Shown here piece after piece: positions 1-64,000 of a stretch of DNA of 64,000 nucleotides; the stretch's first letter is position 1, and each line of letters starts with the position of its first letter. A program made the translations under genes and the position numbers. Source of the stretch: Terriglobia bacterium (GTDB taxonomy: Bacteria; Acidobacteriota; Terriglobia; Terriglobales; Acidobacteriaceae); contig JAIQFZ010000001.1 in the NCBI GenBank assembly GCA_020073015.1, positions 57,763-121,762 of the forward strand. Direction: 5' to 3'. The notes beneath the pieces are model-generated. The model was not told the DNA's origin. It made no database searches and saw only the letters and a program-made list of their open reading frames with translations.

Positions 1-702
1 TGGCCGAAACGGCGCGGACACTGCGCAGGCATACTCAAAGACTTCTTCCGCTTCTCCCGGCCAGGTCCAGGGCAATTTGCGAACCGACTCTTCTACCTCC
101 TGAAACCGCGCCGCCCGCAACACCTCCGCCAGCGACCCCGCCTTCGAAAACCGAAACAGGTCAGCCCCGCCCGGCTCCAACATCGTTCCGCCGGCGTGCC
201 GGTGCACAATCTCCATCGTGGTCTGCCAATACGGCTGCTCGATCGGGCCCCACGCCGCAAAGCAGGCGCGAGCGCCCGCCTGCAACACGCGCCGCAGTTC
301 CATCATTGCACGCTCGACATCCGCGAAGAACATCACCCCAAAGCGGCAGGTGGCCAGGTCAAAGCTCTGGTCGGCAAACGGCAGCTTGTGGGCATCCGCC
401 TGCTGCGTCGAGAAGTTCGCAAGCCCCTTGCCTTTGGCGCGCTGTCCAGCCAGGTCGAGCAAGTCGGAACTCAGGTCCGTGGCCGTCACATGGCCGTCCG
501 ACCCCACCCGCTGCGCCAGACTGATCCCCGGCTCCCCTGTACCGCACGCCAGGTCGAGCACCTGCATGCCAGGGCGCGGCAGCGCATATTCCACCAGCGC
601 CGCGGTAACCGCGCTCCCCAGGACCGCCGACTTCGCTCTCCACTTCTCCGCCGCGATCAGCCGATACGACGAACTCCACGGAGCTGCATGTGATGCCGCC
701 AT
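1..702 (-). CDS. Class I SAM-dependent methyltransferase, C-terminus beyond window
   Basis: The reading frame starts at ATG 702 and stays open for 234 codons to the left edge, so the C-terminus is missing. Residues 47-60 hold the SAM-binding motif I (VLDLACGTGEPG), and an acidic motif II (TATDLSS) lies about 20 residues later. A post-motif stretch (FDLATCRFGVMFF) follows, as in UbiE/Methyltransf_11 proteins that methylate small molecules in the cytosol. The start lies 1 nt past the rsfS stop, so the two are co-transcribed. The substrate cannot be read from the sequence. Methyltransferase fold sure, function unknown. Confidence 0.85.
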   Translation of the reverse strand, partial: MAASHAAPWSSSYRLIAAEKWRAKSAVLGSAVTAALVEYALPRPGMQVLDLACGTGEPGISLAQRVGSDGHVTATDLSSDLLDLAGQRAKGKGLANFSTQQADAHKLPFADQSFDLATCRFGVMFFADVERAMMELRRVLQAGARACFAAWGPIEQPYWQTTMEIVHRHAGGTMLEPGGADLFRFSKAGSLAEVLRAARFQEVEESVRKLPWTWPGEAEEVFEYACAVSAPFRP

Positions 703-703
703 C

Positions 704-1135
704 TCAGGCCTTCTTCTTTCGTACGCGCTTTGGCGCCGCGCCGCTCGCTGCCCGCCGACGCTTGGGAGCCGCCATCAATTCCGCTGGCTCCAGCCGCGTT
801 GCTGACTTCCACAAACGCTCCAGGTCGTAGTACCGCCGGGCATTTTCCGAAAAAATGTGGACGACAAAATCCACGTAGTCCAGCAGCACCCACTCCGCCT
901 GCTTGTAGCCCTCGGTGTGCGTCGGACGCAGGCCCAGCGCCTCCAGTCGATCATCCACCGCGTCCGCAATCGCCTGGATCTGCCGCGGATTGGTCCCACT
1001 GCACATCACAAAATAATCGGTGAACGCCCCCGAATCTTTTTCCAGCTCAAGAACCGTGACTTGTTCGGCTTTTTTATCCTGGCAGGCGAGGATGGCTTCG
1101 TTGACCTGACGTTTGAGGTCGTTCGTCTTCTTCAT
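704..1135 (-). CDS. rsfS: Ribosomal silencing factor RsfS
   Basis: RsfS binds ribosomal protein uL14 on the 50S subunit and blocks subunit joining when nutrients are scarce. The protein (143 aa from this start) has the family core: an ATP-independent alpha/beta fold with DYFVMCSGTNPRQIQAIAD and, later, WVLLDYVDFVVHIF. The C-terminal 25 residues are a basic Ala/Arg/Lys tail beyond the usual family length. I prefer ATG 1135 over a TTG at 1162, because a TACAAT -10 box lies between them. nadD, its usual neighbour, is 0.8 kb upstream, separated by an opposite-strand gene. Confidence 0.93.
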   Translation of the reverse strand: MKKTNDLKRQVNEAILACQDKKAEQVTVLELEKDSGAFTDYFVMCSGTNPRQIQAIADAVDDRLEALGLRPTHTEGYKQAEWVLLDYVDFVVHIFSENARRYYDLERLWKSATRLEPAELMAAPKRRRAASGAAPKRVRKKKA

Positions 1136-1148
1136 AGAGGGCGTATCG

Positions 1149-1154
1149 ATTGTA
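1149..1154 (-). promoter_or_regulatory. Candidate -10 box of rsfS
   Basis: TACAAT on the minus strand, 13 nt before the preferred rsfS ATG. It would give a leader of only about 6-8 nt. No convincing -35 is visible. Confidence 0.35.
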
Positions 1155-1365
1155 ACGCGCAAGCGGCGCGGTAGGGCGAAGCGCGAGCAGCGCCGCGGAG
1201 GGCAGGATCGGTCGCCGATAGGATGATTACAGCGAGACGCCCGCCGATCGCTTGTAGAACGGCGATGTTACGCCAGCGACCTCCCCTCCCCTAAGAGTTG
1301 AATTGACCGACGCGCTGCGTCCGTTTAGCATGGCGCAGTCCAGTCAGCCTGTCTACGAGGCGTTC

Positions 1366-1899
1366 ATGACCAGTCGGAGTATTCTCCTTCCATGTTTGCT
1401 GTTCCTGTTCCTTTCTGCGAACCTGTTCGCCCAAAGCCAGCAAAAGCGAGGACCGTCCACTCCAGAGGAGCGGACGAAGGCCGTACAGATCGCTCGTGGC
1501 CTCGAATCCGATCCATTGCAGCCCGGCAACAAGGACATGCGCACGTGGTTTACGCTCTGGCTGATCGAGGTACCAGATATCACCGTTCAGGTCTGCGGTG
1601 AAGAACTCGGACCGGTCTTCCACGAGTCGAACCGTGACAAGAATTTTGTGAGCGAAATTTTTGGCCAAAGCATGTTTTCCGCCGCCAGTTTTGTTATTGA
1701 GCATCCGGACCAAGCCAAGAACGCGATTGCTGTGTACACCGCTGGACTCGAAGGGTCGCTCAAGGCTTACCAATCAATACTCAAGACACATCCAGAGGCA
1801 AAGTGGCCGTTCCTTGATGACTTGATCCTGAAGCAGCAGAAGGGCGAATTAGCAAAGCACGTTGAGAAAGCGACAGCCAAATGCAGGAAGCACGGCTAG
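1366..1899 (+). CDS. Secreted protein of unknown function
   Basis: 177 aa from ATG 1366, chosen because it places a signal peptide (SRSILLPCLLFLFLSANLFA, cleavage near AQSQ) at the very N-terminus; an upstream ATG at 1303 would add 21 unlikely residues. The mature part is mostly helical and hydrophilic, with two cysteines (VQVCGEE and TAKCRKHG). I do not recognise a family. It lies on the opposite strand between rsfS and nadD, genes that are normally adjacent, and its codons look less GC-rich than its neighbours. Both points suggest an insertion into the cluster. Confidence 0.65.
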   Translation: MTSRSILLPCLLFLFLSANLFAQSQQKRGPSTPEERTKAVQIARGLESDPLQPGNKDMRTWFTLWLIEVPDITVQVCGEELGPVFHESNRDKNFVSEIFGQSMFSAASFVIEHPDQAKNAIAVYTAGLEGSLKAYQSILKTHPEAKWPFLDDLILKQQKGELAKHVEKATAKCRKHG

Positions 1900-1965
1900 A
1901 AGCTCAGGCAGGGGATGCGAGCCGATTTTCACTCGCCCTTCGCGCCGCGTGGTGACCGCCAGCTC

Positions 1966-2649
1966 TCACGCGCCCTTCCGGTACAGCCCCATCTTCCGCA
2001 CATACTCCGCCACCCGAGGATCCAGCCATCGCCCCAGCGGCTTGCCCTGCGCCGCCGCGGCCCGAATCGTCGTGGCGGAAACATTCTGCTGCACCCCATC
2101 CAGCAGGTGCAGAGTCACGCCCGGCAGCACCAGGTCTCCCGTCGCCGCCTGCTTCTGAAACGGCTTCGTCACCGCCGCCGGAGGACGTACCGCCTCCGGC
2201 AGCGACTCGGCAACGTCTCGCAATGAGAATCCTGGACGGCTGGCCACGATGAACTCGCACTCCGCCAAGAGCGCCTGAGCCTCGTGCCACTTCGCAATGT
2301 CCTTGAAAGCGTCGATTCCGGTCAGAAAGAACAGCCGGTCCGCCTTCTTCAGCGTCCGCTTCACTCGCCGGACCGTATCAATCGAGTAGTTGGCCGCCTG
2401 CGCTACTCCTCCACCCGAACCCGACTCCAGCAGCGACGGCACACATCGCTTGTCATCCTGCGTTGCCAGCACCACCATCGCATACCGATGAACAAACGCA
2501 GTGACTGGCTGTTTCTGTTTGTGCGGAGGTACGTTCGCGGGCACAAACAGCACCTGCCGAAGTGAGAAGCGGTCTGCCGCCGCCTGGGCCAGCGCCAAAT
2601 GCCCGCGGTGGATTGGATCGAAGCTTCCGCCGAAAACCCCGATGTTCAT
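1966..2649 (-). CDS. nadD: Nicotinate-nucleotide adenylyltransferase
   Basis: NadD transfers AMP from ATP to nicotinate mononucleotide in NAD synthesis. At residues 3-21 it has the nucleotidyltransferase signature GVFGGSFDPIHRGHLALA, with the GxFDPxHxGH core. The C-terminal ISATxIR-like motif appears as VSATTIRAAAAQGKPL. The length (227 aa) is slightly above the usual 190-215 because of an insert around residues 135-160. A GGGGACGG ribosome-binding site precedes the ATG. It runs toward rsfS, its usual operon partner. Confidence 0.95.
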   Translation of the reverse strand: MNIGVFGGSFDPIHRGHLALAQAAADRFSLRQVLFVPANVPPHKQKQPVTAFVHRYAMVVLATQDDKRCVPSLLESGSGGGVAQAANYSIDTVRRVKRTLKKADRLFFLTGIDAFKDIAKWHEAQALLAECEFIVASRPGFSLRDVAESLPEAVRPPAAVTKPFQKQAATGDLVLPGVTLHLLDGVQQNVSATTIRAAAAQGKPLGRWLDPRVAEYVRKMGLYRKGA

Positions 2650-2896
2650 CCGTCCCCTTTCTACTATGCGCGGTTAGTTTCGTGTTTCTCACCGCGTGTT
2701 GCAAGTCTTTGTTCCTTGTAAACACAATTTTGCACCATCGATTCTTGAGTTACTGGCAATTCGGCGTAAGGTAGCTATGCCCACTCGTCGCTCCAAACCC
2801 GGCTCCCACACTGGCCTTTGGGACACTGTGCCTTCGCCGGGACCGTGTGAACAGGCGTAACTCGCTTGCGCATCTCTCTGCGCATAGCATGAATTT

Positions 2897-5173
2897 ATGC
2901 GAATGAAACTCCCTCTCATCCGCACGCTCGCAGTGGCTCCGGCCCGCGCTCCCATTTTGCGCTACGGTGTCGCCCTGCTCAGCGCGGTTCTCGCTCTCAT
3001 CCCGACCCTGCTCCTCACCGATATCGCCGAAAGCCGCCTCGTCGTTTTCGCGGTTGCCGTCATGGTCAGCGCCTGGTACGGCGGTTGGAAGCCCGGACTC
3101 GCCGCCACCTCCTTCGCCCTCACCGTCAGCGCCTACTATTCGCTGCTGGGAGAGAACACCCCGGCCGAATACCGCAAGGCGGTTGCCCACCTGATCCTCT
3201 TTTTCGCCGTCGCCCTGCTGATCTGCTGGTTCAACGCCGCCCTCCGCGCGACTCAGGAAAGCCTGCGCCGATCCGAGGGCAACTTCCGTTCACTCGTCAC
3301 GAACGCCCCGTACGGAATCTGCCGTTGCAACTCGCTCGGAATCGTCCTCGACGCCAACCCTGCCCTGGTCGCCATGTTTGGCTACTCCAGCGCTACCGAA
3401 CTCACCGGCCGTCACCTGGGCAGCCTCTACGCCGATGCCCAGCAGTGGTTCCAGACCGCCGACTATTTTCACGCCGGAAAGGAATTCAACAGCCTGACCA
3501 CCGAATGCGTTCGCAAAGACGGCACCTCCATCGTGGCCCGCATCTCCGGCCGCGCCATCCCCAATGGAAAGACCGGCAGCACCTTTGAGATCTTCATGGA
3601 AGACCTCACCGAAACTCGCACGCTCGAGCAGCAGCTCCGGCAGGCTCAGAAAATGGAAGCCATCGGACGCCTCGCCGGCGGCATTGCCCACGACTTCAAT
3701 AACCTCCTGATGGTCATTTCCGGATACTGCGAGTTCCTGCTCGAGCGCGCCGGTTCCGACCCTCGCCTCCGCGGCCCCGCCCAGGAAATTGCCAACGCCA
3801 CCCAGCGCGCCACCGCGCTCACCCGCCAACTGCTCGCCTTCAGCCGCAAGCAGATGCTGGCGCCCAAGGTCCTCGATCTCAATGAGGTTGTCACCGAAAA
3901 CCTCAAGATGCTCACGCGCATGATCGGCGAAGACATCGACCTGGTCATGGTCCCCAGTCCTGCCATCGGGGCCATCCGCGCTGATCCCGGCCAGGTCGAT
4001 CAGGTCATCATGAATCTGGCCGTCAACGCCCGCGATGCCATGCCCGACGGCGGCAAACTCACCATTGAGACCGCCAACGTCTCGCTCGACGAGAACTTCG
4101 CCCGCACCCACGCACCCCTCCAACCCGGCGATTACGTCATGCTCGCCATCAGCGACACCGGGGTCGGGATGGACGGCGAAACTCAGTCCCGCATCTTTGA
4201 ACCTTTCTTCACCACCAAGGGCGCCAAGGGCACCGGCCTCGGCCTCTCCACTGTCTACGGCATCGTGAAACAAAGTGGCGGATTCATCTTCGTCTACAGC
4301 CAGCCCCACCGCGGCACCGCCTTCCGCGCCTATTTTCCCCGCGTCGACGTCCGGGAGGAGCCCGCCATCATCCAAGACGCCCTCGGCCTGCCTCGCCCCG
4401 AGCGCGGGCAGGAAACCATTCTCCTGGTCGAAGACGAGGTCAACCTCCGCCGCCTCACCCGGCAATACCTGGAGACGCAGGGCTACAAGATCCTCGAAGC
4501 CGAAGATGGTGCCGCCGCCCTGCAAATTGCAGCCGGGCATAAAGGCACCATCGACCTCGTACTGACCGATGTCATTATGCCCGGAATGAACGGCCGCGAA
4601 CTGGCCCGCCACATTTCCGCCCAACGCCCAGACGTCCGCGTGCTCTTTATGTCGGGCTACACCGAGGATGCCATTGGTCACAACGGCCTGCTCGACGCCG
4701 GCATCAACCTGCTTCAGAAACCCTTCAGCCTTCCCGCCCTCAAAGACAAGGTCCGGGAAGTATTGGACTCCGAGCCAATTCCCGAGGAGGCCACTATGCC
4801 TTCTAGCGTCGGTACCGATTCCACCGCTCTGGCAGCAAGAAAGATTCCCCCGTTTCGCGCTCGCCGCTTCAACCTTCATCTCCCCTTGCGCTATCGCTTG
4901 CTCGGAGAAACGAATTGGCGGCCCGGCACCACCGAAAATATCAGCCGTTCCGGACTCCTGTTCCAGGCGCAGGAGATGCTCGAACCCAGCGCACAGCTTG
5001 AAATTAACCTCGTGCTGCCCTCCGAAATCGCCGGCCTCGCCGCCACCGAGGTCGTCTGCCGCGGAGAAGTCGTCCGCTCCATCGGACCCCAAGGCCCGGA
5101 ACTGTCTCCGGCGCTGGCCGCCAAGATTCTCCAATACCACTTCCAGCACGGCTCTCACGTCCCCGAAGCGTGA
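2897..5173 (+). CDS. Hybrid sensor histidine kinase: DUF4118-like membrane domain, PAS, HisKA/HATPase, receiver, PilZ
   Basis: 758 aa. Residues 20-115 form an N-terminal block of membrane helices like the DUF4118/KdpD-type sensor region. A PAS domain spans about 125-240. The H-box (GGIAHDFNNLL) puts the phospho-accepting His at 265. N (NLAVNARD, 373-380), G1 (SDTGVGMD) and G2 (GTGLGLS) boxes of the ATPase follow, and then a receiver domain (about 505-625) with phospho-Asp 558 in LTDVIMPGMNG. Residues 645-745 form a PilZ domain, with RRFNLHLPLRYR and ENISRSG matching the RxxxR and (D/N)xSxxG c-di-GMP-binding motifs. A kinase-receiver-PilZ chain in one protein is unusual and suggests that c-di-GMP modulates the phosphorelay or its output. 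No cognate regulator gene is adjacent. Confidence 0.92.
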   Translation: MRMKLPLIRTLAVAPARAPILRYGVALLSAVLALIPTLLLTDIAESRLVVFAVAVMVSAWYGGWKPGLAATSFALTVSAYYSLLGENTPAEYRKAVAHLILFFAVALLICWFNAALRATQESLRRSEGNFRSLVTNAPYGICRCNSLGIVLDANPALVAMFGYSSATELTGRHLGSLYADAQQWFQTADYFHAGKEFNSLTTECVRKDGTSIVARISGRAIPNGKTGSTFEIFMEDLTETRTLEQQLRQAQKMEAIGRLAGGIAHDFNNLLMVISGYCEFLLERAGSDPRLRGPAQEIANATQRATALTRQLLAFSRKQMLAPKVLDLNEVVTENLKMLTRMIGEDIDLVMVPSPAIGAIRADPGQVDQVIMNLAVNARDAMPDGGKLTIETANVSLDENFARTHAPLQPGDYVMLAISDTGVGMDGETQSRIFEPFFTTKGAKGTGLGLSTVYGIVKQSGGFIFVYSQPHRGTAFRAYFPRVDVREEPAIIQDALGLPRPERGQETILLVEDEVNLRRLTRQYLETQGYKILEAEDGAAALQIAAGHKGTIDLVLTDVIMPGMNGRELARHISAQRPDVRVLFMSGYTEDAIGHNGLLDAGINLLQKPFSLPALKDKVREVLDSEPIPEEATMPSSVGTDSTALAARKIPPFRARRFNLHLPLRYRLLGETNWRPGTTENISRSGLLFQAQEMLEPSAQLEINLVLPSEIAGLAATEVVCRGEVVRSIGPQGPELSPALAAKILQYHFQHGSHVPEA

Positions 5174-5230
5174 GACCCTAACACCGTCAGATTCCAATTC
5201 CATGGAGAGACGGGTGTCCACTCCGGGTTC

Positions 5231-5261
5231 CCCACTCATCGCGCACACTGCGATGAGTGGG
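5231..5261. repeat. Perfect 12-bp palindrome, family A (intergenic copy)
   Basis: CCCACTCATCGC and GCGATGAGTGGG are perfect complements separated by 7 nt. The same arms occur inside ruvA at 7152-7182 with a different loop. The element is short, symmetrical and dispersed, like a REP sequence. Confidence 0.85.
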
Positions 5262-5338
5262 ATTCCATTGAGGCGACTGATGGATTCCCGAGCATTGCCC
5301 GTCCTGATGTCCTCGTTACCTTCGATACCCCAGCCCAT

Positions 5339-5368
5339 TTGGACAACCTCGCCCAAGACTGCTACAGT
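5339..5368 (+). promoter_or_regulatory. Candidate sigma-70 promoter of the 5378 gene
   Basis: TTGGAC (5339-5344), an 18-bp spacer, then TACAGT (5363-5368). The ATG lies 9 nt after the -10 box, so the transcript would begin at or within 3 nt of the start codon. Confidence 0.4.
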
Positions 5369-5377
5369 GCCGCCAGT

Positions 5378-5671
5378 ATGTCCCTGGTAGTCAAACTCGA
5401 AGACGATCTCGGCGAACGCAGCGAATGGGTCATGCTACACGCCGTGATCCCCACCAACAGCGACGGATCTTTTCCCTTGCTCAGTGGCATCGACCCCTTC
5501 GGCAAAACCGTCTTCAACCACCTGCAAATGCAAGAATTTCTGCGGGAATGGGAAAAGGTGAAAGATCGGGTCCGCGACGAATCCCAGATGGAAGCCTGGG
5601 AAAAAGTGAAGCACATGGCCGAAACCTGCCGCCACGACCGCGACCTGTATCTGCGCTTCGTAGGAAACTAG
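5378..5671 (+). CDS. Small conserved-looking cytosolic protein, function unknown
   Basis: 97 aa from ATG 5378; an upstream ATG at 5339 is inside the probable promoter. There is no signal peptide or membrane segment. The second half is helical and charged (FLREWEKVKDRVRDES, then EAWEKVKHMAETCRHDRD). I recognise no family. It follows the sensor kinase on the same strand, but its own promoter and the intervening palindrome argue for separate transcription. Confidence 0.65.
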   Translation: MSLVVKLEDDLGERSEWVMLHAVIPTNSDGSFPLLSGIDPFGKTVFNHLQMQEFLREWEKVKDRVRDESQMEAWEKVKHMAETCRHDRDLYLRFVGN

Positions 5672-5681
5672 CGATATGACT

Positions 5682-5750
5682 CTGTCATCCCGAGCGTAGC
5701 GGGAAGTTCACGAAGTGAAGTTCCCGCGGAGTCGAGGGACCCTGCGTTCT
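5682..5750. repeat. 70-bp dispersed repeat, copy 1
   Basis: The repeat runs from CTGTCATCCCGAGCG to GAGGGACCCTGCGTTCT, with an inner palindrome around TTCACGAAGTGAA and GGGAAC-type arms. A near-identical copy in the same orientation lies at 6985-7054. The two bracket the dipeptidase gene as direct repeats. Confidence 0.85.
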
Positions 5751-5751
5751 T

Positions 5752-6918
5752 CTACTTCTCCGGCAAGTTTGCCGTCAAAAACCGCACCACATTCTCCCCC
5801 ATGATCATCCGGATCTCTTCCTCCGAATACCCTGCCGCCAGCATCGCATCCGTAATCTGCACCAATCCCGTCGTGTCAAACGGCGTGGTCACCGCTCCAT
5901 CGAAGTCTGACCCCAGCGCCACATGCTCCGCCCCCACCATCTGCGACACATAGCGCATGGCCTTCACAATGGCGCGGGCATCGGTCCCGCAATTTGCCGT
6001 ATCCCAATACCCAATCCCGATCAGCCCGCCCTTCGCCGCAATCGCCCGGATCTGATCGTCGCTCAGATTGCGGTTGTTGGCGCACGTCCCTTTCGCCCCC
6101 GTGTGCGAAACGACCAGGGGCCGCGTAGCCATCGCCAGCACATCGTCAATCGTTTTCGCCGAAGCGTGCGCGAGGTCGACAATCATGTGCCGGGCTTCCA
6201 TCTGCCGTACCCACTCCCGGCCCTTCTCCGTCAGCCCGGTCTTGTGAACTCCCGCCGCCGACCCCCCAATGTCATTGTCGAAAAAATGGCTGGGCGAGAT
6301 CATCCGATACCCCGCCCGGTACAGCACATCCAGATTCTCCAGCTTCCCATCGAGCGCATGCGCTCCCTCAATCGAAAGCAGCCCGGCTGTCAGATTGTGA
6401 TTCGACCGCCTCCGTTCCAGGTAGCTCGTCAGATCCGTCGAATTCTCAATCACCACAAACCCGCCGCGTGATCCACTTGCCATCGCATGCAGGCGCCACG
6501 CCTGATATAGCGCCCGCTCCGTCAGGCTGTTCCAGGTCCGAAGCGGCCAGCGCCCCACAATCGCCAGCAAGTAAATGTCGTCGTTCTTGTCTTCATTGCT
6601 CTCGATGTTCAATCCATGTGGACTCTTGGTCGGCAAAGAAAACACCTGTAGCGTGACGTTCCCCTCCGCCAGCCGGGGAATATCTACATGCCCGTAGCCG
6701 CTGCGCTGCAAAAGATCCCGCCCCCACAGCAACGAGTCGGCATGCAGATCGGCAATCGTGAGGTCCCGGTGCAGACGCACCGCCCGCTCCGACGCCGTGT
6801 ACGGCGGCTTCTTCAACACCTTGTTCTGATCCTCATCCACCAAGCGCGGTACCGTCAGCAACACCGCAATCACCAGGCACAAGATCAGCAGCGCAATGTG
6901 AACAATCCGCCTACTCAC
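5752..6918 (-). CDS. Membrane dipeptidase, peptidase family M19
   Basis: 388 aa zinc dipeptidase of the renal-dipeptidase family, which hydrolyses L-X/D-X dipeptides. One N-terminal transmembrane helix (residues 5-25) anchors it, and the catalytic domain is expected on the periplasmic side. The metal ligands are visible: HADS near residue 59, the bridging Glu in SIEGAH, His in SHTGAKG, and the GSDFDG block near the C-terminus. The gene stands alone between two 70-bp direct repeats. A role in turnover of peptidoglycan or D-amino-acid dipeptides is plausible but not shown by context. Confidence 0.92.
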   Translation of the reverse strand: MSRRIVHIALLILCLVIAVLLTVPRLVDEDQNKVLKKPPYTASERAVRLHRDLTIADLHADSLLWGRDLLQRSGYGHVDIPRLAEGNVTLQVFSLPTKSPHGLNIESNEDKNDDIYLLAIVGRWPLRTWNSLTERALYQAWRLHAMASGSRGGFVVIENSTDLTSYLERRRSNHNLTAGLLSIEGAHALDGKLENLDVLYRAGYRMISPSHFFDNDIGGSAAGVHKTGLTEKGREWVRQMEARHMIVDLAHASAKTIDDVLAMATRPLVVSHTGAKGTCANNRNLSDDQIRAIAAKGGLIGIGYWDTANCGTDARAIVKAMRYVSQMVGAEHVALGSDFDGAVTTPFDTTGLVQITDAMLAAGYSEEEIRMIMGENVVRFLTANLPEK

Positions 6919-6984
6919 AATTCCTCCGCGATGTGTATCTCAACGAAGAGAACGATCAGGCATCGGGCTCGCCCTCCGCACAAC

Positions 6985-7054
6985 TCTGTCATCCCGAGCG
7001 GAGCGGGAGCTTCACGAAGTGAAGTTCCCGCGGAGTCGAGGGACCTTGTGTTCT
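6985..7054. repeat. 70-bp dispersed repeat, copy 2
   Basis: Same sequence and orientation as 5682-5750, with a handful of differences. It shares the block CGAAGTGAAGTTCCCGCGGA and the tail GTCGAGGGACC. Confidence 0.85.
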
Positions 7055-7091
7055 CTATACCAGCGAGGACGATCTCAAGAAACCAAACCCC

Positions 7092-7703
7092 TTACTTCGA
7101 CAACACGCCCAACGCCTCGCGAAACAAAATCTCAAAACTCGGAGCGGGTGCCCCACTCATCGCGTTCTTTGCGATGAGTGGGATGCTGTGCAACGCTTTC
7201 TCCGCCGCCGCTCGCTGATACCCGAGATTCACCAACGCTGAAATCACATCTTCTTCCACAGGACTGGCCTGCGCCGCGCTCACCTCGGCCGCTCCCGCCG
7301 GCGCGGGCAATTTATCCCGCAGCTCGAGCACCATTCGCTCTGCCGTTTTCTTCCCAATCCCCGGAATCCGCGTGAGCCGCGCCACATCCCCACCGCGAAT
7401 CGCGCCCACCATCTCGTCCGCCGCCATCCCGCTCAGGATCGTGATCGCCAGCTTGGGCCCGATGCCGCTCACCGTCAGCAGCTTTTCGAAAAGTTTCTTT
7501 TCCGCCAGACGCAAGAATCCATACAGACTCAGCGCATCCTCCCGCACATGAGTGTGGATGTGCAGCGCCACCTCCGTGCCCGCTCCCGGCAACTCCGAGA
7601 ACGTGGGCACGCTGATCACGACGTCGTACCCGACGCCGTGCGTCTCCACAATCGCCTGGTTCGGATGTTTCGCCAGCAGAGTGCCACGCAGATGCGCAAT
7701 CAT
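7092..7703 (-). CDS. ruvA: Holliday junction DNA helicase subunit RuvA
   Basis: RuvA binds four-way junctions and loads the RuvB motor. From ATG 7703 the protein has 203 aa: the OB domain (MIAHLRGTLLAK), two helix-hairpin-helix motifs (VSGIGPKLAITILSGM and IPGIGKKTAERMVLEL) and domain III (EEDVISALVNLGY), which contacts RuvB. Domain III carries an unusual insert, roughly residues 174-190 (SIPLIAKNAMSGAPAPS). It is the translation of the palindrome at 7152-7182 and falls between the helix ending EKAL and the final helix FEILFREAL. No ruvB or ruvC is nearby. A 44-codon upstream extension of the frame is rejected, because it translates a repeat-rich spacer. Confidence 0.95.
   Translation of the reverse strand: MIAHLRGTLLAKHPNQAIVETHGVGYDVVISVPTFSELPGAGTEVALHIHTHVREDALSLYGFLRLAEKKLFEKLLTVSGIGPKLAITILSGMAADEMVGAIRGGDVARLTRIPGIGKKTAERMVLELRDKLPAPAGAAEVSAAQASPVEEDVISALVNLGYQRAAAEKALHSIPLIAKNAMSGAPAPSFEILFREALGVLSK
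7152..7182. repeat. Perfect 12-bp palindrome, family A, inside ruvA
   Basis: Same 12-bp arms as at 5231-5261, with loop GTTCTTT. It is translated in frame as part of RuvA domain III. Confidence 0.9.
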
Positions 7704-7949
7704 CGGCGCTATTGTACGGCACAACTCACGTGGGGACGGCCGCCCTCGGCTGTCCAGCCGGGCGAAGCCCGGCAGCTTGCATCCGCCCCGAACCCGTCCG
7801 CCCCGAATATCTCCCCGTTTTCCTCTCCTTTCCACAAAAACCTTCGCCCCTCCACAGCTTCTTCACAAATACGCCGCACTTTCCCGTTGCGTGAATCGCC
7901 CCGTTCCCGCACAGTGCTAGTCAGTCAAAAGCGTGTGATGTTCTGACAC
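7704..7949. other. Non-coding spacer upstream of ruvA
   Basis: No supportable protein gene. It contains a GC-rich palindrome around 7745-7772 (CCAGCCGGGCGAAGCCCGGC) of the dispersed type. A stretch rich in TCCACA-like words at 7830-7880 does not amount to DnaA boxes. Confidence 0.5.
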
Positions 7950-8262
7950 CTTGTCGGTTTGGTTCAGCGTTGCTGGTGGTTCGCTCGAGGGTGAATCACC
8001 GGGGGAAATCCGGTTCATGTCCAGTGAACTGGAGCCCGGGCGTTGCGGCCTCCTCAGAAATCCTCCTTCCAAGGCAGGATGGAAGCGCTGAACCAGCAGC
8101 CTGTGTGCGCAAGCCTCAGGTGAGTATCGCGGTGCTTGTACTCTTAGGAGTGCAGGGGGCGCGATCATCGATCGCCTTCGGGCGGGAGACGACGAGCCAG
8201 AAGATCCACGAAAACAATGCGGCTCGGGTGGCTGGCCCAAGCCGCATTTGTTTTTGTTGTTG
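7950..8262 (+). ncRNA. Candidate structured non-coding RNA, class unknown
   Basis: A 10-bp stem, TGGTTCAGCG (7960-7969) with CGCTGAACCA (8086-8095), closes a multi-branch domain. Inside it are hairpins GGTGGTTC/GAATCACC and CCGGTTCA/TGAACTGG and a third around CCTTCCAAGG. Further hairpins follow (ACTC/GAGT near 8140; GCGAT/ATCGC at 8161-8175) and then a strong rho-independent terminator. No plus-strand gene follows, so it is not an ordinary leader. It does not show RNase P, tmRNA or SRP signatures. The 5' end is a guess; 6S RNA or a degenerate riboswitch remains possible. Confidence 0.5.
8216..8262 (+). terminator. Rho-independent terminator
   Basis: AATGCGGCT (8216-8224) pairs with AGCCGCATT (8240-8248), and TGTTTTTGTTGTTG follows. 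It ends the candidate RNA at 7950. Confidence 0.75.
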
Positions 8263-8440
8263 TGTGGCGCGGACATTCCTGTCCGCGAACCGCCGACTAC
8301 CGAATTAAATCCACGCGGCCTAGTGGCCGCCTAAAGGCGGCTTTCGAGGTTGTGCCCGCAACCGCCACGCGGCGGACGTGGCAAGCCGCGTCTCTACGGG
8401 TCGAGACCCGGGGGGCAGACAGGAATGTCCGCCCACACAA
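8263..8440. repeat. Two inverted copies of palindrome family B plus a family-C fragment
   Basis: GCGCGGACATTCCTGTCCGCG at 8267-8287 and GGAATGTCCGCCCACACAAC at 8421-8440 are copies of the same element in opposite orientation. The sequence GTGGCAAGCCGCGTCTCTAC between them resembles the repeat at 57950. Confidence 0.75.
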
Positions 8441-8457
8441 CCTTCTCGGAATCCGCT

Positions 8458-8739
8458 TTAGTTTGCCCCGCCCGCGATCGACGGCACCAGCAGCACTTCG
8501 TCGCCATCCTGAAACGCATACGAAGCGCCTCCGAGGAAGCGAATATCTTCTTCGTTCACGTAGATATTCAGGAAACGCCGCGCCTCTCCCGCTTCGTCGT
8601 GCAAGTGCGGTTTCAGGTCCGGGAACTGCTGGTCGAGCGCCGCGAACAGGTCGTTGAGATTCGACGCAGTGCAATCAATCGTAGGTGTGCCGGCGGTGAG
8701 CCGCCGGAACGGTGTAGGAATCTGTACCGTGATACTCAT
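8458..8739 (-). CDS. MoaD/ThiS-family sulfur carrier protein ending in GGAN
   Basis: 93-aa ubiquitin-like protein with the typical RFLNIYVNEED and GDEVLLVPSIAGG segments. Such proteins carry sulfide as a C-terminal glycine thiocarboxylate after adenylation. Here the Gly-Gly is followed by Ala-Asn before a clean TAA. By analogy with CysO-like, HcyS and QbsE carriers, a JAMM protease would have to trim the tail first; no such gene is in the window. It starts 6 nt after the thrC-like stop and shares that gene's SAM riboswitch. This points to cysteine or homocysteine synthesis rather than molybdopterin. Confidence 0.85.
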   Translation of the reverse strand: MSITVQIPTPFRRLTAGTPTIDCTASNLNDLFAALDQQFPDLKPHLHDEAGEARRFLNIYVNEEDIRFLGGASYAFQDGDEVLLVPSIAGGAN

Positions 8740-8745
8740 CGATGA

Positions 8746-10053
8746 TTATGCCTCCGCGGCGAACACAGTAGACTTGCTCGCCAAAGGTAGCGCCGGCGTC
8801 TCGCCGGCAAAGATTTCAGACTTGCTCAACTTGCGTGCGAGGTACGCCTCAAACTCCACTAGCTTCGGAGCGATCGGCGTCTCCGCCTGGTACGCATCCG
8901 CCAGCACGTCGGTGGTCTTCAGCCCGTTGCCCGTGATGCAGAGCACGGTTGTCTCATCGGGAAGGATTCGATCCTGATGAATCAGCTTGCGTGCCACGCC
9001 CAGCGTCACTCCGCCGGCAGTTTCGGTGAAGATGCCTTCGCTCTCGGCCAGCAGTTGGATCGACTCGACGACTTCGGTATCCGAAACGTCTTCCGACCAT
9101 CCGCCGCTCTTGGTGATTGCCTTAATCGCGTACGGCCCATCGGCGGGATTGCCGATCGCCAGCGAGCGCGCAATCGTCTTCGGGCGCTGCGGCTCGATCT
9201 CGGTGCTGTACTGCTTGACCGCCGTAGAAATCGGAGAGCAGCCCGAAGCCTGCGCGCCAAAGAACTTCACGGGCTTGGGATCGACCAGGCCCAGCAGCAC
9301 GAGTTCATCGAACGCCTTCTTGATCTTCGTGATCAGCGATCCACCGGCCATCGGCACGACGACGTTATCGGGCAACCGCCATCCTAGTTGCTCGGCGATT
9401 TCGTACCCGACCGTCTTCGAGCCTTCGGAGTAATACGGACGCAGATTCACGTTCACGAATCCCCAGCGATGCTCGTCGGCGATCTGCGAGCACAGCCGAT
9501 TCACGTGATCGTAGCTGCCGTTGATGCGCACCAGCTCCGCGCCAAACACTTGTGTGCCGAGAATTTTGGCGGGCTCGAGATCGGAAGGAATGAAGATCCA
9601 CGCCTTGAAGCCTTCGCGCGCCGCCTGTGCTGCGACCGAATTGGCGAGGTTGCCCGTCGAAGAGCAAGCGACGGTGTCGAATCCGAAGCTGCGAGCGTTC
9701 GCGAGCGCGACCGCCACCACGCGATCCTTAAAGCTCAGCGTGGGCAGGCAAACTGCGTCATTCTTAATGCAGAGGCGTCGCGAGCCAATCTTCTCACCCA
9801 GGCGCGGCGCGCTGACCAGCGGGGTATATCCAACCGGGAGGGAGGGCTGATACCCCGCAGGCAGCGGCAGCAGTTCGCGGTAGCGCCAGATGTTGGGCGC
9901 GCGCGACGCGAACAGCTCGTGCGAAACAGTTTTGCGGATGGAATCGTAGTCGTACGTAATTTCGAGGGGGGAGAAGCAGTCTTCGCAGTAATTGCGCGGC
10001 TGGCTGGCCCAGGTCTTACCGCATTCGCGACATCGGAGTTCGTACGTGCTCAT
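8746..10053 (-). CDS. thrC: Threonine synthase-like PLP enzyme with N-terminal zinc ribbon
   Basis: 435 aa. The N-terminus is a four-Cys zinc ribbon (CRECG and CEDC, residues 8-26). The fold-type II PLP domain follows, with the Schiff-base lysine in LPTLSFKDR (near residue 109), the substrate loop SSTGNLANS and a glycine-rich phosphate loop (MAGGS). The family converts O-phosphohomoserine to threonine. The gene sits behind a SAM-I riboswitch and terminator and is followed by a sulfur carrier, so a sulfhydrylase-type reaction on an activated homoserine is a serious alternative. The last 35 residues include the translation of a dispersed repeat (GETPALPLAS). Confidence 0.88.
   Translation of the reverse strand: MSTYELRCRECGKTWASQPRNYCEDCFSPLEITYDYDSIRKTVSHELFASRAPNIWRYRELLPLPAGYQPSLPVGYTPLVSAPRLGEKIGSRRLCIKNDAVCLPTLSFKDRVVAVALANARSFGFDTVACSSTGNLANSVAAQAAREGFKAWIFIPSDLEPAKILGTQVFGAELVRINGSYDHVNRLCSQIADEHRWGFVNVNLRPYYSEGSKTVGYEIAEQLGWRLPDNVVVPMAGGSLITKIKKAFDELVLLGLVDPKPVKFFGAQASGCSPISTAVKQYSTEIEPQRPKTIARSLAIGNPADGPYAIKAITKSGGWSEDVSDTEVVESIQLLAESEGIFTETAGGVTLGVARKLIHQDRILPDETTVLCITGNGLKTTDVLADAYQAETPIAPKLVEFEAYLARKLSKSEIFAGETPALPLASKSTVFAAEA
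8787..8812. repeat. Palindrome family C inside the thrC-like 3' end
   Basis: GTAGCGCCGGCG, tc, then TCGCCGGCAAAG, translated in frame. An almost identical copy in reverse orientation lies in the GH5 gene at 43212-43237, and related copies are at 50698 and 59845. Confidence 0.85.
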
Positions 10054-10110
10054 CCTGCAACTTCCTTCTGTGACTGCGGGACGAGCCGGGAATAAATCCC
10101 CAGATACGAC

Positions 10111-10139
10111 AAAACCCCTTTTCCGGATAGGAAAAGAGG
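10111..10139 (-). terminator. Intrinsic terminator of the SAM riboswitch
   Basis: CCTCTTTTCC pairs with GGAAAAGGGG (one G-U) over a TATCC loop, followed by TTTTG. It lies between the aptamer and the thrC-like start, where a transcriptional off-switch should be. Confidence 0.85.
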
Positions 10140-10171
10140 CTCGGGAGCTGCGAACAATTCGCGTCCCCGAA

Positions 10172-10283
10172 TCTCATGGTCCCCGTTGCCGGGCGAGAGT
10201 TGGCACCTGTCAAGCGGGATAGATGATCCCGATCCGGTTGCCGTGGCGTCCTAGGGCTCGTCCCTCAGCCACTCTGCATGAAA
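10172..10283 (-). promoter_or_regulatory. SAM-I (S-box) riboswitch aptamer
   Basis: Read on the minus strand, P1 is TTTCATG (10283-10277) with CATGAGA (10178-10172). Within it are the S-box consensus blocks: GAGGGACGAGCCC (10266-10254), CGGCAACC (10243-10236), the P3 hairpin CGGGAT/ATCCCG region, AGGTGCCAA (10208-10200) and a P4 hairpin CCCGGCAACGGG. With the terminator downstream, high SAM should stop transcription before the PLP enzyme and sulfur carrier. Confidence 0.9.
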
Positions 10284-10319
10284 TTCCGGTTTGCTCAAAA
10301 AGAGCAAACTTGGAGATAG

Positions 10320-10349
10320 ATAGTACAGGCGACCGGGGCGGGCTGTCAA
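10320..10349 (-). promoter_or_regulatory. Sigma-70 promoter of the riboswitch operon
   Basis: TTGACA (10349-10344), an 18-bp spacer, TACTAT (10325-10320). A perfect 8-bp hairpin (GTTTGCTC/GAGCAAAC, 10309-10289) lies at the predicted 5' end, before the aptamer. Confidence 0.75.
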
Positions 10350-10406
10350 GCGGGATTTCCAAAATCGGAATCGCGCCTTCGACCAACCCATTCAGTGCTT
10401 TACCGA

Positions 10407-10814
10407 CTATTTCAAGCGAACCGTGTACGTCACGCGGAGTTCCTTTGTACGCGCTCTGATCATTGACTCAAGACACGCAAGGTATGCGGGGGATGACGCT
10501 GTGCCAAACTCGTACAGGGACCGCTCCGCCGAGCAGTTAGCGTCACGATACTGAATCCACAGTCGTTGAGCCACGGTCAGACGCTCGGCATCGCTCGGAT
10601 CTAGTCTGTTCCGGATCTTCTGGTACAGAGAATTTAGTTCCGCATGGGATAAAACTCTCGCCTTTGACAGACAATCAACAAGGTCGCTTGTCACTACAAC
10701 CTTTGTACAAGGTGAGTCTGGCTCGTTCATGTGCTGTGCGCTAGAAGGAGCAATGGCTAGCGGCCAAAGCGAGAGCAATACAACAAGGCGCACTTGCGGC
10801 ATTAGTTTCTTCAC
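10407..10814 (-). CDS. Secreted LprI/DUF1311-like protein
   Basis: 135 aa with a signal peptide (LVVLLSLWPLAIAPSSAQ). The mature region has four cysteines (SPCTK, VDCLS, NCSAE, LACLE) and the LprI/DUF1311 signature: LNSLYQKIRNRL followed by LTVAQRLWIQYRDANCSAE. Members are periplasmic; some inhibit lysozyme. It starts 14 nt after the ddl stop and could be translated from the same mRNA. Base composition is visibly less GC-rich than in ddl. Family good, function inferred. Confidence 0.8.
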   Translation of the reverse strand: MKKLMPQVRLVVLLSLWPLAIAPSSAQHMNEPDSPCTKVVVTSDLVDCLSKARVLSHAELNSLYQKIRNRLDPSDAERLTVAQRLWIQYRDANCSAERSLYEFGTASSPAYLACLESMIRARTKELRVTYTVRLK

Positions 10815-10828
10815 GGGTCTCGCACTCT

Positions 10829-12040
10829 CTATCGGCTGTACTGATTCCGCTTCTTGTCCTCGTGCCGCTCGATGCCCAGCTTGATCAGCCGGTCAATCAA
10901 CTCTGGATACGACACCCCCGATGCGGCCCACATCTTCGGATACATGCTGATCGCGGTGAAGCCAGGCATGGTATTGATCTCGTTAACGTAGATCTTGCGC
11001 GACTTGGGGTCCATCAGAAAATCGACACGCGCCAGCCCCTTGCAATCGACCGCTTGAAACGCCGCGATCGCGAGCTTCTGCACGGTTTTCATTTCCGCTT
11101 TCGTAATCTTCGCGGGGATCATTCCTTCGGAGCCTTGCACCAGATACTTCGCGTCGTAGTCGTAGAACTCCTTGCAGGGAATGATTTCTCCCGCAATCGA
11201 CGCGATGGGATCGTCGTTGCCGAGCACGGAGCACTCGATCTCGCGCGCTTTATTTTTCTTTCCTCCGACGCCTTCTTCGATGACGATTTTGCGATCGAAT
11301 TTCGCGGCTTCCTCGATCGCCGGGCCAAGTTCCTTCCGATCGTGCGCTTTCGAGATGCCGACCGACGAGCCGAGATTCGCCGGCTTCACGAACACCGGAT
11401 ACCTCAACTTGCTCTCCACCAGTTTCTGAACTTTCTTCGGCTCGCGCTCGAACTGGCCGCGCAGCACAGTCACGTGCTTGACGATCGGCAAGCCCGAGGC
11501 GAGGAACAGGGATTTCATCACGTCTTTGTCCATGCCCGCCGCCGAACCGAGCACGCCGGCTCCGACATACGCAATATCGGCAAGTTCAAGCAGACCCTGG
11601 ATCGTGCCGTCTTCGCCGAAGGTTCCATGCAAGACGGGGAAAATCACGTCCACGTTGATGGCGCGGTCGGAGGCGCGGCGAAGCGCCGAAGCATCGGTCT
11701 GAAACGGCGCAAGTCCACTCTCGCGGTGCGCGGGCTCCGGGGGAACGACGACCGCTTCGCCGGAGGCCAGCACGGCAGCACCTGGCGTAGCATCCGGATC
11801 GCCCGCCCGCAGATGTTTTTCTTGTGTGGGGCGGACACTCTTGTCCGCCCGCTCATCGCCTTTCAGCAGGCGCTCGGCGTGCTCGGCCGTGAGCCAGTGG
11901 CCGTCTTTGGTGATGCCGACGGGAACAACTTCATATTTTGTTTTATCGATTGCGTTGAGAACTGAGGCTGCCGACAGCAGCGAGACTTCGTGCTCGCCGC
12001 TGCGTCCGCCAAACAGGATGCCGACACGGAGTTTTGCCAT
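10829..12040 (-). CDS. ddl: D-alanine--D-alanine ligase
   Basis: Ddl joins two D-alanines for peptidoglycan precursors. From ATG 12040 (403 aa) the protein begins [20 protein letters not shown], the N-terminal signature. The ATP-grasp domain follows ([26 protein letters not shown]), with the Mg site RVDFLMDP and [10 protein letters not shown]. It is longer than usual because of a low-complexity insert at about residues 62-125. That insert begins with the translation of a dispersed palindrome ([14 protein letters not shown]). A 37-codon upstream extension of the frame is rejected as Arg/Pro-rich junk. Confidence 0.95.
11824..11850. repeat. Palindrome family B inside ddl
   Basis: GTGTGGGGCGGAC, actct, TGTCCGCCC. 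The same element occurs at 8264, 8421, 46917 and 59381. Here it is part of the Ddl coding sequence. Confidence 0.85.
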
Positions 12041-12331
12041 TTTGTTTAGTCTGGCTGGACGCGGGCGCGGAGTCAATCGCAGGGTTGGTACGACGTTCGC
12101 CGGGGCGGCCCTACGTCTTGGCGTGCTTTGTTCGTTCGGTCGTATTCTCACGAGATCGGATCGATTCGAACCGGTGGTTTTCCCGCTTTCCCGAAGGCAT
12201 TTTGATTACAATGGCGGTTGTTGCGTGGAACAGCCCACAGTGACGCGACGTAGGAGCAGTCAAGGCCGGGTTTCAATCAAAACGGAAGACGTGGCAGATG
12301 TATTTGCGGAATTTGGCGGAGGCGGAATCAC

Positions 12332-13327
12332 ATGAAAAAAAATGGGTTGATGCCTTGGGTATCAGTTCTGTTGCTCGCATTTGCAGCTACCGCTTGGGGG
12401 CAGGCCACGCCCACCCAGCGCAAGAAACGTATCGCGATTATGGATTTTGACTATGCCACGGTGCACGCCGGCGTTTCGGCGATTTTTGGCCAGGACATCG
12501 ATATCGGCAAGGGCGTCGCCGATCTGCTGGTGACGAACCTAGTGAAGGACGGCTCGTATTCCATCATCGAGCGTAAGGCCCTGGACAAGATTCTGGCCGA
12601 GCAGAACTTCTCGAATAGCGATCGGGCCAATCCTGCTTCAGCCGCGAAAATCGGTAAGTTGCTTGGGGTGGACGCGATTCTGGTCGGCAGCATCACCCAG
12701 TTTGGAAATGAGACGAAGAACCTGGGACTGGGCGGCGCCGGCGGGGGCTTGCTTGGCCATGGTCTGGGCGGATTCGGACACAAGAATTCCAAGGCGATTG
12801 TTGGCCTGAGTGCGCGCCTGGTGGATATCGACACGGGTGAAATCATGGCCGTTGCCGAGGGCAAAGGAGAGTCCTCGCGCAGCAGTACTTCCATGCTTGG
12901 CGGCGGAGGCAACTGGCACGGCTGGGGTGGCGGCCACGTGGATTTCGGCAGCAGCGACTTCCAGAGCACCATCATCGGCGAAGCTGTCAAGTTGGCAACC
13001 GACAAGCTGACCACGGATGTAGTCGCCGGGAAAGAGAAACTGCAGGTTCGAACGGTCGTCGTGCAAGGTCTGGTGGCGGCGGTGGATGGAGGCCTGGTGG
13101 TACTGAACGTGGGCGCAAAGGCCGGAGTGAAGGTGGGCGACGAACTGAGCGTCGAACGCGTGAGCAAGGAAATCAAAGACCCCGCGACGGGGCAAGTGCT
13201 GCGGCGGCTGAGCAGTTCGATCGGCGTCGTCAAAGTCAGCGACGTGGATGATGTGTCGTCCGTGTGCACGGTGGTTTCGGGAGCGGGATTCAAGGTTGGA
13301 GACGCGGTGAAGACGAAGACGCAGTAG
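12332..13327 (+). CDS. CsgG-family secreted protein
   Basis: 331 aa with a signal peptide (residues 1-24, ending TAWGQA). The CsgG/curli-assembly-like domain begins at [12 protein letters not shown] and continues with [33 protein letters not shown] and the [12 protein letters not shown] block. A Gly-rich segment (residues 130-150; second one near 190-205) interrupts the domain. The C-terminal 100 residues resemble a beta-rich domain. Without a lipobox it is probably periplasmic and not a lipoprotein pore. No curli genes are nearby. A GGAGG-type RBS precedes ATG 12332. Confidence 0.85.
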
Positions 13328-13348
13328 ATCGCGCCGGGTCGAAGATTG

Positions 13349-13384
13349 ACGGCGGGGCCGATTTGGCTCCGCCGTTTGATTTTG
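13349..13384 (+). terminator. Rho-independent terminator after the CsgG-family gene
   Basis: ACGGCGG...GCC pairs with GGC...CCGCCGT and is followed by TTGATTTT, 22 nt after the stop codon. Confidence 0.7.
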
Positions 13385-13413
13385 GAGAGAGCGCTCGCAG
13401 GGGGAACTCCCTA

Positions 13414-13479
13414 CCACAGAGGGGCATGGGGGAACACAGAGGAACCGGTTTCCCGTGTGCGACCCTGTGTCCTCTGTGG
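13414..13479. repeat. Inverted CACAGAGG-type repeat
   Basis: CCACAGAGG (13414) with ACACAGAGG (about 13434) on the left, and CCTGTGTCCTCTGTGG (13464-13479) on the right in inverted orientation. A related single copy is at 46790-46815. Confidence 0.7.
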
Positions 13480-13488
13480 CTAGGTCTT

Positions 13489-14430
13489 TTACAGGATTTT
13501 CTTGCCGAAGGCGGAGAGGGCTAGTTCCACCGCGAGATCGGCGGTCTGGTTGCGTTCGTCGATGACGGGATTGACTTCGACGATTTCCAAACTGAGCATG
13601 CGGCCGTGGTCGGCAATGATTTCCATGGCGAGGTGCGCTTCGCGATAGGTGGCGCCGCCCCAGACTGGTGTTCCCACGCCGGGCGCGTCTTCGGGATCGA
13701 TCCAATCCATGTCGAGTGAGACGTGGTAGCCGGCCGTGCCGCGTCCAGCCATGCGGAGCGCTTCTTCCATCACGGCGCGCATGCCGCGCTCGTCAATATC
13801 GCGCATGGTGAAGACTTCGACGCCTGCTCTGCGGATATTTTCTTTTTCGAAATTGTCGACGTCACGAATGCCGACCAACACGCAGTTTTCGGGCTGGACC
13901 TTGGGCGAGAAGTCGTAGATCTTGCCCAGTTCTACAGGAGGAAGGCCCATGAGCGAGGCAAGCGGCATGCCGTGTACGTTGCCACTCGGCGAGGAGTCGG
14001 GCGTGTTCATGTCGGTGTGCGCGTCGATCCAGAGCAGACCGATCTTCTGGTTCTGGCGGCGGTAGAACTCGGCAACTCCGGAAACTGTGCCGGCAGCGAC
14101 CGAGTGATCTCCGCCGAGAACCAGAGGGACTTTGCCGGCTTCGAGAGTTTTAAGAACGAGGTCGGCGCTCTTGGTGCAGGTGGCGGTGATTTCCTTGAGG
14201 TACTTGGAGCTGGCATCGCCGACTTTTTTCTGTTCAGGAATGGCGACGGCAATGTTGCCGGCATCTTCGACAACGTGGCCGATGGCTTCAAGACGGGCCT
14301 CGAGTCCGGCAACACGGACGGCCGAAGGGCCCATGTCGACGCCGCGGCGGGACTGGCCAAGATCAAGGGGGACGCCGATCACGCGAATCTGGCGCGGGGT
14401 GATGGTTGAGAATGTACTTCGTTGAGCCAT
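13489..14430 (-). CDS. rocF: Arginase / ureohydrolase family
   Basis: The family hydrolyses arginine to ornithine and urea; agmatinase and formiminoglutamase are relatives. From ATG 14430 it has 313 aa. Mn-binding motifs are GGDHSVA, DAHTDMNT and SLDMDWIDP, and the sequence GNVHGMPLASLMG is arginase-like. The last motif has Trp-Ile where SLDVDALDP is commoner. An 18-codon N-terminal extension is rejected, because it is the translation of the CGCAGAG repeat. It lies next to the GxxExxY element. Confidence 0.9.
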   Translation of the reverse strand: MAQRSTFSTITPRQIRVIGVPLDLGQSRRGVDMGPSAVRVAGLEARLEAIGHVVEDAGNIAVAIPEQKKVGDASSKYLKEITATCTKSADLVLKTLEAGKVPLVLGGDHSVAAGTVSGVAEFYRRQNQKIGLLWIDAHTDMNTPDSSPSGNVHGMPLASLMGLPPVELGKIYDFSPKVQPENCVLVGIRDVDNFEKENIRRAGVEVFTMRDIDERGMRAVMEEALRMAGRGTAGYHVSLDMDWIDPEDAPGVGTPVWGGATYREAHLAMEIIADHGRMLSLEIVEVNPVIDERNQTADLAVELALSAFGKKIL

Positions 14431-14437
14431 ACGTTTC

Positions 14438-14872
14438 CTATTTAACCGCAGAGATCGCAGAGTTCGCAGAGGAAGTAAAGTCATTCACTATTCTGCGGAT
14501 TCCGTGCTTCATGGTGCAGTGGAAGTTGAGGAGCAATCCTACTTGGCAGTTGGCTAGCTTCAGGTAGGAGAGCAATTGGGCTTCGTGCACTGAATTTAAC
14601 TTCTCGACGGCTTTGATCTCAACGATCACGCAATCACCTGCTATTAAATCCACCCGGTAGCCACAATCCAGCTTTACGCCTTTGTACATGACCGGTAGCG
14701 GCCTCTGCTGCTCGACGCGCAGGCCGCGCTCACGAAGTTCGAAGACTAGGCACGCTTCGTAGGCCGACTCCAGCAGGCCCGGACCAAGCGCACGATGAAC
14801 CTCCATTGCGGCACCAATGATCTGCTCAGTGATCGCGTTCAACTGATCTGCTCTACCCACCGCAGTACTCAT
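14438..14872 (-). CDS. GxxExxY protein, predicted PD-(D/E)XK nuclease fold
   Basis: 144 aa. It carries the family-defining GLLESAY (G32, E35, Y38) and a PD-(D/E)XK-like core, GYRVDLIAGDCVIVEIKAV, with acidic-x-Lys. The C-terminal residues SSANSAISAVK are encoded by the left inverted repeat. The family is common in environmental bacteria with many paralogues and has no settled function. The gene is bracketed exactly by 31-bp inverted repeats, which suggests a mobile or repeat-associated unit. Confidence 0.88.
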   Translation of the reverse strand: MSTAVGRADQLNAITEQIIGAAMEVHRALGPGLLESAYEACLVFELRERGLRVEQQRPLPVMYKGVKLDCGYRVDLIAGDCVIVEIKAVEKLNSVHEAQLLSYLKLANCQVGLLLNFHCTMKHGIRRIVNDFTSSANSAISAVK

Positions 14873-14911
14873 GAAATTGCTTTCTCTGCGAACTCAGCGA
14901 TCTCTGCGGTT
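14444..14911. mobile_element. Candidate small element: inverted repeats bracketing the GxxExxY gene
   Basis: The left arm at 14444-14474 begins AACCGCAGAGATCGCAGAG. The right arm at 14881-14911 is its reverse complement with about 2 mismatches in 31. The arms bracket one gene and lie between arginase (start 14430) and asnS (stop 14917). Each arm is built of short CGCAGAG-like units. No target-site duplication is evident. Confidence 0.5.
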
Positions 14912-14916
14912 CAATG

Positions 14917-16242
14917 CTACGGGTACAGACGATACAGCATGCGCGGGAAGGGGATGGTTTCCCGCACGTGCTCCAGGCCGCAGATCCAGGCTACAGCTCG
15001 TTCGATGCCCATGCCGAAGCCTCCGTGAGGGACGCTGCCGTACTTGCGCAGGTCAAGATACCACTTGAAGGCTTCTTCGGGGAGATTGTGCTCGTGGATG
15101 CGCTGGAGGAGCAGGTCGTACGAGGCCATGCGCTGCGATCCTCCGATGATTTCGCCGTAGCCTTCGGGGGCCAGGACATCGACGCAGAGCGCGAGTTCGG
15201 GGCGCTGCGGGTCGGGTTCCATGTAAAACGCTTTCACAGTCGCGGGATAACGGTGGACCATGACGGGTTTGTCGTACTGCGACGAGAGATAGGTTTCGTC
15301 GGGTGAGCCGAGGTCCCCGCCCCATTCAAACTTGTTTTCGAGCTTGCCTTGGGCATGGCCTTCCTGGAGGCTCTTGACGGCTTCGTCGTAAGTGATGCGC
15401 GGAAAAGGCGGCTCGATCTTTTCCAGTTTCGTGATGTCGCGGCCGATGGTTTGCAGGTCGGCGGGGCGGCGCTCGAGGCAGCGTTTCACCAGGAACGTTA
15501 GCAGGCCCTCGGCCAGTTCCATGAGGTCGTCGAGTGTGCCGTACGCGAGTTCGGGTTCGACCATCCAGAATTCGGTCAGGTGGCGGCGAGTTTTGGATTT
15601 CTCCGCGCGGAAGGTTGGTCCGAAGGAATAGACCTTGCCGAGCGCCATGGCCGTGGCTTCGACGTAGAGCTGGCCGGACTGCGTGAGGTAGGCCTGTTCT
15701 TCGAAGTAGTCGACGGGGAAAAGCGTGGTGGTGCCTTCGCAGGCCGCGGGCGTGATGATGGGCGGGTCGGTGAGCGTGAATCCGTTGCTGTCAAAGAAGT
15801 CACGGGCGGCGCGGATGATTTCGGCGCGCACGCGGAGAATGGCCGCCTGGCGCTGGGAGCGCAGCCAGAGGTGGCGATGCTCCATTAAGAAGTCGGTGCC
15901 ATGTTCTTTGGGCGTGATCGGGTAGGGATCGGTCTCGGAGACGCGCTGCAGGACCTGGACATGCGAGACGTCGAGTTCGTAGCCGCCAGGGGCACGCTTG
16001 TCGGCGCGGACTTTGCCTTCGACGATGACGCTGGATTCCTGGGTGAGGCCCTTAATGGCGTCGAAGACTTCGGGCGGGACGGCATTTTTCGGGACTACGC
16101 CCTGGATGACGCCGCTTCCGTCGCGGAATTGGGGGAAGAGGAGTTTGCCGCTTTCGCGGAGGTTGTAAAGCCATCCGCGGATCGTGACGGACTGGCCTTC
16201 GTGTTTGCCGATTTCTGCAATCGTGCTGATGGGTGCGGACAT
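14917..16242 (-). CDS. asnS: Asparaginyl-tRNA synthetase
   Basis: Class II synthetase charging tRNA-Asn. From ATG 16242 it has 441 aa: an N-terminal OB anticodon-binding domain ([16 protein letters not shown]), motif 2 ([21 protein letters not shown]) and motif 3 ([16 protein letters not shown]) near the C-terminus. An upstream start at 16275 would add 11 residues translated from the repeat region. gatB is also present in the window, so the organism may combine direct charging with transamidation for Asn or Gln. Confidence 0.96.
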
Positions 16243-16254
16243 AAGAGTCTTTTC

Positions 16255-16448
16255 ACCGCCGAGACGCCGAGACAAGCTTATTCTTGCTTATCAGTTTCGT
16301 GGGTCAGAATGAAACTGGAACCTCAGTTTTCTCGCTACTAACCAACAGCAGGTCCTTCGTTTCGCTCAGGATGACAAGCGTTAACGGGTTCGGGGTAACA
16401 AGTCTAAAATTTTCATTTATCCGAAGTTCAACTCGGCGTCTCGGCGGT
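16255..16448. repeat. Inverted pair of CCGAGACGCCGAG repeats around 160 non-coding bases
   Basis: ACCGCCGAGACGCCGAG (16255-16271) and its exact reverse complement (16432-16448). The interior has no ORF but holds another dispersed motif (TCGTTTCGCTCAGGATGAC). It fills the gap between asnS and the sugar isomerase. Confidence 0.75.
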
Positions 16449-16452
16449 AGAT

Positions 16453-17274
16453 CTACGAATCTTCCAGTTTGCGGAAGGTTGCGCTTACTTCTTCGCCGGG
16501 ATTCTTCTTTTCTTCGCCGTCGATTTCCAGCAACAGGGGCGGCGTTAGTGGGGCGGTGCGCAGCAATTCCATGGTTTGCTTCCAGTCGATGGAGCCCTCG
16601 CCCGGCCAGAGGTGCGAATCTTTCTCTTTGTGATTGTCGTGCACGTGGGTCGAGCAGATGTGGTTCTTCAAAGTTTCGAACGCTTCGGGGATGCCGTTCA
16701 TCATGTGCGCGTGGCCGCAATCGAAGCAGACACCGATGTCGTCGAAGTGCATGGTGCGGATGAATTCGACAAGACGCTCAGGCGTTGAGAGTTCGTTGGG
16801 GATGTTTTCAACCAGGATGCGGACGCCCAGCGGCTTGGCGAAGGCGCGCAAATGTTCGACGGAAGTCATGGCGGCTTCGAATTTTTTTTCGTCGAACGAT
16901 TCGTTCGGGTTGCCGATGTGCTGCACGAGAAAGCGGTAGGGGATGTGCTCAGCGATTTCGAGGGCACGCTTGATTTCGTCCATGGCTTCGATTCGTCCGG
17001 CGCGGTCGGTGGAGGCGACATTGACGGGCGGAGCGCCGGTGCGTCCCCATTCGTAATCCGCGTACAGGGGGGCGTGGACGGAATTCAGCGGGATGCCAGT
17101 GGAGCGGAACCAGTCGGCGATTTCGCGGACGTGCTGCTTGCGGTTGGCGTAGTCGAAGTGCTGGCGAGCGGCAAAGATCTCGATCGCCTGGGTGCCGGCC
17201 TTCACCAGTTCGTCGAGCAGCCCGGGATGGAGCCGCTCTTTGACATAGACGTATGTGGATACCGCCCTCTGCAT
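16453..17274 (-). CDS. Sugar phosphate isomerase/epimerase (xylose isomerase-like TIM barrel)
   Basis: 273 aa of the AP-endonuclease-2/xylose-isomerase-like TIM barrel superfamily. Visible metal-site elements are LNSVHAPLYADY, LVQHIGNP, LVENIPNE, VCFDCGHAHMMNG and STHVHDNHKEKDSHLWPGEG, which are the typical Glu/Asp/His ligands at strand ends. The substrate is unknown. The start codon overlaps the ggt stop by one base (TGATG), so translation is probably coupled. Confidence 0.88.
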   Translation of the reverse strand: MQRAVSTYVYVKERLHPGLLDELVKAGTQAIEIFAARQHFDYANRKQHVREIADWFRSTGIPLNSVHAPLYADYEWGRTGAPPVNVASTDRAGRIEAMDEIKRALEIAEHIPYRFLVQHIGNPNESFDEKKFEAAMTSVEHLRAFAKPLGVRILVENIPNELSTPERLVEFIRTMHFDDIGVCFDCGHAHMMNGIPEAFETLKNHICSTHVHDNHKEKDSHLWPGEGSIDWKQTMELLRTAPLTPPLLLEIDGEEKKNPGEEVSATFRKLEDS

Positions 17275-18995
17275 CAGTAGCCCACCGCCTTCCCGTTATT
17301 GCGTCCGTCGCTTGCGCCCAAGCGGTCGCCCGTCTTGGGATCGATCATGATGCACTCGCCGTCTCCCCAGTAGTGCCGGACATCCAGTTTGTGTCCCTTG
17401 GAACGCAGAAGGTTCATTGTATCGGGAGAAAGGCGCTCTTCGACACGAATCTGATCGGGGAGCCACTGATGATGAAACCGGGGCGCGTTGACGGCTTCCT
17501 GAAGATCGAGACCGAAATCCACCACTCCCATCAGGACGTTTGCGACCGTAGTGATGATGGTGGGGCCGCCGGGCGATCCGAGCACAAGAAAGAGTTTGCC
17601 GTCTTTGAGCACGATAGTGGGCGTCATAGCCGAGAGCGGTCGCTTGCCAGGGCCGATGGCGTTGGCGGGGCCCTGGATGAGGCCGTAGGCGTTGGGGACA
17701 CCTTGCTTCGAGGCAAAGTCGTCCATCTCGTCGTTGAGCAGGAAGCCGAGGCCGTCGGCCGTGACGCGCGAGCCGAAAGAGTCGTTGAGCGTGGTGGTGA
17801 CAGCGACAGCGTTGCCTTCGGGATCGACCACGGAATAGTGGGTGGTGTTTTCGGGCTCGTGGAGGGTGCGCGGGCTCAGCTGCGCGACGCGTTCGAGCTC
17901 GTTGAAAGGCGGACGTTTCAGGTCTTTGCTCACGCTGGCGTGGCTGGGATCGATGGAGTCGCGCCAAGCGGCAGCGTATTTCTTGTCGATGAGTTGCGGG
18001 ACAGGGATCCTTGCGAAATCGGGGTCGCCCAGAAAGTCGGCGCGATCGTAGAACGCGCGACGAAAGGCTTCGGAGACCAAGTGGATCGCGGCGGCGGAGC
18101 GGTTGCCGAGTTTGGCGAGGTCGAAGCCCTCGAGGATGTTGAGGATTTCTACCAGAGCAATTCCGCCGGACGAAGGCGGTGGGGCGCTGATGATGTCATA
18201 TCCACGATAGGAGCCGCGGATGGGCTCACGTTCCTTGACTTCGTAGTGGGCCAGGTCTTCGATGGTAACGAGGCCTCCACCTTTTTGGATGGCAGCGGCT
18301 AGTTCGCGAGCCAGGGCTCCGTGGTACAAGTCGTCGGGATTCTTGCCGATGCGCTCCAGCGTGCGGGCCAGTTCGGGCTGCTTCAGGATTTCGCCGGTTT
18401 GGTAGAAGTGGCCGTCGCGCTGGAAGATGCGTCTGGAGCCGGCGAACTTGCTGAGGTCTTCGTCTTTCAGGTCTTCGGCATCCTCATAGGCGAGCGAGAA
18501 GCCTTCGCGTGCGAGTTTGATGGCCGGCGCGATTACTTTTTCGAGCGAGAGCTTGCCGTATTTCCGTTCGGCGTAGACGAGACCAGCGACGGAGCCGGGG
18601 ACGCCGATGGATTTGTATCCGATGACGCTCAGGTCTGGGATGACGTTGCCCTGGGCATCGAGATACATGTTCTCGGTCGCGGCGGCCGGGGCTTTTTCGC
18701 GGAAGTCGATGAAGTGGGTTTCGCCGGTTGCGGTGCGGAGAAGGAGGAAGCCGCCTCCGCCAATGTTTCCCGCTTGCGGGTGGACGACGGCCAGGGCGAA
18801 GCCGGTGGCCACGGCGGCGTCTACGGCATTGCCTCCGGATTGCATCATTTCTACGCCGACGCGGGAGGAGAGTTCGTGGACACTGGCCACGATAGCGTGC
18901 GGGGCGTGCGTGGGGCGGAGAGGAGCGGCCGCAAGAGTTGTGGCGAAGACGGCCGCCAGCGAGCAAAGGAAAAGTAACTTGAGTTGAATCCGCAT
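17274..18995 (-). CDS. ggt: Gamma-glutamyltransferase
   Basis: 573-aa periplasmic Ntn-hydrolase that cleaves gamma-glutamyl bonds such as in glutathione. A signal peptide covers residues 1-23. The chain self-processes before the catalytic Thr, here T385 in ENTTHYSVVD. The gamma-glutamate pocket motifs GSPGGPTIITT and PPSSGG are present. Length is normal. It is followed directly by the sugar isomerase gene. Confidence 0.95.
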   Translation of the reverse strand: MRIQLKLLFLCSLAAVFATTLAAAPLRPTHAPHAIVASVHELSSRVGVEMMQSGGNAVDAAVATGFALAVVHPQAGNIGGGGFLLLRTATGETHFIDFREKAPAAATENMYLDAQGNVIPDLSVIGYKSIGVPGSVAGLVYAERKYGKLSLEKVIAPAIKLAREGFSLAYEDAEDLKDEDLSKFAGSRRIFQRDGHFYQTGEILKQPELARTLERIGKNPDDLYHGALARELAAAIQKGGGLVTIEDLAHYEVKEREPIRGSYRGYDIISAPPPSSGGIALVEILNILEGFDLAKLGNRSAAAIHLVSEAFRRAFYDRADFLGDPDFARIPVPQLIDKKYAAAWRDSIDPSHASVSKDLKRPPFNELERVAQLSPRTLHEPENTTHYSVVDPEGNAVAVTTTLNDSFGSRVTADGLGFLLNDEMDDFASKQGVPNAYGLIQGPANAIGPGKRPLSAMTPTIVLKDGKLFLVLGSPGGPTIITTVANVLMGVVDFGLDLQEAVNAPRFHHQWLPDQIRVEERLSPDTMNLLRSKGHKLDVRHYWGDGECIMIDPKTGDRLGASDGRNNGKAVGY

Positions 18996-19078
18996 GGGCT
19001 GGAATGAACCTACGAGGCTAGCCCAGTGTGTTGGAGGGAGTCAAACGGGAGAATTTTCACGAATACCCACGCCGCCCC

Positions 19079-19843
19079 TCACTTCTCGATCCTCTGCAAG
19101 CGGAACAGGAGCGTGCCCCAGCCCAGCTTAGCTCGCATTTGAATGGGGATGTGGGTGGCATCGTAGGAATACCAGACCCACACTTTGCCTTTGCTCTGGA
19201 GCGGGCCGTTGATGGCTTCGGCGGTGACCTGGACAGCCTGAAAGGTTCCCGCCGGCACTCTCACCTGCTCGCGCTTTTCGACCGTGGCTCGGACGATGGT
19301 GGTTTTTCCGTCGCTGATGGGGAATTCGTAGGTCGACCCGAGCTGCAGCGGCAGCGACTGCAGGTAGTAGAAGCCGGTGATGACGTCGGTCGCGCATCCG
19401 GTGAGATCGTTTTCAACCTGCTTGGTCTCGCCCGTTTTCAGATTCTTTTCGTCGAGCGTGCTCTTCTTGCGCGCGTAATCGAAGTGGATCGACGTCTCGC
19501 GTTTGTGCGAGCCTTCCTCGCTGTGCTTGAAGATGCTGAGCGAGCAGAACGAGCGGGGATCAAAGCGGGACTCAAAGCGGTCATGCACGGGGAAAATGAC
19601 GTTCACCACGCCCTGCGATTCCGCCGTGGCCGTGACCTTGCGCTCACTGCCCGCCGTTTCCATCTTCACGATGCCAGTGCCGGCGGTGATCAGGTGCCAC
19701 TCGGCGACGTAGACGTATCCGCGACCGTCGGGGAAGGGATAGTTGGGCGGAGGCGGAGCGATCTGCGCGTGCGCGGCGCCGATGGAGGCTGTCGGCGGAG
19801 GCTGCTGCGCGGACACGAGCAGGACGCCGAGGCATCCCAGCAC
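19079..19843 (-). CDS. DUF3108-domain secreted protein
   Basis: 254 aa from GTG 19843. The N-terminus is a short hydrophobic leader (LGCLGVLLVSA), so the true start may lie a few codons upstream at a rare initiator. The mature part matches DUF3108: WHLITAGTGIVKMET, DRFESRFDPRSFCSL and VWYSYDATHIPIQMRAKLGWG. DUF3108 proteins are periplasmic and often adjoin LPS genes, as here at the end of the Kdo/heptose operon. Function unknown. Confidence 0.82.
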   Translation of the reverse strand: MLGCLGVLLVSAQQPPPTASIGAAHAQIAPPPPNYPFPDGRGYVYVAEWHLITAGTGIVKMETAGSERKVTATAESQGVVNVIFPVHDRFESRFDPRSFCSLSIFKHSEEGSHKRETSIHFDYARKKSTLDEKNLKTGETKQVENDLTGCATDVITGFYYLQSLPLQLGSTYEFPISDGKTTIVRATVEKREQVRVPAGTFQAVQVTAEAINGPLQSKGKVWVWYSYDATHIPIQMRAKLGWGTLLFRLQRIEK

Positions 19844-19925
19844 GGTCGTCGCGGCGAAGTGGCTATGTTTCTTGAAAATTCGCTCCGTTATCGATCCAAC
19901 TGGATTCGAGAAACCCCACGGCAGA

Positions 19926-20498
19926 CTACCACACCAGCTTTATGACGAGGATACCCAATACGACGGCGCATCCGAGGATGGCCTGGTATTCGCGGTGTTT
20001 CCAGTAGCGCGCGGAGGAGTACGCGCTCTGCTGGGTTTTGTAGGGCGTGAGGCGCGGCAACATGCGGGGGACGTGGCGGGCGTAGTCGTCGTAGTCGGGG
20101 AAGGTGTGGCGCAGATAGCGTTCTTCGCCGGCGATGACGGGAATGTAGATTGCGGCGAACATGGCGAGCATCGCGGCGACGATCCACCAGCTGCGGGCGG
20201 CGACGGCGAATCCAGCGGCCAGGATCAGGGAGCCGAGGTAGAGAGGATTGCGCGTGTAGGCGTAGGGGCCGCTGGTCGTGAGTTCTTTGTCTTTTTGCAC
20301 GTGGCCGGAAGCGAACCCACGCAGAAGCAAGCCGGGTACAAGCAGCAGGCCGCCCACCAGGAGCGAAGTTCGCGTCGGGCGCGCCAGCCAGACGTAGACG
20401 ACTGCGAAAGCAAATCCCAGGGGGACACGCACGCGGCGGGCTACGCGCGACCAGGTTGAGGGTGCGGCTTGCGATTCGGGTTGTGCGACATCGTTCAC
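19926..20498 (-). CDS. Isoprenylcysteine carboxyl methyltransferase-like membrane protein
   Basis: 190 aa with about four membrane helices and the ICMT/PEMT signature, SGPYAYTRNPLYLGSLIL (residues 76-93) and EERYLRHTFPDYDDYARHVPRMLP. Bacterial members methylate small or lipid substrates at the membrane. The start overlaps the waaC stop (ATGA), so it belongs to the LPS operon. A lipid or sugar target is possible but unproved. Confidence 0.87.
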   Translation of the reverse strand: MNDVAQPESQAAPSTWSRVARRVRVPLGFAFAVVYVWLARPTRTSLLVGGLLLVPGLLLRGFASGHVQKDKELTTSGPYAYTRNPLYLGSLILAAGFAVAARSWWIVAAMLAMFAAIYIPVIAGEERYLRHTFPDYDDYARHVPRMLPRLTPYKTQQSAYSSARYWKHREYQAILGCAVVLGILVIKLVW

Positions 20499-21577
20499 GG
20501 TTGGTTTTGCAATAGCTGTCGTGCCGCGGCGGCGACTTCGCCCGGAGTGATTTCGAGCAACCCCGGTTCCGGCTCACGCAGGCGGGCGTGACTGGTGGCA
20601 CTGCTGGCGCTGCGCAGCACGACCGAGCGCGTGCCGAACGGGCCGTTGCGCGCCGGATTCGTCGGGCCGAAAATTGCCACGACCGGGATTTTCAACGCGG
20701 CGGCCAAGTGCATCGGGCCGGTGTCGCCGCCGATGAACAGGCGCGCGCGGCGCGTGAGCGCAATCAGCTCGGCGACCGAGCACGAGATCCGCCGTGCAGT
20801 CCCTTCGCTTGCGGCCTCAACGGCGGCGGCAAGGTCTTCTTCTCCGGGGCCGTAGTTCACGAGCGACTGTATATCATTTTTCTCGAGCTCACGCGCAACC
20901 GCGCCGTAGCGTTCGGCGGGCCACTGCTTGGCGCCCCAGCCGGCTCCAGGATTCAGGATGGCAAAGTCGCGGATGTTTGCCGTGAGCCCTGCAACTTTGT
21001 GCTCAGCGTCGGGGTCTACCGGAAATTCCACTCGCGATTCGGGCGCGGGATGTTGCATTGCGTTTTGGGCGAGCGCGAGCCCTTGCTCGACGACATGAGT
21101 TCCGCTTGGGAGCACCTGGCGCGTGTACCACATGCTGGCGGCATTCTCGCGCGGCTGCGCACTGCCGTACACGGTGGGTGCGCCCGACCAGCGAGCGAGC
21201 AGGGCGGAACGAATGGCTCCCTGAAAATCGATGGCGGCGTCGTAGCGAACTCCGCGCAGTTCACTCAAGCCGACCGCCATCTGCTGCCAGGTGTTGAACG
21301 AGAACAAGGTGCGGCGCCACTCCGCGGTGTTGACGGAATGGACGCGATCGACCAGGGGCCGTTGCGGGGAACGCCGTCCTGAGCGCGGATAGCGCAGCGT
21401 GCAGAGCAGTTCTGCCCAACGTTCTTCGACCAGCCATCCGAGGGTGGCGTGCGGAAACGCCTCGCGCAACGCGGCAACCGCCGGCAGCGTGTGAATGATG
21501 TCACCCATGGCGCTCAGGCGCACGACGAGAAGGCTTTGGAAGCGCGGGGCGTCGAAGGACTGGGAGAGAGAGGTCAT
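20495..21577 (-). CDS. waaC: Lipopolysaccharide heptosyltransferase, GT9 family
   Basis: 360 aa. It starts MTSLSQSF at 21577; the 66-codon upstream extension overlaps hldE and is rejected. GT9 features are LLVVRLSAMGDIIHTLPAV, FQGAIRSALLARWSG, LNPGAGWGAKQWPAERY and the donor site FIGGDTGPMHLAAAL. It transfers L-glycero-D-manno-heptose to Kdo2-lipid A. Its placement next to waaA and both heptose-activation genes favours heptosyltransferase I. Confidence 0.92.
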   Translation of the reverse strand: MTSLSQSFDAPRFQSLLVVRLSAMGDIIHTLPAVAALREAFPHATLGWLVEERWAELLCTLRYPRSGRRSPQRPLVDRVHSVNTAEWRRTLFSFNTWQQMAVGLSELRGVRYDAAIDFQGAIRSALLARWSGAPTVYGSAQPRENAASMWYTRQVLPSGTHVVEQGLALAQNAMQHPAPESRVEFPVDPDAEHKVAGLTANIRDFAILNPGAGWGAKQWPAERYGAVARELEKNDIQSLVNYGPGEEDLAAAVEAASEGTARRISCSVAELIALTRRARLFIGGDTGPMHLAAALKIPVVAIFGPTNPARNGPFGTRSVVLRSASSATSHARLREPEPGLLEITPGEVAAAARQLLQNQP

Positions 21578-21587
21578 CCGCACGGCC

Positions 21588-22082
21588 TCACGGTTTTCGC
21601 GGCGCGCGCCGCGAGCGAATGATTTCGGTGGCCGAGTGGTTCTTGGGATCGCCGACGATGACGACACGACCTCCGCAAGCTTCCACCTCGTCGCGCTCGG
21701 GAACACTTTCCGCGGTGTAGTCGGTTCCCTTGGCGTGGAGGTCGGGACGGATTTCGCGGACGATGGCGCGAACATCTTTCTCCGGGAAGATTACGACCGC
21801 ATCGACATCGGCAAGAGCGGCGAGGATTTCCGCACGTTCTTCGGCGGGCATGACGGGACGGCCTTCGCCTTTCAACGTGCGGACCGAAGCGTCGGAGTTT
21901 ACCGCGACTACAACTTTGCCGCCGAGTTCCCGCGCCGCGCGGAGATAGCGCACATGGCCCACGTGCAGCACATCGAAGCAACCGTTGGTCAGCGTGACGC
22001 ACGCGCCCGCGCGGCGCCATTCGGCCACACGTTCTCGAAGTTCGCCACGCGAGAGAATCTTCTTGTGGATTGGTGCGCTCAA
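21588..22082 (-). CDS. rfaE2: D-glycero-beta-D-manno-heptose 1-phosphate adenylyltransferase
   Basis: 164 aa nucleotidyltransferase that makes ADP-heptose. It corresponds to the C-terminal half of E. coli HldE. Motifs are [17 protein letters not shown] (HxGH) and [15 protein letters not shown]. The start overlaps the kinase gene's stop (ATGA), so the two halves are separate proteins by design and not a frameshift. Confidence 0.94.
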
Positions 22083-23113
22083 TGCGGTCGAGTAACCGGG
22101 GGCGCCTTTTCGAGCGCCTCCAGTAATTCCTGCTGGCTGACGGTGGCGGTTCCGCGCTTCATGACCACGATGCCACCCGCGTAGTTGGCAAGCTGGGCAG
22201 CCTCTTCGGTGGTTGCGCCCGCCGCGAGAGCTGCCGTGAAAGTGGCGATCACGGTATCACCGGCTCCGGTCACATCGGTGACTTCGTCGCTGCCAAAGAT
22301 CGGCAGGTCGACGGGCTTATGACGGCGCGGGAAAGCGACCATGCCGTCCTTGCCTCGGGTAATCACGAGCGATTCCAGATTCATCTGGCCCAGGATCTGA
22401 TCGCCCGCGGCTACCAGCCGCGACCAATCGTTGCCAATGCGGATGCCGAGGATCTCTTCAACCTCAGACTCATTCGGCGTCGCCGCAGTAACGCCTGCGA
22501 ACTCGAGCATGCGATGGCGCGAATCGAGGGTCACCGGCACCTTGTCGATCCCGCGCTTCTCGCGAATCGCATTCAGCAGGCTGGGCGCGGCGGCGCCGTA
22601 CCCGTAATCGGAAACAAGCAGCGCGTCGGAGGCGCGGAGATACTGCCGGGCGGCGAGAATGAGTTCGCGGCGCAGATGTGGACTCGGGCCGTCGGAAGGC
22701 TCACGATCCAGCCGCACGACTTGCTGACCGGCGGTGTGTGCGAATCCGGCGAGAATGCGCGTTTTGGTGACGGTCGAGTAGCTCTTGTCCTTGAGGACGC
22801 CGGTGACCGGGATGCGCTTGTGGCGGAAAGCACGCAGCAGCAATTTGCCGGGTTCGTCGTCTCCCACGACTCCAACCGGAAGGACGTTCACTCCAAGATC
22901 GGCGAGATTGTAGATGGCATTCGCCCCGCCGCCGGGCACCACTTTGCGGTCGCGGTGTTTCAGGATCAGCACCGGCGCCTCGCGCGAGACGCGGGAGATC
23001 TCGCCGAACACGAATTCGTCGGCGACCAGGTCTCCGAGGACGGTGACGGTGATCTTCGGAAACGCTTCGACGATTTTTCGCAAGCGGTCGTTTTCTCTAA
23101 GATGCTTTGTCAT
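22079..23113 (-). CDS. rfaE1: D-glycero-beta-D-manno-heptose-7-phosphate kinase
   Basis: 344 aa PfkB-family kinase, equal to the N-terminal half of HldE. It shows [20 protein letters not shown], the sugar-binding [14 protein letters not shown], and the C-terminal [13 protein letters not shown] with the catalytic Asp. ATG 23113 is chosen because the longer frame runs into lpxK. Confidence 0.94.
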
Positions 23114-23135
23114 TTTGCCTTCGAGGAAGATTTTC

Positions 23136-24080
23136 TCACGAGCGGGGCTTGTGTTCCGTAATTCTCGCGAGCATGGTATCCACAACGTCAGCGGGCCGGT
23201 TGAGGGTGAGCTTGAGCACGGCGATGGCAAGGGGCTCCAGTTCATGCTGAAGAGCCCCGAGGTTGACAGTGTCTTTCTCGGTGGTAAGGAAACCACCGGC
23301 ATGGAGTCTCGTACGCGCGGCAAACAGGCGTTGAACGTCGTTTCGGCTGTAGGCGTGGTGGTCCCCAAAGCTCAATTCTGCAGCGGTCGTGATTCCGGCA
23401 GCACGTACCTGGGCAAAGAACTGTTCGGGGCGCGCGATGCCGCAGAAGACCACAGGCGCGGGGGGCACGTCCGGGAGAACAAGTTCGCGCTCAATTCGCC
23501 AGATCGGCTTCTGCCGCAACGCGGGATGCTCGGGCGCGAGACCGGACGGCAGGACGACGGCGTCCGCTCGTTCGAGTGCAAAGAGCGGTTCGCGCAGGCG
23601 GCCCGAGGGCAACAGCCGGTCGTGGAAATCGTCGGGCGTCAACAGAACAATGTCAAAGTCGCGAGACAGCGAGCGATGCTGAAAGCCATCGTCGAGGATG
23701 TGCAGTTGCGGCTGGAATTTCTGCTCGGCGACGCGGCCCGCCTCATAACGGCGTTCTCCGACGATGACCGGGACGCCCAGCCGCCGCGCAATCAGCAGCG
23801 GTTCGTCTCCGAAGTCGGCGGCGCGGCCCTCCGGCTGCACGACCAGCACGCCGCGAGTTCTGCGGCGGTAGCCACGGGAAAGAACATCGAAGCGGATGCT
23901 GCGGGCTTTGAGTAGCTCACCCAGAGCGATGACGAACGGAGTTTTCCCCGCACCGCCCGCCGAGAGACCTCCCACGCTGATCACCGGCTGTTCGAGCCGG
24001 CGCGACTGCAGCACCCCGCGATCGAACAGCGAGTTGCGCAGTCCGCTCGCTGCGCCGTAGAGCCCTGTGAGCGGATTCAT
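23136..24080 (-). CDS. lpxK: Tetraacyldisaccharide 4'-kinase
   Basis: LpxK phosphorylates the lipid A precursor at the 4' position on the inner face of the inner membrane. 314 aa. The P-loop is atypically GLSAGGAGKTPFVIALG (GGxGKTP, residues 37-53), as in the family. Other landmarks are VLSRGYRRRTRG, DEPLLIARR and ILDDGFQHRSL. The N-terminal 20 residues would contact the membrane. Its ATG overlaps the waaA stop. Confidence 0.95.
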   Translation of the reverse strand: MNPLTGLYGAASGLRNSLFDRGVLQSRRLEQPVISVGGLSAGGAGKTPFVIALGELLKARSIRFDVLSRGYRRRTRGVLVVQPEGRAADFGDEPLLIARRLGVPVIVGERRYEAGRVAEQKFQPQLHILDDGFQHRSLSRDFDIVLLTPDDFHDRLLPSGRLREPLFALERADAVVLPSGLAPEHPALRQKPIWRIERELVLPDVPPAPVVFCGIARPEQFFAQVRAAGITTAAELSFGDHHAYSRNDVQRLFAARTRLHAGGFLTTEKDTVNLGALQHELEPLAIAVLKLTLNRPADVVDTMLARITEHKPRS

Positions 24081-25375
24081 GCGGAGCCCCCGCCTGCGCG
24101 CGCAACAGTCATGAGCTGGGTCAGAGCGGCGACGGTCTTTTCCGTTGCGCCGCGCTGCGACTCAAGCGCCGCCAGGGCACTGCGGCCCAGTCTTTGGCGC
24201 TCCTCACGGTTGTCAATCAGTTCCATGAAGACCAGAGGCAATTCCGCCAGTCCGGCGACGCGTACCGCGTTGCGGCTCAGAAAGTAGTTAACGATGTCGC
24301 GGAAGTTTTCATAGTGGTTGCCAGTGACGATGGGAACGCCGTAGAGCGCGGGCTCAAGGATGTTGTGTCCGCCGCGCGGAACCAGGCTGCCGCCGACAAA
24401 CGCAATCGTCGCCAGGGAATAGAGCGCCGCCAGTTCGCCAATGCTGTCGAGCAGGAATACAGCGCCGGCCAGAGGCTCTCCGCCCCACAGCGAGCGCCGC
24501 AGCAGGCGGAAGCCGAGTTTCTCCACCAGAGCCGCAACCTCGGGGAAACGCTCCGGATGCCGGGGCGCCAGGATCATCACGGCCTTCGGGTGAGTGGCCA
24601 GAATATTGTGGAAGGCCGAGAGCAACGAGCCTTCCTCTTCTTCGACCGTGCTGCCGCAAACCAGCACGGGCTCCAGTCCACTCTCGTTCAGGTTTGCGCG
24701 AAGACTGGCCACGATGGCGGGCGGTTTGGGTGGCGTCACGTCGAACTTCAGGTTGCCGGCGACGGCTATGCTTGATTCGGGCGCGCCGATTTCCATGAGC
24801 CGGCGGCGGTCTTCCTCCGTTTGGGCCAGAAAGAGATCAACATTCTCAAGCACCTTCGGAAGCCAGAAGTGGAGCCGCTTGTAGCCCGGAAGTGAACGGT
24901 CAGAAATGCGGCAATTGATCACTGCGATTCGGGCTCCACTGTTTTTCGCGAGCCGGAGAAAGTTCGGCCAGAATTCGGTTTCGGCGATCACCACCAGCTC
25001 CGGACGCACGGCTCCAAGGTAGGGGCGGATCGAGAAGCCGAAGTCCAACGGGAAGTAAAAGACGTTTTCCGCCCCAAATCGGCGGGCTGCCAGCTGCTGC
25101 CCGGTGCTGGTGGAGGTGGAAACTACGACCCGGTGAGATGGGAATCTTTGTCGCAGTTCCTCGACGACCGCGCTGGAGGCGACGACCTCGCCGACGGAGA
25201 CGGCATGGATCCAGAGGGTAGGTTTTTCGCCGCCTGCCGTCAAGTGGAGTGGGACAGCACCCAGCCTCTGACGCAGCCCGGCGCGATATTTCCCATGGCG
25301 CATCATCTGCAGCAACCAATAGGGCAGCGTGATGAGCAGAAAAAGGGCGAGCAGCGTGCTGTAGAGCGCGTACAT
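24077..25375 (-). CDS. waaA: Kdo transferase
   Basis: 432 aa membrane-anchored GT30 enzyme that adds Kdo to lipid IVA. One N-terminal helix (LYSTLLALFLLITLPYWLLQ) precedes WIHAVSVGEVVASSAVVEEL, ETEFWPNFL and the donor-site block GGSLVPRGGHNILEPALYGVP. ATG 25375 is used, with 25390 an alternative. The much longer frame upstream covers the divergent gene's promoter and is rejected. First gene of the operon. Confidence 0.95.
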   Translation of the reverse strand: MYALYSTLLALFLLITLPYWLLQMMRHGKYRAGLRQRLGAVPLHLTAGGEKPTLWIHAVSVGEVVASSAVVEELRQRFPSHRVVVSTSTSTGQQLAARRFGAENVFYFPLDFGFSIRPYLGAVRPELVVIAETEFWPNFLRLAKNSGARIAVINCRISDRSLPGYKRLHFWLPKVLENVDLFLAQTEEDRRRLMEIGAPESSIAVAGNLKFDVTPPKPPAIVASLRANLNESGLEPVLVCGSTVEEEEGSLLSAFHNILATHPKAVMILAPRHPERFPEVAALVEKLGFRLLRRSLWGGEPLAGAVFLLDSIGELAALYSLATIAFVGGSLVPRGGHNILEPALYGVPIVTGNHYENFRDIVNYFLSRNAVRVAGLAELPLVFMELIDNREERQRLGRSALAALESQRGATEKTVAALTQLMTVARAGGGSA

Positions 25376-25444
25376 GGGAGGCGTCCTCATTCTAAATGCA
25401 CCGGCCGCTGTTGTCGGACGGCACCGGTCGCATCGCGCGCATCC

Positions 25445-25450
25445 TATAAT
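25445..25450 (+). promoter_or_regulatory. -10 box of the 25457 gene
   Basis: A perfect TATAAT, 6 nt before the ATG, so the transcript is predicted to be leaderless. The -35 is weak. Confidence 0.5.
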
Positions 25451-25456
25451 CCAGAT

Positions 25457-26143
25457 ATGCAAAAAGTATCCGATTGCTGGACGTCGTTGGTTCGCCACGT
25501 TTCGGCTGTGGCCACTTTGGTACTGCTGTTCTGCCTGGCTGCCCTGGCCGCAAGAGACTTCGTGATGCCGTCGGCCCACCCGGCCCGCACCTATCCGGCC
25601 CATGACGAGCACTCGCAGGAGAAAGTTACGGTCGCGGTTGATCCGTACGATATGGGCGACAAGGCTCAGATTTTCAGCACCGACTTTTCTCGCTACGGTT
25701 ACCTGCCGGTGTTCTTCGTGGTGACGAACGACGGCGACCAGCCAGTTTCGCTGAGCGGCATGAAGGCGGAGTTGATTACCGTGCAACGCACCAAGCTTTA
25801 TCCGGCGACGAACGACGACCTGATGCGGCGGATGTCGAATCCAAGGCCGAAGACCGGACCGTCGCCGCTGCCCATCCCGATTCCCGGGAGCAAAGTCAAA
25901 GGAGCAGTGAATCGCAAGACGCGCGAAGAGATCGAACAGGCGCAGTTTGGAGCTCGCGCAGTGGAACCGCATTCGACGGCGGCTGGATTTCTATTCTTTG
26001 ACGTTGCGGACATTGCGTCCCCAGCACTGGCGGGGGCCAACTTTTACTTGACGGGTGTGCGCGATGCGGGCGGCCATGAGCTGATGTATTTTGAAATTCC
26101 GATGGAAAAGTATCTGAGCGCGCCACCAGTGAAGAAGCCGTGA
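25457..26143 (+). CDS. Membrane-anchored or secreted protein of unknown function
   Basis: 228 aa from ATG 25457, just after a TATAAT box; longer upstream frames overlap waaA. One hydrophobic segment (residues 15-32, VSAVATLVLLFCLAALAA) acts as a signal or anchor. The rest is an extracytoplasmic beta-rich domain (GYLPVFFVVTNDGDQPVSL, then FLFFDVADI). That resembles the immunoglobulin-like surface-protein style seen in Acidobacteria. Family not recognised. It is divergent from waaA and precedes gatB. Confidence 0.7.
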   Translation: MQKVSDCWTSLVRHVSAVATLVLLFCLAALAARDFVMPSAHPARTYPAHDEHSQEKVTVAVDPYDMGDKAQIFSTDFSRYGYLPVFFVVTNDGDQPVSLSGMKAELITVQRTKLYPATNDDLMRRMSNPRPKTGPSPLPIPIPGSKVKGAVNRKTREEIEQAQFGARAVEPHSTAAGFLFFDVADIASPALAGANFYLTGVRDAGGHELMYFEIPMEKYLSAPPVKKP

Positions 26144-26164
26144 CGAGCGCCTCCGCTCGCCGTC

Positions 26165-26170
26165 TATAAT
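26165..26170 (+). promoter_or_regulatory. -10 box of gatB
   Basis: A perfect TATAAT, 8 nt before the gatB ATG, again predicting little or no 5' leader. Confidence 0.45.
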
Positions 26171-26178
26171 TTCCTGAT

Positions 26179-27657
26179 ATGGCGACCACTCCAGCCGTTT
26201 CCGCGGATCTGCTGGCGAAATACGAACCGGTCATCGGGCTCGAAGTACACGTGCAGCTGCTGACCGCGTCCAAGATCTTCTGCTCCTGCTCGACTCGTTT
26301 TGGCGACCCTCCCAACACGAACGTTTGCCCGGTTTGCCTGGGGCTGCCGGGGGCGTTGCCGGTGCTGAACCGGAAGGTTGTCGAGTTCGGGGCGCTGGCG
26401 GCGATGGCCCTTCAGTGCCGCGTGAATGAGACGTCGATTTTTGCGCGGAAGAATTACTTCTACCCGGACCTGCCCAAGGGCTACCAGATTTCGCAATACG
26501 ACAAGCCGCTCGCCGAGCATGGATTTATCGAAATCGATATTTATGGGAGCAAGAAGAGGATCGGCATTACCCGTCTTCATCTGGAAGAAGACGCGGGCAA
26601 GAGCCTGCATGAAGGCTTCCCCGATGCGAGCGAGAAAACGGCGATCGATCTGAACCGCACCGGCGTGCCGCTGGCGGAGATCGTGAGCGAGCCCGATATG
26701 CGGTCGCCCGAAGAAGCGTACGAGTACCTGACCCGGCTGAAGGAAATCATCCTCTACACGGGCGTGAGCGACTGCAACATGGAGGAAGGCTCGCTGCGCT
26801 GCGATGCGAACATCAGCGTGCGTCCGCGCGGGCAGAAAGAGTTCGGCACCAAGACCGAAGTCAAGAACGTCAATTCTTTCCGCTTCATCCGCGAGGCGCT
26901 GGAGTACGAAATCGAGCGGCACATCGGCGTGCTTGAGTCGGGTGGCAAGATCACGCAGGAAACCCGCCTCTACAACGCCAACGAAGGCAAGACTTACGGC
27001 ATGCGCTCGAAGGAGCAGGCGCACGACTACCGCTATTTCCCGGAACCGGATCTGCTGCCTCTTGTGGTGGATGCGAAGTGGCAAGCTGAGATCCGTGCCA
27101 CCCTGCCCGAGCTCCCCGAAGCGCGCCGCGAGCGCATGGTGAAGGAGTACGGCATCACCGTGGGCGACGCGGCCACGCTGACGCGGACGCGCGCCATGGC
27201 CGAGCAGTTTGAGTCGGCGGCACGGGCGGCAACAAATCCGAAACGCGTTGCCAATCTGGTGCAGAGTGAGATATTGGGCCGGCTCAAGGCCCAGGGGCTG
27301 GAGCTTGAACAGTCGCCGATTTCGATGGCGGGCGTCGCCGCCTCAGCCGATCTGGTCGAAACGGGCGCGATCTCGGGCAAGATGTTGAAGGATCTCTACG
27401 ACCTGTGCTTCGAACGCAACAAGGATTTCGGCGCGGTGTACGAAGAGGAAGGGCGTCCGGAGCAATCGCGCGACACCTCGACGATCGAGAAGCTCGCCGA
27501 CGAGTTGATCGCGGCGAATCCCAAGCAGGTGGAGCAGTATCGCGCCGGCAAAAAAACCATGCTTGGATTTTTCGTGGGGCAGGTGATGAAGGCTTCGAAA
27601 GGCCAGGCGAATCCGCAACTGGTGAATGAAGTTCTGACGAAGAAGCTGGAAAGCTAG
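26179..27657 (+). CDS. gatB: Aspartyl/glutamyl-tRNA amidotransferase subunit B
   Basis: 492 aa. GatB activates Glu-tRNA-Gln or Asp-tRNA-Asn for amidation within GatCAB. It shows YEPVIGLEVHVQLLTASKIFC with the CSCSTRFGDPPNTNVCPVC zinc cysteines, KNYFYPDLPKGYQISQYD, MEEGSLRCDANIS and the C-terminal YqeY-like tail. gatA and gatC are not in the window. No clear ribosome-binding site is seen, which fits the promoter position. Confidence 0.97.
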   Translation: MATTPAVSADLLAKYEPVIGLEVHVQLLTASKIFCSCSTRFGDPPNTNVCPVCLGLPGALPVLNRKVVEFGALAAMALQCRVNETSIFARKNYFYPDLPKGYQISQYDKPLAEHGFIEIDIYGSKKRIGITRLHLEEDAGKSLHEGFPDASEKTAIDLNRTGVPLAEIVSEPDMRSPEEAYEYLTRLKEIILYTGVSDCNMEEGSLRCDANISVRPRGQKEFGTKTEVKNVNSFRFIREALEYEIERHIGVLESGGKITQETRLYNANEGKTYGMRSKEQAHDYRYFPEPDLLPLVVDAKWQAEIRATLPELPEARRERMVKEYGITVGDAATLTRTRAMAEQFESAARAATNPKRVANLVQSEILGRLKAQGLELEQSPISMAGVAASADLVETGAISGKMLKDLYDLCFERNKDFGAVYEEEGRPEQSRDTSTIEKLADELIAANPKQVEQYRAGKKTMLGFFVGQVMKASKGQANPQLVNEVLTKKLES

Positions 27658-27665
27658 CGAATTGG

Positions 27666-27775
27666 GGCGACGGGCGCCTCGCCCGTCCTGCGGGCGGATT
27701 GGCTGGGTAGGGGTGCTTCGACTGCGGTTGAGCTTCGCCGGTGCGAAGCTCAATCCTCGCTCAGCATGACAGTGA
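27666..27775. repeat. Cluster of dispersed palindromes after gatB
   Basis: GACGGGCGCCTCGCCCGTC (27669-27687), then GAGCTTCGCCGGTGCGAAGCTC and a CGCTCAGCATGACA motif near 27765. Probably non-coding; it separates two convergent genes. Confidence 0.65.
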
Positions 27776-27793
27776 GATGGGGCGCCTCTGTTT

Positions 27794-28879
27794 CTACTTC
27801 GCTCCGGCGTTTTTCAACACTTCCTCAGCGTAGTAATTCGTGACCTTGGCGTCGTCGCGCAGAGTCTCGTAGAACGCGGTCTTCATGAGTTGCTCGCGGC
27901 GGTCGGCCAACTGTTGCCGGATGGCCTGCTTCACTCGCTCATCATTCAAATCCCGCTGGCCTGACGGTTCCTTTGCGATCAACTTCACGATCATGTAGCC
28001 ATAGGGCTGATGATTCGCGGGATTCATCATGGTGATGACGGGCGTGTACTGTCCCGGCTTCAGCTTCATCACGGCCTCCCGCGATGCAGGATCGGCGTTC
28101 TTCAAGGCGGATTCAGGAGCCAGCCCCAGGTCACCGCCGTTGTTGCTGGTCTCCGGATCCTCGGAGTAATTCATAGCGAGCGTGGCAAAATCATCGCCGC
28201 TGTCGAGGCGGTTGGCAATCATCTGGATCTTCTTGCGTGCCTCGGCATCATTCTGGGCTTTGCTGTTTTGCAGGTTGTGCACCTGGACGTTTTGCAAACC
28301 CGTCACCACAATCTTGGCCAGGTGATATTGCGCCTCGATCAGGTTGAACTCCGATTTGTGCGCGTTGTAGTAGGTGACGACGTCCTGGTCGGTGATGTTG
28401 ATGCGCGAGGCAATCTCTTTGTTGAGAACCTTGTCGCGGGTGAGCGAACGCCGCAAATCGCGCTTGAAGTCATCGAGGGAAATTTTCTTCTCTTCGAGGC
28501 GCTTGTTGAATTCCTCAGCGGTGTAGGGCGACTTGATTTCGTTCAGCTTGCGATCGACCTCTTCGTCGGTCGCGAGCAGGCCGAGTTTTTCGGCGCGGCG
28601 CATCAAAATTTCAGTCTCAATCAGCTCGTTCAGGATGCTCAAGCGCAAGCTGACCGCCTGCTCACCTACTGGCTGCTTGTCGGAGCCGGCCGTCTGGTTG
28701 GCGTAATACTTGTCCACTTCGCTGCGGAGGATTTTCCGCCCGTTGACCGAGGCCATGACGTCGCCGCCGCCACCGTCGCGGTTACACGCGGCGAGCAGGA
28801 GAACCGCACTCAGGATAACCACAGCGGACTGCCCACGCTGGACACGCTTTTTCAAGTTTTTCCCTCCGCTACGATTCAC
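27794..28879 (-). CDS. SurA-like periplasmic chaperone / peptidyl-prolyl isomerase, lipoprotein
   Basis: 361 aa from GTG 28879. A lipobox (LLLAACN, Cys near residue 32) predicts a lipoprotein. The N-terminal SurA-type chaperone domain follows (VNGRKILRSEVDKYY; LNELIETEILMRRAEKLGL). A parvulin domain lies at about 215-315 (FATLAMNYSEDPETSNNGGDLG). It lies in the lptD cluster, so a role in delivering outer-membrane proteins such as LptD is likely. Confidence 0.88.
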   Translation of the reverse strand: MNRSGGKNLKKRVQRGQSAVVILSAVLLLAACNRDGGGGDVMASVNGRKILRSEVDKYYANQTAGSDKQPVGEQAVSLRLSILNELIETEILMRRAEKLGLLATDEEVDRKLNEIKSPYTAEEFNKRLEEKKISLDDFKRDLRRSLTRDKVLNKEIASRINITDQDVVTYYNAHKSEFNLIEAQYHLAKIVVTGLQNVQVHNLQNSKAQNDAEARKKIQMIANRLDSGDDFATLAMNYSEDPETSNNGGDLGLAPESALKNADPASREAVMKLKPGQYTPVITMMNPANHQPYGYMIVKLIAKEPSGQRDLNDERVKQAIRQQLADRREQLMKTAFYETLRDDAKVTNYYAEEVLKNAGAK

Positions 28880-28917
28880 TTTGTGCCGTCAGAAAGAACG
28901 CGTTCGCTGATGGCTGA

Positions 28918-29871
28918 CTACTTTGAAGGTTGGGCCGGCTGGGCGTTCGGTGCCCCAGCCGCGGACTTGTGTTCGGGAGGCTGGACCCCGGCATCCTTGA
29001 GTGCCCGGTCGAGGACGGCGCGCACGGTGTCGGGGGCCACCGCTCCATCTATTTTCTGGCCATTCACGAATAGCATGGGAGTCGCGCTCACTCCGAGATT
29101 ATCCGCCTCCTGCATCGAGGCGCGCACTGCCTTTTCGTCCTGAGCCTTGAGGCATGCCTGCAACTTGGTAGTGTCGAGATTTCGTTTCTGCCCCTCGAGC
29201 ATAGCAAGCTTATCGAGTGCAGCGTTTTCGCTGTCGCGTCCGCCACCGATCGAACGCTGATTCGCGTGCAGGTAGTCGGCATATTCCCAATAGGCGTCGC
29301 TGTTTTGGGCCGCCAGACAGTTGGCATCAACCGCGGCATGCACGGCCCAGGGATGGATCTCCTCCAGCGGAAAATCTTTGTAAATGAAAAGAACCCGGTC
29401 GCCGTATTCCTTGAAAATAGTTGGGAAGATTTGCTGGTGCATGCGCGAGCAGAACGGGCACTCGAAGTCGTCATAGTTGATGGCCACGACCTTGGCATCC
29501 TTGTTGCCGCGCGTCGGCCGGCCGGTCACGTCGATCTTCTTCATGATCTCGGCGTACGGGTCCTGGGTTAAGTCCATCTTGGCCATACGCAGCAGGGTCT
29601 TATGGTCTTTCGAGAGCAGAAAGTCGAGGTTCTGCGTTTTCCCCGAGTTGTCGAGCGTAACCGTCAGCGCGTCATAGTTGGGGAACTCGCTCGGTCGGGT
29701 GGGGCCGACGGTGACTTTCATTTCGGGTGGCAGAGAGTAGCGTGCGCGCACCTGCCGCTCGACCAACTGTGTGATGTCGGGCGGAGCGGACTGTGCCGAA
29801 CAGCCGAGACAGATCAGCAGAAGAACCAGGAACGCGCGCCGGACAATCATCAGTTGAACCAACCTAAGCAT
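28918..29871 (-). CDS. DsbA-family thiol-disulfide oxidoreductase
   Basis: 317 aa with a hydrophobic leader (AFLVLLLICLGC). An N-terminal beta domain (residues 30-110) is followed by the DsbA/thioredoxin-4 domain with active site CPFC in NYDDFECPFCSRMHQQIFP and the cis-Pro loop GVSATPMLFVNGQ. It probably oxidises or isomerises periplasmic disulfides. Its place between larE and the SurA-like gene, in line with lptD, suggests it serves LptD maturation. Confidence 0.9.
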   Translation of the reverse strand: MLRLVQLMIVRRAFLVLLLICLGCSAQSAPPDITQLVERQVRARYSLPPEMKVTVGPTRPSEFPNYDALTVTLDNSGKTQNLDFLLSKDHKTLLRMAKMDLTQDPYAEIMKKIDVTGRPTRGNKDAKVVAINYDDFECPFCSRMHQQIFPTIFKEYGDRVLFIYKDFPLEEIHPWAVHAAVDANCLAAQNSDAYWEYADYLHANQRSIGGGRDSENAALDKLAMLEGQKRNLDTTKLQACLKAQDEKAVRASMQEADNLGVSATPMLFVNGQKIDGAVAPDTVRAVLDRALKDAGVQPPEHKSAAGAPNAQPAQPSK

Positions 29872-29914
29872 GAGGAAACAGGTTGATTATCTCATGGCGG
29901 GACGGTTGGGGCGC

Positions 29915-30784
29915 CTAGCCCTTGCCCGGTGGACCTTGTTCGCGCAGCAGTTCTTCGGGCTTGAGGAGTTGATTCATGGATCCAGAGCGGAAGCCTTCGA
30001 GGTCGAGCGTGACAAACTTGAAGCCCAGGTTCTTGAAAATGGCGGTCAACTCCCGGGCCATGTCCGAGGTCAGCGCACGGGGAAGTTCTTCACGCGCAAT
30101 CTCAATCCGCACGATTTCGCCGTGATGCCGGACGCGGAATTGCCGGAACCCAAGAGCGCGGAGCGCGTCTTCTCCCAGCTCGACGGCCTGGAGCGCTTTG
30201 GGTGTCACGGGCCGCCCATATTCAATCCGCGAAGAAAGGCAGGCGGAAGCGGGCTTGTCCCACACCCGCAATCCTGCCTGCCGGGCCAATTCGCGGATCT
30301 CGTTTTTGCCGAGCGCGGCGTCCAGCAAGGGAGTCAGCACCCGGTGCTGCCGCGCGGCCTGATGGCCGGGACGAAAGTCACCCTGATCGTCAGCATTGAC
30401 TCCATAGGCAATCGCATCATAGGCATGGGCCGCGCAGTATTGTTCGAGGACGGTAAAAAGCTCGTCCTTGCAGTGGAAGCAGCGCAGCGCGTCGTTGCGG
30501 GAATAGTCCGGGTTCTCCAGTTCCCGCGTTTCAACCACGTCGACCGGGATTCCGCGCTCGCGGGCAAAGGTAAGAGCCTCTTCCAGGTGAGTTCGCGCCA
30601 GGCTTGCCGAGTCGGCAATCACCGCCTGCATCTGGTCCCCGAGGACCTGGTGCGCCATCCAGGCCAGGAAAGCAGAATCAACTCCGCCCGAATAGGCGAC
30701 GAGCAGGCGACCCCTGCGGGCCAGGCTCTGACGTAAGTGGGCGGCTTTCTGGTCGAGCTCGGGAACTGGATCCACGATTTTCAT
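29915..30784 (-). CDS. larE: LarE-type ATP-dependent sacrificial sulfur transferase
   Basis: 289 aa. LarE inserts sulfur from its own cysteine into the pyridinium-3,5-dicarboxylate mononucleotide that becomes the nickel-pincer cofactor. It has the PP-loop AYSGGVDSAFLAWM, the CFHCKDEL segment and PASACLSSRIEYGRP, whose Cys corresponds to the sacrificial cysteine. No larB, larC or larA is nearby. ATG 30784 is chosen; the longer frame runs into lptD. It is embedded in the lptD/dsbA/surA run. Confidence 0.92.
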   Translation of the reverse strand: MKIVDPVPELDQKAAHLRQSLARRGRLLVAYSGGVDSAFLAWMAHQVLGDQMQAVIADSASLARTHLEEALTFARERGIPVDVVETRELENPDYSRNDALRCFHCKDELFTVLEQYCAAHAYDAIAYGVNADDQGDFRPGHQAARQHRVLTPLLDAALGKNEIRELARQAGLRVWDKPASACLSSRIEYGRPVTPKALQAVELGEDALRALGFRQFRVRHHGEIVRIEIAREELPRALTSDMARELTAIFKNLGFKFVTLDLEGFRSGSMNQLLKPEELLREQGPPGKG

Positions 30785-30845
30785 TCTATTGGAATGACGA
30801 CCACGTGTGGAGCTGGAGGCATGATCCCCATCGAGGATGATCGAG

Positions 30846-33314
30846 CTAATAGAGCCGCTCATGCCGCCGCAGGTTGCCGAACGCTCCCACGTTCGCAAGT
30901 GAGAAGGCGAAGCGGTACTGATTTTCGTTGCGTACCGCACCCAGCGCAAACCGGCGGTACTCCAGGCTCAGCCCGCAACAGTCCCAATTGTAGGAGGTTT
31001 GCGCAGAAGCGTACTGCAAAAACCCCTGGTTCGCGTCGAAGCCGAAGCTCGAGGCACCGCTGAACCCCCGCTTGTTGAGCTGGCCGTAACCAAACAGGAT
31101 TCGAAACTGGTGAAAATCGCGAGCTCCGGGAACCACCGTGCCCAGCGACGTGTCATTCACGCGCAGGAACGCGTCGCCGCCCCCGACGGTAAACGGACCG
31201 TAATGGTAGTTCACCAGTGCCGTGCTGGCGTCGATTCGGCCAGTCCTGAGGTCGTAGTCCAGATCCCACTCCGTGTTGGTGCGTGGGCTGGTCTCGATCC
31301 GTAGTCGCGAAATGATGGGCGAGAACCGGCGCATCTCGGCCAGAAAGGCGATCCCGGTGAAATCGGCGGTGGCCGTAAAGACGTTGCGCTGTCCGGGAAC
31401 CAAAGCATGGCCGAAGGTTGGATCGAAAAAGTATTTCTGTCCAACTTCCCAGCTCAGAACCTCCCGCGGCCCCGAGGCGCAGGGCCGCGAGTCCGGAGTG
31501 GGTGGCTCCTCCCACGGAACCGCTCCCGTCTGAGGCGCGGCCCCGATCGCCAGCGAACTCATGCCCTGCAGATCGCAATCGGAGGTCTCCGGGTTGAGGC
31601 GCTTGGCATACAGGCGATTGACGAGTGTGTACTCCAGATCGTTCGTATTGCTCAGTACGTCGGTCGAGTCAAATCGCAGGATGTTGGCGAAGTTATTCAC
31701 GCCCGTCACATAGTCGTAGCGCATCCGCGACTCAATCACATGCTTCCACTTCCGCCCCAGCCACGGGCGCTCGAACACTCGGGAAAGCGCCGGCGGACGC
31801 AATTCAAACGCGGTTTCCAGAGCTTTGCGATTGATGAAATCGTCCTGGGCCCTCCCCGTCGTCGTGGCCAGCGTGGAGTCGAATCTCTGTGTGTAGAGCG
31901 TATCGCGCAGCGTCAGCTCCGGGCGGATGGACCATCCGCGCCACTGCAGCGGCATGGACACCCCCGGAGAAAGGTCAAACCTCCCGACCAGCGGGGCCGT
32001 GCGGAAGGCCAGTTCGCGCCGCTGCAACCCTTCGACCGCGCTCTCGAATGACCAGTACAGGGGCGTGTGGCCCAGCTGCCGCTCTTCGCCGGAGACGAAA
32101 AAACTTGGCGTGTGCAGAACCCGGATCAGCTCGGTCTGCGTGAGCGCGGTGCAGGTCGTCTGGCCGATGATGGCCGGGTTGCAGATTTCGAAGTTCTGGT
32201 AGCGTTCGGTGAGTGCGTTGTAATGAAATCCATTGGTTGTGTTGGAGAGAAAAATCTGCGACCTCACTTCCGAATCGACCGCCTGCGTATAGACCTCGGT
32301 GAACGCAATGCGGTACACGAAGGAACTCAGATAGTCGACATTGGCGACGCCGCGGAAGTTGTTTCCGAAACGTCCCTCGGCCGTGAAGCGCGCGTCTTCG
32401 CCGCCCTGATCCTGGCGTGGGGTGCCGATGCCACGATCCACCACCCCCGTGTAATTGAAATCCACATAGGAGGTGTCGCTGGGACGGGCCCGGAACTCTG
32501 CGCGCTGCGCCCAGCCGCGCTTGGAATAGTATTCGCCGCCCAGAGTCGCGTCCATGCTGCGATTGATGGCCCAGTACACGGATTCGCCCGCAATCTTCCC
32601 CTTGGTGGAGGAGTTACCAATACTCGGAATCAGCAGGCCTGACTCGCGCTGCTGTTTCTGAACCGGGTGGGTTACAAAAGGAAAGTAGAACACCGGCACG
32701 CCGCCCAGTCGAAAATTGCTGTTGTAGATTCTTGCGCTGCCATCGACATCCACGGTGATGCGCCCGGCGTTGAACTGCCATTTGGGATGAGGCAACTCGC
32801 AAGTGGTCACCGTCCCCTGGCGAACTAGATAGTGGTTGGGGCCGTGCTTCTCGACCACTCTGCCGGTGAAGGCGAACGGGTTGGAGGAGGTCAGCACATA
32901 GCGGGACTTCCGCAGGCGAAATCCTGCGGTACCGACCACACTATAAAAAGTGCCGGTTTCCGTGCGAACGTTATAGGTACCGTGGCTGGCCTCCACATGC
33001 TCGTCATAGGGACCGCCATCCAGCACGACATGGCCCTCCAGGTCCGTGTCGCCGGTGGCCGAGTTGTAGGTAACTTCATCGGCGTAAAGGATATAGCTGC
33101 GATAGTGAATTTCGACTTCCCCTCGCAACTTAAAGAGAGGGCCATTTTTCTCCTGTTGCACCGCCCGAATGGTCACTTCTTCTTCATCCGCCGCTTGAGC
33201 CGGTGCCGCCGGAAGCGCCGAGGGGGGCGGCGTCTGGCTGGTTACTACCCTGGGGGCAAGAAGCAGGTGACAGGCGAGGACAGCCGTGATAAAGATTCGA
33301 GTGCGGACGATCAT
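30846..33314 (-). CDS. lptD: LPS-assembly outer membrane protein LptD
   Basis: 822 aa. LptD is the beta-barrel that inserts LPS into the outer leaflet. A signal peptide (FITAVLACHLLLAPRVVTS) precedes the OstA/LptA-like jellyroll (residues about 45-200; YILYADEVTYNSATGDTDLEG), then the LptD C-terminal barrel domain (WAINRSMDATLGGEYYSKRG onward). Adjacent cysteines in NWDCCGLSLEYRR match the position of the E. coli CC pair used for LptD disulfides. ATG 33314 gives a clean signal peptide. Longer upstream starts overlap the divergent RDD gene region. Confidence 0.93.
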   Translation of the reverse strand: MIVRTRIFITAVLACHLLLAPRVVTSQTPPPSALPAAPAQAADEEEVTIRAVQQEKNGPLFKLRGEVEIHYRSYILYADEVTYNSATGDTDLEGHVVLDGGPYDEHVEASHGTYNVRTETGTFYSVVGTAGFRLRKSRYVLTSSNPFAFTGRVVEKHGPNHYLVRQGTVTTCELPHPKWQFNAGRITVDVDGSARIYNSNFRLGGVPVFYFPFVTHPVQKQQRESGLLIPSIGNSSTKGKIAGESVYWAINRSMDATLGGEYYSKRGWAQRAEFRARPSDTSYVDFNYTGVVDRGIGTPRQDQGGEDARFTAEGRFGNNFRGVANVDYLSSFVYRIAFTEVYTQAVDSEVRSQIFLSNTTNGFHYNALTERYQNFEICNPAIIGQTTCTALTQTELIRVLHTPSFFVSGEERQLGHTPLYWSFESAVEGLQRRELAFRTAPLVGRFDLSPGVSMPLQWRGWSIRPELTLRDTLYTQRFDSTLATTTGRAQDDFINRKALETAFELRPPALSRVFERPWLGRKWKHVIESRMRYDYVTGVNNFANILRFDSTDVLSNTNDLEYTLVNRLYAKRLNPETSDCDLQGMSSLAIGAAPQTGAVPWEEPPTPDSRPCASGPREVLSWEVGQKYFFDPTFGHALVPGQRNVFTATADFTGIAFLAEMRRFSPIISRLRIETSPRTNTEWDLDYDLRTGRIDASTALVNYHYGPFTVGGGDAFLRVNDTSLGTVVPGARDFHQFRILFGYGQLNKRGFSGASSFGFDANQGFLQYASAQTSYNWDCCGLSLEYRRFALGAVRNENQYRFAFSLANVGAFGNLRRHERLY

Positions 33315-33471
33315 TTCAAGCGCACATGCGCTCCGCCAGCGGTTGCTAACGGGAACTAGCGTTGACCTTAGCATGCGGCTGGTACGGGAGGCAAAGTTGC
33401 GCCGTCTTGGTTTCCCCGCCCTGCGTGCCTGGCCTGGCTCTGGCTGCTGGCATTCTTCGAAGACCGGATTG

Positions 33472-34464
33472 ATGGACTGTCCCACGGGCGCAGATCCCGC
33501 CGTCCAGGAACACCTCGCCTGCGATGCTGCCCTGGAGCCGACGGGCGCCGTTTTTGAAGGCGCGAGTACGTCTCCAGACGCCGAATCCTGGCGTGGCGAA
33601 GTAGCCGCGCGTCTGGAGCGATACCGCGCCCGGCGCAAGCCGCACGCTCCCCGGTATCCCTCCTTGCTCCTGCCGTTTGACTCTGCGGAAAGTTGGTCCC
33701 GGCCGCTGTCAGAAACCAATTCGGCGGTGGCGGCCGCGCCGATGCCGACTCGTGAGAGCAGCGCGCTGCGAACGGAAGATCAGCCGGCCACAGAGGAAGC
33801 CCCCAGCGTCGCGGCTTCTCACTCTGCGATGGCAATCGAGCCGGAGGCATCGGCCAAAGTCATCGAATTCCCTCGTTCCGCCGCCATCCCCGTTGCCTGG
33901 ATCCCCGAACTGGCGGACCCGGTCATGGATCGTCCGCGCATCGTCGAGTGCCCCGAGGTTCTGCCCCCGCCGCCGGCCCTCGGTGGCATCCTGATGGAGC
34001 CCGCTGCCACCAAAGAAGAGAACCGAACCGGCGCCGACTTTCCGCAGGCCTCGGCGTCCATTCCCCGGCGTCTGCTTGCCGGAGTGGTGGACAGTTTGAT
34101 TCTGGGAGCGGCGCTGGCAGCCTTCGCCGCGATCTTTCTGCGCCTGAATCCCGCGTGCGCTCCCCTGCCAATGCTGATCGCCGGATTTCTGGCAGTCACG
34201 GTGCTGTTGTGGGCCGCTTATGAATTTCTGTTCGTCGTGTACACCGGCTCGACTCCTGGACTGCGCGCCTTGCGGCTCCGCCTGGTCCGGTTCGATGGCT
34301 CGCCCATTGGCCGGCCAGTACGGCGCTGGCGGGTGCTGGCGTCGTTTCTCTCCGCGTTCTCTCTGGGTCTGGGCTATCTGTGGAGTGTTCTCGATGAAGA
34401 CGGGCTGTGCTGGCACGACCGCATTACCCGCACCCACATTCAGGCGGGAAAACAAGCGAAATAG
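33472..34464 (+). CDS. RDD-family membrane protein
   Basis: 330 aa from ATG 33472; ATG 33373 is possible. A soluble Pro/Ala-rich N-terminal part (with WRGEVAARLERYRARRKP at about 42-59) precedes the RDD domain: IPRRLLAGVVDSLILGAALA, a second helix, AAYEFLFVVYTGSTPGLRALRLR and a third helix near the end. RDD proteins have been linked to ion transport but most are uncharacterised. Divergent from lptD. Confidence 0.85.
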   Translation: MDCPTGADPAVQEHLACDAALEPTGAVFEGASTSPDAESWRGEVAARLERYRARRKPHAPRYPSLLLPFDSAESWSRPLSETNSAVAAAPMPTRESSALRTEDQPATEEAPSVAASHSAMAIEPEASAKVIEFPRSAAIPVAWIPELADPVMDRPRIVECPEVLPPPPALGGILMEPAATKEENRTGADFPQASASIPRRLLAGVVDSLILGAALAAFAAIFLRLNPACAPLPMLIAGFLAVTVLLWAAYEFLFVVYTGSTPGLRALRLRLVRFDGSPIGRPVRRWRVLASFLSAFSLGLGYLWSVLDEDGLCWHDRITRTHIQAGKQAK

Positions 34465-34497
34465 CACGATCCGGGTTGAGCCCGATGAACGAAGGGG

Positions 34498-35388
34498 TTA
34501 TCCCACCAGATCTTCAAGTGCCGCGCGCAGTTCGCGGAAACGGAACGAATATCCGCTGGCTTCAAGTCTTGCTGGTACCACCCGTTGGCTGCTCAGCATC
34601 AACTCTTGAGCCATCTCGCCGAAAGCCAGCCGTGCCGCGAACGCCGGCACCGGAAACAACGCAGGCCGTCCGAGCACGGAAGCGAGCACTCGTGTGAACT
34701 CTTCGTTCCGCACCGGGCTCGGCGCTACCACATTCACCGGCCCCGAGAGCGACTCGTTGTGCATGATGTGATGGATGGCTCCCACGATGTCGTCCACATG
34801 GATCCAGCTCCACCATTGAGTGCCGGGGCCAAGACGTCCGCCCAGACCCAGTTTGAACGGAATCAGCATCTTCTCGAGTGCTCCGCCCTCCGGGCTCAGC
34901 ACCAGCCCGATGCGCAGGTTCACGGTGCGGATGCCGGCCTCTGCCGCCACCCGGCTGGCGGCTTCCCATTCGCGGCCCAACTCCGCCGCAAATCCGCTGC
35001 CGCCCGCGCTGTCTTCCGTAAGAAGCTCGTCCCCGCGATTGCCGTAAAACCCGACCGCCGAAGCGCAGACGAAGAGGCGCGGCCGGTCTTTCGCTTGGGC
35101 CAGGGAAGTAGCCAAGTTCCGCGTCCCGAGTAAGCGGCTGTCGCGGATCGCCTTTTTCTTTGCCTCGGTCCAGCGCCCGACCACACTCTCGCCAGCCAGG
35201 TGAATGACCGCGTCGAAGCCGGATACATCGGCCGCCGACACCGCAACCAGAGGATTCCAGGAAATCTGCTCCGCGTTCTTAGCCGCAGCCCGCACCAGGC
35301 GCACAATCTGCGCTCCGCCCGATGCCAGCGACGGCACCAGCGCCATCCCAATCGGCCCTGAAACCCCACTCACAAGAATGCGATCCAC
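34498..35388 (-). CDS. TIGR01777-family NAD(P)-dependent epimerase
   Basis: 296 aa from GTG 35388, preceded by GAGAGGTA. It has the Rossmann start ILVSGVSGPIGMALVPSL and family blocks HLAGESVVGRWTEAKKKAI and WIHVDDIVGAIHHIMHNE, plus a C-terminal DUF1731-like end (PVPAFAARLAFGEMAQELML). The substrate is unknown. The frame upstream of the GTG translates a CCGAGAC repeat and is rejected. Confidence 0.9.
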   Translation of the reverse strand: MDRILVSGVSGPIGMALVPSLASGGAQIVRLVRAAAKNAEQISWNPLVAVSAADVSGFDAVIHLAGESVVGRWTEAKKKAIRDSRLLGTRNLATSLAQAKDRPRLFVCASAVGFYGNRGDELLTEDSAGGSGFAAELGREWEAASRVAAEAGIRTVNLRIGLVLSPEGGALEKMLIPFKLGLGGRLGPGTQWWSWIHVDDIVGAIHHIMHNESLSGPVNVVAPSPVRNEEFTRVLASVLGRPALFPVPAFAARLAFGEMAQELMLSSQRVVPARLEASGYSFRFRELRAALEDLVG

Positions 35389-35434
35389 GCCGTACCTCTC
35401 TTTTCCTTCGTACTCTACCAGCCTACAATGCTTG

Positions 35435-35463
35435 TCTCGGCGCTCTCGGAGTCTCGGCGGTGA
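35435..35463. repeat. Single CCGAGACTCCGAG-type repeat
   Basis: On the minus strand, ACCGCCGAGACTCCGAGAGC. Same family as the inverted pair at 16255-16448, here as one copy between divergent genes. Confidence 0.65.
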
Positions 35464-35544
35464 ATAGTCTTCCCGCTCCCCATTCGCGTAAACTATAGGC
35501 ACAGAGCGCCTCGCGGTATGCCCTCATCCCCGCTTCCGTTAGGG

Positions 35545-35550
35545 TAAAAT
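35545..35550 (+). promoter_or_regulatory. Candidate -10 box of rel
   Basis: TAAAAT, 5 nt before the rel ATG. If used, the mRNA would be leaderless. Confidence 0.35.
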
Positions 35551-35555
35551 CCATC

Positions 35556-37766
35556 ATGGCGACGTTGCGTGAACAGATCGCGACCAACGTGCTCACGGTG
35601 ACCCGCTTCCGCGAGTTGATGCGGAAACTGCGCGAAAACCGGCCCAACGACGACCTCGGGCTGGTCAAAAAAGCCTACGAATTCTCCCAGAAACACCACT
35701 CGGGCCAGCACCGCGCCTCGGGCGAACCCTACCTGGTCCATCCCCTCGAAGTCGCCAACGTGCTCGCTGACATGAAGATGGATTCCGTTTCTATCGCCGC
35801 CGGCCTGCTCCACGACTCCGTCGAAGACACTTCGGTGACGACCATCGAGATCCGCCAGGAATTCGGCGAACAGGTTGCGCATATCGTCGAGGGCGTCACC
35901 AAGATCAGCAAGATTGATTTTTCCTCCCGAGAAGAAGCCCAGGCCGAAAACCTGCGCAAGATGATGCTGGCCATGGTCGACGATATCCGCGTCGTCCTGA
36001 TCAAGCTCGCCGACCGCCTGCATAACATGCGCACGCTCGAGCATCTCGACCCCGAACGCCGCGAAAAAATTGCCCGCGAGACCCTCGACATCTATGCCCC
36101 CATCGCGCACCGCCTCGGCATGGGCAAAATTCGCGGCGAACTCGAAGACCTGGGCTTCAAATACGTCGATCCCATCGGCTTCGAGCAGGTCCGCGCCGCC
36201 GTCGAATCCCGCCGCAAAGCGGGCGAAGCATTCATGGCGAGTGTCGAAGAGGTGCTGCGCGACGGCCTCAAAGAAGCCGGCATCACCGGGCGCGTCGAAA
36301 GCCGCGTCAAGCGCCTCTACAGCATCCACAAGAAACTTCTGCGCCAGCGCATCAGCGTCGACCAGGTCTACGACCTCTACGCCATGCGCGTCATCACCAA
36401 CTCTGTGCAGGACTGCTACGCCGTGCTCGGCATCATTCACAACCTCTGGCGCCCCGTCCCCGGCCGCATCAAGGACTTTATCGCCATGCCGCGGCCCAAT
36501 CTCTACCAGTCGTTGCACACCTCGGTCATCACCGAAACTGGCGAGACGTTCGAAATCCAGATCCGCACCGAAGAAATGCACAAGATGTGCGAGGAAGGCA
36601 TCGCCGCCCACTGGAAATACAAAGACGGCGCCGTCTCCGCGCAGGACGAGCAGCGACTGGCCTGGTTGCGCCAGGTCGTCGAGTGGCAGCGCGACGTATC
36701 CGACCCCAACGAGTTCCTCTCCACCCTGAAAGTCGATCTCTACCCCGAAGAGGTCTACACCTTCACGCCCAAGGGCAAAGTCGTTGTGCTGCCCCGTGAA
36801 TCCACGCCCATTGATTTCGCCTATTCCATTCACACCGAAGTCGGCCACAGTTGCGTGGGGGCGAAGGTCAACGGGCGCATGGTGCCGCTCCGCCACAAAC
36901 TGCATTCCGGTGACATTGTCGAGATCCTCACCCAGCCCGGCCACAAGCCCAGCCGCGATTGGCTGGCCATCGTCAAGTCCTCGCGTTCGCGCAACAAAAT
37001 CAAGCATTGGCTCAATGTCCACCAGCGCGAGCGCGCCATCGAAATCGGCCGCAAGCTGATCGAGAAAGAAGCGCGCAAATACCGCGTTTCGCTGAAGGAC
37101 ATCAAAGACGCCGACCTGCAGCGAGCGGCCAACGATTACGGTCTGGGCCGCGCTGACGACTTGATGGCCGGCATCGGCTATGGCAAATATTCAGCGCGCC
37201 AGGTGCTGGCCAAGTTTGCCCCCGCGGGCGCTCAGCCGGCGCCCGAAGGCGAGGAGCATGGGGCCGGCGGCAGCATCAGCAGCGTCGTGCGCCGTGTCTT
37301 CGGCGGGGACACCAATGCCATCATCGTCAAAGGGCACGGCGACCTGCTCGTCTACCGTGCTCGATGTTGCAACCCGATTCGCGGCGAAGCCATCGTCGGC
37401 TACGTGACCCGCGGCAAAGGCGTCGCCGTCCACTCCATCAACTGTCCGAACGTCACCAATCTGCTCTACGAACCCGACCGCCGCATCGACGTACAGTGGG
37501 CCCACGACAAAGAAGGCCAACCGGTTTCCTACCCCGTCAAGATCACGCTGTTCTGCGACGACCGCTTCGGCATGCTGAAACAGATCACCGCCGTGATCAG
37601 CGACAGCCGCACCAACATCCGCAATATCGAGGCCCGCACCAGTAACGGCCAGGCCAACGTCGACGTGGTGCTCGAGATCGCGGACCTGAAACACCTGCAA
37701 CAGATCATCGAGGGAGTCCGAAAGATCCCCGGCGTGCACGACGTGCAACGGCTGCAGAAGATTTAG
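35556..37766 (+). CDS. rel: Bifunctional (p)ppGpp synthetase/hydrolase
   Basis: 736 aa RelA/SpoT homologue controlling the stringent response. Domains: HD hydrolase (about 45-195, with HPLEVANVL and LLHDSVEDT intact), synthetase (about 235-350, with GRIKDFIAMPRPNLYQSLHT; the RxKD form typical of bifunctional enzymes), TGS (about 395-455), a zinc-finger-like region (RCCNPIRGE) and a C-terminal ACT domain (about 665-735). Both activities look intact. It is the only such gene in the window. Confidence 0.96.
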   Translation: MATLREQIATNVLTVTRFRELMRKLRENRPNDDLGLVKKAYEFSQKHHSGQHRASGEPYLVHPLEVANVLADMKMDSVSIAAGLLHDSVEDTSVTTIEIRQEFGEQVAHIVEGVTKISKIDFSSREEAQAENLRKMMLAMVDDIRVVLIKLADRLHNMRTLEHLDPERREKIARETLDIYAPIAHRLGMGKIRGELEDLGFKYVDPIGFEQVRAAVESRRKAGEAFMASVEEVLRDGLKEAGITGRVESRVKRLYSIHKKLLRQRISVDQVYDLYAMRVITNSVQDCYAVLGIIHNLWRPVPGRIKDFIAMPRPNLYQSLHTSVITETGETFEIQIRTEEMHKMCEEGIAAHWKYKDGAVSAQDEQRLAWLRQVVEWQRDVSDPNEFLSTLKVDLYPEEVYTFTPKGKVVVLPRESTPIDFAYSIHTEVGHSCVGAKVNGRMVPLRHKLHSGDIVEILTQPGHKPSRDWLAIVKSSRSRNKIKHWLNVHQRERAIEIGRKLIEKEARKYRVSLKDIKDADLQRAANDYGLGRADDLMAGIGYGKYSARQVLAKFAPAGAQPAPEGEEHGAGGSISSVVRRVFGGDTNAIIVKGHGDLLVYRARCCNPIRGEAIVGYVTRGKGVAVHSINCPNVTNLLYEPDRRIDVQWAHDKEGQPVSYPVKITLFCDDRFGMLKQITAVISDSRTNIRNIEARTSNGQANVDVVLEIADLKHLQQIIEGVRKIPGVHDVQRLQKI

Positions 37767-37805
37767 GGAGTGATGGTGCCGTCCATACGGAACCGGCTTG
37801 TCGCG

Positions 37806-39212
37806 CTAGCGGAGCGCCGGTTGTTCCTTGGACCGCAGAGCAGCGGCGCGCTCGCGGGCACTCTGGAGGGCACGCTTTACGTGGCGCGGCGCCGTACCAC
37901 CGGGAACGTCGTGGAGGGTGAGCACTTCGGTAAGACCAAGGCACGAAGGGAAGTCCGACTTGAAAGCCTCATGAATCGAGTTCAGATCGGCGAGGGTCAG
38001 GTTCTTTAATTCGCATCCGCGTTCCACGCACAATTGCACGGCTTTGCCGACCGCTTCGTGGGCAAGGCGGGAAGGAACGCCGCGCTCGACCAGGTAGGCC
38101 GCTGCCGCCCAGGCATTCATGAAACCGGACTGCGCCGCCTGATTCATCTTCGCCAGGTCGAACTCCACGGTGCGCATCCATCCGGTGACCAGCGGCAGCA
38201 TGGAGACGACGATGTCGGCCGAGTGGAAGAGAGGCTCCTGCGTTTCCTGCATGTCTTTGTTGTAGGCCAGGGGCAGGCCCTTCACCGTGGTCTCGAGCGT
38301 GGTGGCGTAACCCATGACCCGCGCGGCTTTCGCTCGCACCAGTTCCAGCAGGTCGGGATTCTTCTTCTGAGGCATGGCGCTACTGCCGGTCGAATAGGGC
38401 TCGGGCAATTCCACGAAACCATAAGCCGGCGTCGAGAACAGGATCATCTCTTCCGCCCAGCGGCTCAGGTGAAGCGAGACCAGCGAGAGCGATTGAACGA
38501 ATTCGAGAGCGAAGTCGCGGTCGCTGGTGGCGTCGATGCTGTTGGCCGTGATGTCATCGAAGCCCAGTTCTTTGGCGATCGCGCGGCGGTCGAGCGTTAG
38601 CGTGGCGCCAGCCACGGCGCCCGAGCCCAGCGGACAAAGATTTGCGCGCTTCCGGCAGTCGGCCAGGCGCGAGGCATCGCGGAGAAACATTTCCGCATAC
38701 GCCAGCAACCAGTGGGTGACTAACACCGGCTCGGCCGGCTGCAGGTGCGTGTAGGCAGGCATGGCGGCGCTGCCGGCGGCGTCGGCGCGCTCGACGATGA
38801 CCTCGATCCAGTCGGCCAGCAGGTCCTGCAACGTATCGATGCTAGCGCGCACGAATAACCGGAGGTCGGTGGCAATCTGCTCGTTGCGGCTGCGGCCGGT
38901 GTGCAGTTTGTAGCCGGTGGCTCCCGTCAGCGTGGCCAGTTGCTTCTCCACGAAGTGGTGAACGTCCTCGGCTTCGGGATCATTCAGGAACTCGGGCGAC
39001 GATGCGGTGCGGCTGCCAATCAGATCGAGTCCGTGGACGATCTCCGTGAGTTCGGCGGCGGACAGTACTCCGGCATTCGCGAGCGCGTTGGCGTGCGCCC
39101 GGCTGGCGGCTAATTCGAAGGGCAGCAGCCGTTGATCGTACGGAAACGACCGCTGCCACTTCTCAAATTCGGGGTCAAGCGGCTGCCGGAAGCGGCCGGA
39201 CCACATCTTCAT
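37806..39212 (-). CDS. argH: Argininosuccinate lyase
   Basis: 468 aa, last step of arginine synthesis, giving arginine and fumarate. Fumarase/ASL superfamily signature GSSAMPQKKNPDLLE (about residues 272-286), plus TGRSRNEQIATD and HLQPAEPVLVTHW. Its start overlaps the argG stop (ATGA), so it ends the argR-F-G-H operon. The C-terminus is Ala/Arg-rich. Confidence 0.97.
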   Translation of the reverse strand: MKMWSGRFRQPLDPEFEKWQRSFPYDQRLLPFELAASRAHANALANAGVLSAAELTEIVHGLDLIGSRTASSPEFLNDPEAEDVHHFVEKQLATLTGATGYKLHTGRSRNEQIATDLRLFVRASIDTLQDLLADWIEVIVERADAAGSAAMPAYTHLQPAEPVLVTHWLLAYAEMFLRDASRLADCRKRANLCPLGSGAVAGATLTLDRRAIAKELGFDDITANSIDATSDRDFALEFVQSLSLVSLHLSRWAEEMILFSTPAYGFVELPEPYSTGSSAMPQKKNPDLLELVRAKAARVMGYATTLETTVKGLPLAYNKDMQETQEPLFHSADIVVSMLPLVTGWMRTVEFDLAKMNQAAQSGFMNAWAAAAYLVERGVPSRLAHEAVGKAVQLCVERGCELKNLTLADLNSIHEAFKSDFPSCLGLTEVLTLHDVPGGTAPRHVKRALQSARERAAALRSKEQPALR

Positions 39213-40426
39213 TGGGCAACCTCTACCTTGTTCTGAGTCTGGGCGCGGCAGCGCGAAGGCAATCCGAGAATGCGGATGAAGCCCTCGGCGTCCTTCTGAT
39301 CATAACTTGCGCCCATGGTGAACGAGGAGAGGTCGGTGCGGTACAGCGAGTAATCGGATTTGCGGCTGACGATGCTGACGTTGCCTTTGTAGAGCGACAG
39401 CGTGGCCGAACCGGTGATGTTCTGCTGCGTAGTTTCAACGAAAGCGTCGAGCGCCTCGCGCAGCGGCGTGAACCACAGGCCGAAGTAGACCAGCTCGGCA
39501 TACTTCAGCGCGACGTGCTGCTTGAAGTGGAGCAGGTCGCGGTCGAGGACGAGGGCTTCGAGTTCGCCGTGGGCAGTCAGAAGTAGCGTGCCGCCCGGAG
39601 TTTCATAGCAGCCGCGCGACTTGATCCCAACGAAACGGTTCTCGACCAGGTCGACGCGGCCGATGGCGTTGCGCCCGCCGATCTCGTTCAGCAGTTCAAG
39701 CAGCGACACGGGATCGAGGGCCTGGCCGTTGACCGAGACCGGCACACCTTTTTCGAATCCGATTTCCACCTGTTCTTCCTGGTCGGGCGCCTCCTGCGGC
39801 GACTTCGTCAGCTGCCAGGTGCTCGCGAAAGGCGCGTTGGCGGCGTCTTCCAGTTCTCCGCCTTCATGGCTCAGGTGCCACAGGTTGCGATCACGGCTGT
39901 GAATCTTTTCGCGGCTGGCAGTGACCGCGATGCCACGCTTCTCGGCGTAGTCGAGACAATCTTCGCGCGATTTGAGATCCCACTCGCGCCACGGCGCAAC
40001 CACTTTCAACTCCGGCGCGAGCGCCTGGTAAGCCATCTCGAAGCGCACCTGGTCGTTGCCTTTGCCGGTGCAGCCATGGCCCACGGCCGACGCGCCTTCA
40101 CGCAGCGCGACTTCCACCTGGTGCTTGGCGATCACGGGGCGGGCGAGCGAGGTGCCGAGCAGGTACTTGTTCTCGTACACGGCTCCGGCCTTCAGCGCCG
40201 GCCACACGTAGCCGGTGAGGAACTCCTCGCGCAGGTCTTCGACGACGACCTTGGCTGCCCCTGTGTCATAGGCCTTCTTGACGACGGCTTCTACGTCGTC
40301 GCCCTGGCCAACATCGGCAACCATGGCGATGACTTGGTAGGAATAGTTCTCCTTGAGCCAGGGGATGATGATCGAGGTGTCGAGCCCGCCGGAGTAGGCG
40401 AGAACAATTTTTTCCTGCTTAGGCAT
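39209..40426 (-). CDS. argG: Argininosuccinate synthase
   Basis: 405 aa. It condenses citrulline and aspartate using ATP. It begins MPKQEKIVLAYSGGLDTSI, with the N-type PP-loop, and contains GCTGKGNDQVRFE. ATG 40426 lies within the last codons of argF (8-bp overlap), so translational coupling is likely. Confidence 0.97.
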   Translation of the reverse strand: MPKQEKIVLAYSGGLDTSIIIPWLKENYSYQVIAMVADVGQGDDVEAVVKKAYDTGAAKVVVEDLREEFLTGYVWPALKAGAVYENKYLLGTSLARPVIAKHQVEVALREGASAVGHGCTGKGNDQVRFEMAYQALAPELKVVAPWREWDLKSREDCLDYAEKRGIAVTASREKIHSRDRNLWHLSHEGGELEDAANAPFASTWQLTKSPQEAPDQEEQVEIGFEKGVPVSVNGQALDPVSLLELLNEIGGRNAIGRVDLVENRFVGIKSRGCYETPGGTLLLTAHGELEALVLDRDLLHFKQHVALKYAELVYFGLWFTPLREALDAFVETTQQNITGSATLSLYKGNVSIVSRKSDYSLYRTDLSSFTMGASYDQKDAEGFIRILGLPSRCRAQTQNKVEVAQ

Positions 40427-41486
40427 GCGCGCTCCTTGCCTGGAAACGGCCCACGCCGCCTCCCAACAGCCACACGAGAATGGCTTTCTGAATGTGCAGA
40501 CGATTCTCCGCCTGATCGAACACGACGGAGTTTGGCGAATCGATGATCTGGTCGGTAACTTCGGAGTTGCGATGCGCGGGCAGGCAGTGCATGAACAGCG
40601 CGTGCGGCTTCGCGAGACTGAACAAAGTGGCATTCACCTGGTAGGGAGCGAAGATCTTGGCGCGTTCCTCGGCTTCCTCTTCGTGTCCCATGCTGGCCCA
40701 GGCATCGGTGTAAACAGCATCGGCACCCGCCACCGCTTTACGCGGATCATTGAGCAGGCGGAGAGTCGCGCCCGTTTCTTCGGCAATGGCCTGCGCCACG
40801 GTCACGATGACGGGATTCAGTGCATAGCGCTCCGGTGTGGCGATCGAAACCTTCGACCCCATGGCGGCGCCGGCGAGCAGCAGCGAGTGCGCCATGTTGT
40901 TGCCGTCGCCCACGTAGGAGAAATGAATCTTCGAGAGGTCTCCAAAGTGCTCCTGCAGGGTGAAGAAGTCAGCGAGCGCCTGGCAGGGGTGCTCGAGTTC
41001 GCTGAGCGCGTTGATCACGGGCACGTCCGCATAGGTAGCCATGCCTTCGACGGTGGCGTGGCTGAAGGTGCGCAGCACGATGATGTCGATCCAGCGCTCC
41101 AGGTTGTGGGCGATGTCATAGAGCGACTCGCGCGCATCGAGGCGGCTGCGGGTCTGGTCAACGAAGAAGGCGCTGCCACCGAGGCTGTCCATGCCGGCTT
41201 CGAAGGTGAGGCGGGTGCGGAGCGAGGGCTTCTCGAAAAACATGACCATCTGCTTGCCGGCCAGAACGCCGCAGAAATCCGCGGGGCGACGCTTGAGCAT
41301 GGCGGTCAGGTTGAAGAGGGAGAGGATCTCGGCGGGGGCGAGGTCGTGCACGGAGACCAGGTCGCGCGGGGCCATCGGCTCCGGCAGCAGGTTCGGCGGG
41401 TGCGTCTTCGCTAGGTCGGTCTTCGCTCGGTCCATCTTTGGCAGGTCCAACAATGCCATGGGCTCGGTTCTCATTTGCGTTTTCAT
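40419..41486 (-). CDS. argF: Ornithine carbamoyltransferase
   Basis: 355 aa. It makes citrulline from ornithine and carbamoyl phosphate. It has the phosphate-binding FEKPSLRTRLTFEAGM (SxRTR), HPCQALADF and the ornithine-site HCLPAHR. The first 40 residues before DLVSVHDLAP are an unusual charged extension with a partly repeated DRAKTDLAKT segment. A GGAG element precedes ATG 41486. A later start at the MAPRDL methionine is possible. Confidence 0.95.
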   Translation of the reverse strand: MKTQMRTEPMALLDLPKMDRAKTDLAKTHPPNLLPEPMAPRDLVSVHDLAPAEILSLFNLTAMLKRRPADFCGVLAGKQMVMFFEKPSLRTRLTFEAGMDSLGGSAFFVDQTRSRLDARESLYDIAHNLERWIDIIVLRTFSHATVEGMATYADVPVINALSELEHPCQALADFFTLQEHFGDLSKIHFSYVGDGNNMAHSLLLAGAAMGSKVSIATPERYALNPVIVTVAQAIAEETGATLRLLNDPRKAVAGADAVYTDAWASMGHEEEAEERAKIFAPYQVNATLFSLAKPHALFMHCLPAHRNSEVTDQIIDSPNSVVFDQAENRLHIQKAILVWLLGGGVGRFQARSAHA

Positions 41487-41535
41487 TTCACTCCGTTTTC
41501 GGGAAATCTGATCTTGGGATTTAGGGGCCATCGCG

Positions 41536-41976
41536 CTAAGAGAGCTCACGAATGCGTCGGGCGAGAGCGCTGGCTTTTTTCTTATCGGCGGCAACGACGA
41601 ACACGGTGTCATCCCCGGCAAGCGTGCCGACAACTTCCGGCCAGTGGGAGGCGTCGAGCGCGGCGGCCACCGGCTGCGCGCTGCCCACCGTGGTCTTGAT
41701 GACGAGCATGTTCTGGGCCTGGCGGATCTCGACGACGAACTGGTAGGCCATGTGCATGACCGAGGGCAGAAACGTCTCGGACGCCTTGCTCTCGGTGATG
41801 CGGGCGTAGCCCTCGGGGCCTTTGACGAGTTTCAGTTCGTGGATGTCCCGGGAAAGGGTGGCCTGTCCGACATCGAAGCCGCGGCGCACGAGGCTGTGCT
41901 GCAGGACGTCCTGGCTTTCGACCGGGCCCTCTTCCAGCAAGTCAAGAATCGCTTTTTGGCGTGCCGCCTTGGACAT
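41536..41976 (-). CDS. argR: Arginine repressor
   Basis: 146 aa. The N-terminal winged-helix DNA-binding domain (RQKAILDLLEEGPVESQDVL; GQATLSRDIHELKLVK) precedes the C-terminal hexamer/arginine-binding domain (GTLAGDDTVFVVAADKK). First gene of the arginine operon; two ARG boxes overlap its promoter and start codon, so it should repress itself and argFGH. Confidence 0.95.
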   Translation of the reverse strand: MSKAARQKAILDLLEEGPVESQDVLQHSLVRRGFDVGQATLSRDIHELKLVKGPEGYARITESKASETFLPSVMHMAYQFVVEIRQAQNMLVIKTTVGSAQPVAAALDASHWPEVVGTLAGDDTVFVVAADKKKASALARRIRELS

Positions 41977-42011
41977 GAATAAACATGCACCTGAGTGAAT
42001 AAGTATCCATG
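41974..42011. promoter_or_regulatory. Two tandem ARG boxes (ArgR operators)
   Basis: CATGAATAAACATGCACC (41974-41991) and AGTGAATAAGTATCCATG (41994-42011), spaced 20 bp centre to centre on one helix face. Both resemble the Bacillus-type ARG box. The outer box covers the -10 hexamer. Confidence 0.8.
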
Positions 42012-42031
42012 TGGAAGGAACGCCCTGTCAA
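42002..42031 (-). promoter_or_regulatory. Promoter of the argRFGH operon
   Basis: TTGACA (42031-42026), 18-bp spacer, GATACT (42007-42002). Transcription would begin near 41996 with a leader of about 20 nt. Confidence 0.7.
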
Positions 42032-42169
42032 GGGGAAAGCGAGGGTGGAAGCGCGGTGGTTAGTGGTGGAAAACAAAGTCCAGATCCGGCTCCAGCGCCC
42101 GGGGCGGTACTACCCGCTCCATCATCCGAGAACTTGGCCACTGCCTGGGAGCGGCTGATGCTGAACGAG

Positions 42170-43312
42170 TCACTTCATCCCCAGCGCCCGCAGCACCCCC
42201 TCGTCCGCCACCGCCTTCCCATCTTTCTTCGAGACCACCCCAAACGATCCTGAGTAGTCCCACATCGTCCATCCAATCCCGTTGCGCTCGAGCGCTGCCC
42301 GCACGTCGTGCAGCCAAGCCGCCCGATCCTGCGGATCGGAATAATCCCGATACACGCCAAACTCGTTGCACACCAGCGGCACCCCGCGCCGCCTCGCCCA
42401 CTCCTCCGCCTGCTTCATTTCAGCTTCAATGCGGGAAGCGTCCCAACGATCCCGCCCATAGCGGATTACCTGCAACCGGTTCACTTCATCCGGCACTAGC
42501 GGCGCCACGCGCTCCACCGACTCCGGACTCGACGGATATCTCACTCCCCGCAACCAGTGCCAGTAGTACGCGCCCCAGGTCGCCCCCTGATGCGTAAAGA
42601 TGCGCGGTTCATAAAAATGAAAGTTGTAAATCACATTGGAATCGTGCAGCGGCTCCTGAAAAACAAGGTCATCGTCATCCGACCAGCGCGCTCCCGCCGC
42701 GATGATCGTGAGTGCAGGCGCGCCCTCCCGGATCGCCGCCGCCAGCTTCGCCTGCACGCCCAGCCACCGATACCGGTCCGTGAACTCCGGCTCATTCAGA
42801 ATCTCCAGAAACACGCGGTCCGCGTCCCAAGTCGAGTAATGTGCGGCCAACGTCCGCCAGAAATCGGCAAACTGCTCGACAAAATCATCGTCCTTTGTGA
42901 GCCGCGCCTTGAGGTCGCTCTCCGGATGCAGGTCGATCACGACGGCCAGCCCGTGGTCGAGGATCATCTTCACCGCCGCGTCCAGATACCCCAGATACTC
43001 CGCCGGAATCTTATTGGGCTCACGCTCGGTAAACATCGGCTGCGGATTCACGCTCAGGCGCACATGATCGAAGCCCATCGATTTGATCAGCGCAATATCT
43101 TCGGCGGTGGTCCAAGCTTGAAAATGTTCCTGTTTGTAGCCGCGCTTGTCATACACCTGCGCAAACCACTCGCTCGCGTTGATGCCCCGCTTCAATCGTG
43201 CGGCTCGTGCGAAAGCCGGCGAGGCGCCGGCGCTACCCGTCTGCGCCGCCGCGCAACCTGCCAGCAAACTAGCCAACAACAGGAATGCGACCCGTAAGTT
43301 CACTCCGCTCAT
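42170..43312 (-). CDS. GH5-family glycoside hydrolase, predicted lipoprotein
   Basis: 380 aa from ATG 43312. A lipobox LLAGC puts the lipidated Cys at residue 20. Residues 25-40 (GSAGASPAFARAARL) translate a dispersed palindrome. The GH5 TIM barrel follows: RGINASEWF, acid/base Glu 174 in LNEPEF, HFYEPRIFTHQG, and nucleophile Glu 317 in CNEFGVY. It probably cuts a beta-glucan or mannan at the cell surface. Confidence 0.9.
   Translation of the reverse strand: MSGVNLRVAFLLLASLLAGCAAAQTGSAGASPAFARAARLKRGINASEWFAQVYDKRGYKQEHFQAWTTAEDIALIKSMGFDHVRLSVNPQPMFTEREPNKIPAEYLGYLDAAVKMILDHGLAVVIDLHPESDLKARLTKDDDFVEQFADFWRTLAAHYSTWDADRVFLEILNEPEFTDRYRWLGVQAKLAAAIREGAPALTIIAAGARWSDDDDLVFQEPLHDSNVIYNFHFYEPRIFTHQGATWGAYYWHWLRGVRYPSSPESVERVAPLVPDEVNRLQVIRYGRDRWDASRIEAEMKQAEEWARRRGVPLVCNEFGVYRDYSDPQDRAAWLHDVRAALERNGIGWTMWDYSGSFGVVSKKDGKAVADEGVLRALGMK
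43212..43237. repeat. Palindrome family C inside the GH5 gene
   Basis: AAAGCCGGCGAGGCGCCGGCGCTACC in + orientation spans this site, the reverse complement of the copy in the thrC-like gene. It encodes the linker between the lipobox and the catalytic domain. Confidence 0.85.
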
Positions 43313-43361
43313 CGCCGGCAATCCCCTCTCGATTGATACACTGATGGCCACAGACTAGCCC

Positions 43362-44510
43362 ATGCTTCCCTGCCAGCGCCATCTCTTCGATATCCCCGAC
43401 GACGTTGCCTACCTCAATTGCGCCTACATGTCGCCGCTCATGAAGCCGGTCATCGAGGCCGGCGCCACCGGACTCGCGCGCAAAGCGCACCCTTGGGAGA
43501 TCACGCCGGACCAGTTCTTCACCGGCTCGGAAGAGTTTCGGACGACGGCGGCTCGGCTGATCGACGCCCCAGCCGATTGCGTGGCGATCGTCCCTTCCGC
43601 CAGCTACGGTGTCGCGACGGCAGCGCACAATCTGCCCGTCCGAAAGGGACAACGCATTCTCGTGCTCGACGAGCAATTCCCGTCCAACTACTATCCCTGG
43701 CAGCGTCTGGCCGGGGAAAATGGCGCATCGCTGAAGATCGTCCCCTGGCCCGAGGACCACGACTGGACCGCCGCAGTTCTCAATCACCTGACCGATGACG
43801 TCGCCCTCGCCGCGCTCCCGCACGTGCAATGGACCAGCGGCGGCCGTCTCGATCTTGTCCGCATCGGTGACGCCTGCCGCAAACTCGGCGCCGCTCTCGC
43901 CCTCGATCTCACGCAATCGCTCGGCGCACTCCCGTTCAGCGTGCGCGATGTGCAGCCCGACTTCGCCGTCGCCGCCAACTACAAATGGCTGATGGGCCCC
44001 TACACGACCGGCCTTCTCTATGTCGCGCCCAAGTGGCACGCGGGGCGTCCGATCGAGGAGAACTGGATTCAGCGCGCCAACGCCCGCGACTTCGCCAGCC
44101 TGATTCTGTATACCGGGAACTACGATGAGGGAGCGCGCCGCTTCGACATGGGCGAACGTTCGAACTTCGCGCTGCTCCCGGCCGCTACGCGCGCCATGAA
44201 GCAATTGCTGGAATGGGGTATCGCGCAGATCTCGCTGACCATCGGTGCGATGAACCGTCAGCTGGCCGATGCCGCCGCGGCTGAGTTGGGGTTTTCTGTT
44301 CCGCCGGAGTCGTTGCGCGCTCCTCACTATCTGTGTCTGCGCAGGAAAGCGGGCATACCCGCGGAACTTCCCGAGACCCTCGCCCGGCAAAAGGTCTTCG
44401 TTAGCGTTCGCGGCAGTTCCGTCCGCGCAACCCCACATGTCTATAACTCGGCGACCGACGCTGAGCGGCTGATCTCATGCCTAAGGGAAGCTACCCACGT
44501 CGCCGGCTAA
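43362..44510 (+). CDS. Class V aminotransferase
   Basis: 382 aa PLP enzyme of fold type I, related to selenocysteine lyase, cysteine desulfurase and isopenicillin N epimerase. It starts with YLNCAYMSPL. The PLP-binding Asp lies in ALDLTQSLGALPF, and the Schiff-base lysine is K208 in AANYKWLMGPY. No conserved desulfurase Cys loop is obvious, so desulfurase activity is doubtful. Function not defined. Confidence 0.87.
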   Translation: MLPCQRHLFDIPDDVAYLNCAYMSPLMKPVIEAGATGLARKAHPWEITPDQFFTGSEEFRTTAARLIDAPADCVAIVPSASYGVATAAHNLPVRKGQRILVLDEQFPSNYYPWQRLAGENGASLKIVPWPEDHDWTAAVLNHLTDDVALAALPHVQWTSGGRLDLVRIGDACRKLGAALALDLTQSLGALPFSVRDVQPDFAVAANYKWLMGPYTTGLLYVAPKWHAGRPIEENWIQRANARDFASLILYTGNYDEGARRFDMGERSNFALLPAATRAMKQLLEWGIAQISLTIGAMNRQLADAAAAELGFSVPPESLRAPHYLCLRRKAGIPAELPETLARQKVFVSVRGSSVRATPHVYNSATDAERLISCLREATHVAG

Positions 44511-44670
44511 CCCGTGAAGCCGGCGGTAGCCCAGGCGAGAAGGGGTCACCAGATCACCAAAGGTCTAGAACGCGCGGACAACACTTTTGGCAGCTGTCCG
44601 GCGCCACCAAGCCTCGCTAGAGTGGACCGATCCGGCCTCGACTGCGCGGGTACAGGAGGACCATCCTGCG

Positions 44671-45345
44671 ATGAACCTGTTGCAATGGTTCAACCAGCAC
44701 GCTATCTCGTTCACCCTGATCCTGGCCTACATTCCCTTGATTGCGACCGTGGTGACCACCATCGTCAGCCTCATCCTGGCGCGCGCCACGTTGCGCTACA
44801 CGGCGTCCAGCGACCGGAGTCTGGCGCTCGCCCGCGAGCAGTTCGAGCGCGAATGGGCGCCGGAGTTGCATATCAAACTGGAGCAGCTGTCCGCCCACGA
44901 CGCAAAAATCCTGGTTACGAACCTCGCGAAAATCTCTGTCCTGATGCAGATGGTTCAACTGCGCAAGTTGTCGATGGTCGTCCCCTCTTTGCGATACTTC
45001 CTCAACGAGCCGCTGGTTGGTGGCACTACTTGGAGCGAGGATCTCGGGAAGCGCTTCTTTGCCTGCACCGGCGAGAACTACGAAGGCCAGATTGCCGTCT
45101 CCATAACCTTCTATGCAGCCGGCCGCATGTACCGTACCGACTGGTTCCGTTTTCAGATCCAGGTCCACAATAGCCAACTTCTTCGGCTCGAGCCCGTGAA
45201 TATCTCCGCGCGCCGCGTGCGGGTACTCGAATCCCGCAACGGCACGGGAAGCACCCGCCGCGAGTTCGTGAGGGACGTGGTCGCAGACGCCGCCAAGAGC
45301 GACGGCGAACCGGCTACACCGGCCATCGGCTCGCGGGAGCGCTGA
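44671..45345 (+). CDS. Single-pass membrane protein, function unknown
   Basis: 224 aa from ATG 44671, after an AGGAGG at 44654. One transmembrane helix (LILAYIPLIATVVTTIVSLILA, residues 16-37), a short charged coiled region (SSDRSLALAREQFEREWAPEL), then a soluble beta-rich cytoplasmic domain. This layout resembles small effector-type or toxin-associated membrane proteins, but nothing adjacent supports that. Confidence 0.7.
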   Translation: MNLLQWFNQHAISFTLILAYIPLIATVVTTIVSLILARATLRYTASSDRSLALAREQFEREWAPELHIKLEQLSAHDAKILVTNLAKISVLMQMVQLRKLSMVVPSLRYFLNEPLVGGTTWSEDLGKRFFACTGENYEGQIAVSITFYAAGRMYRTDWFRFQIQVHNSQLLRLEPVNISARRVRVLESRNGTGSTRREFVRDVVADAAKSDGEPATPAIGSRER

Positions 45346-45417
45346 ACGGCCCCGCCAGCTCCTCTCGCGTTTGCCGGGTGCGCGGCGCGGCCCGATTATG
45401 AGATAAGTTAAGAAGCC

Positions 45418-45849
45418 ATGCCCCCGCGCAAAGTCCTCTTCCTCTGCACCGGAAACTCCTGCCGCAGCCAGATGGCGGAAGGCTGGCTCCGCCACTACGC
45501 CCGAGACCGGGCCGAAGTTTTCAGCGCCGGCACAAGACCCGCCGGACTGAATCCCAAGGCCGTCACCGTGATGCGCGAAGCCGGCATCGACATTTCAGGC
45601 CAACGTTCCAAGCATGTTGACGAAGTAGCGAAAGAAGACTTCCTGTTCGTGATCACCGTCTGCGACGCTGCGCGCGAGCAGTGTCCGGTCTTTCCCGGAG
45701 CGCTCTATCAATTGCATTGGAGTTTTGATGACCCAGCGGGAGCCACCGGATCCGACGAGGAAAAACTAGTGGTGTTTCGCAGAGTGCGCGATGAAATCGC
45801 CGAACAAGTCCGAACCTTCGCCCAACGCGAGGGCTTCAACCCTCGCTGA
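45418..45849 (+). CDS. arsC: Arsenate reductase, thioredoxin-coupled LMW-phosphatase type
   Basis: 143 aa. The phosphatase loop CTGNSCRSQ (Cys 10) is followed by the two resolving cysteines in TVCDAAREQCPVFPG, as in S. aureus-type ArsC. It reduces arsenate to arsenite. No arsR, arsB or acr3 is next to it. Confidence 0.92.
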   Translation: MPPRKVLFLCTGNSCRSQMAEGWLRHYARDRAEVFSAGTRPAGLNPKAVTVMREAGIDISGQRSKHVDEVAKEDFLFVITVCDAAREQCPVFPGALYQLHWSFDDPAGATGSDEEKLVVFRRVRDEIAEQVRTFAQREGFNPR

Positions 45850-45888
45850 CCTTATCGAGTGCTGACGCTCTGAGAACCGAGACCTTCC

Positions 45889-46614
45889 CTACTTCAGCGC
45901 CGCCGCCCGCCGCTGCGCCAGCGACGCTGCCTCGGTCGAGGGGTTCTCTTTCTGCACCTGGTCGTAGATCCTTTTGGCCTCCACCAGTTTCTGCTGCGCC
46001 TCGTACAGCCCCGCCAGTTCCAACTGCGCGGTGACCTTGCTCACGGTGCTGGTGGGCTTGTCGGCCAACTGCTTGTAGAGATCGACCGCCTGCGCGTCCT
46101 TCTTCTCCGCCCGATACACAGAAGCCAGCGCGAACTTGCTCAAGGCGGCCAGTTCCTTGTTCCGCAAACCAGCGGTCGTCTGCAGGTTCCGTTCCGCTGC
46201 CGCGTTGTCGTTGAGTTGGGCGCAAGAGAGTCCAACAAAATACCGCGCCATATCCGCTGTGCGGGTGCGGGGATACTTGTCGACGATCGCTTGGAACTCC
46301 TTCCGCGCCGCAGTCGCGCGTTCCTCGAGGGACGCGTAGCTCTCCAAACCCGGCTGCGGAGGCATGCCCGCCGGCCGCACCGGCGCGTCAAACGTGCGCA
46401 CGGCCGTGGTCAGTTCGCCGCTCGCCTTCTCATCCTGCATGTTCAGGTAGTACCAGCCGCCCACCGCGATCGCCGCCACGGCCATCACTACAATCGCCAC
46501 AGCGATCAGTTTGGACTGGTGTTCGACCGTCCAATGGACAGTCTTTTCCGCCGCTTCCAGTGTCGCTTTGCTGAAGCGGTCCTCTTTCAGTTGATGCCGG
46601 GTCTCTGCGCGCAC
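45889..46614 (-). CDS. YfgM-like membrane-anchored TPR protein
   Basis: 241 aa. A cytoplasmic N-terminus, one helix (LIAVAIVVMAVAAIAVGGWYY, about 35-55) and a periplasmic TPR domain (DKYPRTRTADMARYFVGLSC; ALSKFALASVYRAEKKDAQA; QLELAGLYEAQQKLVEAKR). YfgM-type proteins assist periplasmic chaperones near SecYEG. Family assignment by architecture. Confidence 0.8.
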   Translation of the reverse strand: MRAETRHQLKEDRFSKATLEAAEKTVHWTVEHQSKLIAVAIVVMAVAAIAVGGWYYLNMQDEKASGELTTAVRTFDAPVRPAGMPPQPGLESYASLEERATAARKEFQAIVDKYPRTRTADMARYFVGLSCAQLNDNAAAERNLQTTAGLRNKELAALSKFALASVYRAEKKDAQAVDLYKQLADKPTSTVSKVTAQLELAGLYEAQQKLVEAKRIYDQVQKENPSTEAASLAQRRAAALK

Positions 46615-46696
46615 AAGTTCCTTCTTCGCCCGAAGGCGAACTCACAAAACTTTAGTCTAACAGGCCCAAATTCCAAGCGTCTACCGCCTCCAGCTT

Positions 46697-46781
46697 CTGG
46701 TAGTGGCTGCATTTGAATTTTGAAATTTTTCGGGCTGTGGAAATCCAAAAATCAGAGGAGACAAATTCAGCCACTACCCAG
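46697..46781. repeat. Imperfect terminal inverted repeats with AT-rich centre
   Basis: CTGGTAGTGGCTGCATTTG (46697-46715) is the near-complement of CAAATTCAGCCACTACCCAG (46762-46781). The 46-bp centre is AT-rich, unlike the surroundings. This is MITE-like or a large hairpin at an mRNA end. Confidence 0.7.
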
Positions 46782-46916
46782 CTTCTTCTCGTGTGTCCCC
46801 TGTGACCTCTGTGGTTATGATTTTTGCGGTCACTGTCTCCAATGCGTGTGCGAGCCAAGGCGAGGCCGTTCCCGCAGCCACGATCCCAGAAATTGGCGTC
46901 ATCAGAGATGTTTCAT

Positions 46917-46942
46917 GTGTGGGGCGGGCATTTCTGCCCGCC
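46917..46942. repeat. Palindrome family B, intergenic copy
   Basis: GTGTGGGGCGGGCATTTCTG then CCCGCC; same element as in ddl (11824). Confidence 0.8.
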
Positions 46943-46968
46943 TCGCGGAGCGATGCTCCGCACCGACC

Positions 46969-47898
46969 CTAATTATGCTTGATGAACTTTTCGTTCTTCT
47001 GTCCGGTAAGCGAGTTGTACAAAGTCTCCAGATACGCATCCTCGGAGATGAACTCCCCCGAATACTTCTTCCACGGATCCAGCACCTTCTTTTCCTTCAT
47101 CTGCTCCAGCGTCATTTTCTTGTCGAGCGCATCCTGCACCGCGGCGCGTGTCTCCTTCAGCATCTTCACGTACGCGCGCACATCCTCCAGATTGGAAACC
47201 TGTCCGTGGCCGGGAATAATCTTCACGTCCGCCGGAAGCTGCGCAATCGCATTCTCGACGCCGCTGATCATGCCATCAATGCTGCCCCCGCTGTCGACAT
47301 CAATGAAAGGGAATCCGTAAGTCACGAAGTCATCGCCCATGTGCACCACGTTCGACTTCGGAAAATAGATGACCGAGTCACCGTCCGTGTGTCCCGCCGG
47401 GAAGTGCAGCGCCCGGATGTCCTCGCCATTCAGGTGCACGGTCACGTCGTGATCGAAGGTGATGATCGGAAGCGCACCGTTCGGTTGGGGCTTGTGCTCA
47501 AGATGTACCGATCCGCCATTGCCCGCGGAGCCGCCCTGCTCCAGACGCTTGCGCACGTTGTCATGCGCGATGATCGGCGCCTGCTTCTGAAAGAACTCGT
47601 TCCCGCCCGTGTGATCCTCGTGATAGTGCGTGTTGATAACGAAGCGCACCGGCTTGTCGGTAATGCCTTTGAGCGCGGCCTGGATCCTGTCGGCCAGGGG
47701 AGCGTACTGATCATCCACCACCACAATGCCGTCATCGCCAACCGAGGCGCCAATGTTCCCGCCCGCTCCCTGCAGCATGTAGACGTTGCCTGCAACCTTA
47801 GAAACCTTGATCTGGACTTTGCTGAAGTCATGCTCTTGGGCGCACAAGAGACTGCCAGCGAACAGCACAAGTGCCGCCACTCGAAATACGAAGCGCAT
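46969..47898 (-). CDS. Periplasmic metallo-beta-lactamase-fold hydrolase
   Basis: 309 aa with a signal peptide (residues 1-20, LVLFAGSLLCAQ). Metal-binding HxHxDH is seen as NTHYHEDHTGGNE, with further ligands in FPAGHTDGDSVIYF and GHG near 245. The family covers thioesterases, glyoxalases and quinoprotein-relay type hydrolases. The substrate is unknown. The C-terminal helical part (KKMTLEQMKEKKVLDPWKKY) is typical of Acidobacteria members. Confidence 0.9.
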   Translation of the reverse strand: MRFVFRVAALVLFAGSLLCAQEHDFSKVQIKVSKVAGNVYMLQGAGGNIGASVGDDGIVVVDDQYAPLADRIQAALKGITDKPVRFVINTHYHEDHTGGNEFFQKQAPIIAHDNVRKRLEQGGSAGNGGSVHLEHKPQPNGALPIITFDHDVTVHLNGEDIRALHFPAGHTDGDSVIYFPKSNVVHMGDDFVTYGFPFIDVDSGGSIDGMISGVENAIAQLPADVKIIPGHGQVSNLEDVRAYVKMLKETRAAVQDALDKKMTLEQMKEKKVLDPWKKYSGEFISEDAYLETLYNSLTGQKNEKFIKHN

Positions 47899-48082
47899 TG
47901 GATCTCACCCCTGAGAGAGGGAATTGTAAATCAAGCGCCGTGTCTTCGCTCCTCCCCGGTCTTTCCTTCTCATTTCAAGTGTCTTCCTGAGCGAAGCGAA
48001 GGATCCATGCATTCTGTTTGCACCATTCCGAGGTTGCTTGCCAGAAGCCAGCGGCTAGAAGCTAAGTAGCAAGCAGCTGACT

Positions 48083-48658
<576 letters not shown>

Positions 48659-48815
48659 GACTCATTCTACAAGGTGGCAGGCGATGTCATCGGCGGACCC
48701 TGGCAGGGGTCTTCCGCCCACCGGCCTCGGCCCGAGTGCGCACCAGATGCCGTGCGCGAAAGCCTTGACAGGCAAGTTCTTAACCGCCATGCTTACATCC
48801 ATCCCCGGAGGTTGC

Positions 48816-49148
48816 ATGGCCGAAACGAAGCAAGAAAACGACAAACGGGCCACCCGACGGTTCGCGCTTCGTCTCCCCGTCAGCGTTCGCTACGACGAGA
48901 ATGGGCAGGAGCACACTGCGCAGACCCGCGATGTAAGCGCTCGCGGCATCTGCTTCTATGTCGATTCGGCCATTCAGGCCGGCTCTGCTCTTGATTTCAC
49001 CCTGACCCTGCCCCCTGAAATCACGCTGACAGAAAGCATCCGCGTGCGCTGCAAAGGCCGCGTGGTGCGGGTCGAAAGCGGTGGCTCGAACGGCAAACTG
49101 GCGGTCGCGGCGGTCATCGACGAATACGAGTTTTTGGCCGACACCTGA
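48816..49148 (+). CDS. PilZ-domain protein
   Basis: 110 aa, a single PilZ domain: RRFALRLPVSVRY (RxxxR region) and TRDVSARGICFYVDS, matching (D/N)xSxxG. It should bind c-di-GMP. ATG 48816 has a GGAGG nearby (48806). Its N-terminus is Lys/Arg-rich. Partner unknown. Confidence 0.88.
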   Translation: MAETKQENDKRATRRFALRLPVSVRYDENGQEHTAQTRDVSARGICFYVDSAIQAGSALDFTLTLPPEITLTESIRVRCKGRVVRVESGGSNGKLAVAAVIDEYEFLADT

Positions 49149-49186
49149 TCGTCCGCGCGCGCTTTTTCCCTGGACGCCTGAGTGAT

Positions 49187-50689
49187 ATGGTGGACTCGAG
49201 TGTCTCTGTGAAAAGCTCGTGGCGGAATTCTGGTTCCCGGCAATCATTCACCCTCATTCGCCAGCATGGGTGGGTTCCGATTCGGACGCGTTCCAGGCAG
49301 ATTTGCGGCCTCCTCGTCTTGGCCGTGTTCGTGCTTGCGACCCCTTGGGCTCGCGCTCAAGCGAACGTCCGACCCAGTGCCTCCCCGCCCACCATCCCAG
49401 TGGTTAAGAGCTTTCGGATTGTGCAGGAAAAAGATGGCCCGGCAGTCGAGATCCTCTCGACCAAACCGCTGATCCCTTCGATTCAGGCCATCGACAATCC
49501 TCCCCGCCTGGTGATTGATCTGCCCAACGCAAGACTGGAAGCCCCGAAACGGATCCGCGTGCAGGCCGACCAGATCACCACGCTGCGCGGCGACCAGTTT
49601 CAGGCCAATCCACCCGTGGCACGCATCGTCCTTGATCTCGAAGCCCAGCGTTCCTATACCTGGGACGCCGCCGGCAACCGCCTGGTGGTGCATCTGGGTA
49701 AGAATCCCAGCGCCCCTAGTCAATCGCCGTTTCAAGCGCCCTCGGTTCCGAGCCTGTCGCCGTCTGCGCAGCCGCCCGCAGTCGCGACCGTGCGCACGAG
49801 TTCACCGCTGGCCGTGGCGCAAAGCAGTCTAGCGTCGGGCGCCGCCGTCACGGCCGCTGACGACACAACGGTACTCGGGCTGTCGCGGGGCGGCGAAGTG
49901 CACGTTTGTCCGGGGACCACGGTATCGGTGACCCCTTCGCAGAACGGTCATAATGTGATGCTCGGCATGAGCACGGGCGCGATGGAGGCACACTTCACGC
50001 TCGACGCATCTTCGGACTCGCTCATGACGCCGGATTTCCGGATTCTGATGGCCGGGCCGGGAGAATTCCACTACGCGTTCAGTGCCGACCGCCAGGGCAA
50101 CACGTGCGTGCGCACATTGCCTGGCAATACCGCCTCGGTCATTGTTTCCGAGTTGCTGGGGGACCGCACCTACCAGGTGAAGGCAACCGATCAACTGGTG
50201 TTTCGCTCCGGCCAACTCGATCGTGTGGATATGGCTGTACCGCTAGAGTGCGGGTGTCCGCCACCCCGCCAACCCGCATTGCGAGCGGTCAACAATCTTA
50301 CAGTGGCGAGCGAGACGCCACCGGGAAATCCGATTCCGGCCAGCGCGAGTCCGACCCCAAGTGTGGCGATGGCCCCGAGCGTAGATAAGGCAACGAGCGC
50401 GGCGCCCACAACGGACACGCCCACCAACCACGCGACCCCCGAGCTTCATGTGCAGGTGGAAGCGCCTTTTGTATTCCATGCCAAGGGCCCTCCGCCGGCT
50501 CCGGTGGAGGACGTGCGAGCATTGCCTCTGGACTCCCGTCCCGTGGCCGCACCCGCCTGGAATGCGCCACTCCCTCCACCCGCTCTCGAAGCGCAAAGAC
50601 GGTCCGCAACAACGACGCCGGCCAACTCGGGACCGAAGCGCTCATTCTTCCGGAAGCTGCGTGGATTCTTCGCAGCGATCTTTCGCTGA
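49187..50689 (+). CDS. Secreted AMIN-domain protein with FecR-like domain
   Basis: 500 aa. The signal hydrophobic stretch (GLLVLAVFVLATPWARA) starts near residue 42, so the leader is long. An AMIN domain (about 70-170, DGPAVEILSTKPL; LVIDLPNARLE; QITTLRGDQFQANPPVARIV) is followed by a Pro/Ser linker. A FecR-like beta region follows (about 225-355, LSRGGEVHVCPGTTVSVTPS), then a disordered Pro/Thr-rich tail ending in basic residues (PKRSFFRKLRGFF). AMIN domains target periplasmic proteins to the envelope. Confidence 0.82.
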   Translation: MVDSSVSVKSSWRNSGSRQSFTLIRQHGWVPIRTRSRQICGLLVLAVFVLATPWARAQANVRPSASPPTIPVVKSFRIVQEKDGPAVEILSTKPLIPSIQAIDNPPRLVIDLPNARLEAPKRIRVQADQITTLRGDQFQANPPVARIVLDLEAQRSYTWDAAGNRLVVHLGKNPSAPSQSPFQAPSVPSLSPSAQPPAVATVRTSSPLAVAQSSLASGAAVTAADDTTVLGLSRGGEVHVCPGTTVSVTPSQNGHNVMLGMSTGAMEAHFTLDASSDSLMTPDFRILMAGPGEFHYAFSADRQGNTCVRTLPGNTASVIVSELLGDRTYQVKATDQLVFRSGQLDRVDMAVPLECGCPPPRQPALRAVNNLTVASETPPGNPIPASASPTPSVAMAPSVDKATSAAPTTDTPTNHATPELHVQVEAPFVFHAKGPPPAPVEDVRALPLDSRPVAAPAWNAPLPPPALEAQRRSATTTPANSGPKRSFFRKLRGFFAAIFR

Positions 50690-50697
50690 CCTTCATG

Positions 50698-50724
50698 TAG
50701 CACCGGCATCTTGCCGGCGGCACT
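50698..50724. repeat. Palindrome family C, intergenic copy
   Basis: GTAGCACCGGCATCTTGCCG then GCGGCAC, 10 nt after the AMIN gene's stop. Confidence 0.75.
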
Positions 50725-50813
50725 ACTCTTGGCACTAGTGTGTAGGCGGCTGAGCATAGCTTGGTACGTCTCGTGCATCTAAATAAAGGCAACCCGCACG
50801 CGGGAGACTCAAG

Positions 50814-51341
50814 ATGCGCAAACTGTCAATGGCTGTTTTGTTTCTGGCGCTGTTCGCTGGTGCTGCATCCGCACAAAGACCAACTCGCGGAAATATGTTC
50901 TTCGGCTACTCCTACGACCGCACGCCCATCGTTCAAAATGACGGCAGCAATCTGAATGGATGGGACGCAACGCTGGAAGGTAAGTTCGCACCCTGGGTCG
51001 GACTCGTCGTCGATATCGATGGCCACTACGGCAGGCGCAATTTTGGCAGCGCCAGCGCCGATGTGGCTGCACATAATTTCCTCTTCGGCCCGCGAGTCTC
51101 CGTGCAAGTCGAGCGCTTCCGTCCATTCGCCGAATTGCTGTTTGGCGCAGGGCACATCAGTCGAAGCAATGGGATCTCCGATTCGAACACTTCGTTCGCG
51201 AATGGACTTGGCGGTGGACTGGATTATCGGATTGCCGGGCCGGTAACACTCCGAGGACAGCTCGATTGGATCAATACTCGTTTCTATGGCCAGGGCCAGA
51301 ATGGCGTGCGCTTCTCGACGGGAGTGGCAATTCACTTCTAG
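50814..51341 (+). CDS. Outer membrane beta-barrel protein
   Basis: 175 aa with a signal peptide (residues 1-20, FLALFAGAASA). Alternating amphipathic strands end in an aromatic residue (GVRFSTGVAIHF), as in OmpA/OprF-like 8-strand barrels. Motif NMFFGYSYDRT at the start of the barrel. Function unknown. GGGAG precedes the ATG. Confidence 0.82.
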   Translation: MRKLSMAVLFLALFAGAASAQRPTRGNMFFGYSYDRTPIVQNDGSNLNGWDATLEGKFAPWVGLVVDIDGHYGRRNFGSASADVAAHNFLFGPRVSVQVERFRPFAELLFGAGHISRSNGISDSNTSFANGLGGGLDYRIAGPVTLRGQLDWINTRFYGQGQNGVRFSTGVAIHF

Positions 51342-51552
51342 ACTGGCTTGTTTTCTGAGGACACCGGCCTGGCGACGAAGAGGCCGAGCGCCCCGCTACG
51401 CAGCTTTACAAATCGTTAACTAACTTTGCAAAATCTTCACCAATCAAGACACAACATTCTTCTGGGAAGGGGTTTAATAAAGCAAGCACAAGTTTCCCGG
51501 CTGCACACTCGTGGACCTTGCTGTTGAAGTTTCCGAAACAGGAGGTAGTGCG

Positions 51553-52737
51553 ATGCCACCCAGCGACCACTTCCGGCGAATCCTTTCTCAGTGTTCGTTC
51601 CTGACTCTTCCCAAGTACAACCTCGTGTTGGGCATTCTGGTTCTCTTTCTCGCTGGCTGCTCGTGCCTGGCGCAGGAACAGTCCCCACCCCCTGCGGTGG
51701 CAGACGCGCCGGCGGGCGCGCCGAACGCGGAGGCAATCGCGAAAAACAACTTGCTCGTGCCCGCCGGGACCAGGATTGCTCTCGTGCTCACGCATCCGGT
51801 CCAGAGCAGGTACATCCATCGCGGAGACGACATCTACGCCCAAATCACTTCCCCCGTCACCTCCGGCAACGAGGTCACGATTCCGCCCGGCACATTCATT
51901 CAAGGCAAAGTGGACCGGCTCGAACGGAAAGGTGGACGCGGCGAACTGCATCTTCAATCCATGGCGATCACTTTCCCCAACGGCTACGTGGCTCCCGTTT
52001 CCGGCCCCGTGACCCTGGAGAGCGATGACGGGTATGCCCTGAAGGACCCTGGCAAGGGACGGATCGTCGGCGCATTTGCGCTGCCGGCAGCGGGCGCGGG
52101 CCTGGGCGCGTTAATTGGTCATTCTGTGGGCGGAAATGGAACGAACGTCAACGGAATGAACTACAATCCCGGCGGCCTGAAGAGCACCGCCATCGGCAGT
52201 ATGGTCGGCTTGGCCGCCGGTGGTGTGGCCTCGCTCGTGATGCTCACGAGTTCCCACAATTTTTATCTCGACGTAGGATCGCCAGTCGAGATGGTCCTGC
52301 AGCAGCCCCTGTCTCTGGAACGGGATCAGGTGGCCGACGGGATCACTCAGTCGAAGACCCATCCGGTGCAGGCGATCGCCGCGCGCCCACAGCCGCCGCC
52401 AACCACCAACACCAGCACCTCTCCTTTTGATTGCCCGGCCGGTCAGGAATACTGCCACGGAAGCTGCGTGAACACCGCCAGCTTTATCGGTGATTCCAAC
52501 AACTGCGGCCGATGCGGAAACCACTGCTCCTTCTCGGAGTCGTGTACCGGCGGCTCTTGCTCGTGTGGCCCCGGCTACACCTCGTGCATGGGCTCGTGCG
52601 TCAGCCAGGCCTCACTCATGAGCGATTCCAGTAACTGCGGGCGTTGCGGCAACCGCTGCTCGATCGGTGAGAGCTGCATGGGCGGGTCGTGCATGAGGAC
52701 TACGCCCTGCCCACCTGGCGATATCACCTGCCACTGA
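51553..52737 (+). CDS. Lipoprotein with Cys-rich tandem repeats
   Basis: 394 aa from ATG 51553 with AGGAGG 7 nt upstream. A lipobox LFLAGCS gives lipidated Cys near residue 35. The middle region (about 60-250) is a beta-rich domain with a Gly-rich glycine-zipper-like stretch (AAGAGLGALIGHSVGGNGTN). The last 100 residues hold two repeats of about 45 aa, each with DSxNCGRCGNxCS and ESCxGGSC. Such modules are known from myxobacterial surface proteins. Probably surface-exposed and disulfide-bonded. Confidence 0.78.
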   Translation: MPPSDHFRRILSQCSFLTLPKYNLVLGILVLFLAGCSCLAQEQSPPPAVADAPAGAPNAEAIAKNNLLVPAGTRIALVLTHPVQSRYIHRGDDIYAQITSPVTSGNEVTIPPGTFIQGKVDRLERKGGRGELHLQSMAITFPNGYVAPVSGPVTLESDDGYALKDPGKGRIVGAFALPAAGAGLGALIGHSVGGNGTNVNGMNYNPGGLKSTAIGSMVGLAAGGVASLVMLTSSHNFYLDVGSPVEMVLQQPLSLERDQVADGITQSKTHPVQAIAARPQPPPTTNTSTSPFDCPAGQEYCHGSCVNTASFIGDSNNCGRCGNHCSFSESCTGGSCSCGPGYTSCMGSCVSQASLMSDSSNCGRCGNRCSIGESCMGGSCMRTTPCPPGDITCH

Positions 52738-52776
52738 GGAAAACATCGATAAGCGTACTTGCCCGATTAGGTCACG

Positions 52777-53226
52777 TCACTGCAGAGGTTCGAAGGGCTG
52801 GGATTGAACGCCGGGTGCTGCCAACGCCTCCTCCAGACTGCGCACGACTTGCAGCAGCGGTCGGGTAGGCTCTCCCATGATCTGAAACATGCGAGCGAGA
52901 CCGAATCCAAGTGCGGTCGGGGCAACGATAATGCGAGGGCGCCGCAATGCGTCCGGCATCGATGGTTCCTGCCTGGCCAGCTGGCGGATAAAATCGGGGG
53001 ACACCGCAAACGCAGTAACGGATGAGCAGTCGAAAATACCCGCGCTGGCATCAGTCGCGATCGAATATTTTCGAATCGCCCGGTAAACCTCTGCCGCCAA
53101 CTCATCCGTGAACCGCCCCTCGATTCGGAGCAGCAGGATTTTGTTCGCTGGGTCGAACTCGGCTCGGAACCCCATTGCGGTCGGAATTTCCTTTTTGGGA
53201 CTCGAGAACGGCGGGTCATTGTACAT
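52777..53226 (-). CDS. SpoIIAA/STAS-like protein
   Basis: 149 aa from ATG 53226; MGFRAEF a few codons in may be the real start. The segment GFRAEFDPANKILLLRIEGRF and FDCSSVTAFAVSPDFIRQLA resemble SpoIIAA-like/STAS-type domains that bind lipids or partner proteins. Function not assigned. It is divergent from the tail-tube gene. Confidence 0.7.
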   Translation of the reverse strand: MYNDPPFSSPKKEIPTAMGFRAEFDPANKILLLRIEGRFTDELAAEVYRAIRKYSIATDASAGIFDCSSVTAFAVSPDFIRQLARQEPSMPDALRRPRIIVAPTALGFGLARMFQIMGEPTRPLLQVVRSLEEALAAPGVQSQPFEPLQ

Positions 53227-53425
53227 CCGTTTTGTCCTGCTCGACGACCTGGAAACCTTGTTTACATCAACAATCAACCCCGTTGTCGCAGGGACGCCGC
53301 GCGGGTGGGACGCAGCGACATCGAGACTGCCCTCATTGACCGAGTCGGGTTCCCTACTCGGTTTCAAATCGGCCGCTATATACTTCGGACGATGGCATCC
53401 GCTGCCGTCGCAAAGGAGGCCCATC

Positions 53426-53887
53426 ATGCCGCCAGTATTCCGCAACGATCCCTACCCCGCCTACAACTTCGAAGTGGTGGTCGCCGGCATCAGTGACGAC
53501 GGAAGAAGCGTGAAGGGTTCGTTCCACGAAGTGGCAGGCCTGGAGGCCGAAGTGGACGTGATCGAATACCGCAACGGCAGCGAAAGCAACACGGTGCGCA
53601 AGCTGCCGGGGTTGACCAAGTTCACCAACATCACGCTGAAGCGCGGGATCGTCGGCGACTTGACCTTCTGGAACTGGCTGCTGGCCGCCATGCAAGGCAA
53701 CGTGCAGCGCGCCTCCGTCGCCATCATCTTGCTCGATGAGAATCGTAATCCGGTGATGCGCTGGAACTTCATCCGTGCCTGGCCGTGCAAGTGGACGGGG
53801 TCCGTGTTGAATGCCAAATGCAACGAAGTCGCCATAGAAATCCTGGAGATTTGCCACGAAGGCATGGCGATTGACGGCCAGGCCTGA
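53426..53887 (+). CDS. Phage-like tail tube protein (contractile injection system)
   Basis: 153 aa of the TIGR02241 phage-tail-region family, the inner tube of phage tails and extracellular contractile injection systems. It shows RNDPYPAYNFEVVVAGI, EVAGLEAEVDVIEYRNG, VRKLPGLTKFTNITLKRG, RWNFIRAWPCKW and NEVAIEILEICHEG. AAAGGAGG lies 6 nt upstream. No sheath, baseplate, spike or ATPase gene is nearby, so it is an isolated copy. Confidence 0.88.
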   Translation: MPPVFRNDPYPAYNFEVVVAGISDDGRSVKGSFHEVAGLEAEVDVIEYRNGSESNTVRKLPGLTKFTNITLKRGIVGDLTFWNWLLAAMQGNVQRASVAIILLDENRNPVMRWNFIRAWPCKWTGSVLNAKCNEVAIEILEICHEGMAIDGQA

Positions 53888-53907
53888 AGCAGCACTGGAA
53901 TCGCGTG

Positions 53908-54321
53908 ATGCCTTCGAAAACCGCAAGTAAACAGAAGGCGGCCCCCGATCCTGATCCCTACGTGATCGTGGATTTTGTGTTTGATCGCGGGCTGCTGTCG
54001 ATTGCGATCAAGAACATCGGCTCCCGGCCCGCGTTTGGGGTGCGGGTGGAGTTCAGTCACAAGCTGATGGGCGTGGAAGGCACGGTCGAAGTCTCCGCGC
54101 TGCCGCTTTTCAGTGCGCTGGAATTCCTTCCGGGCGGCAAGGAGATCAGCACGTTTCTCGATAGCAGCGCTTCGTATTTTCGCAGCCAACAACCGGAGCA
54201 GATCACGACCCGCATTTCATACCAGGACGCCCGCGGCGGAAGGTTCACGAATGCCATCCACCACAACCTGGAGATCTACCGCGCGATCGGCTATGGCATG
54301 CGGGCCAGCGGCGAAGAGTGA
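53908..54321 (+). CDS. Hypothetical protein following the tail-tube gene
   Basis: 137 aa from ATG 53908, 20 nt after the tail-tube stop, so they are likely co-transcribed. A single beta-sandwich-like domain: VDFVFDRGLLSIAIKNIGS, FGVRVEFSHKLMG, FLPGGKEISTFLDSSASYF. No signal peptide. Family not recognised. Confidence 0.7.
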   Translation: MPSKTASKQKAAPDPDPYVIVDFVFDRGLLSIAIKNIGSRPAFGVRVEFSHKLMGVEGTVEVSALPLFSALEFLPGGKEISTFLDSSASYFRSQQPEQITTRISYQDARGGRFTNAIHHNLEIYRAIGYGMRASGEE

Positions 54322-54931
54322 TTGCGCCCGGCTCTCCCCCCTGCGGCCTGCGCACCAAGTGGTGAGTGTAATGGCCTGTTAACAGCAATAATCGCGCTCC
54401 CACCTTCGGCGTGATGCAAAGAAAAGCCGCCCAAACATCGGGCAGCGTGTAGTCGTGACAACGGGCTGATGGGCTCATCCCCGCTTCTTGTCTCGTCTGT
54501 CTCGTCCCGTCAGTTATCATCTACTTCTTCTTAGGAGCGCAGTTTTCTGACGGAGCTCTGAGGGTCGATGCTCTGACCCTTGCCTGTTGGCCGCTGGGCA
54601 GGATCGGTGAGACAATCGGGCTGCGCTCGGGAGGGCTGCAAAATGAGGCTTTTGATTGAGGCCATAATAATTGTGGCAGTGCTCTACGTAGCGGTGCGCT
54701 TCTTTCGGAATAGAGGGTAGGCTCACTCGGTGACGCTCCAACAGCTCGCCTGTTTGACCAAAGCGGGGACTATCTATTGAGCCAAGGTGGCTTCCAGACA
54801 CTCTTGCATGATTGTTGCATGATCGAGCCGGGAACATGAACGGAAACCGGAACACGTTCGGGATGATCGGACTACCTTTAGCGGCTCATGCGTGAACGAA
54901 AGACCTATGAATGACGAAACTCTTTGTTCCG
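54322..54931. other. Region with only one small ORF
   Basis: 610 bp between the tail-tube pair and the methyltransferase. The only supportable gene is the 25-codon ORF at 54643. A short tandem TTGCATGAT repeat is near 54806-54825. Confidence 0.5.
54643..54720 (+). CDS. 25-residue single-helix membrane peptide (candidate)
   Basis: ATG 54643 to TAG 54720. The peptide is a hydrophobic helix (LLIEAIIIVAVLYVAV) followed by a basic end (RFFRNRG). GGAGGG is centred about 10 nt upstream, a good ribosome-binding site. The composition fits a small membrane protein or a type I toxin-like peptide. No antisense RNA is identified. Confidence 0.45.
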   Translation: MRLLIEAIIIVAVLYVAVRFFRNRG

Positions 54932-55528
54932 CTACAACAGGTTGAGTTCGTAGAGCATGGGAATGACGATGTTCGTGGCACCTGCAAAGCGCCGCGTGCG
55001 CTGGATTGCCGTAGGCCCTTGCGCACTCACCTTGGCAAGGAGTTCGGCGTAGTCCTCGAACTGCGGTTCCGTGTGAAACGTCTCGCGGCCCCGCAAGCCG
55101 AAGCGCTCCATGACTTGCGCGCTGCGGCGGACCTTGTCCTCTTCCGCACCGTAGAAGATCCACTCTGAGCCGGGCGAATGGTCGAATACCACGATGTCGC
55201 GTGCCAGATTCTTGGCATGGGTCAGCGCCTTCTGGGGATCGGCCACCTCGTGCAGACAAAATTCGAAATCGACCACATCGCCTGACAGGGCGACATCCTC
55301 GAACTTGCTGCCAACAACCTCCACGGAATCCTGTATGCCCTTTGCGGCAACGTTCGCCGCTAGTTCCCTAAGGGCCTCGACATCCTGATCAATGGCAATC
55401 AGCTTCTTTGTTCCGGCGGAGGGGTCGAGCAGTTGCCTCCCTCCCGCCCCGACGAAAAGCACGACCTTATTCGTAAAGTCGTAGAAGCGGAGAAGGTTCT
55501 CGGTGAGCTGTGCGTAGTCGGTGGCCAT
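54932..55528 (-). CDS. Class I SAM-dependent methyltransferase
   Basis: 198 aa from ATG 55528. Motif I is VLFVGAGGRQLLDPS, with a following acidic IAIDQD motif. The region EFCLHEVADPQKALTHAKN is UbiE-like. Substrate unknown. The start lies in the first copy of a 28-bp tandem duplication; a longer frame from 55615 reads through the duplication in another phase and is not preferred. Confidence 0.78.
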   Translation of the reverse strand: MATDYAQLTENLLRFYDFTNKVVLFVGAGGRQLLDPSAGTKKLIAIDQDVEALRELAANVAAKGIQDSVEVVGSKFEDVALSGDVVDFEFCLHEVADPQKALTHAKNLARDIVVFDHSPGSEWIFYGAEEDKVRRSAQVMERFGLRGRETFHTEPQFEDYAELLAKVSAQGPTAIQRTRRFAGATNIVIPMLYELNLL

Positions 55529-55556
55529 CGGTGAGCTGTGCGTAGTCGGTGGCCAA
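55501..55556. repeat. 28-bp tandem duplication at the methyltransferase start
   Basis: Two copies of CGGTGAGCTGTGCGTAGTCG plus GTGGCCA(T/A), at 55501-55528 and 55529-55556, differing only in the last base. The difference turns the second start codon from ATG to TTG. Confidence 0.9.
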
Positions 55557-55690
55557 TGGTGAATCCTTTCCCGGAATGCCCGATCCAACTCTGTCACATA
55601 TAGAAGGGAGGCCATACTTCGGCAAGTTTAGGTACCCCTTCAAAGGATGTTAACCATCCCTACCAAAGTCGGCGAAAGTGAACAGGCTTA

Positions 55691-56857
55691 TCAAGCCCGC
55701 TGAGTTAGCGAAATTTCACGGGCTCCTGCGCCCTCATAGCATTTGTCAAGAATGGCGGACACTTCGAACAGCGCTCGATTCGAGTAGGCGCTGGTGTTGC
55801 GGCGAACCTCGTTGAAGGTTGAAGGTTCGATCAAGCGCTGAACGGCGGGGGCGATTTCCCGGAAGCTGGGCACGACGACTCCAAAGCCTTTTTCAGCGAC
55901 CCATTCCGCGTTGTAGCGTTCTTGGGGAAGCGTCTTTCGATTGCATTCGACGATTACCGGTAAGTGCAGCTGCAAGGCTTCGCTGATCGAACCGGGGCCC
56001 GGTTTTCCAATGAAGAAGTCAGCCATGGCCATGCAATGTTCCACGTTCTGAGTGAATCCGAGAACCAGCTTCGGCTTCCGCGTGGGCAGGGCCTTGAGCT
56101 TCGCTTCGAGCTTCTGGTTGTGCCCGCAGATCAGAATCAGTTGCACCTCGACGCCGCTCTGGTCGAGACGCCTGACGATGTCCGTCATGACCCGGGAGCC
56201 ATGTCCGCCGAACAGAACAATCCCAGTCAGGCAATCCGGCTCAAGACCGAGCCGCTTCCGTTCAGAGGTCCGATCGACGCCAGTCTGATCGTAGAACTTG
56301 GGCTTCAAAACCATTCCGGAGGTTTCAAAAACGTGGTCGGCGGGGTGGCCAATCGCCAAGGCCTGCCGCTTGGCCCGTTCGGTGCCGGCGATGATGTACT
56401 CGGACTCGCGCTCGATCCAGAAGCGCGGCGGGTAATCCGCCAGATCGGTGATCAGTGTGGCAAAGGGCGTTCTTCTTCCATTCTTTCGCAGGCTGTCCGC
56501 CAGTTCGCGGTTGAAGTGTGGGATCACGGAGAGCACAAGGTCGGTGGGATGTTCCGCCCAGTAGGCTCGCAGGGCCTTCACGATCGGGGCGTGGTAGACG
56601 CAAATCGTGCCCTGAAGGAGCTTCAGGAGTTGCGGCGTAAATCTTGTCCAGCCGCGGCGCAGGATCAGGTTGTAGGTATCCTGGATGCGGATGCCGGTAA
56701 AGCGGCGGACCAGGTCCAGGGGATCGAGTAACTCTTGTATGTCGAGAAGGGTGACGTCCCAGGGATAGTCCTGCCCAGTCAGAATGGTTCGGATCGCATC
56801 CGCTGCACTGCGATGTCCGCCGCCAGCATGGTGGAAAACGATCGTCAGTTTACGCAA
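55691..56857 (-). CDS. MGDG-synthase/MurG-like glycosyltransferase (GT28)
   Basis: 388 aa. The N-terminus VFHHAGGGHRSAADAI is the glycine-rich acceptor loop of the diacylglycerol glucosyl/galactosyltransferase family. A nucleotide-sugar site follows (GIVLFGGHGSRVM; FFIGKPGPGSISEALQLHLPVIVE). It probably makes a glycolipid at the inner membrane. It lies next to an LpxH-like gene on the same strand. Confidence 0.88.
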   Translation of the reverse strand: MRKLTIVFHHAGGGHRSAADAIRTILTGQDYPWDVTLLDIQELLDPLDLVRRFTGIRIQDTYNLILRRGWTRFTPQLLKLLQGTICVYHAPIVKALRAYWAEHPTDLVLSVIPHFNRELADSLRKNGRRTPFATLITDLADYPPRFWIERESEYIIAGTERAKRQALAIGHPADHVFETSGMVLKPKFYDQTGVDRTSERKRLGLEPDCLTGIVLFGGHGSRVMTDIVRRLDQSGVEVQLILICGHNQKLEAKLKALPTRKPKLVLGFTQNVEHCMAMADFFIGKPGPGSISEALQLHLPVIVECNRKTLPQERYNAEWVAEKGFGVVVPSFREIAPAVQRLIEPSTFNEVRRNTSAYSNRALFEVSAILDKCYEGAGAREISLTQRA

Positions 56858-56992
56858 GAGTCCCCTGGCCCCCCGTCGGTCAAAGTTTGAAGCTTCCGCG
56901 TAAGCGTGTGTCGTGACCGCCGCCGCAACAGTTCTGTCGTGCTGTGCACCTCTTCAAAAACAAACACCCGTCGCTTTCACGTTCCAACCGCG

Positions 56993-57805
56993 TCAGCCGC
57001 CAACACCTTGGTATTCGCCGTCTTCGACTAGTCCAGCCTCGTCAGCGAACTCACCCACCTCGGAATCAGACGGAGTCATTTCTTCGCTGGGATCATGCTC
57101 GTCCGCCCGCTCGACGTAGTCATGGATACGGACTCCTTCTTCACCGACGGTGATATAGGTAGGATGCTCGTCAATCCAGCTCCCGCAATTGAAATAATCG
57201 ATCCCTGGCTCGTGCTGGTGCAGAGCGGCATGAGTGTGTCCGCAGAAGATGCGCGCGGCCTGGTGATGCCGGGCATGCGCCAGGGCTCCCTCGGCAACCT
57301 TGGTGGAGAGCCGCAGCCAGCGGGTGTTCAGCCGGTCGAGAAAGCGCGTCAGGGTCTTGCTCTTCGAATCCCATTTCTGCAGTTGCAGGTAGAGCAGCGT
57401 GCCGAACAGGTAGTTGAAACGGACGTTGTTCACCACAAAGCTGTCGAACTGATGACCGTGTACGGCGATGTGGCGCAGCCCCTGGTAATCCCAGCGGTAC
57501 TCCTGATACACGCGAATGCCGACGAGATGCGACATGATCTCGGTCAGACCATGATCGTGATTGCCTTCGACCCAAACTACCTCGACATTGCGTTTGGGAT
57601 TGGAGAGTTTGCGGATGAAGCCGAGAAATTTCCAGTGCTCTTTCTTCAGGCGTCCGAAATTGAGGTCGGCGAAAATGTCGCCCAGCAGGATGAGGCGGCG
57701 GTAGGAATGTTCCTGCAGCACACGCAGGGCCTCGCGGGCCCGGCTCATGTCTGCGCCGAGATGCACGTCGGACAGGATCAGCGTGTCATAGACCGGCGGA
57801 TTCAC
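56993..57805 (-). CDS. LpxH-like metallophosphoesterase
   Basis: 270 aa calcineurin-like phosphoesterase: DVHLGADMS, LGDIFADLNFG, EGNHDHGL, VHGHQFD and CGHTHAA supply the metal ligands. It resembles UDP-2,3-diacylglucosamine hydrolases of lipid A synthesis. An acidic tail (about 235-270) is extra. lpxK is elsewhere in the window, so the role is plausible but not proved. Confidence 0.87.
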   Translation of the reverse strand: MNPPVYDTLILSDVHLGADMSRAREALRVLQEHSYRRLILLGDIFADLNFGRLKKEHWKFLGFIRKLSNPKRNVEVVWVEGNHDHGLTEIMSHLVGIRVYQEYRWDYQGLRHIAVHGHQFDSFVVNNVRFNYLFGTLLYLQLQKWDSKSKTLTRFLDRLNTRWLRLSTKVAEGALAHARHHQAARIFCGHTHAALHQHEPGIDYFNCGSWIDEHPTYITVGEEGVRIHDYVERADEHDPSEEMTPSDSEVGEFADEAGLVEDGEYQGVGG

Positions 57806-57949
57806 AGCTCAATTGTTTCGCAGGATTGTTACGAGGTGATGAATTGGAAAACAGCAGACCGGGAGAGGGGGTAACCTCTCAGTAATCATGTCAACAGGTG
57901 TCAGGTCTCAGCTCTGAGGGAAACCATACGCGCGTGGACGGTTGCGAGA

Positions 57950-57972
57950 GAGACGCGGCGAGCCGCGTCTCT
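57950..57972. repeat. Palindrome GAGACGCGGC/GCCGCGTCTC
   Basis: Adjacent inverted arms with a short centre, related to the sequence at 8381-8400. Confidence 0.7.
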
Positions 57973-57999
57973 ACAACAGCATTTTGGGCACTCTGGGTT

Positions 58000-58275
58000 T
58001 CAGTGCGTCGGTGGAACGTACTGGGCGGGAGGAGCGGCGCCCTCGCCGAAGAAAAACTGCTCCATCTGTTTCACGATCACTTCCTGATCCTGCTTGCGCG
58101 CCGGGTTCAGGCGATATTCGTTCAGCAGCATTTTGCAGTATTCCATCCACTGATCCCAGGCTTTTTGCGAGATCTGCTCGTAGACTTTTTTTCCCAAGTC
58201 GGTGTCGAAGGGAGGCTCGGAAAGCCCGGGCAATTCCTGTTTCAATTTTGCGCAGAAAACTTTGTGATCGGACAT
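58000..58275 (-). CDS. yggX: Fe(II)-trafficking protein YggX
   Basis: 91 aa. Family core: FCAKLKQELPGL, GKKVYEQISQKAWDQWMEYCKMLLNEYRLN and EQFFFGEG. YggX protects iron-sulfur clusters from oxidation. ATG 58275 gives the usual N-terminus; the C-terminal PPAQYVPPTH is slightly long. Confidence 0.94.
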   Translation of the reverse strand: MSDHKVFCAKLKQELPGLSEPPFDTDLGKKVYEQISQKAWDQWMEYCKMLLNEYRLNPARKQDQEVIVKQMEQFFFGEGAAPPAQYVPPTH

Positions 58276-58436
58276 GGCTTGCAACGTTTCTCTTTGAAAT
58301 TATCGCACACGCGGAAGGGCTGAATCGGGCCGGGAGCTCATGAGAGTTGCGAGATTCGGAACGAGCGTCGGCGAACTCTTCTTCCCGGAGGGGAGGCACG
58401 AACTCGGCCAGAGGGCTGCATGGCACGAAATTTTCA

Positions 58437-58465
58437 TTGACAAATTGTATTCGAGTGGCAATATC
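58437..58465 (+). promoter_or_regulatory. Candidate promoter of the lysine-rich micro-ORF
   Basis: TTGACA (58437-58442), a 17-bp spacer, then AATATC (58460-58465). About 100 nt of leader precedes the ATG at 58571. Confidence 0.5.
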
Positions 58466-58570
58466 TTGTGGTAGGAGAGTTGCTCATACCAGAAGTTGAG
58501 TAGCTCGGGCATCAAGGTGCCCCGTAGAGAACCTTGGGAGAATAAATCGTTCGAACGGAGGAAACACATA

Positions 58571-58612
58571 ATGGCAACCAAGAAGAAAGCCGCCAAGAAA
58601 AAGAAACACTAA
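58571..58612 (+). CDS. 13-residue lysine-rich micro-protein
   Basis: ATG to TAA encodes MATKKKAAKKKKH. GGAGG lies 9 nt upstream, a promoter-like site at 58437 and a strong terminator at 58642. The 245-nt unit looks complete and expressed. The peptide resembles a fragment of histone-H1-like Ala/Lys tails. It could be a nucleic-acid-binding peptide, a leader ORF or the coding part of a small RNA. Confidence 0.5.
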   Translation: MATKKKAAKKKKH

Positions 58613-58641
58613 GCGAGCGGATGCTCGTACAGAAGTTCCCC

Positions 58642-58682
58642 AAAAGCCTCGCCGGAGAAGCACCTCTTGCGAGGCTTTTCCT
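58642..58682 (+). terminator. Strong intrinsic terminator
   Basis: AAAAGCCTCGC (58642-58652) pairs with GCGAGGCTTTT (58669-58679), bidirectional in form. Confidence 0.85.
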
Positions 58683-58768
58683 TGCCGTACACGGGTGTAC
58701 TTTTGGGGGTTGTCGGGCGGGCGCGGTCGTGCTAGAAACGCGTATACGCCGATGTTGAAGCCCCGTCC

Positions 58769-59170
58769 ATGAGCCCGGTGAAGAGAGCGTCGAGAAAAAC
58801 GGCCCGCCCCGCGGAAGTCATCATTCCCGACAAGCTCTATTTCCGTATCGGCGAGGTTGCCAGTCTCTGCCGGCTGCCCGCTTACGTACTGCGCTTCTGG
58901 GAGACGGAATTCCCGCAGCTCAAGCCGGTGAAGAGCAGCACCGGACAGCGCATGTACCGCAAACGCGACGTGGAATTCGTGGTGCGGATCAAGAAACTTC
59001 TTTACGAGAACGGGTTCACGATCGCCGGCGCGCGTGCGCACTTGCGCGAAGAGACGAAGTCGGAGCGCAACCAGAGCGCTCTCCCGTTTCCGGTTCCACC
59101 TTCAGTCAGTGTCGCGCACCTGCGGCACGAACTGAAGGAGATCCTGCACATTCTTTCCGCGCGGCATTAA
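58769..59170 (+). CDS. MerR-family transcriptional regulator
   Basis: 133 aa. The N-terminal winged helix-turn-helix reads YFRIGEVASLCRLPAYVLRFWETEFPQL, then MYRKRDVEFVVRIKKLLYENGFTIAGARAHL. The effector region is short, without metal-binding cysteines, as in the YcgE/CarA-like or HspR-like group. Target unknown. Confidence 0.9.
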   Translation: MSPVKRASRKTARPAEVIIPDKLYFRIGEVASLCRLPAYVLRFWETEFPQLKPVKSSTGQRMYRKRDVEFVVRIKKLLYENGFTIAGARAHLREETKSERNQSALPFPVPPSVSVAHLRHELKEILHILSARH

Positions 59171-59380
59171 GCCTGTAAACTCGCGCGCTCCGCTCCCCTC
59201 ACAGCGTCGAGAACTTGGCGCAGCATGCCAGGACAACAAAGAGACACGGGCTGGCAAAGCCTGCAGCTATCCATCCGTGTGAGATCTGGCTTCCCAAAAG
59301 GCTGTCTCGAAAGAGAAAACCCGTGCCCGGATCGCCCAACGGCAATCCGGCCTGCTTACGATGTGCGCACCGGGGGTCTG

Positions 59381-59400
59381 GGCGGACAAACGTGTCCGCC
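59381..59400. repeat. Palindrome family B, intergenic copy
   Basis: GGCGGACAAACGTGTCCGCC, 10 nt past the stop-side end of the monooxygenase-like gene. Confidence 0.75.
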
Positions 59401-59410
59401 CCCCACGGGA

Positions 59411-59707
59411 TTAATCCGCGGCGCTGCGCCGGATGGTGTACATCTCGGTAAGAAACTCCACGCGCGGCTGGCCCTTCACGCCCGCGGTAACCATCCTGGC
59501 CTTGAGTTCATCGGACGCCATAAACGCGCGCGCCTGTTCGAGCGTCTCCCACTCAAACAGGAGAGTGAGGTCGTTGAGGTTGCCGGCGGTGTGGAAGATA
59601 CGGGCGCTGCGCTCGCCGTTTTTGTGGCGCCAGTCGAGCGCCGCGTCAAACACCGCTTTCCATGCGGGATATTCGGCGACCTCGTGATGGACAAGAATGT
59701 TAACCAT
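59411..59707 (-). CDS. Dimeric alpha/beta-barrel protein (ABM-like)
   Basis: 98 aa from ATG 59707. The motif VNILVHHEVAEYPAWKAVFDAAL and the LTLLFEWETLEQARAFMASDELKARM block match antibiotic-biosynthesis-monooxygenase-like ferredoxin folds. Enzymatic role unknown. Confidence 0.75.
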   Translation of the reverse strand: MVNILVHHEVAEYPAWKAVFDAALDWRHKNGERSARIFHTAGNLNDLTLLFEWETLEQARAFMASDELKARMVTAGVKGQPRVEFLTEMYTIRRSAAD

Positions 59708-59789
59708 GAGGACGGGTGCTCCTTTCGAGTACAGAATTGCCCGAAAGTGCCGGAAATGCAAGGACGGGAATCACCGGGATGGGGACTTG

Positions 59790-59862
59790 TAGCGCCGCCG
59801 CCCCGGCGGCTGTCGTGGGGGCGACCCCGTCCCCACCGCCGAGGGCAAGATGCCGGCGCTAC
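59790..59862. repeat. Family C and related palindromes after GH20
   Basis: GTAGCGCCGCCGCCCCGGCGGC (around 59790-59813) and GCAAGATGCCGGCGCTACGT (around 59844-59863) in inverted orientation. Confidence 0.7.
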
Positions 59863-59864
59863 GT

Positions 59865-61907
59865 CTAGTGGCGCGGAGCCGCCGCGTCGATCAGTTTCTG
59901 AATCGAAGGCGCCACCATGAGCAGCAGGTTCGCGCGCGGGGTGTTCGAGCGCGCGACCACTGTCAGTTGGTCGGTCCGCCACTGGTCCGGCAGAGACTGG
60001 CTCTTGTCCAACGCGTCGAGTGCCTGCAATCCCGCTGCTGCCAGGGCGGAGAGATCCTCGGACAGCGGTTTGTCTTCCGTCAAGAGAAACGACTGTTCCA
60101 GAAGAGACTGGAGATTTGCGTGGTTCTGCTGCCACTGGTTCAGCCAGCTGCGAATCTGCGCTTCCGCCGCAGATTTCTGCTCTCCGTTCTGAAAGTAAGT
60201 GTCGACCAGGTCCGAAAAATGTCGTGCGACCGTGCTTTCCGGCTGAGCGGCATCGGCCAGGCGGTTCAGCGGCATGAACTGGACCGGAGGCTGGGGGAAG
60301 ATTTCCGTGCGTGTGTAGTCCTTGGTGGGCTCGACGACATCGGCCAGGACGCGCAACGCTGCGATGTCCTCCCTGCCTGCCAGGCGGCGGAGCATGGGCA
60401 CGTAGTTCGATTCGTGGGTCAAGCCGAGCCAGCCCAGGCGCCCGCTGATCTCGTCCATGCGCTGATACATGGACTTGGGGTCCGTCACGTTCTGCGGAGA
60501 CCACAAGCGTTCGGCGATCGCGGCCAGGCGAGGCCAGATCCGGGAATCAATGGTCTCCGCGGAAATGTGCTCGGACCACATGCAGGCTTCGCCGCCGAGG
60601 ATGCGTTGCTGCTCCTCAGGGGTAAGGGAGGCGGCGCCACCGGACATGGGATCGACAGCATAATGACGCGCAGCCGGCCAGATCAAGTCGAGGTAGTAGC
60701 CGTAAGAAAGCAAGCCCCGATAACCCTGTCTGGCGGCGGCCGCCAGAGATTCCTGGCCGCGCCACGATTGCACCACGACCGTCTTCGGCAAGTCGGGATG
60801 CAACACCTCATCCCAACCCATCATGATTTTCCCGTGCTTGCGGACGATCTTCTGCAAGCGCTGATTGAAGTAGGCCTGCAGGTCGCGGTTGCTCTTCATG
60901 CCGTGAGCGCGAATGAACTGCTGGATTTTCGGATTCGAGTCCCAGGGCCTGTCATCCACTTCGTCCCCCCCGATGTGGAGGTAGGCGTCGGGAAACAGTT
61001 GCACCATTTCTGCGATGAGCTTGTCGAGGAACTTGTAAGTTTTATCCTGCGTGACGTCCAAGGCCGGTTCGGTCTGCGCAATCCTGCCCGCCTTGTAAGG
61101 ACCAGGCTGACTGGCGAGTTCGGGATACCCGACCACAATGGACCGGCTGTGGCCGGGCATCTCGAACTCCGGCATCACGCGAATCCCACGATCGCGCGCA
61201 TAGGCCACGAACTCGCGGACTTCCGCCTGCGTGTAGTACTGCCCCTCGGAGCCCAGCTCCTGCAGCTTGGGGAAGCGCTTGCTCTCGATGCGAAACCCTT
61301 CGTTGTCGGAGAGATGCAAGTGCAGCACATTCATCTTCAAGGCAGCCATGCCGTCGAGGTTGCGCTTCATTATGTCGAGCGGGATGAAGTGTCGACACAC
61401 ATCAATGAGCAAGCCGCGCCAGGCAAACCGAGGCTGGTCATTGACGGTCACAACCGGCACGGCGAAGCCGGCGGGAGTGGGCGCTACCAACTGCATGAAG
61501 GTTTGTAGCCCGTGCAACGCGCCGAGAGCGGTCGGCGCGGTCAGGGTCGCGTGCGACGCGTTGATTTCGAGCGTGTAGGACTCGTCCTCGCCCAGTTCCT
61601 GAACTTTGCGGCCGGCGCTCTGGGCGTGGATGGCAAGGGTTGCGTGGGCCGCGTCCGATGGGCGGACGGTGAGAGGCATGCCCGTCTGGCGGCTCAAGTC
61701 GTCAAGGAATCTTGCGATCCCGTGTTCCAGCCGCCCGTCGCTCGTGCCGGTAGACGCTGCCGTAAAGGACTGATCGATGACCAGCTGGCCGCTTCCCGCT
61801 TGCACCTTCGCGGGAACGGGCATCAGGCTGAAGGTTGAGGGCATTTGCATCGCCGCCAGAGATGGAGAGAAAGAAAGCGCAATCACCAGAACGTGTAGGG
61901 TTCGCAT
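59865..61907 (-). CDS. Beta-N-acetylhexosaminidase, GH20
   Basis: 680 aa with a signal peptide (residues 1-19). An N-terminal GH20b domain (about 25-155) precedes the catalytic barrel: RGLLIDVCRHFIPLDIMKRNLDGMA, HLSDNEGFRIE, and the catalytic pair D315-E316 in HIGGDEVDD. A C-terminal helical extension covers the last 130 residues. It releases GlcNAc or GalNAc from chitin, peptidoglycan fragments or glycoproteins outside the cytoplasm. Confidence 0.94.
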   Translation of the reverse strand: MRTLHVLVIALSFSPSLAAMQMPSTFSLMPVPAKVQAGSGQLVIDQSFTAASTGTSDGRLEHGIARFLDDLSRQTGMPLTVRPSDAAHATLAIHAQSAGRKVQELGEDESYTLEINASHATLTAPTALGALHGLQTFMQLVAPTPAGFAVPVVTVNDQPRFAWRGLLIDVCRHFIPLDIMKRNLDGMAALKMNVLHLHLSDNEGFRIESKRFPKLQELGSEGQYYTQAEVREFVAYARDRGIRVMPEFEMPGHSRSIVVGYPELASQPGPYKAGRIAQTEPALDVTQDKTYKFLDKLIAEMVQLFPDAYLHIGGDEVDDRPWDSNPKIQQFIRAHGMKSNRDLQAYFNQRLQKIVRKHGKIMMGWDEVLHPDLPKTVVVQSWRGQESLAAAARQGYRGLLSYGYYLDLIWPAARHYAVDPMSGGAASLTPEEQQRILGGEACMWSEHISAETIDSRIWPRLAAIAERLWSPQNVTDPKSMYQRMDEISGRLGWLGLTHESNYVPMLRRLAGREDIAALRVLADVVEPTKDYTRTEIFPQPPVQFMPLNRLADAAQPESTVARHFSDLVDTYFQNGEQKSAAEAQIRSWLNQWQQNHANLQSLLEQSFLLTEDKPLSEDLSALAAAGLQALDALDKSQSLPDQWRTDQLTVVARSNTPRANLLLMVAPSIQKLIDAAAPRH

Positions 61908-62023
61908 GATGTATGAGACGACGAGCTATCTTGGCAGGAAGGGGGGGTGATTGTCGATTCCGTGACGGATGCCTTAGTGCAAGCCTTCTTCAGAAGCAGA
62001 CACGCGATGCGGGATCCGCGAGG

Positions 62024-62055
62024 CCAAAAAAAAGGCCCTGCACGCGCAGGGCCTT
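62024..62055 (-). terminator. Intrinsic terminator of the S53 protease gene
   Basis: On the minus strand AAGGCCCTG pairs with CAGGGCCTT, followed by a run of eight T. Confidence 0.88.
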
Positions 62056-62086
62056 GGAACTCACAGCAGTCCGAGGTCAATGAAGG

Positions 62087-63463
62087 TTACTTTCCAAGCT
62101 TGCCGCGCGGGCTGCCCACGCCCGTGCAGTAGTCCCAGCCGGCGCCGACCGTGCAGCCGTTCGAACCGGTCGTCACGTCGTAGTAGTTCTTCGCGTATTC
62201 CTTGATCGCCAGGTACTCGGCGTAGATCAGATTGTTTTCCTGGTTCGTGTACCAGGGAGCGTACTGGGAGGACAGGTTGGCCGTGCCCATCTTGTTGGCC
62301 GCACTGTTGACAATGCCTGCCAGGGCCGGCGCCGACAGGCTGGTTCCGCCGACTGCGAAGTAGTAGCAGCTGCCGTTGAAGTACGCGCAGTCAAAGACCA
62401 CTGCGCCGCTGGCTGGATCTGCGTTGAACGAAATATCCGGGGTATGCCGAGCACCCTGCCCGAAGATCGGGTATTGATAAGAGGCCCAGCCGCCCATGCC
62501 GGAATTGTTGAAGTCGTCTTCCCAGACTTCGTACGTGCTGGTCCCGCCACCCGAACCCGCCCAGCAGGACTCGTTTACGAAGTTGCCGCTGGAGTCGCGG
62601 TTTACCGTGGTGCCGCCCGCAGACACGACCCAGGGAGACGAACTGGGATAAGCCGCGCTGCAACCGGAATCACCCGCGGAAGCAAAATAGGAAATGTTCT
62701 GGAAGTAGTAGCGGAAGAAGTAGTTGTCATACGCCAGTTCACCGGAGAATTCTCCGCCTCCCCAGCTGTTCGAGATGTCACCACCACCGTATTTTGCGAC
62801 CCATTGACCCGCCACATACTCGGCGTAGGCGAGGTCGTCCATGCTGCTGGAGCAGGCTTCTACCAGAATGATTCTGGCGGCCGGCGCCATCACGTGGGCC
62901 CATTCGATGTCCAGGGAAATCTCTAGACCCCAGCCAGGGTCCACCGGAGGAACGGTGCAGTGGCCGTTGCCGTTGGCATAGACCTGAGTGAATTTGGAAG
63001 CCGTGAACGGCAGGCCATAGGCAGCACTGAACGTCTTCAGTTCGTAGGCCGCGTAGGGGTTATGGTACGCATCCACGATTGCGATCGCTCCCCAGCCGCC
63101 GCTCGGGTGCTTCTTGGCACCGGTTGCCGGATTGCAACCCGTGTAGTTCGGACCCACTTTGTAGATGCAGCCCAAGGAGGCCGGAGTTTCGGTCTCCGTA
63201 AGGTCAGGGCTCACGGACATATGGGGATTCACGCCGTCCAGGGTGCGCAGCACGTAATTGGTGTGAGCAAACTTGCCGGCGTCCTCCGGGCGCGCCACAC
63301 TGCTCGCCGGGATAATCATGTTGCTGGTCGACAACGCGACCGCTTGTCGATTTTCCTGCAGTGAGTCGTACCCAGCGACCTTCTGGCCCGCGGCCAGCGT
63401 CGCTAGGCAAACACATGCCACTGCGGCGAGTACTAATGTGAAATGACCAAAGCCTCTCTCCAT
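62087..63463 (-). CDS. S53-family (sedolisin/kumamolisin-like) serine-carboxyl peptidase
   Basis: 458 aa secreted acid protease; signal peptide residues 1-26. The catalytic Glu 181 and Asp 185 lie in WGLEISLDIEWAHVMAP, oxyanion Asp 265 in SAGDSGCS and the nucleophile Ser 375 in GGTSLSAPA. The C-terminal calcium site DVTTGSNGC...GWDYCTGVGSP is present. The propeptide (about 27-95) is shorter than in classical sedolisins. A clear AGGAGGT ribosome site precedes ATG 63463. Confidence 0.93.
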   Translation of the reverse strand: MERGFGHFTLVLAAVACVCLATLAAGQKVAGYDSLQENRQAVALSTSNMIIPASSVARPEDAGKFAHTNYVLRTLDGVNPHMSVSPDLTETETPASLGCIYKVGPNYTGCNPATGAKKHPSGGWGAIAIVDAYHNPYAAYELKTFSAAYGLPFTASKFTQVYANGNGHCTVPPVDPGWGLEISLDIEWAHVMAPAARIILVEACSSSMDDLAYAEYVAGQWVAKYGGGDISNSWGGGEFSGELAYDNYFFRYYFQNISYFASAGDSGCSAAYPSSSPWVVSAGGTTVNRDSSGNFVNESCWAGSGGGTSTYEVWEDDFNNSGMGGWASYQYPIFGQGARHTPDISFNADPASGAVVFDCAYFNGSCYYFAVGGTSLSAPALAGIVNSAANKMGTANLSSQYAPWYTNQENNLIYAEYLAIKEYAKNYYDVTTGSNGCTVGAGWDYCTGVGSPRGKLGK

Positions 63464-63933
63464 GGTCTCACCTCCTGGTGAGAAAATTTGTGAAACGTTG
63501 ACTTGAGAAAAGTCCTTTGCGGATACGGCGCACGCCCCATTTTCAAACCCGGATCTTTCCTGCCTTCCTGTACGAGAAGGCGCTACAAATCTGAGGATTC
63601 GGACAATCGCGCTTCGCGACTCTCCAAGAATTGACAGCTTCTACGTTGTTGACACCTGGGGTTTTTGTTGTTCGCGCAGCAATGCACAGGTGGGGGAGAC
63701 ATGCATGCAAGGCAGTGCTTAGCTACATCAACTCTTGTACGATCTGCACTCGCCGTCAATAAGACTGAGGCCTCTCGCAGGAAAAATCCTGGGAGCGCGT
63801 TCCCAGAACGGGAAACGGTTCGTTTTGGGAATCGGCGGAAACGGCGTTCTTACAAGGCAAGGGACAGAACACCGTTCACAAGTGGCGCAGGAGTACGCCC
63901 GCCGGTCGCTGAAACCAAACAGCTGATTTAGAA
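63464..63933. other. Upstream region of the S53 gene
   Basis: 470 bp without a supportable protein gene. It contains the S53 ribosome-binding site, a weak TTGAAA/TATCCG promoter-like pair near 63520-63545, and a hairpin terminator at 63782. Confidence 0.5.
63782..63806 (-). terminator. Candidate terminator downstream of tRNA-Pro
   Basis: On the minus strand CTGGGA pairs with TCCCAG and GATTTTTC follows, about 130 nt after the tRNA. Confidence 0.45.
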
Positions 63934-64000
63934 TGGTCGGGACGGCGAGATTTGAACTCGCGACCCCTTGCACCCCAAGCAAGTGCGCTACCAGGCTGCG
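63934..64000 (-). tRNA. tRNA-Pro (GGG), 5' end beyond window
   Basis: On the minus strand the D arm, anticodon stem CTTGC/GCAAG with loop TTGGGGT (anticodon GGG, decoding CCC), T arm GCGAG TTCAAAT CTCGC, and the 3' acceptor strand ending in an encoded CCA (63936-63934) are visible. The 5' acceptor strand lies outside the window. Confidence 0.93.

Follow-up and report, generated by a model that had tools for sequence, protein, structure and literature searches.

A gene pair lying behind a SAM-I riboswitch in a 64,000-nucleotide stretch of a Terriglobia genome (the window) is very probably of the MetM/MetO type, its enzyme converting O-phosphohomoserine to homocysteine with sulfur taken from the carrier's thiocarboxylate. 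The original prediction, made from the letters of the window, had proposed a protein-thiocarboxylate route to homocysteine or cysteine built on a ThrC-fold enzyme. This biochemical guess is very likely right, and the kind of system is already published: the homocysteine option matches the known MetM/MetO pair, but cysteine is far less likely, given that a CysM-like/JAMM/CysO/MoeB set is already present in the genome and neither MetX nor MetA was found there. Other threonine-synthase-like enzymes, a JAMM peptidase and E1-like enzymes, to which the prediction was tied at the genome level, are all present. This window adds an acidobacterial member of the system, its placement in a cross-phylum tree, the observation that MetM and MetX apparently exclude each other, and a carrier tail whose length of two residues is conserved.

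All parts of the locus are encoded on the minus strand, in the order promoter-like site, SAM-I aptamer, hairpin with U-tract, metM-like gene and metO-like gene, and the coordinates originally predicted were correct to within one base:

10349-10320, minus strand: putative sigma-70-like promoter, TTGACA-18-TACTAT, from a consensus scan (10/12 positions)
10284-10171, minus strand: SAM-I (S-box) riboswitch aptamer, RF00162 over the full model length
10141-10115, minus strand, then UUUU at 10114-10111: terminator-like hairpin found by script, the presumed expression platform of the riboswitch
10053-8746, minus strand: metM-like gene for a PLP enzyme of the threonine-synthase family, 435 aa, PF00291 (PALP) and TIGR00260
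8739-8458, minus strand: metO-like gene for a ThiS-family sulfur carrier, 93 aa, ending in GGAN, PF02597
8461-8466, minus strand: Ala-Asn codons after GG, predicted from the sequence to be removed before thiocarboxylation

The aptamer had been called complete, and a covariance search agrees: RF00162 matches with 65.0 bits (gathering score 44.4, E 7.3e-13) over model positions 1-108 of 108, and a search of the 5.5-Mb genome (99% complete) gave no second match. The proposed promoter is likewise present, in a region where the consensus scan of both strands finds 2 such sites against 0.4 expected. For the proposed terminator the outcome is mixed. The hairpin and its UUUU do lie between the aptamer and the metM-like start codon, but a terminator scan of the region did not list them among the 2 that it found, a count not above the 2.2 expected by chance, and the case for a terminator at 10141-10111 is modest. 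Across homologous metM leaders, terminator-like hairpins occur in 20 of the 38 that were counted, against 2.85 expected from mononucleotide shuffles (12 of 50 leaders were omitted for a gene between aptamer and metM, an unclear start or a cut contig). Antitermination was considered and rejected: in a short leader piece the 3' strand of P1 can pair with the 5' half of the terminator, but this pairing was missing when the longer leader was folded to its energy minimum, so we claim only a terminator.

The first gene of the pair had been described as a PLP enzyme of threonine-synthase fold, and its 435-residue PALP-family product indeed scores 266.6 bits against the NCBIfam thrC model TIGR00260 (cut-off 167.1). 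Threonine synthases are its best models, and the best cysteine-synthase model shown reaches 36.9 bits against a cut-off of 387. A gap of 6 nt (8740-8745) separates it from the second gene, whose 93-residue product is the anticipated MoaD/ThiS-like carrier with a GGAN end. The carrier's nearest solved sequence is Mycobacterium 3dwg_C (E 4e-17; entered as 9.5 kDa culture filtrate antigen), which we take to be CysO. The named close relatives listed for both proteins come mostly from Terriglobales MAGs, and Edaphobacter lichenicola (L170), a relative that can be cultured, shows the gene order of the window. Sources that name the enzyme's close relatives call them threonine synthase, and such genomes may therefore look methionine-deficient though they are probably able to make methionine.

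The window enzyme shares with ThrC the PALP family, the SFKD lysine motif and the presumed substrate, but differs in falling in a separate clade, in having Tyr in place of Arg before xEGxK, in its carrier partner and in its predicted control by SAM. When 60 Acidobacteriota genomes were searched with it, 18 matched at 420-985 bits and 47-100% identity and the remaining matches reached at most 248 bits and 38% identity, leaving two well-separated groups. In a tree whose MetM and ThrC labels were assigned by similarity beforehand, and whose MetM anchors are Nonomuraea (Actinomycetota) and Nostoc rather than S. albulus or other Streptomyces MetM, 98 MetM rows from many phyla are split from 24 ThrC-like rows by a branch with support 100, and the window enzyme falls inside the MetM clade. 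The residue two before EGxK is Tyr in 95 of the 98 MetM rows (3 unread) and in the window enzyme; the ThrC-like rows have Arg in 20 cases and Leu in 3, with 1 unread. Three loci in which no ORF fitted the script's motif (L043, L054 and L064) are absent from both the tree and this count. In ThrC, the Arg at this position has a role in substrate binding. The motif N-L-R-x-x-Y-x-E-G-x-K is invariant in a 16-row MetM alignment.

If the enzyme is MetM, where is threonine synthase? A separate standard thrC, as the original prediction would have it, is present: the genome has two other threonine-synthase-like enzymes, one of them beside homoserine kinase. The latter, on contig C116, scores 261 bits with TIGR00260, shares 33% identity with the window enzyme and adjoins thrB (TIGR00191, 218 bits, cut-off 168); the other, on C119, matches NF006050 at 565 bits (cut-off 303). 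TIGR00260 does not separate the window enzyme from the C116 thrC, because it accepts both. With the C116 copy present beside thrB, the window enzyme is not its genome's likeliest ThrC.

In the MetM/MetO system of Streptomyces, thiocarboxylated MetO is reportedly the sulfur donor. Streptomyces MetM is a homocysteine synthase acting on O-phosphohomoserine (Hasebe et al. 2024, Appl Environ Microbiol 90:e01247-24, as related in PMC12172450), and PMC12172450 names metO in S. albulus and places a SAM riboswitch upstream of its metM. The window and Streptomyces pairs have in common a ThrC-like enzyme with an adjoining carrier gene, an upstream SAM riboswitch and O-phosphohomoserine as expected substrate; they differ in phylum (Acidobacteriota and Actinomycetota, respectively) and in the GG plus two residues of the window carrier. 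The carrier of the actinobacterial MetM relative from Nonomuraea (L034) ends in bare GG. HcyS/HcyD/MetY systems use a JAMM-type protease to remove the carrier residue or residues after GG, and their acceptor is O-acetylhomoserine. The window pair resembles them as a probable protein-thiocarboxylate methionine route with residues after the carrier's GG, but its enzyme is ThrC-like (PF00291) and not MetY (PF01053), O-phosphohomoserine is expected, and MetX was not found in the genome. The CysM/CysO/Mec system of Mycobacterium, reportedly described by Burns in 2005, is matched by the CysO-like window carrier and by an E1 and a JAMM of that kind in the genome; however, the window enzyme is of another type than CysM, and a CysM-like/CysO set lies elsewhere in the genome. 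A protein-thiocarboxylate methionine route is mentioned for Wolinella in PMC6225789 and PMC5764234. Among the papers listed by our literature searches, none had a title or abstract opening that deals with the carrier's tail or with acidobacterial MetM/MetO.

Other routes to homocysteine bear on what the pair does. A MetX-like match occurs in none of the 18 MetM genomes and in 17 of the 42 others among the 60 Acidobacteriota (p 0.001), at a threshold of E 1e-40 that was used because no control genome reaches the curated TIGR01392 cut-off; 4 of the 17 matches are weak (149-174 bits), and the 13 strong ones alone give p 0.006. The window's genome has no MetX, its best partial match reaching 25.8 bits (9/14 control genomes match at E 0.001), and no MetA by a search that matches 8/14 control genomes. 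A genome from the same family (G007) has MetX and no MetM. On other contigs, the window's genome carries three full-length PF01053 enzymes (cystathionine gamma-synthase/MetY superfamily), one of which exceeds the cystathionine beta-lyase cut-off, and because of these another homocysteine route is possible. Judged by gene content, the MetM/MetO pair apparently takes the place of homoserine activation by MetX or MetA. The apparent exclusion of MetX, a carrier gene behind the enzyme gene and a SAM riboswitch together offer an easy way to distinguish MetM from ThrC.

The association between enzyme and carrier extends well beyond this family. From at least 584 confirmed MetM stretches in a genome collection we took the best 80, ranked by likeness to the enzyme of the acidobacterial genome G018, and because of this ranking counts out of 80 hold for that sample. 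It includes Planctomycetota, Nitrospirota, Omnitrophota, Verrucomicrobiota, Thermodesulfobacteriota, Pseudomonadota, Cyanobacteriota, Elusimicrobiota, Acidobacteriota and others. Within these best 80, the locus holds a carrier gene in 74 cases, ending within 800 nt after metM in 70 (the other 4 carriers are not close behind); among the 6 carrier-free loci, 3 have less than 320 nt left after metM. Of the same 80 loci, 30 include an E1-like gene, 14 a JAMM gene, 12 thrC and 5 cysteine desulfurase. We built a covariance model from 22 aptamers, and with it SAM-I was found ahead of metM, on the strand of that gene, in 45 of the best 80 and not in the remaining 35; this search covered 94 loci (the 80 together with L036-L045 and L050-L053), and L046-L049 were covered separately. 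Of 14 ThrC-like loci, 0 have SAM-I. The 18 acidobacterial MetM loci have a carrier gene in 9 cases and no carrier within the locus in 9.

The tail of the carrier is itself conserved. Exactly two residues follow GG in 109 of 120 close homologues, with one residue in 6, none in 1 and more than two in 4, and the first residue after GG is Ala or Ser in 90/119, the second being variable. More widely, 51 of the 74 carriers from the best 80 of at least 584 loci have an extension beyond GG, whereas the other 23 stop at bare GG; JAMM is in the locus of 13/51 extended and 1/23 bare carriers, a borderline difference (p 0.051) that holds for this sample. At the genome level, a PF14464 match (E 1e-8) occurs in 16 of the 18 MetM genomes and 10 of the 42 others (p 5.7e-6, the genomes being related). 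The two MetM genomes without a match (G018 and G025) both have bare-GG carriers; bare-GG carriers also occur together with JAMM (G009, G047 and G058). The window-family genomes that have a carrier (G000, G034, G045 and G056) combine tail and JAMM match in 4/4. The association of JAMM with MetM fits, and does not prove, trimming of the tail.

Which proteins might act on the tail? Both a JAMM peptidase and an E1-like partner, as foreseen in the original prediction, were found in the genome. The JAMM protein, on contig C89, matches PF14464 and PF01398 and contains HSHP-x6-SQTD, which we take to be the JAMM motif. There is an overlap between its gene and the end of a CysM-like gene, and about 1.6 kb farther on come genes for a CysO ending in GGC and a MoeB-rhodanese; this CysO is 41% identical to the metO-like carrier. 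There are two plausible E1-like enzymes, the MoeB with rhodanese domain and a ThiF-type E1, and two CysK-type enzymes exceed the TIGR01139 cut-off. From its C-terminal residues, the metO-like protein would need trimming before thiocarboxylation; relatives with bare GG exist. A trimming partner is thus available in the genome, but a JAMM working only on CysO would also be consistent with these data. Tentatively, and at slightly under an even chance, we propose that MetO of Terriglobales is a pro-protein with a two-residue tail, constant in length and almost unconstrained in sequence (mostly GG-[A/S]-x), that shares the JAMM and the MoeB-type E1 with CysO, so that cysteine and homocysteine synthesis would share a protease gate, with SAM control on MetM/MetO only. 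The conserved tail poses the question of how activation of such carriers works and how two amino-acid pathways share them.

Could the window enzyme instead be a second threonine synthase, regulated by SAM to divide O-phosphohomoserine between threonine and methionine, with the carrier serving something else? Its TIGR00260 score above cut-off would fit, as would a relative from Microcystis with 51.6% identity to S. albulus MetM, which according to PMC12172450 made threonine from O-phosphohomoserine in vitro. The same source reports that this relative also gave an unidentified product eluting near methionine, that it adjoins a metO-like gene without a riboswitch, and that its induction in cells did not raise methionine. 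Against this reading stand the separate thrC beside thrB in the window's genome and the thrC genes present in 12 of the best 80 of at least 584 metM loci, the absence of the ThrC Arg signature from the window enzyme, and the absence of MetX-like genes from all 18 MetM genomes; moreover, shutting off threonine synthesis by SAM would presumably raise the flow of O-phosphohomoserine to methionine. We consider a second threonine synthase very unlikely.

That MetM is an O-phosphohomoserine sulfhydrylase using free sulfide, the carrier being a helper or leftover, is quite unlikely: half of the acidobacterial MetM loci do lack a carrier, and the cyanobacterial study mimicked the MetM reaction with sodium sulfide (PMC12172450), but of the best 80 of at least 584 loci, 74 do have a carrier, and genes for E1, JAMM or cysteine desulfurase often accompany it. 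Synthesis of cysteine by the pair, in the manner of CysM/CysO, is suggested by the carrier's nearest solved relative; it is exceedingly unlikely for an enzyme that is ThrC-like and not CysM-like and is predicted to be under the control of SAM, in a genome that has its own CysM-like enzyme, JAMM, CysO, MoeB and two CysK-type enzymes.

If the pair is MetM/MetO, as we favor, high SAM would end transcription at the leader hairpin. When the genes are expressed, a JAMM protease, probably the product of the gene next to the CysM-like one, would clip Ala-Asn from the carrier and expose GG, and the MoeB with rhodanese domain or the ThiF-type E1 would then adenylate and sulfurate it. The carrier would deliver sulfur as its C-terminal thiocarboxylate, MetM would join this sulfur to the intermediate that O-phosphohomoserine forms with PLP, and the resulting homocysteine would proceed to methionine and SAM.

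The clearest single sign of sulfur flow from cysteine through E1 and carrier to MetM is a run of genes in G018, in the order SAM-I, ThiF-type E1, cysteine desulfurase-family gene, metM and metO. Here SAM-I lies 2.3 kb upstream, a tenth acidobacterial case beside the 9 of 18 loci with SAM-I inside the locus; the remaining 8 of the 18 MetM genomes gave no SAM-I match under stricter filters, with which weak matches are lost. At the level of whole genomes, the presence of MetM and SAM-I is weakly linked (10/18 vs 13/42, p 0.09). Some MetM-free relatives carry SAM-I ahead of a PF01053-type gene, and in two others it precedes a metX-like gene, at a distance of 280 nt in G001 and 323 nt in G014. In G048, SAM-I lies near the end of its stretch, and this may be a MetM genome that was missed.

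A predicted cysteine route of CysO type is encoded in the same genome (G000) as the metM/metO pair. On one of its contigs, C89, the genes for a JAMM protease and a CysM-like enzyme overlap and are followed by those for CysO, the C-terminal end of which is GGC, and MoeB-rhodanese.

G000 contig C89 (loci L007, L013, L015, L017): CysM-like, JAMM, CysO and MoeB-rhodanese genes

Within the locus itself, a recognisable carrier gene is absent from 9 of the 18 acidobacterial MetM loci (L037 and L046-L053). Carriers of 171 aa occur near metM in six of the compared loci (L093, L095, L098, L103, L107 and L108), and among these the PF02597 + PF09383 domain pair was established for L093 and L107 only.

L093 5275-5790: ThiS-NIL fusion carrier near metM (PF02597 + PF09383)
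L107 5280-5795: ThiS-NIL fusion carrier near metM (PF02597 + PF09383)

About 80 further residues follow the GG in the ThiS-NIL carriers, so their sequences suggest that these, too, would require cleavage. Among the enzymes, L056, L057 and L059 form a third ThrC-like group, in which Leu replaces the Arg/Tyr signature two residues before EGxK (NPYL).

Two further features lie in the window.

7940-8262, + strand: strongly folding intergenic stretch (folding z -6.86)
63937-64000, - strand: partial tRNA, interrupted by the window end

The folded stretch had no match in an Rfam search up to E 1, and no long stretch resembling it was found among the other loci compared or in the plasmid collection. 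None of 100 shuffles was equally stable, and a hairpin with a U-rich tail closes the 3' end; this stretch is possibly an unannotated small RNA.
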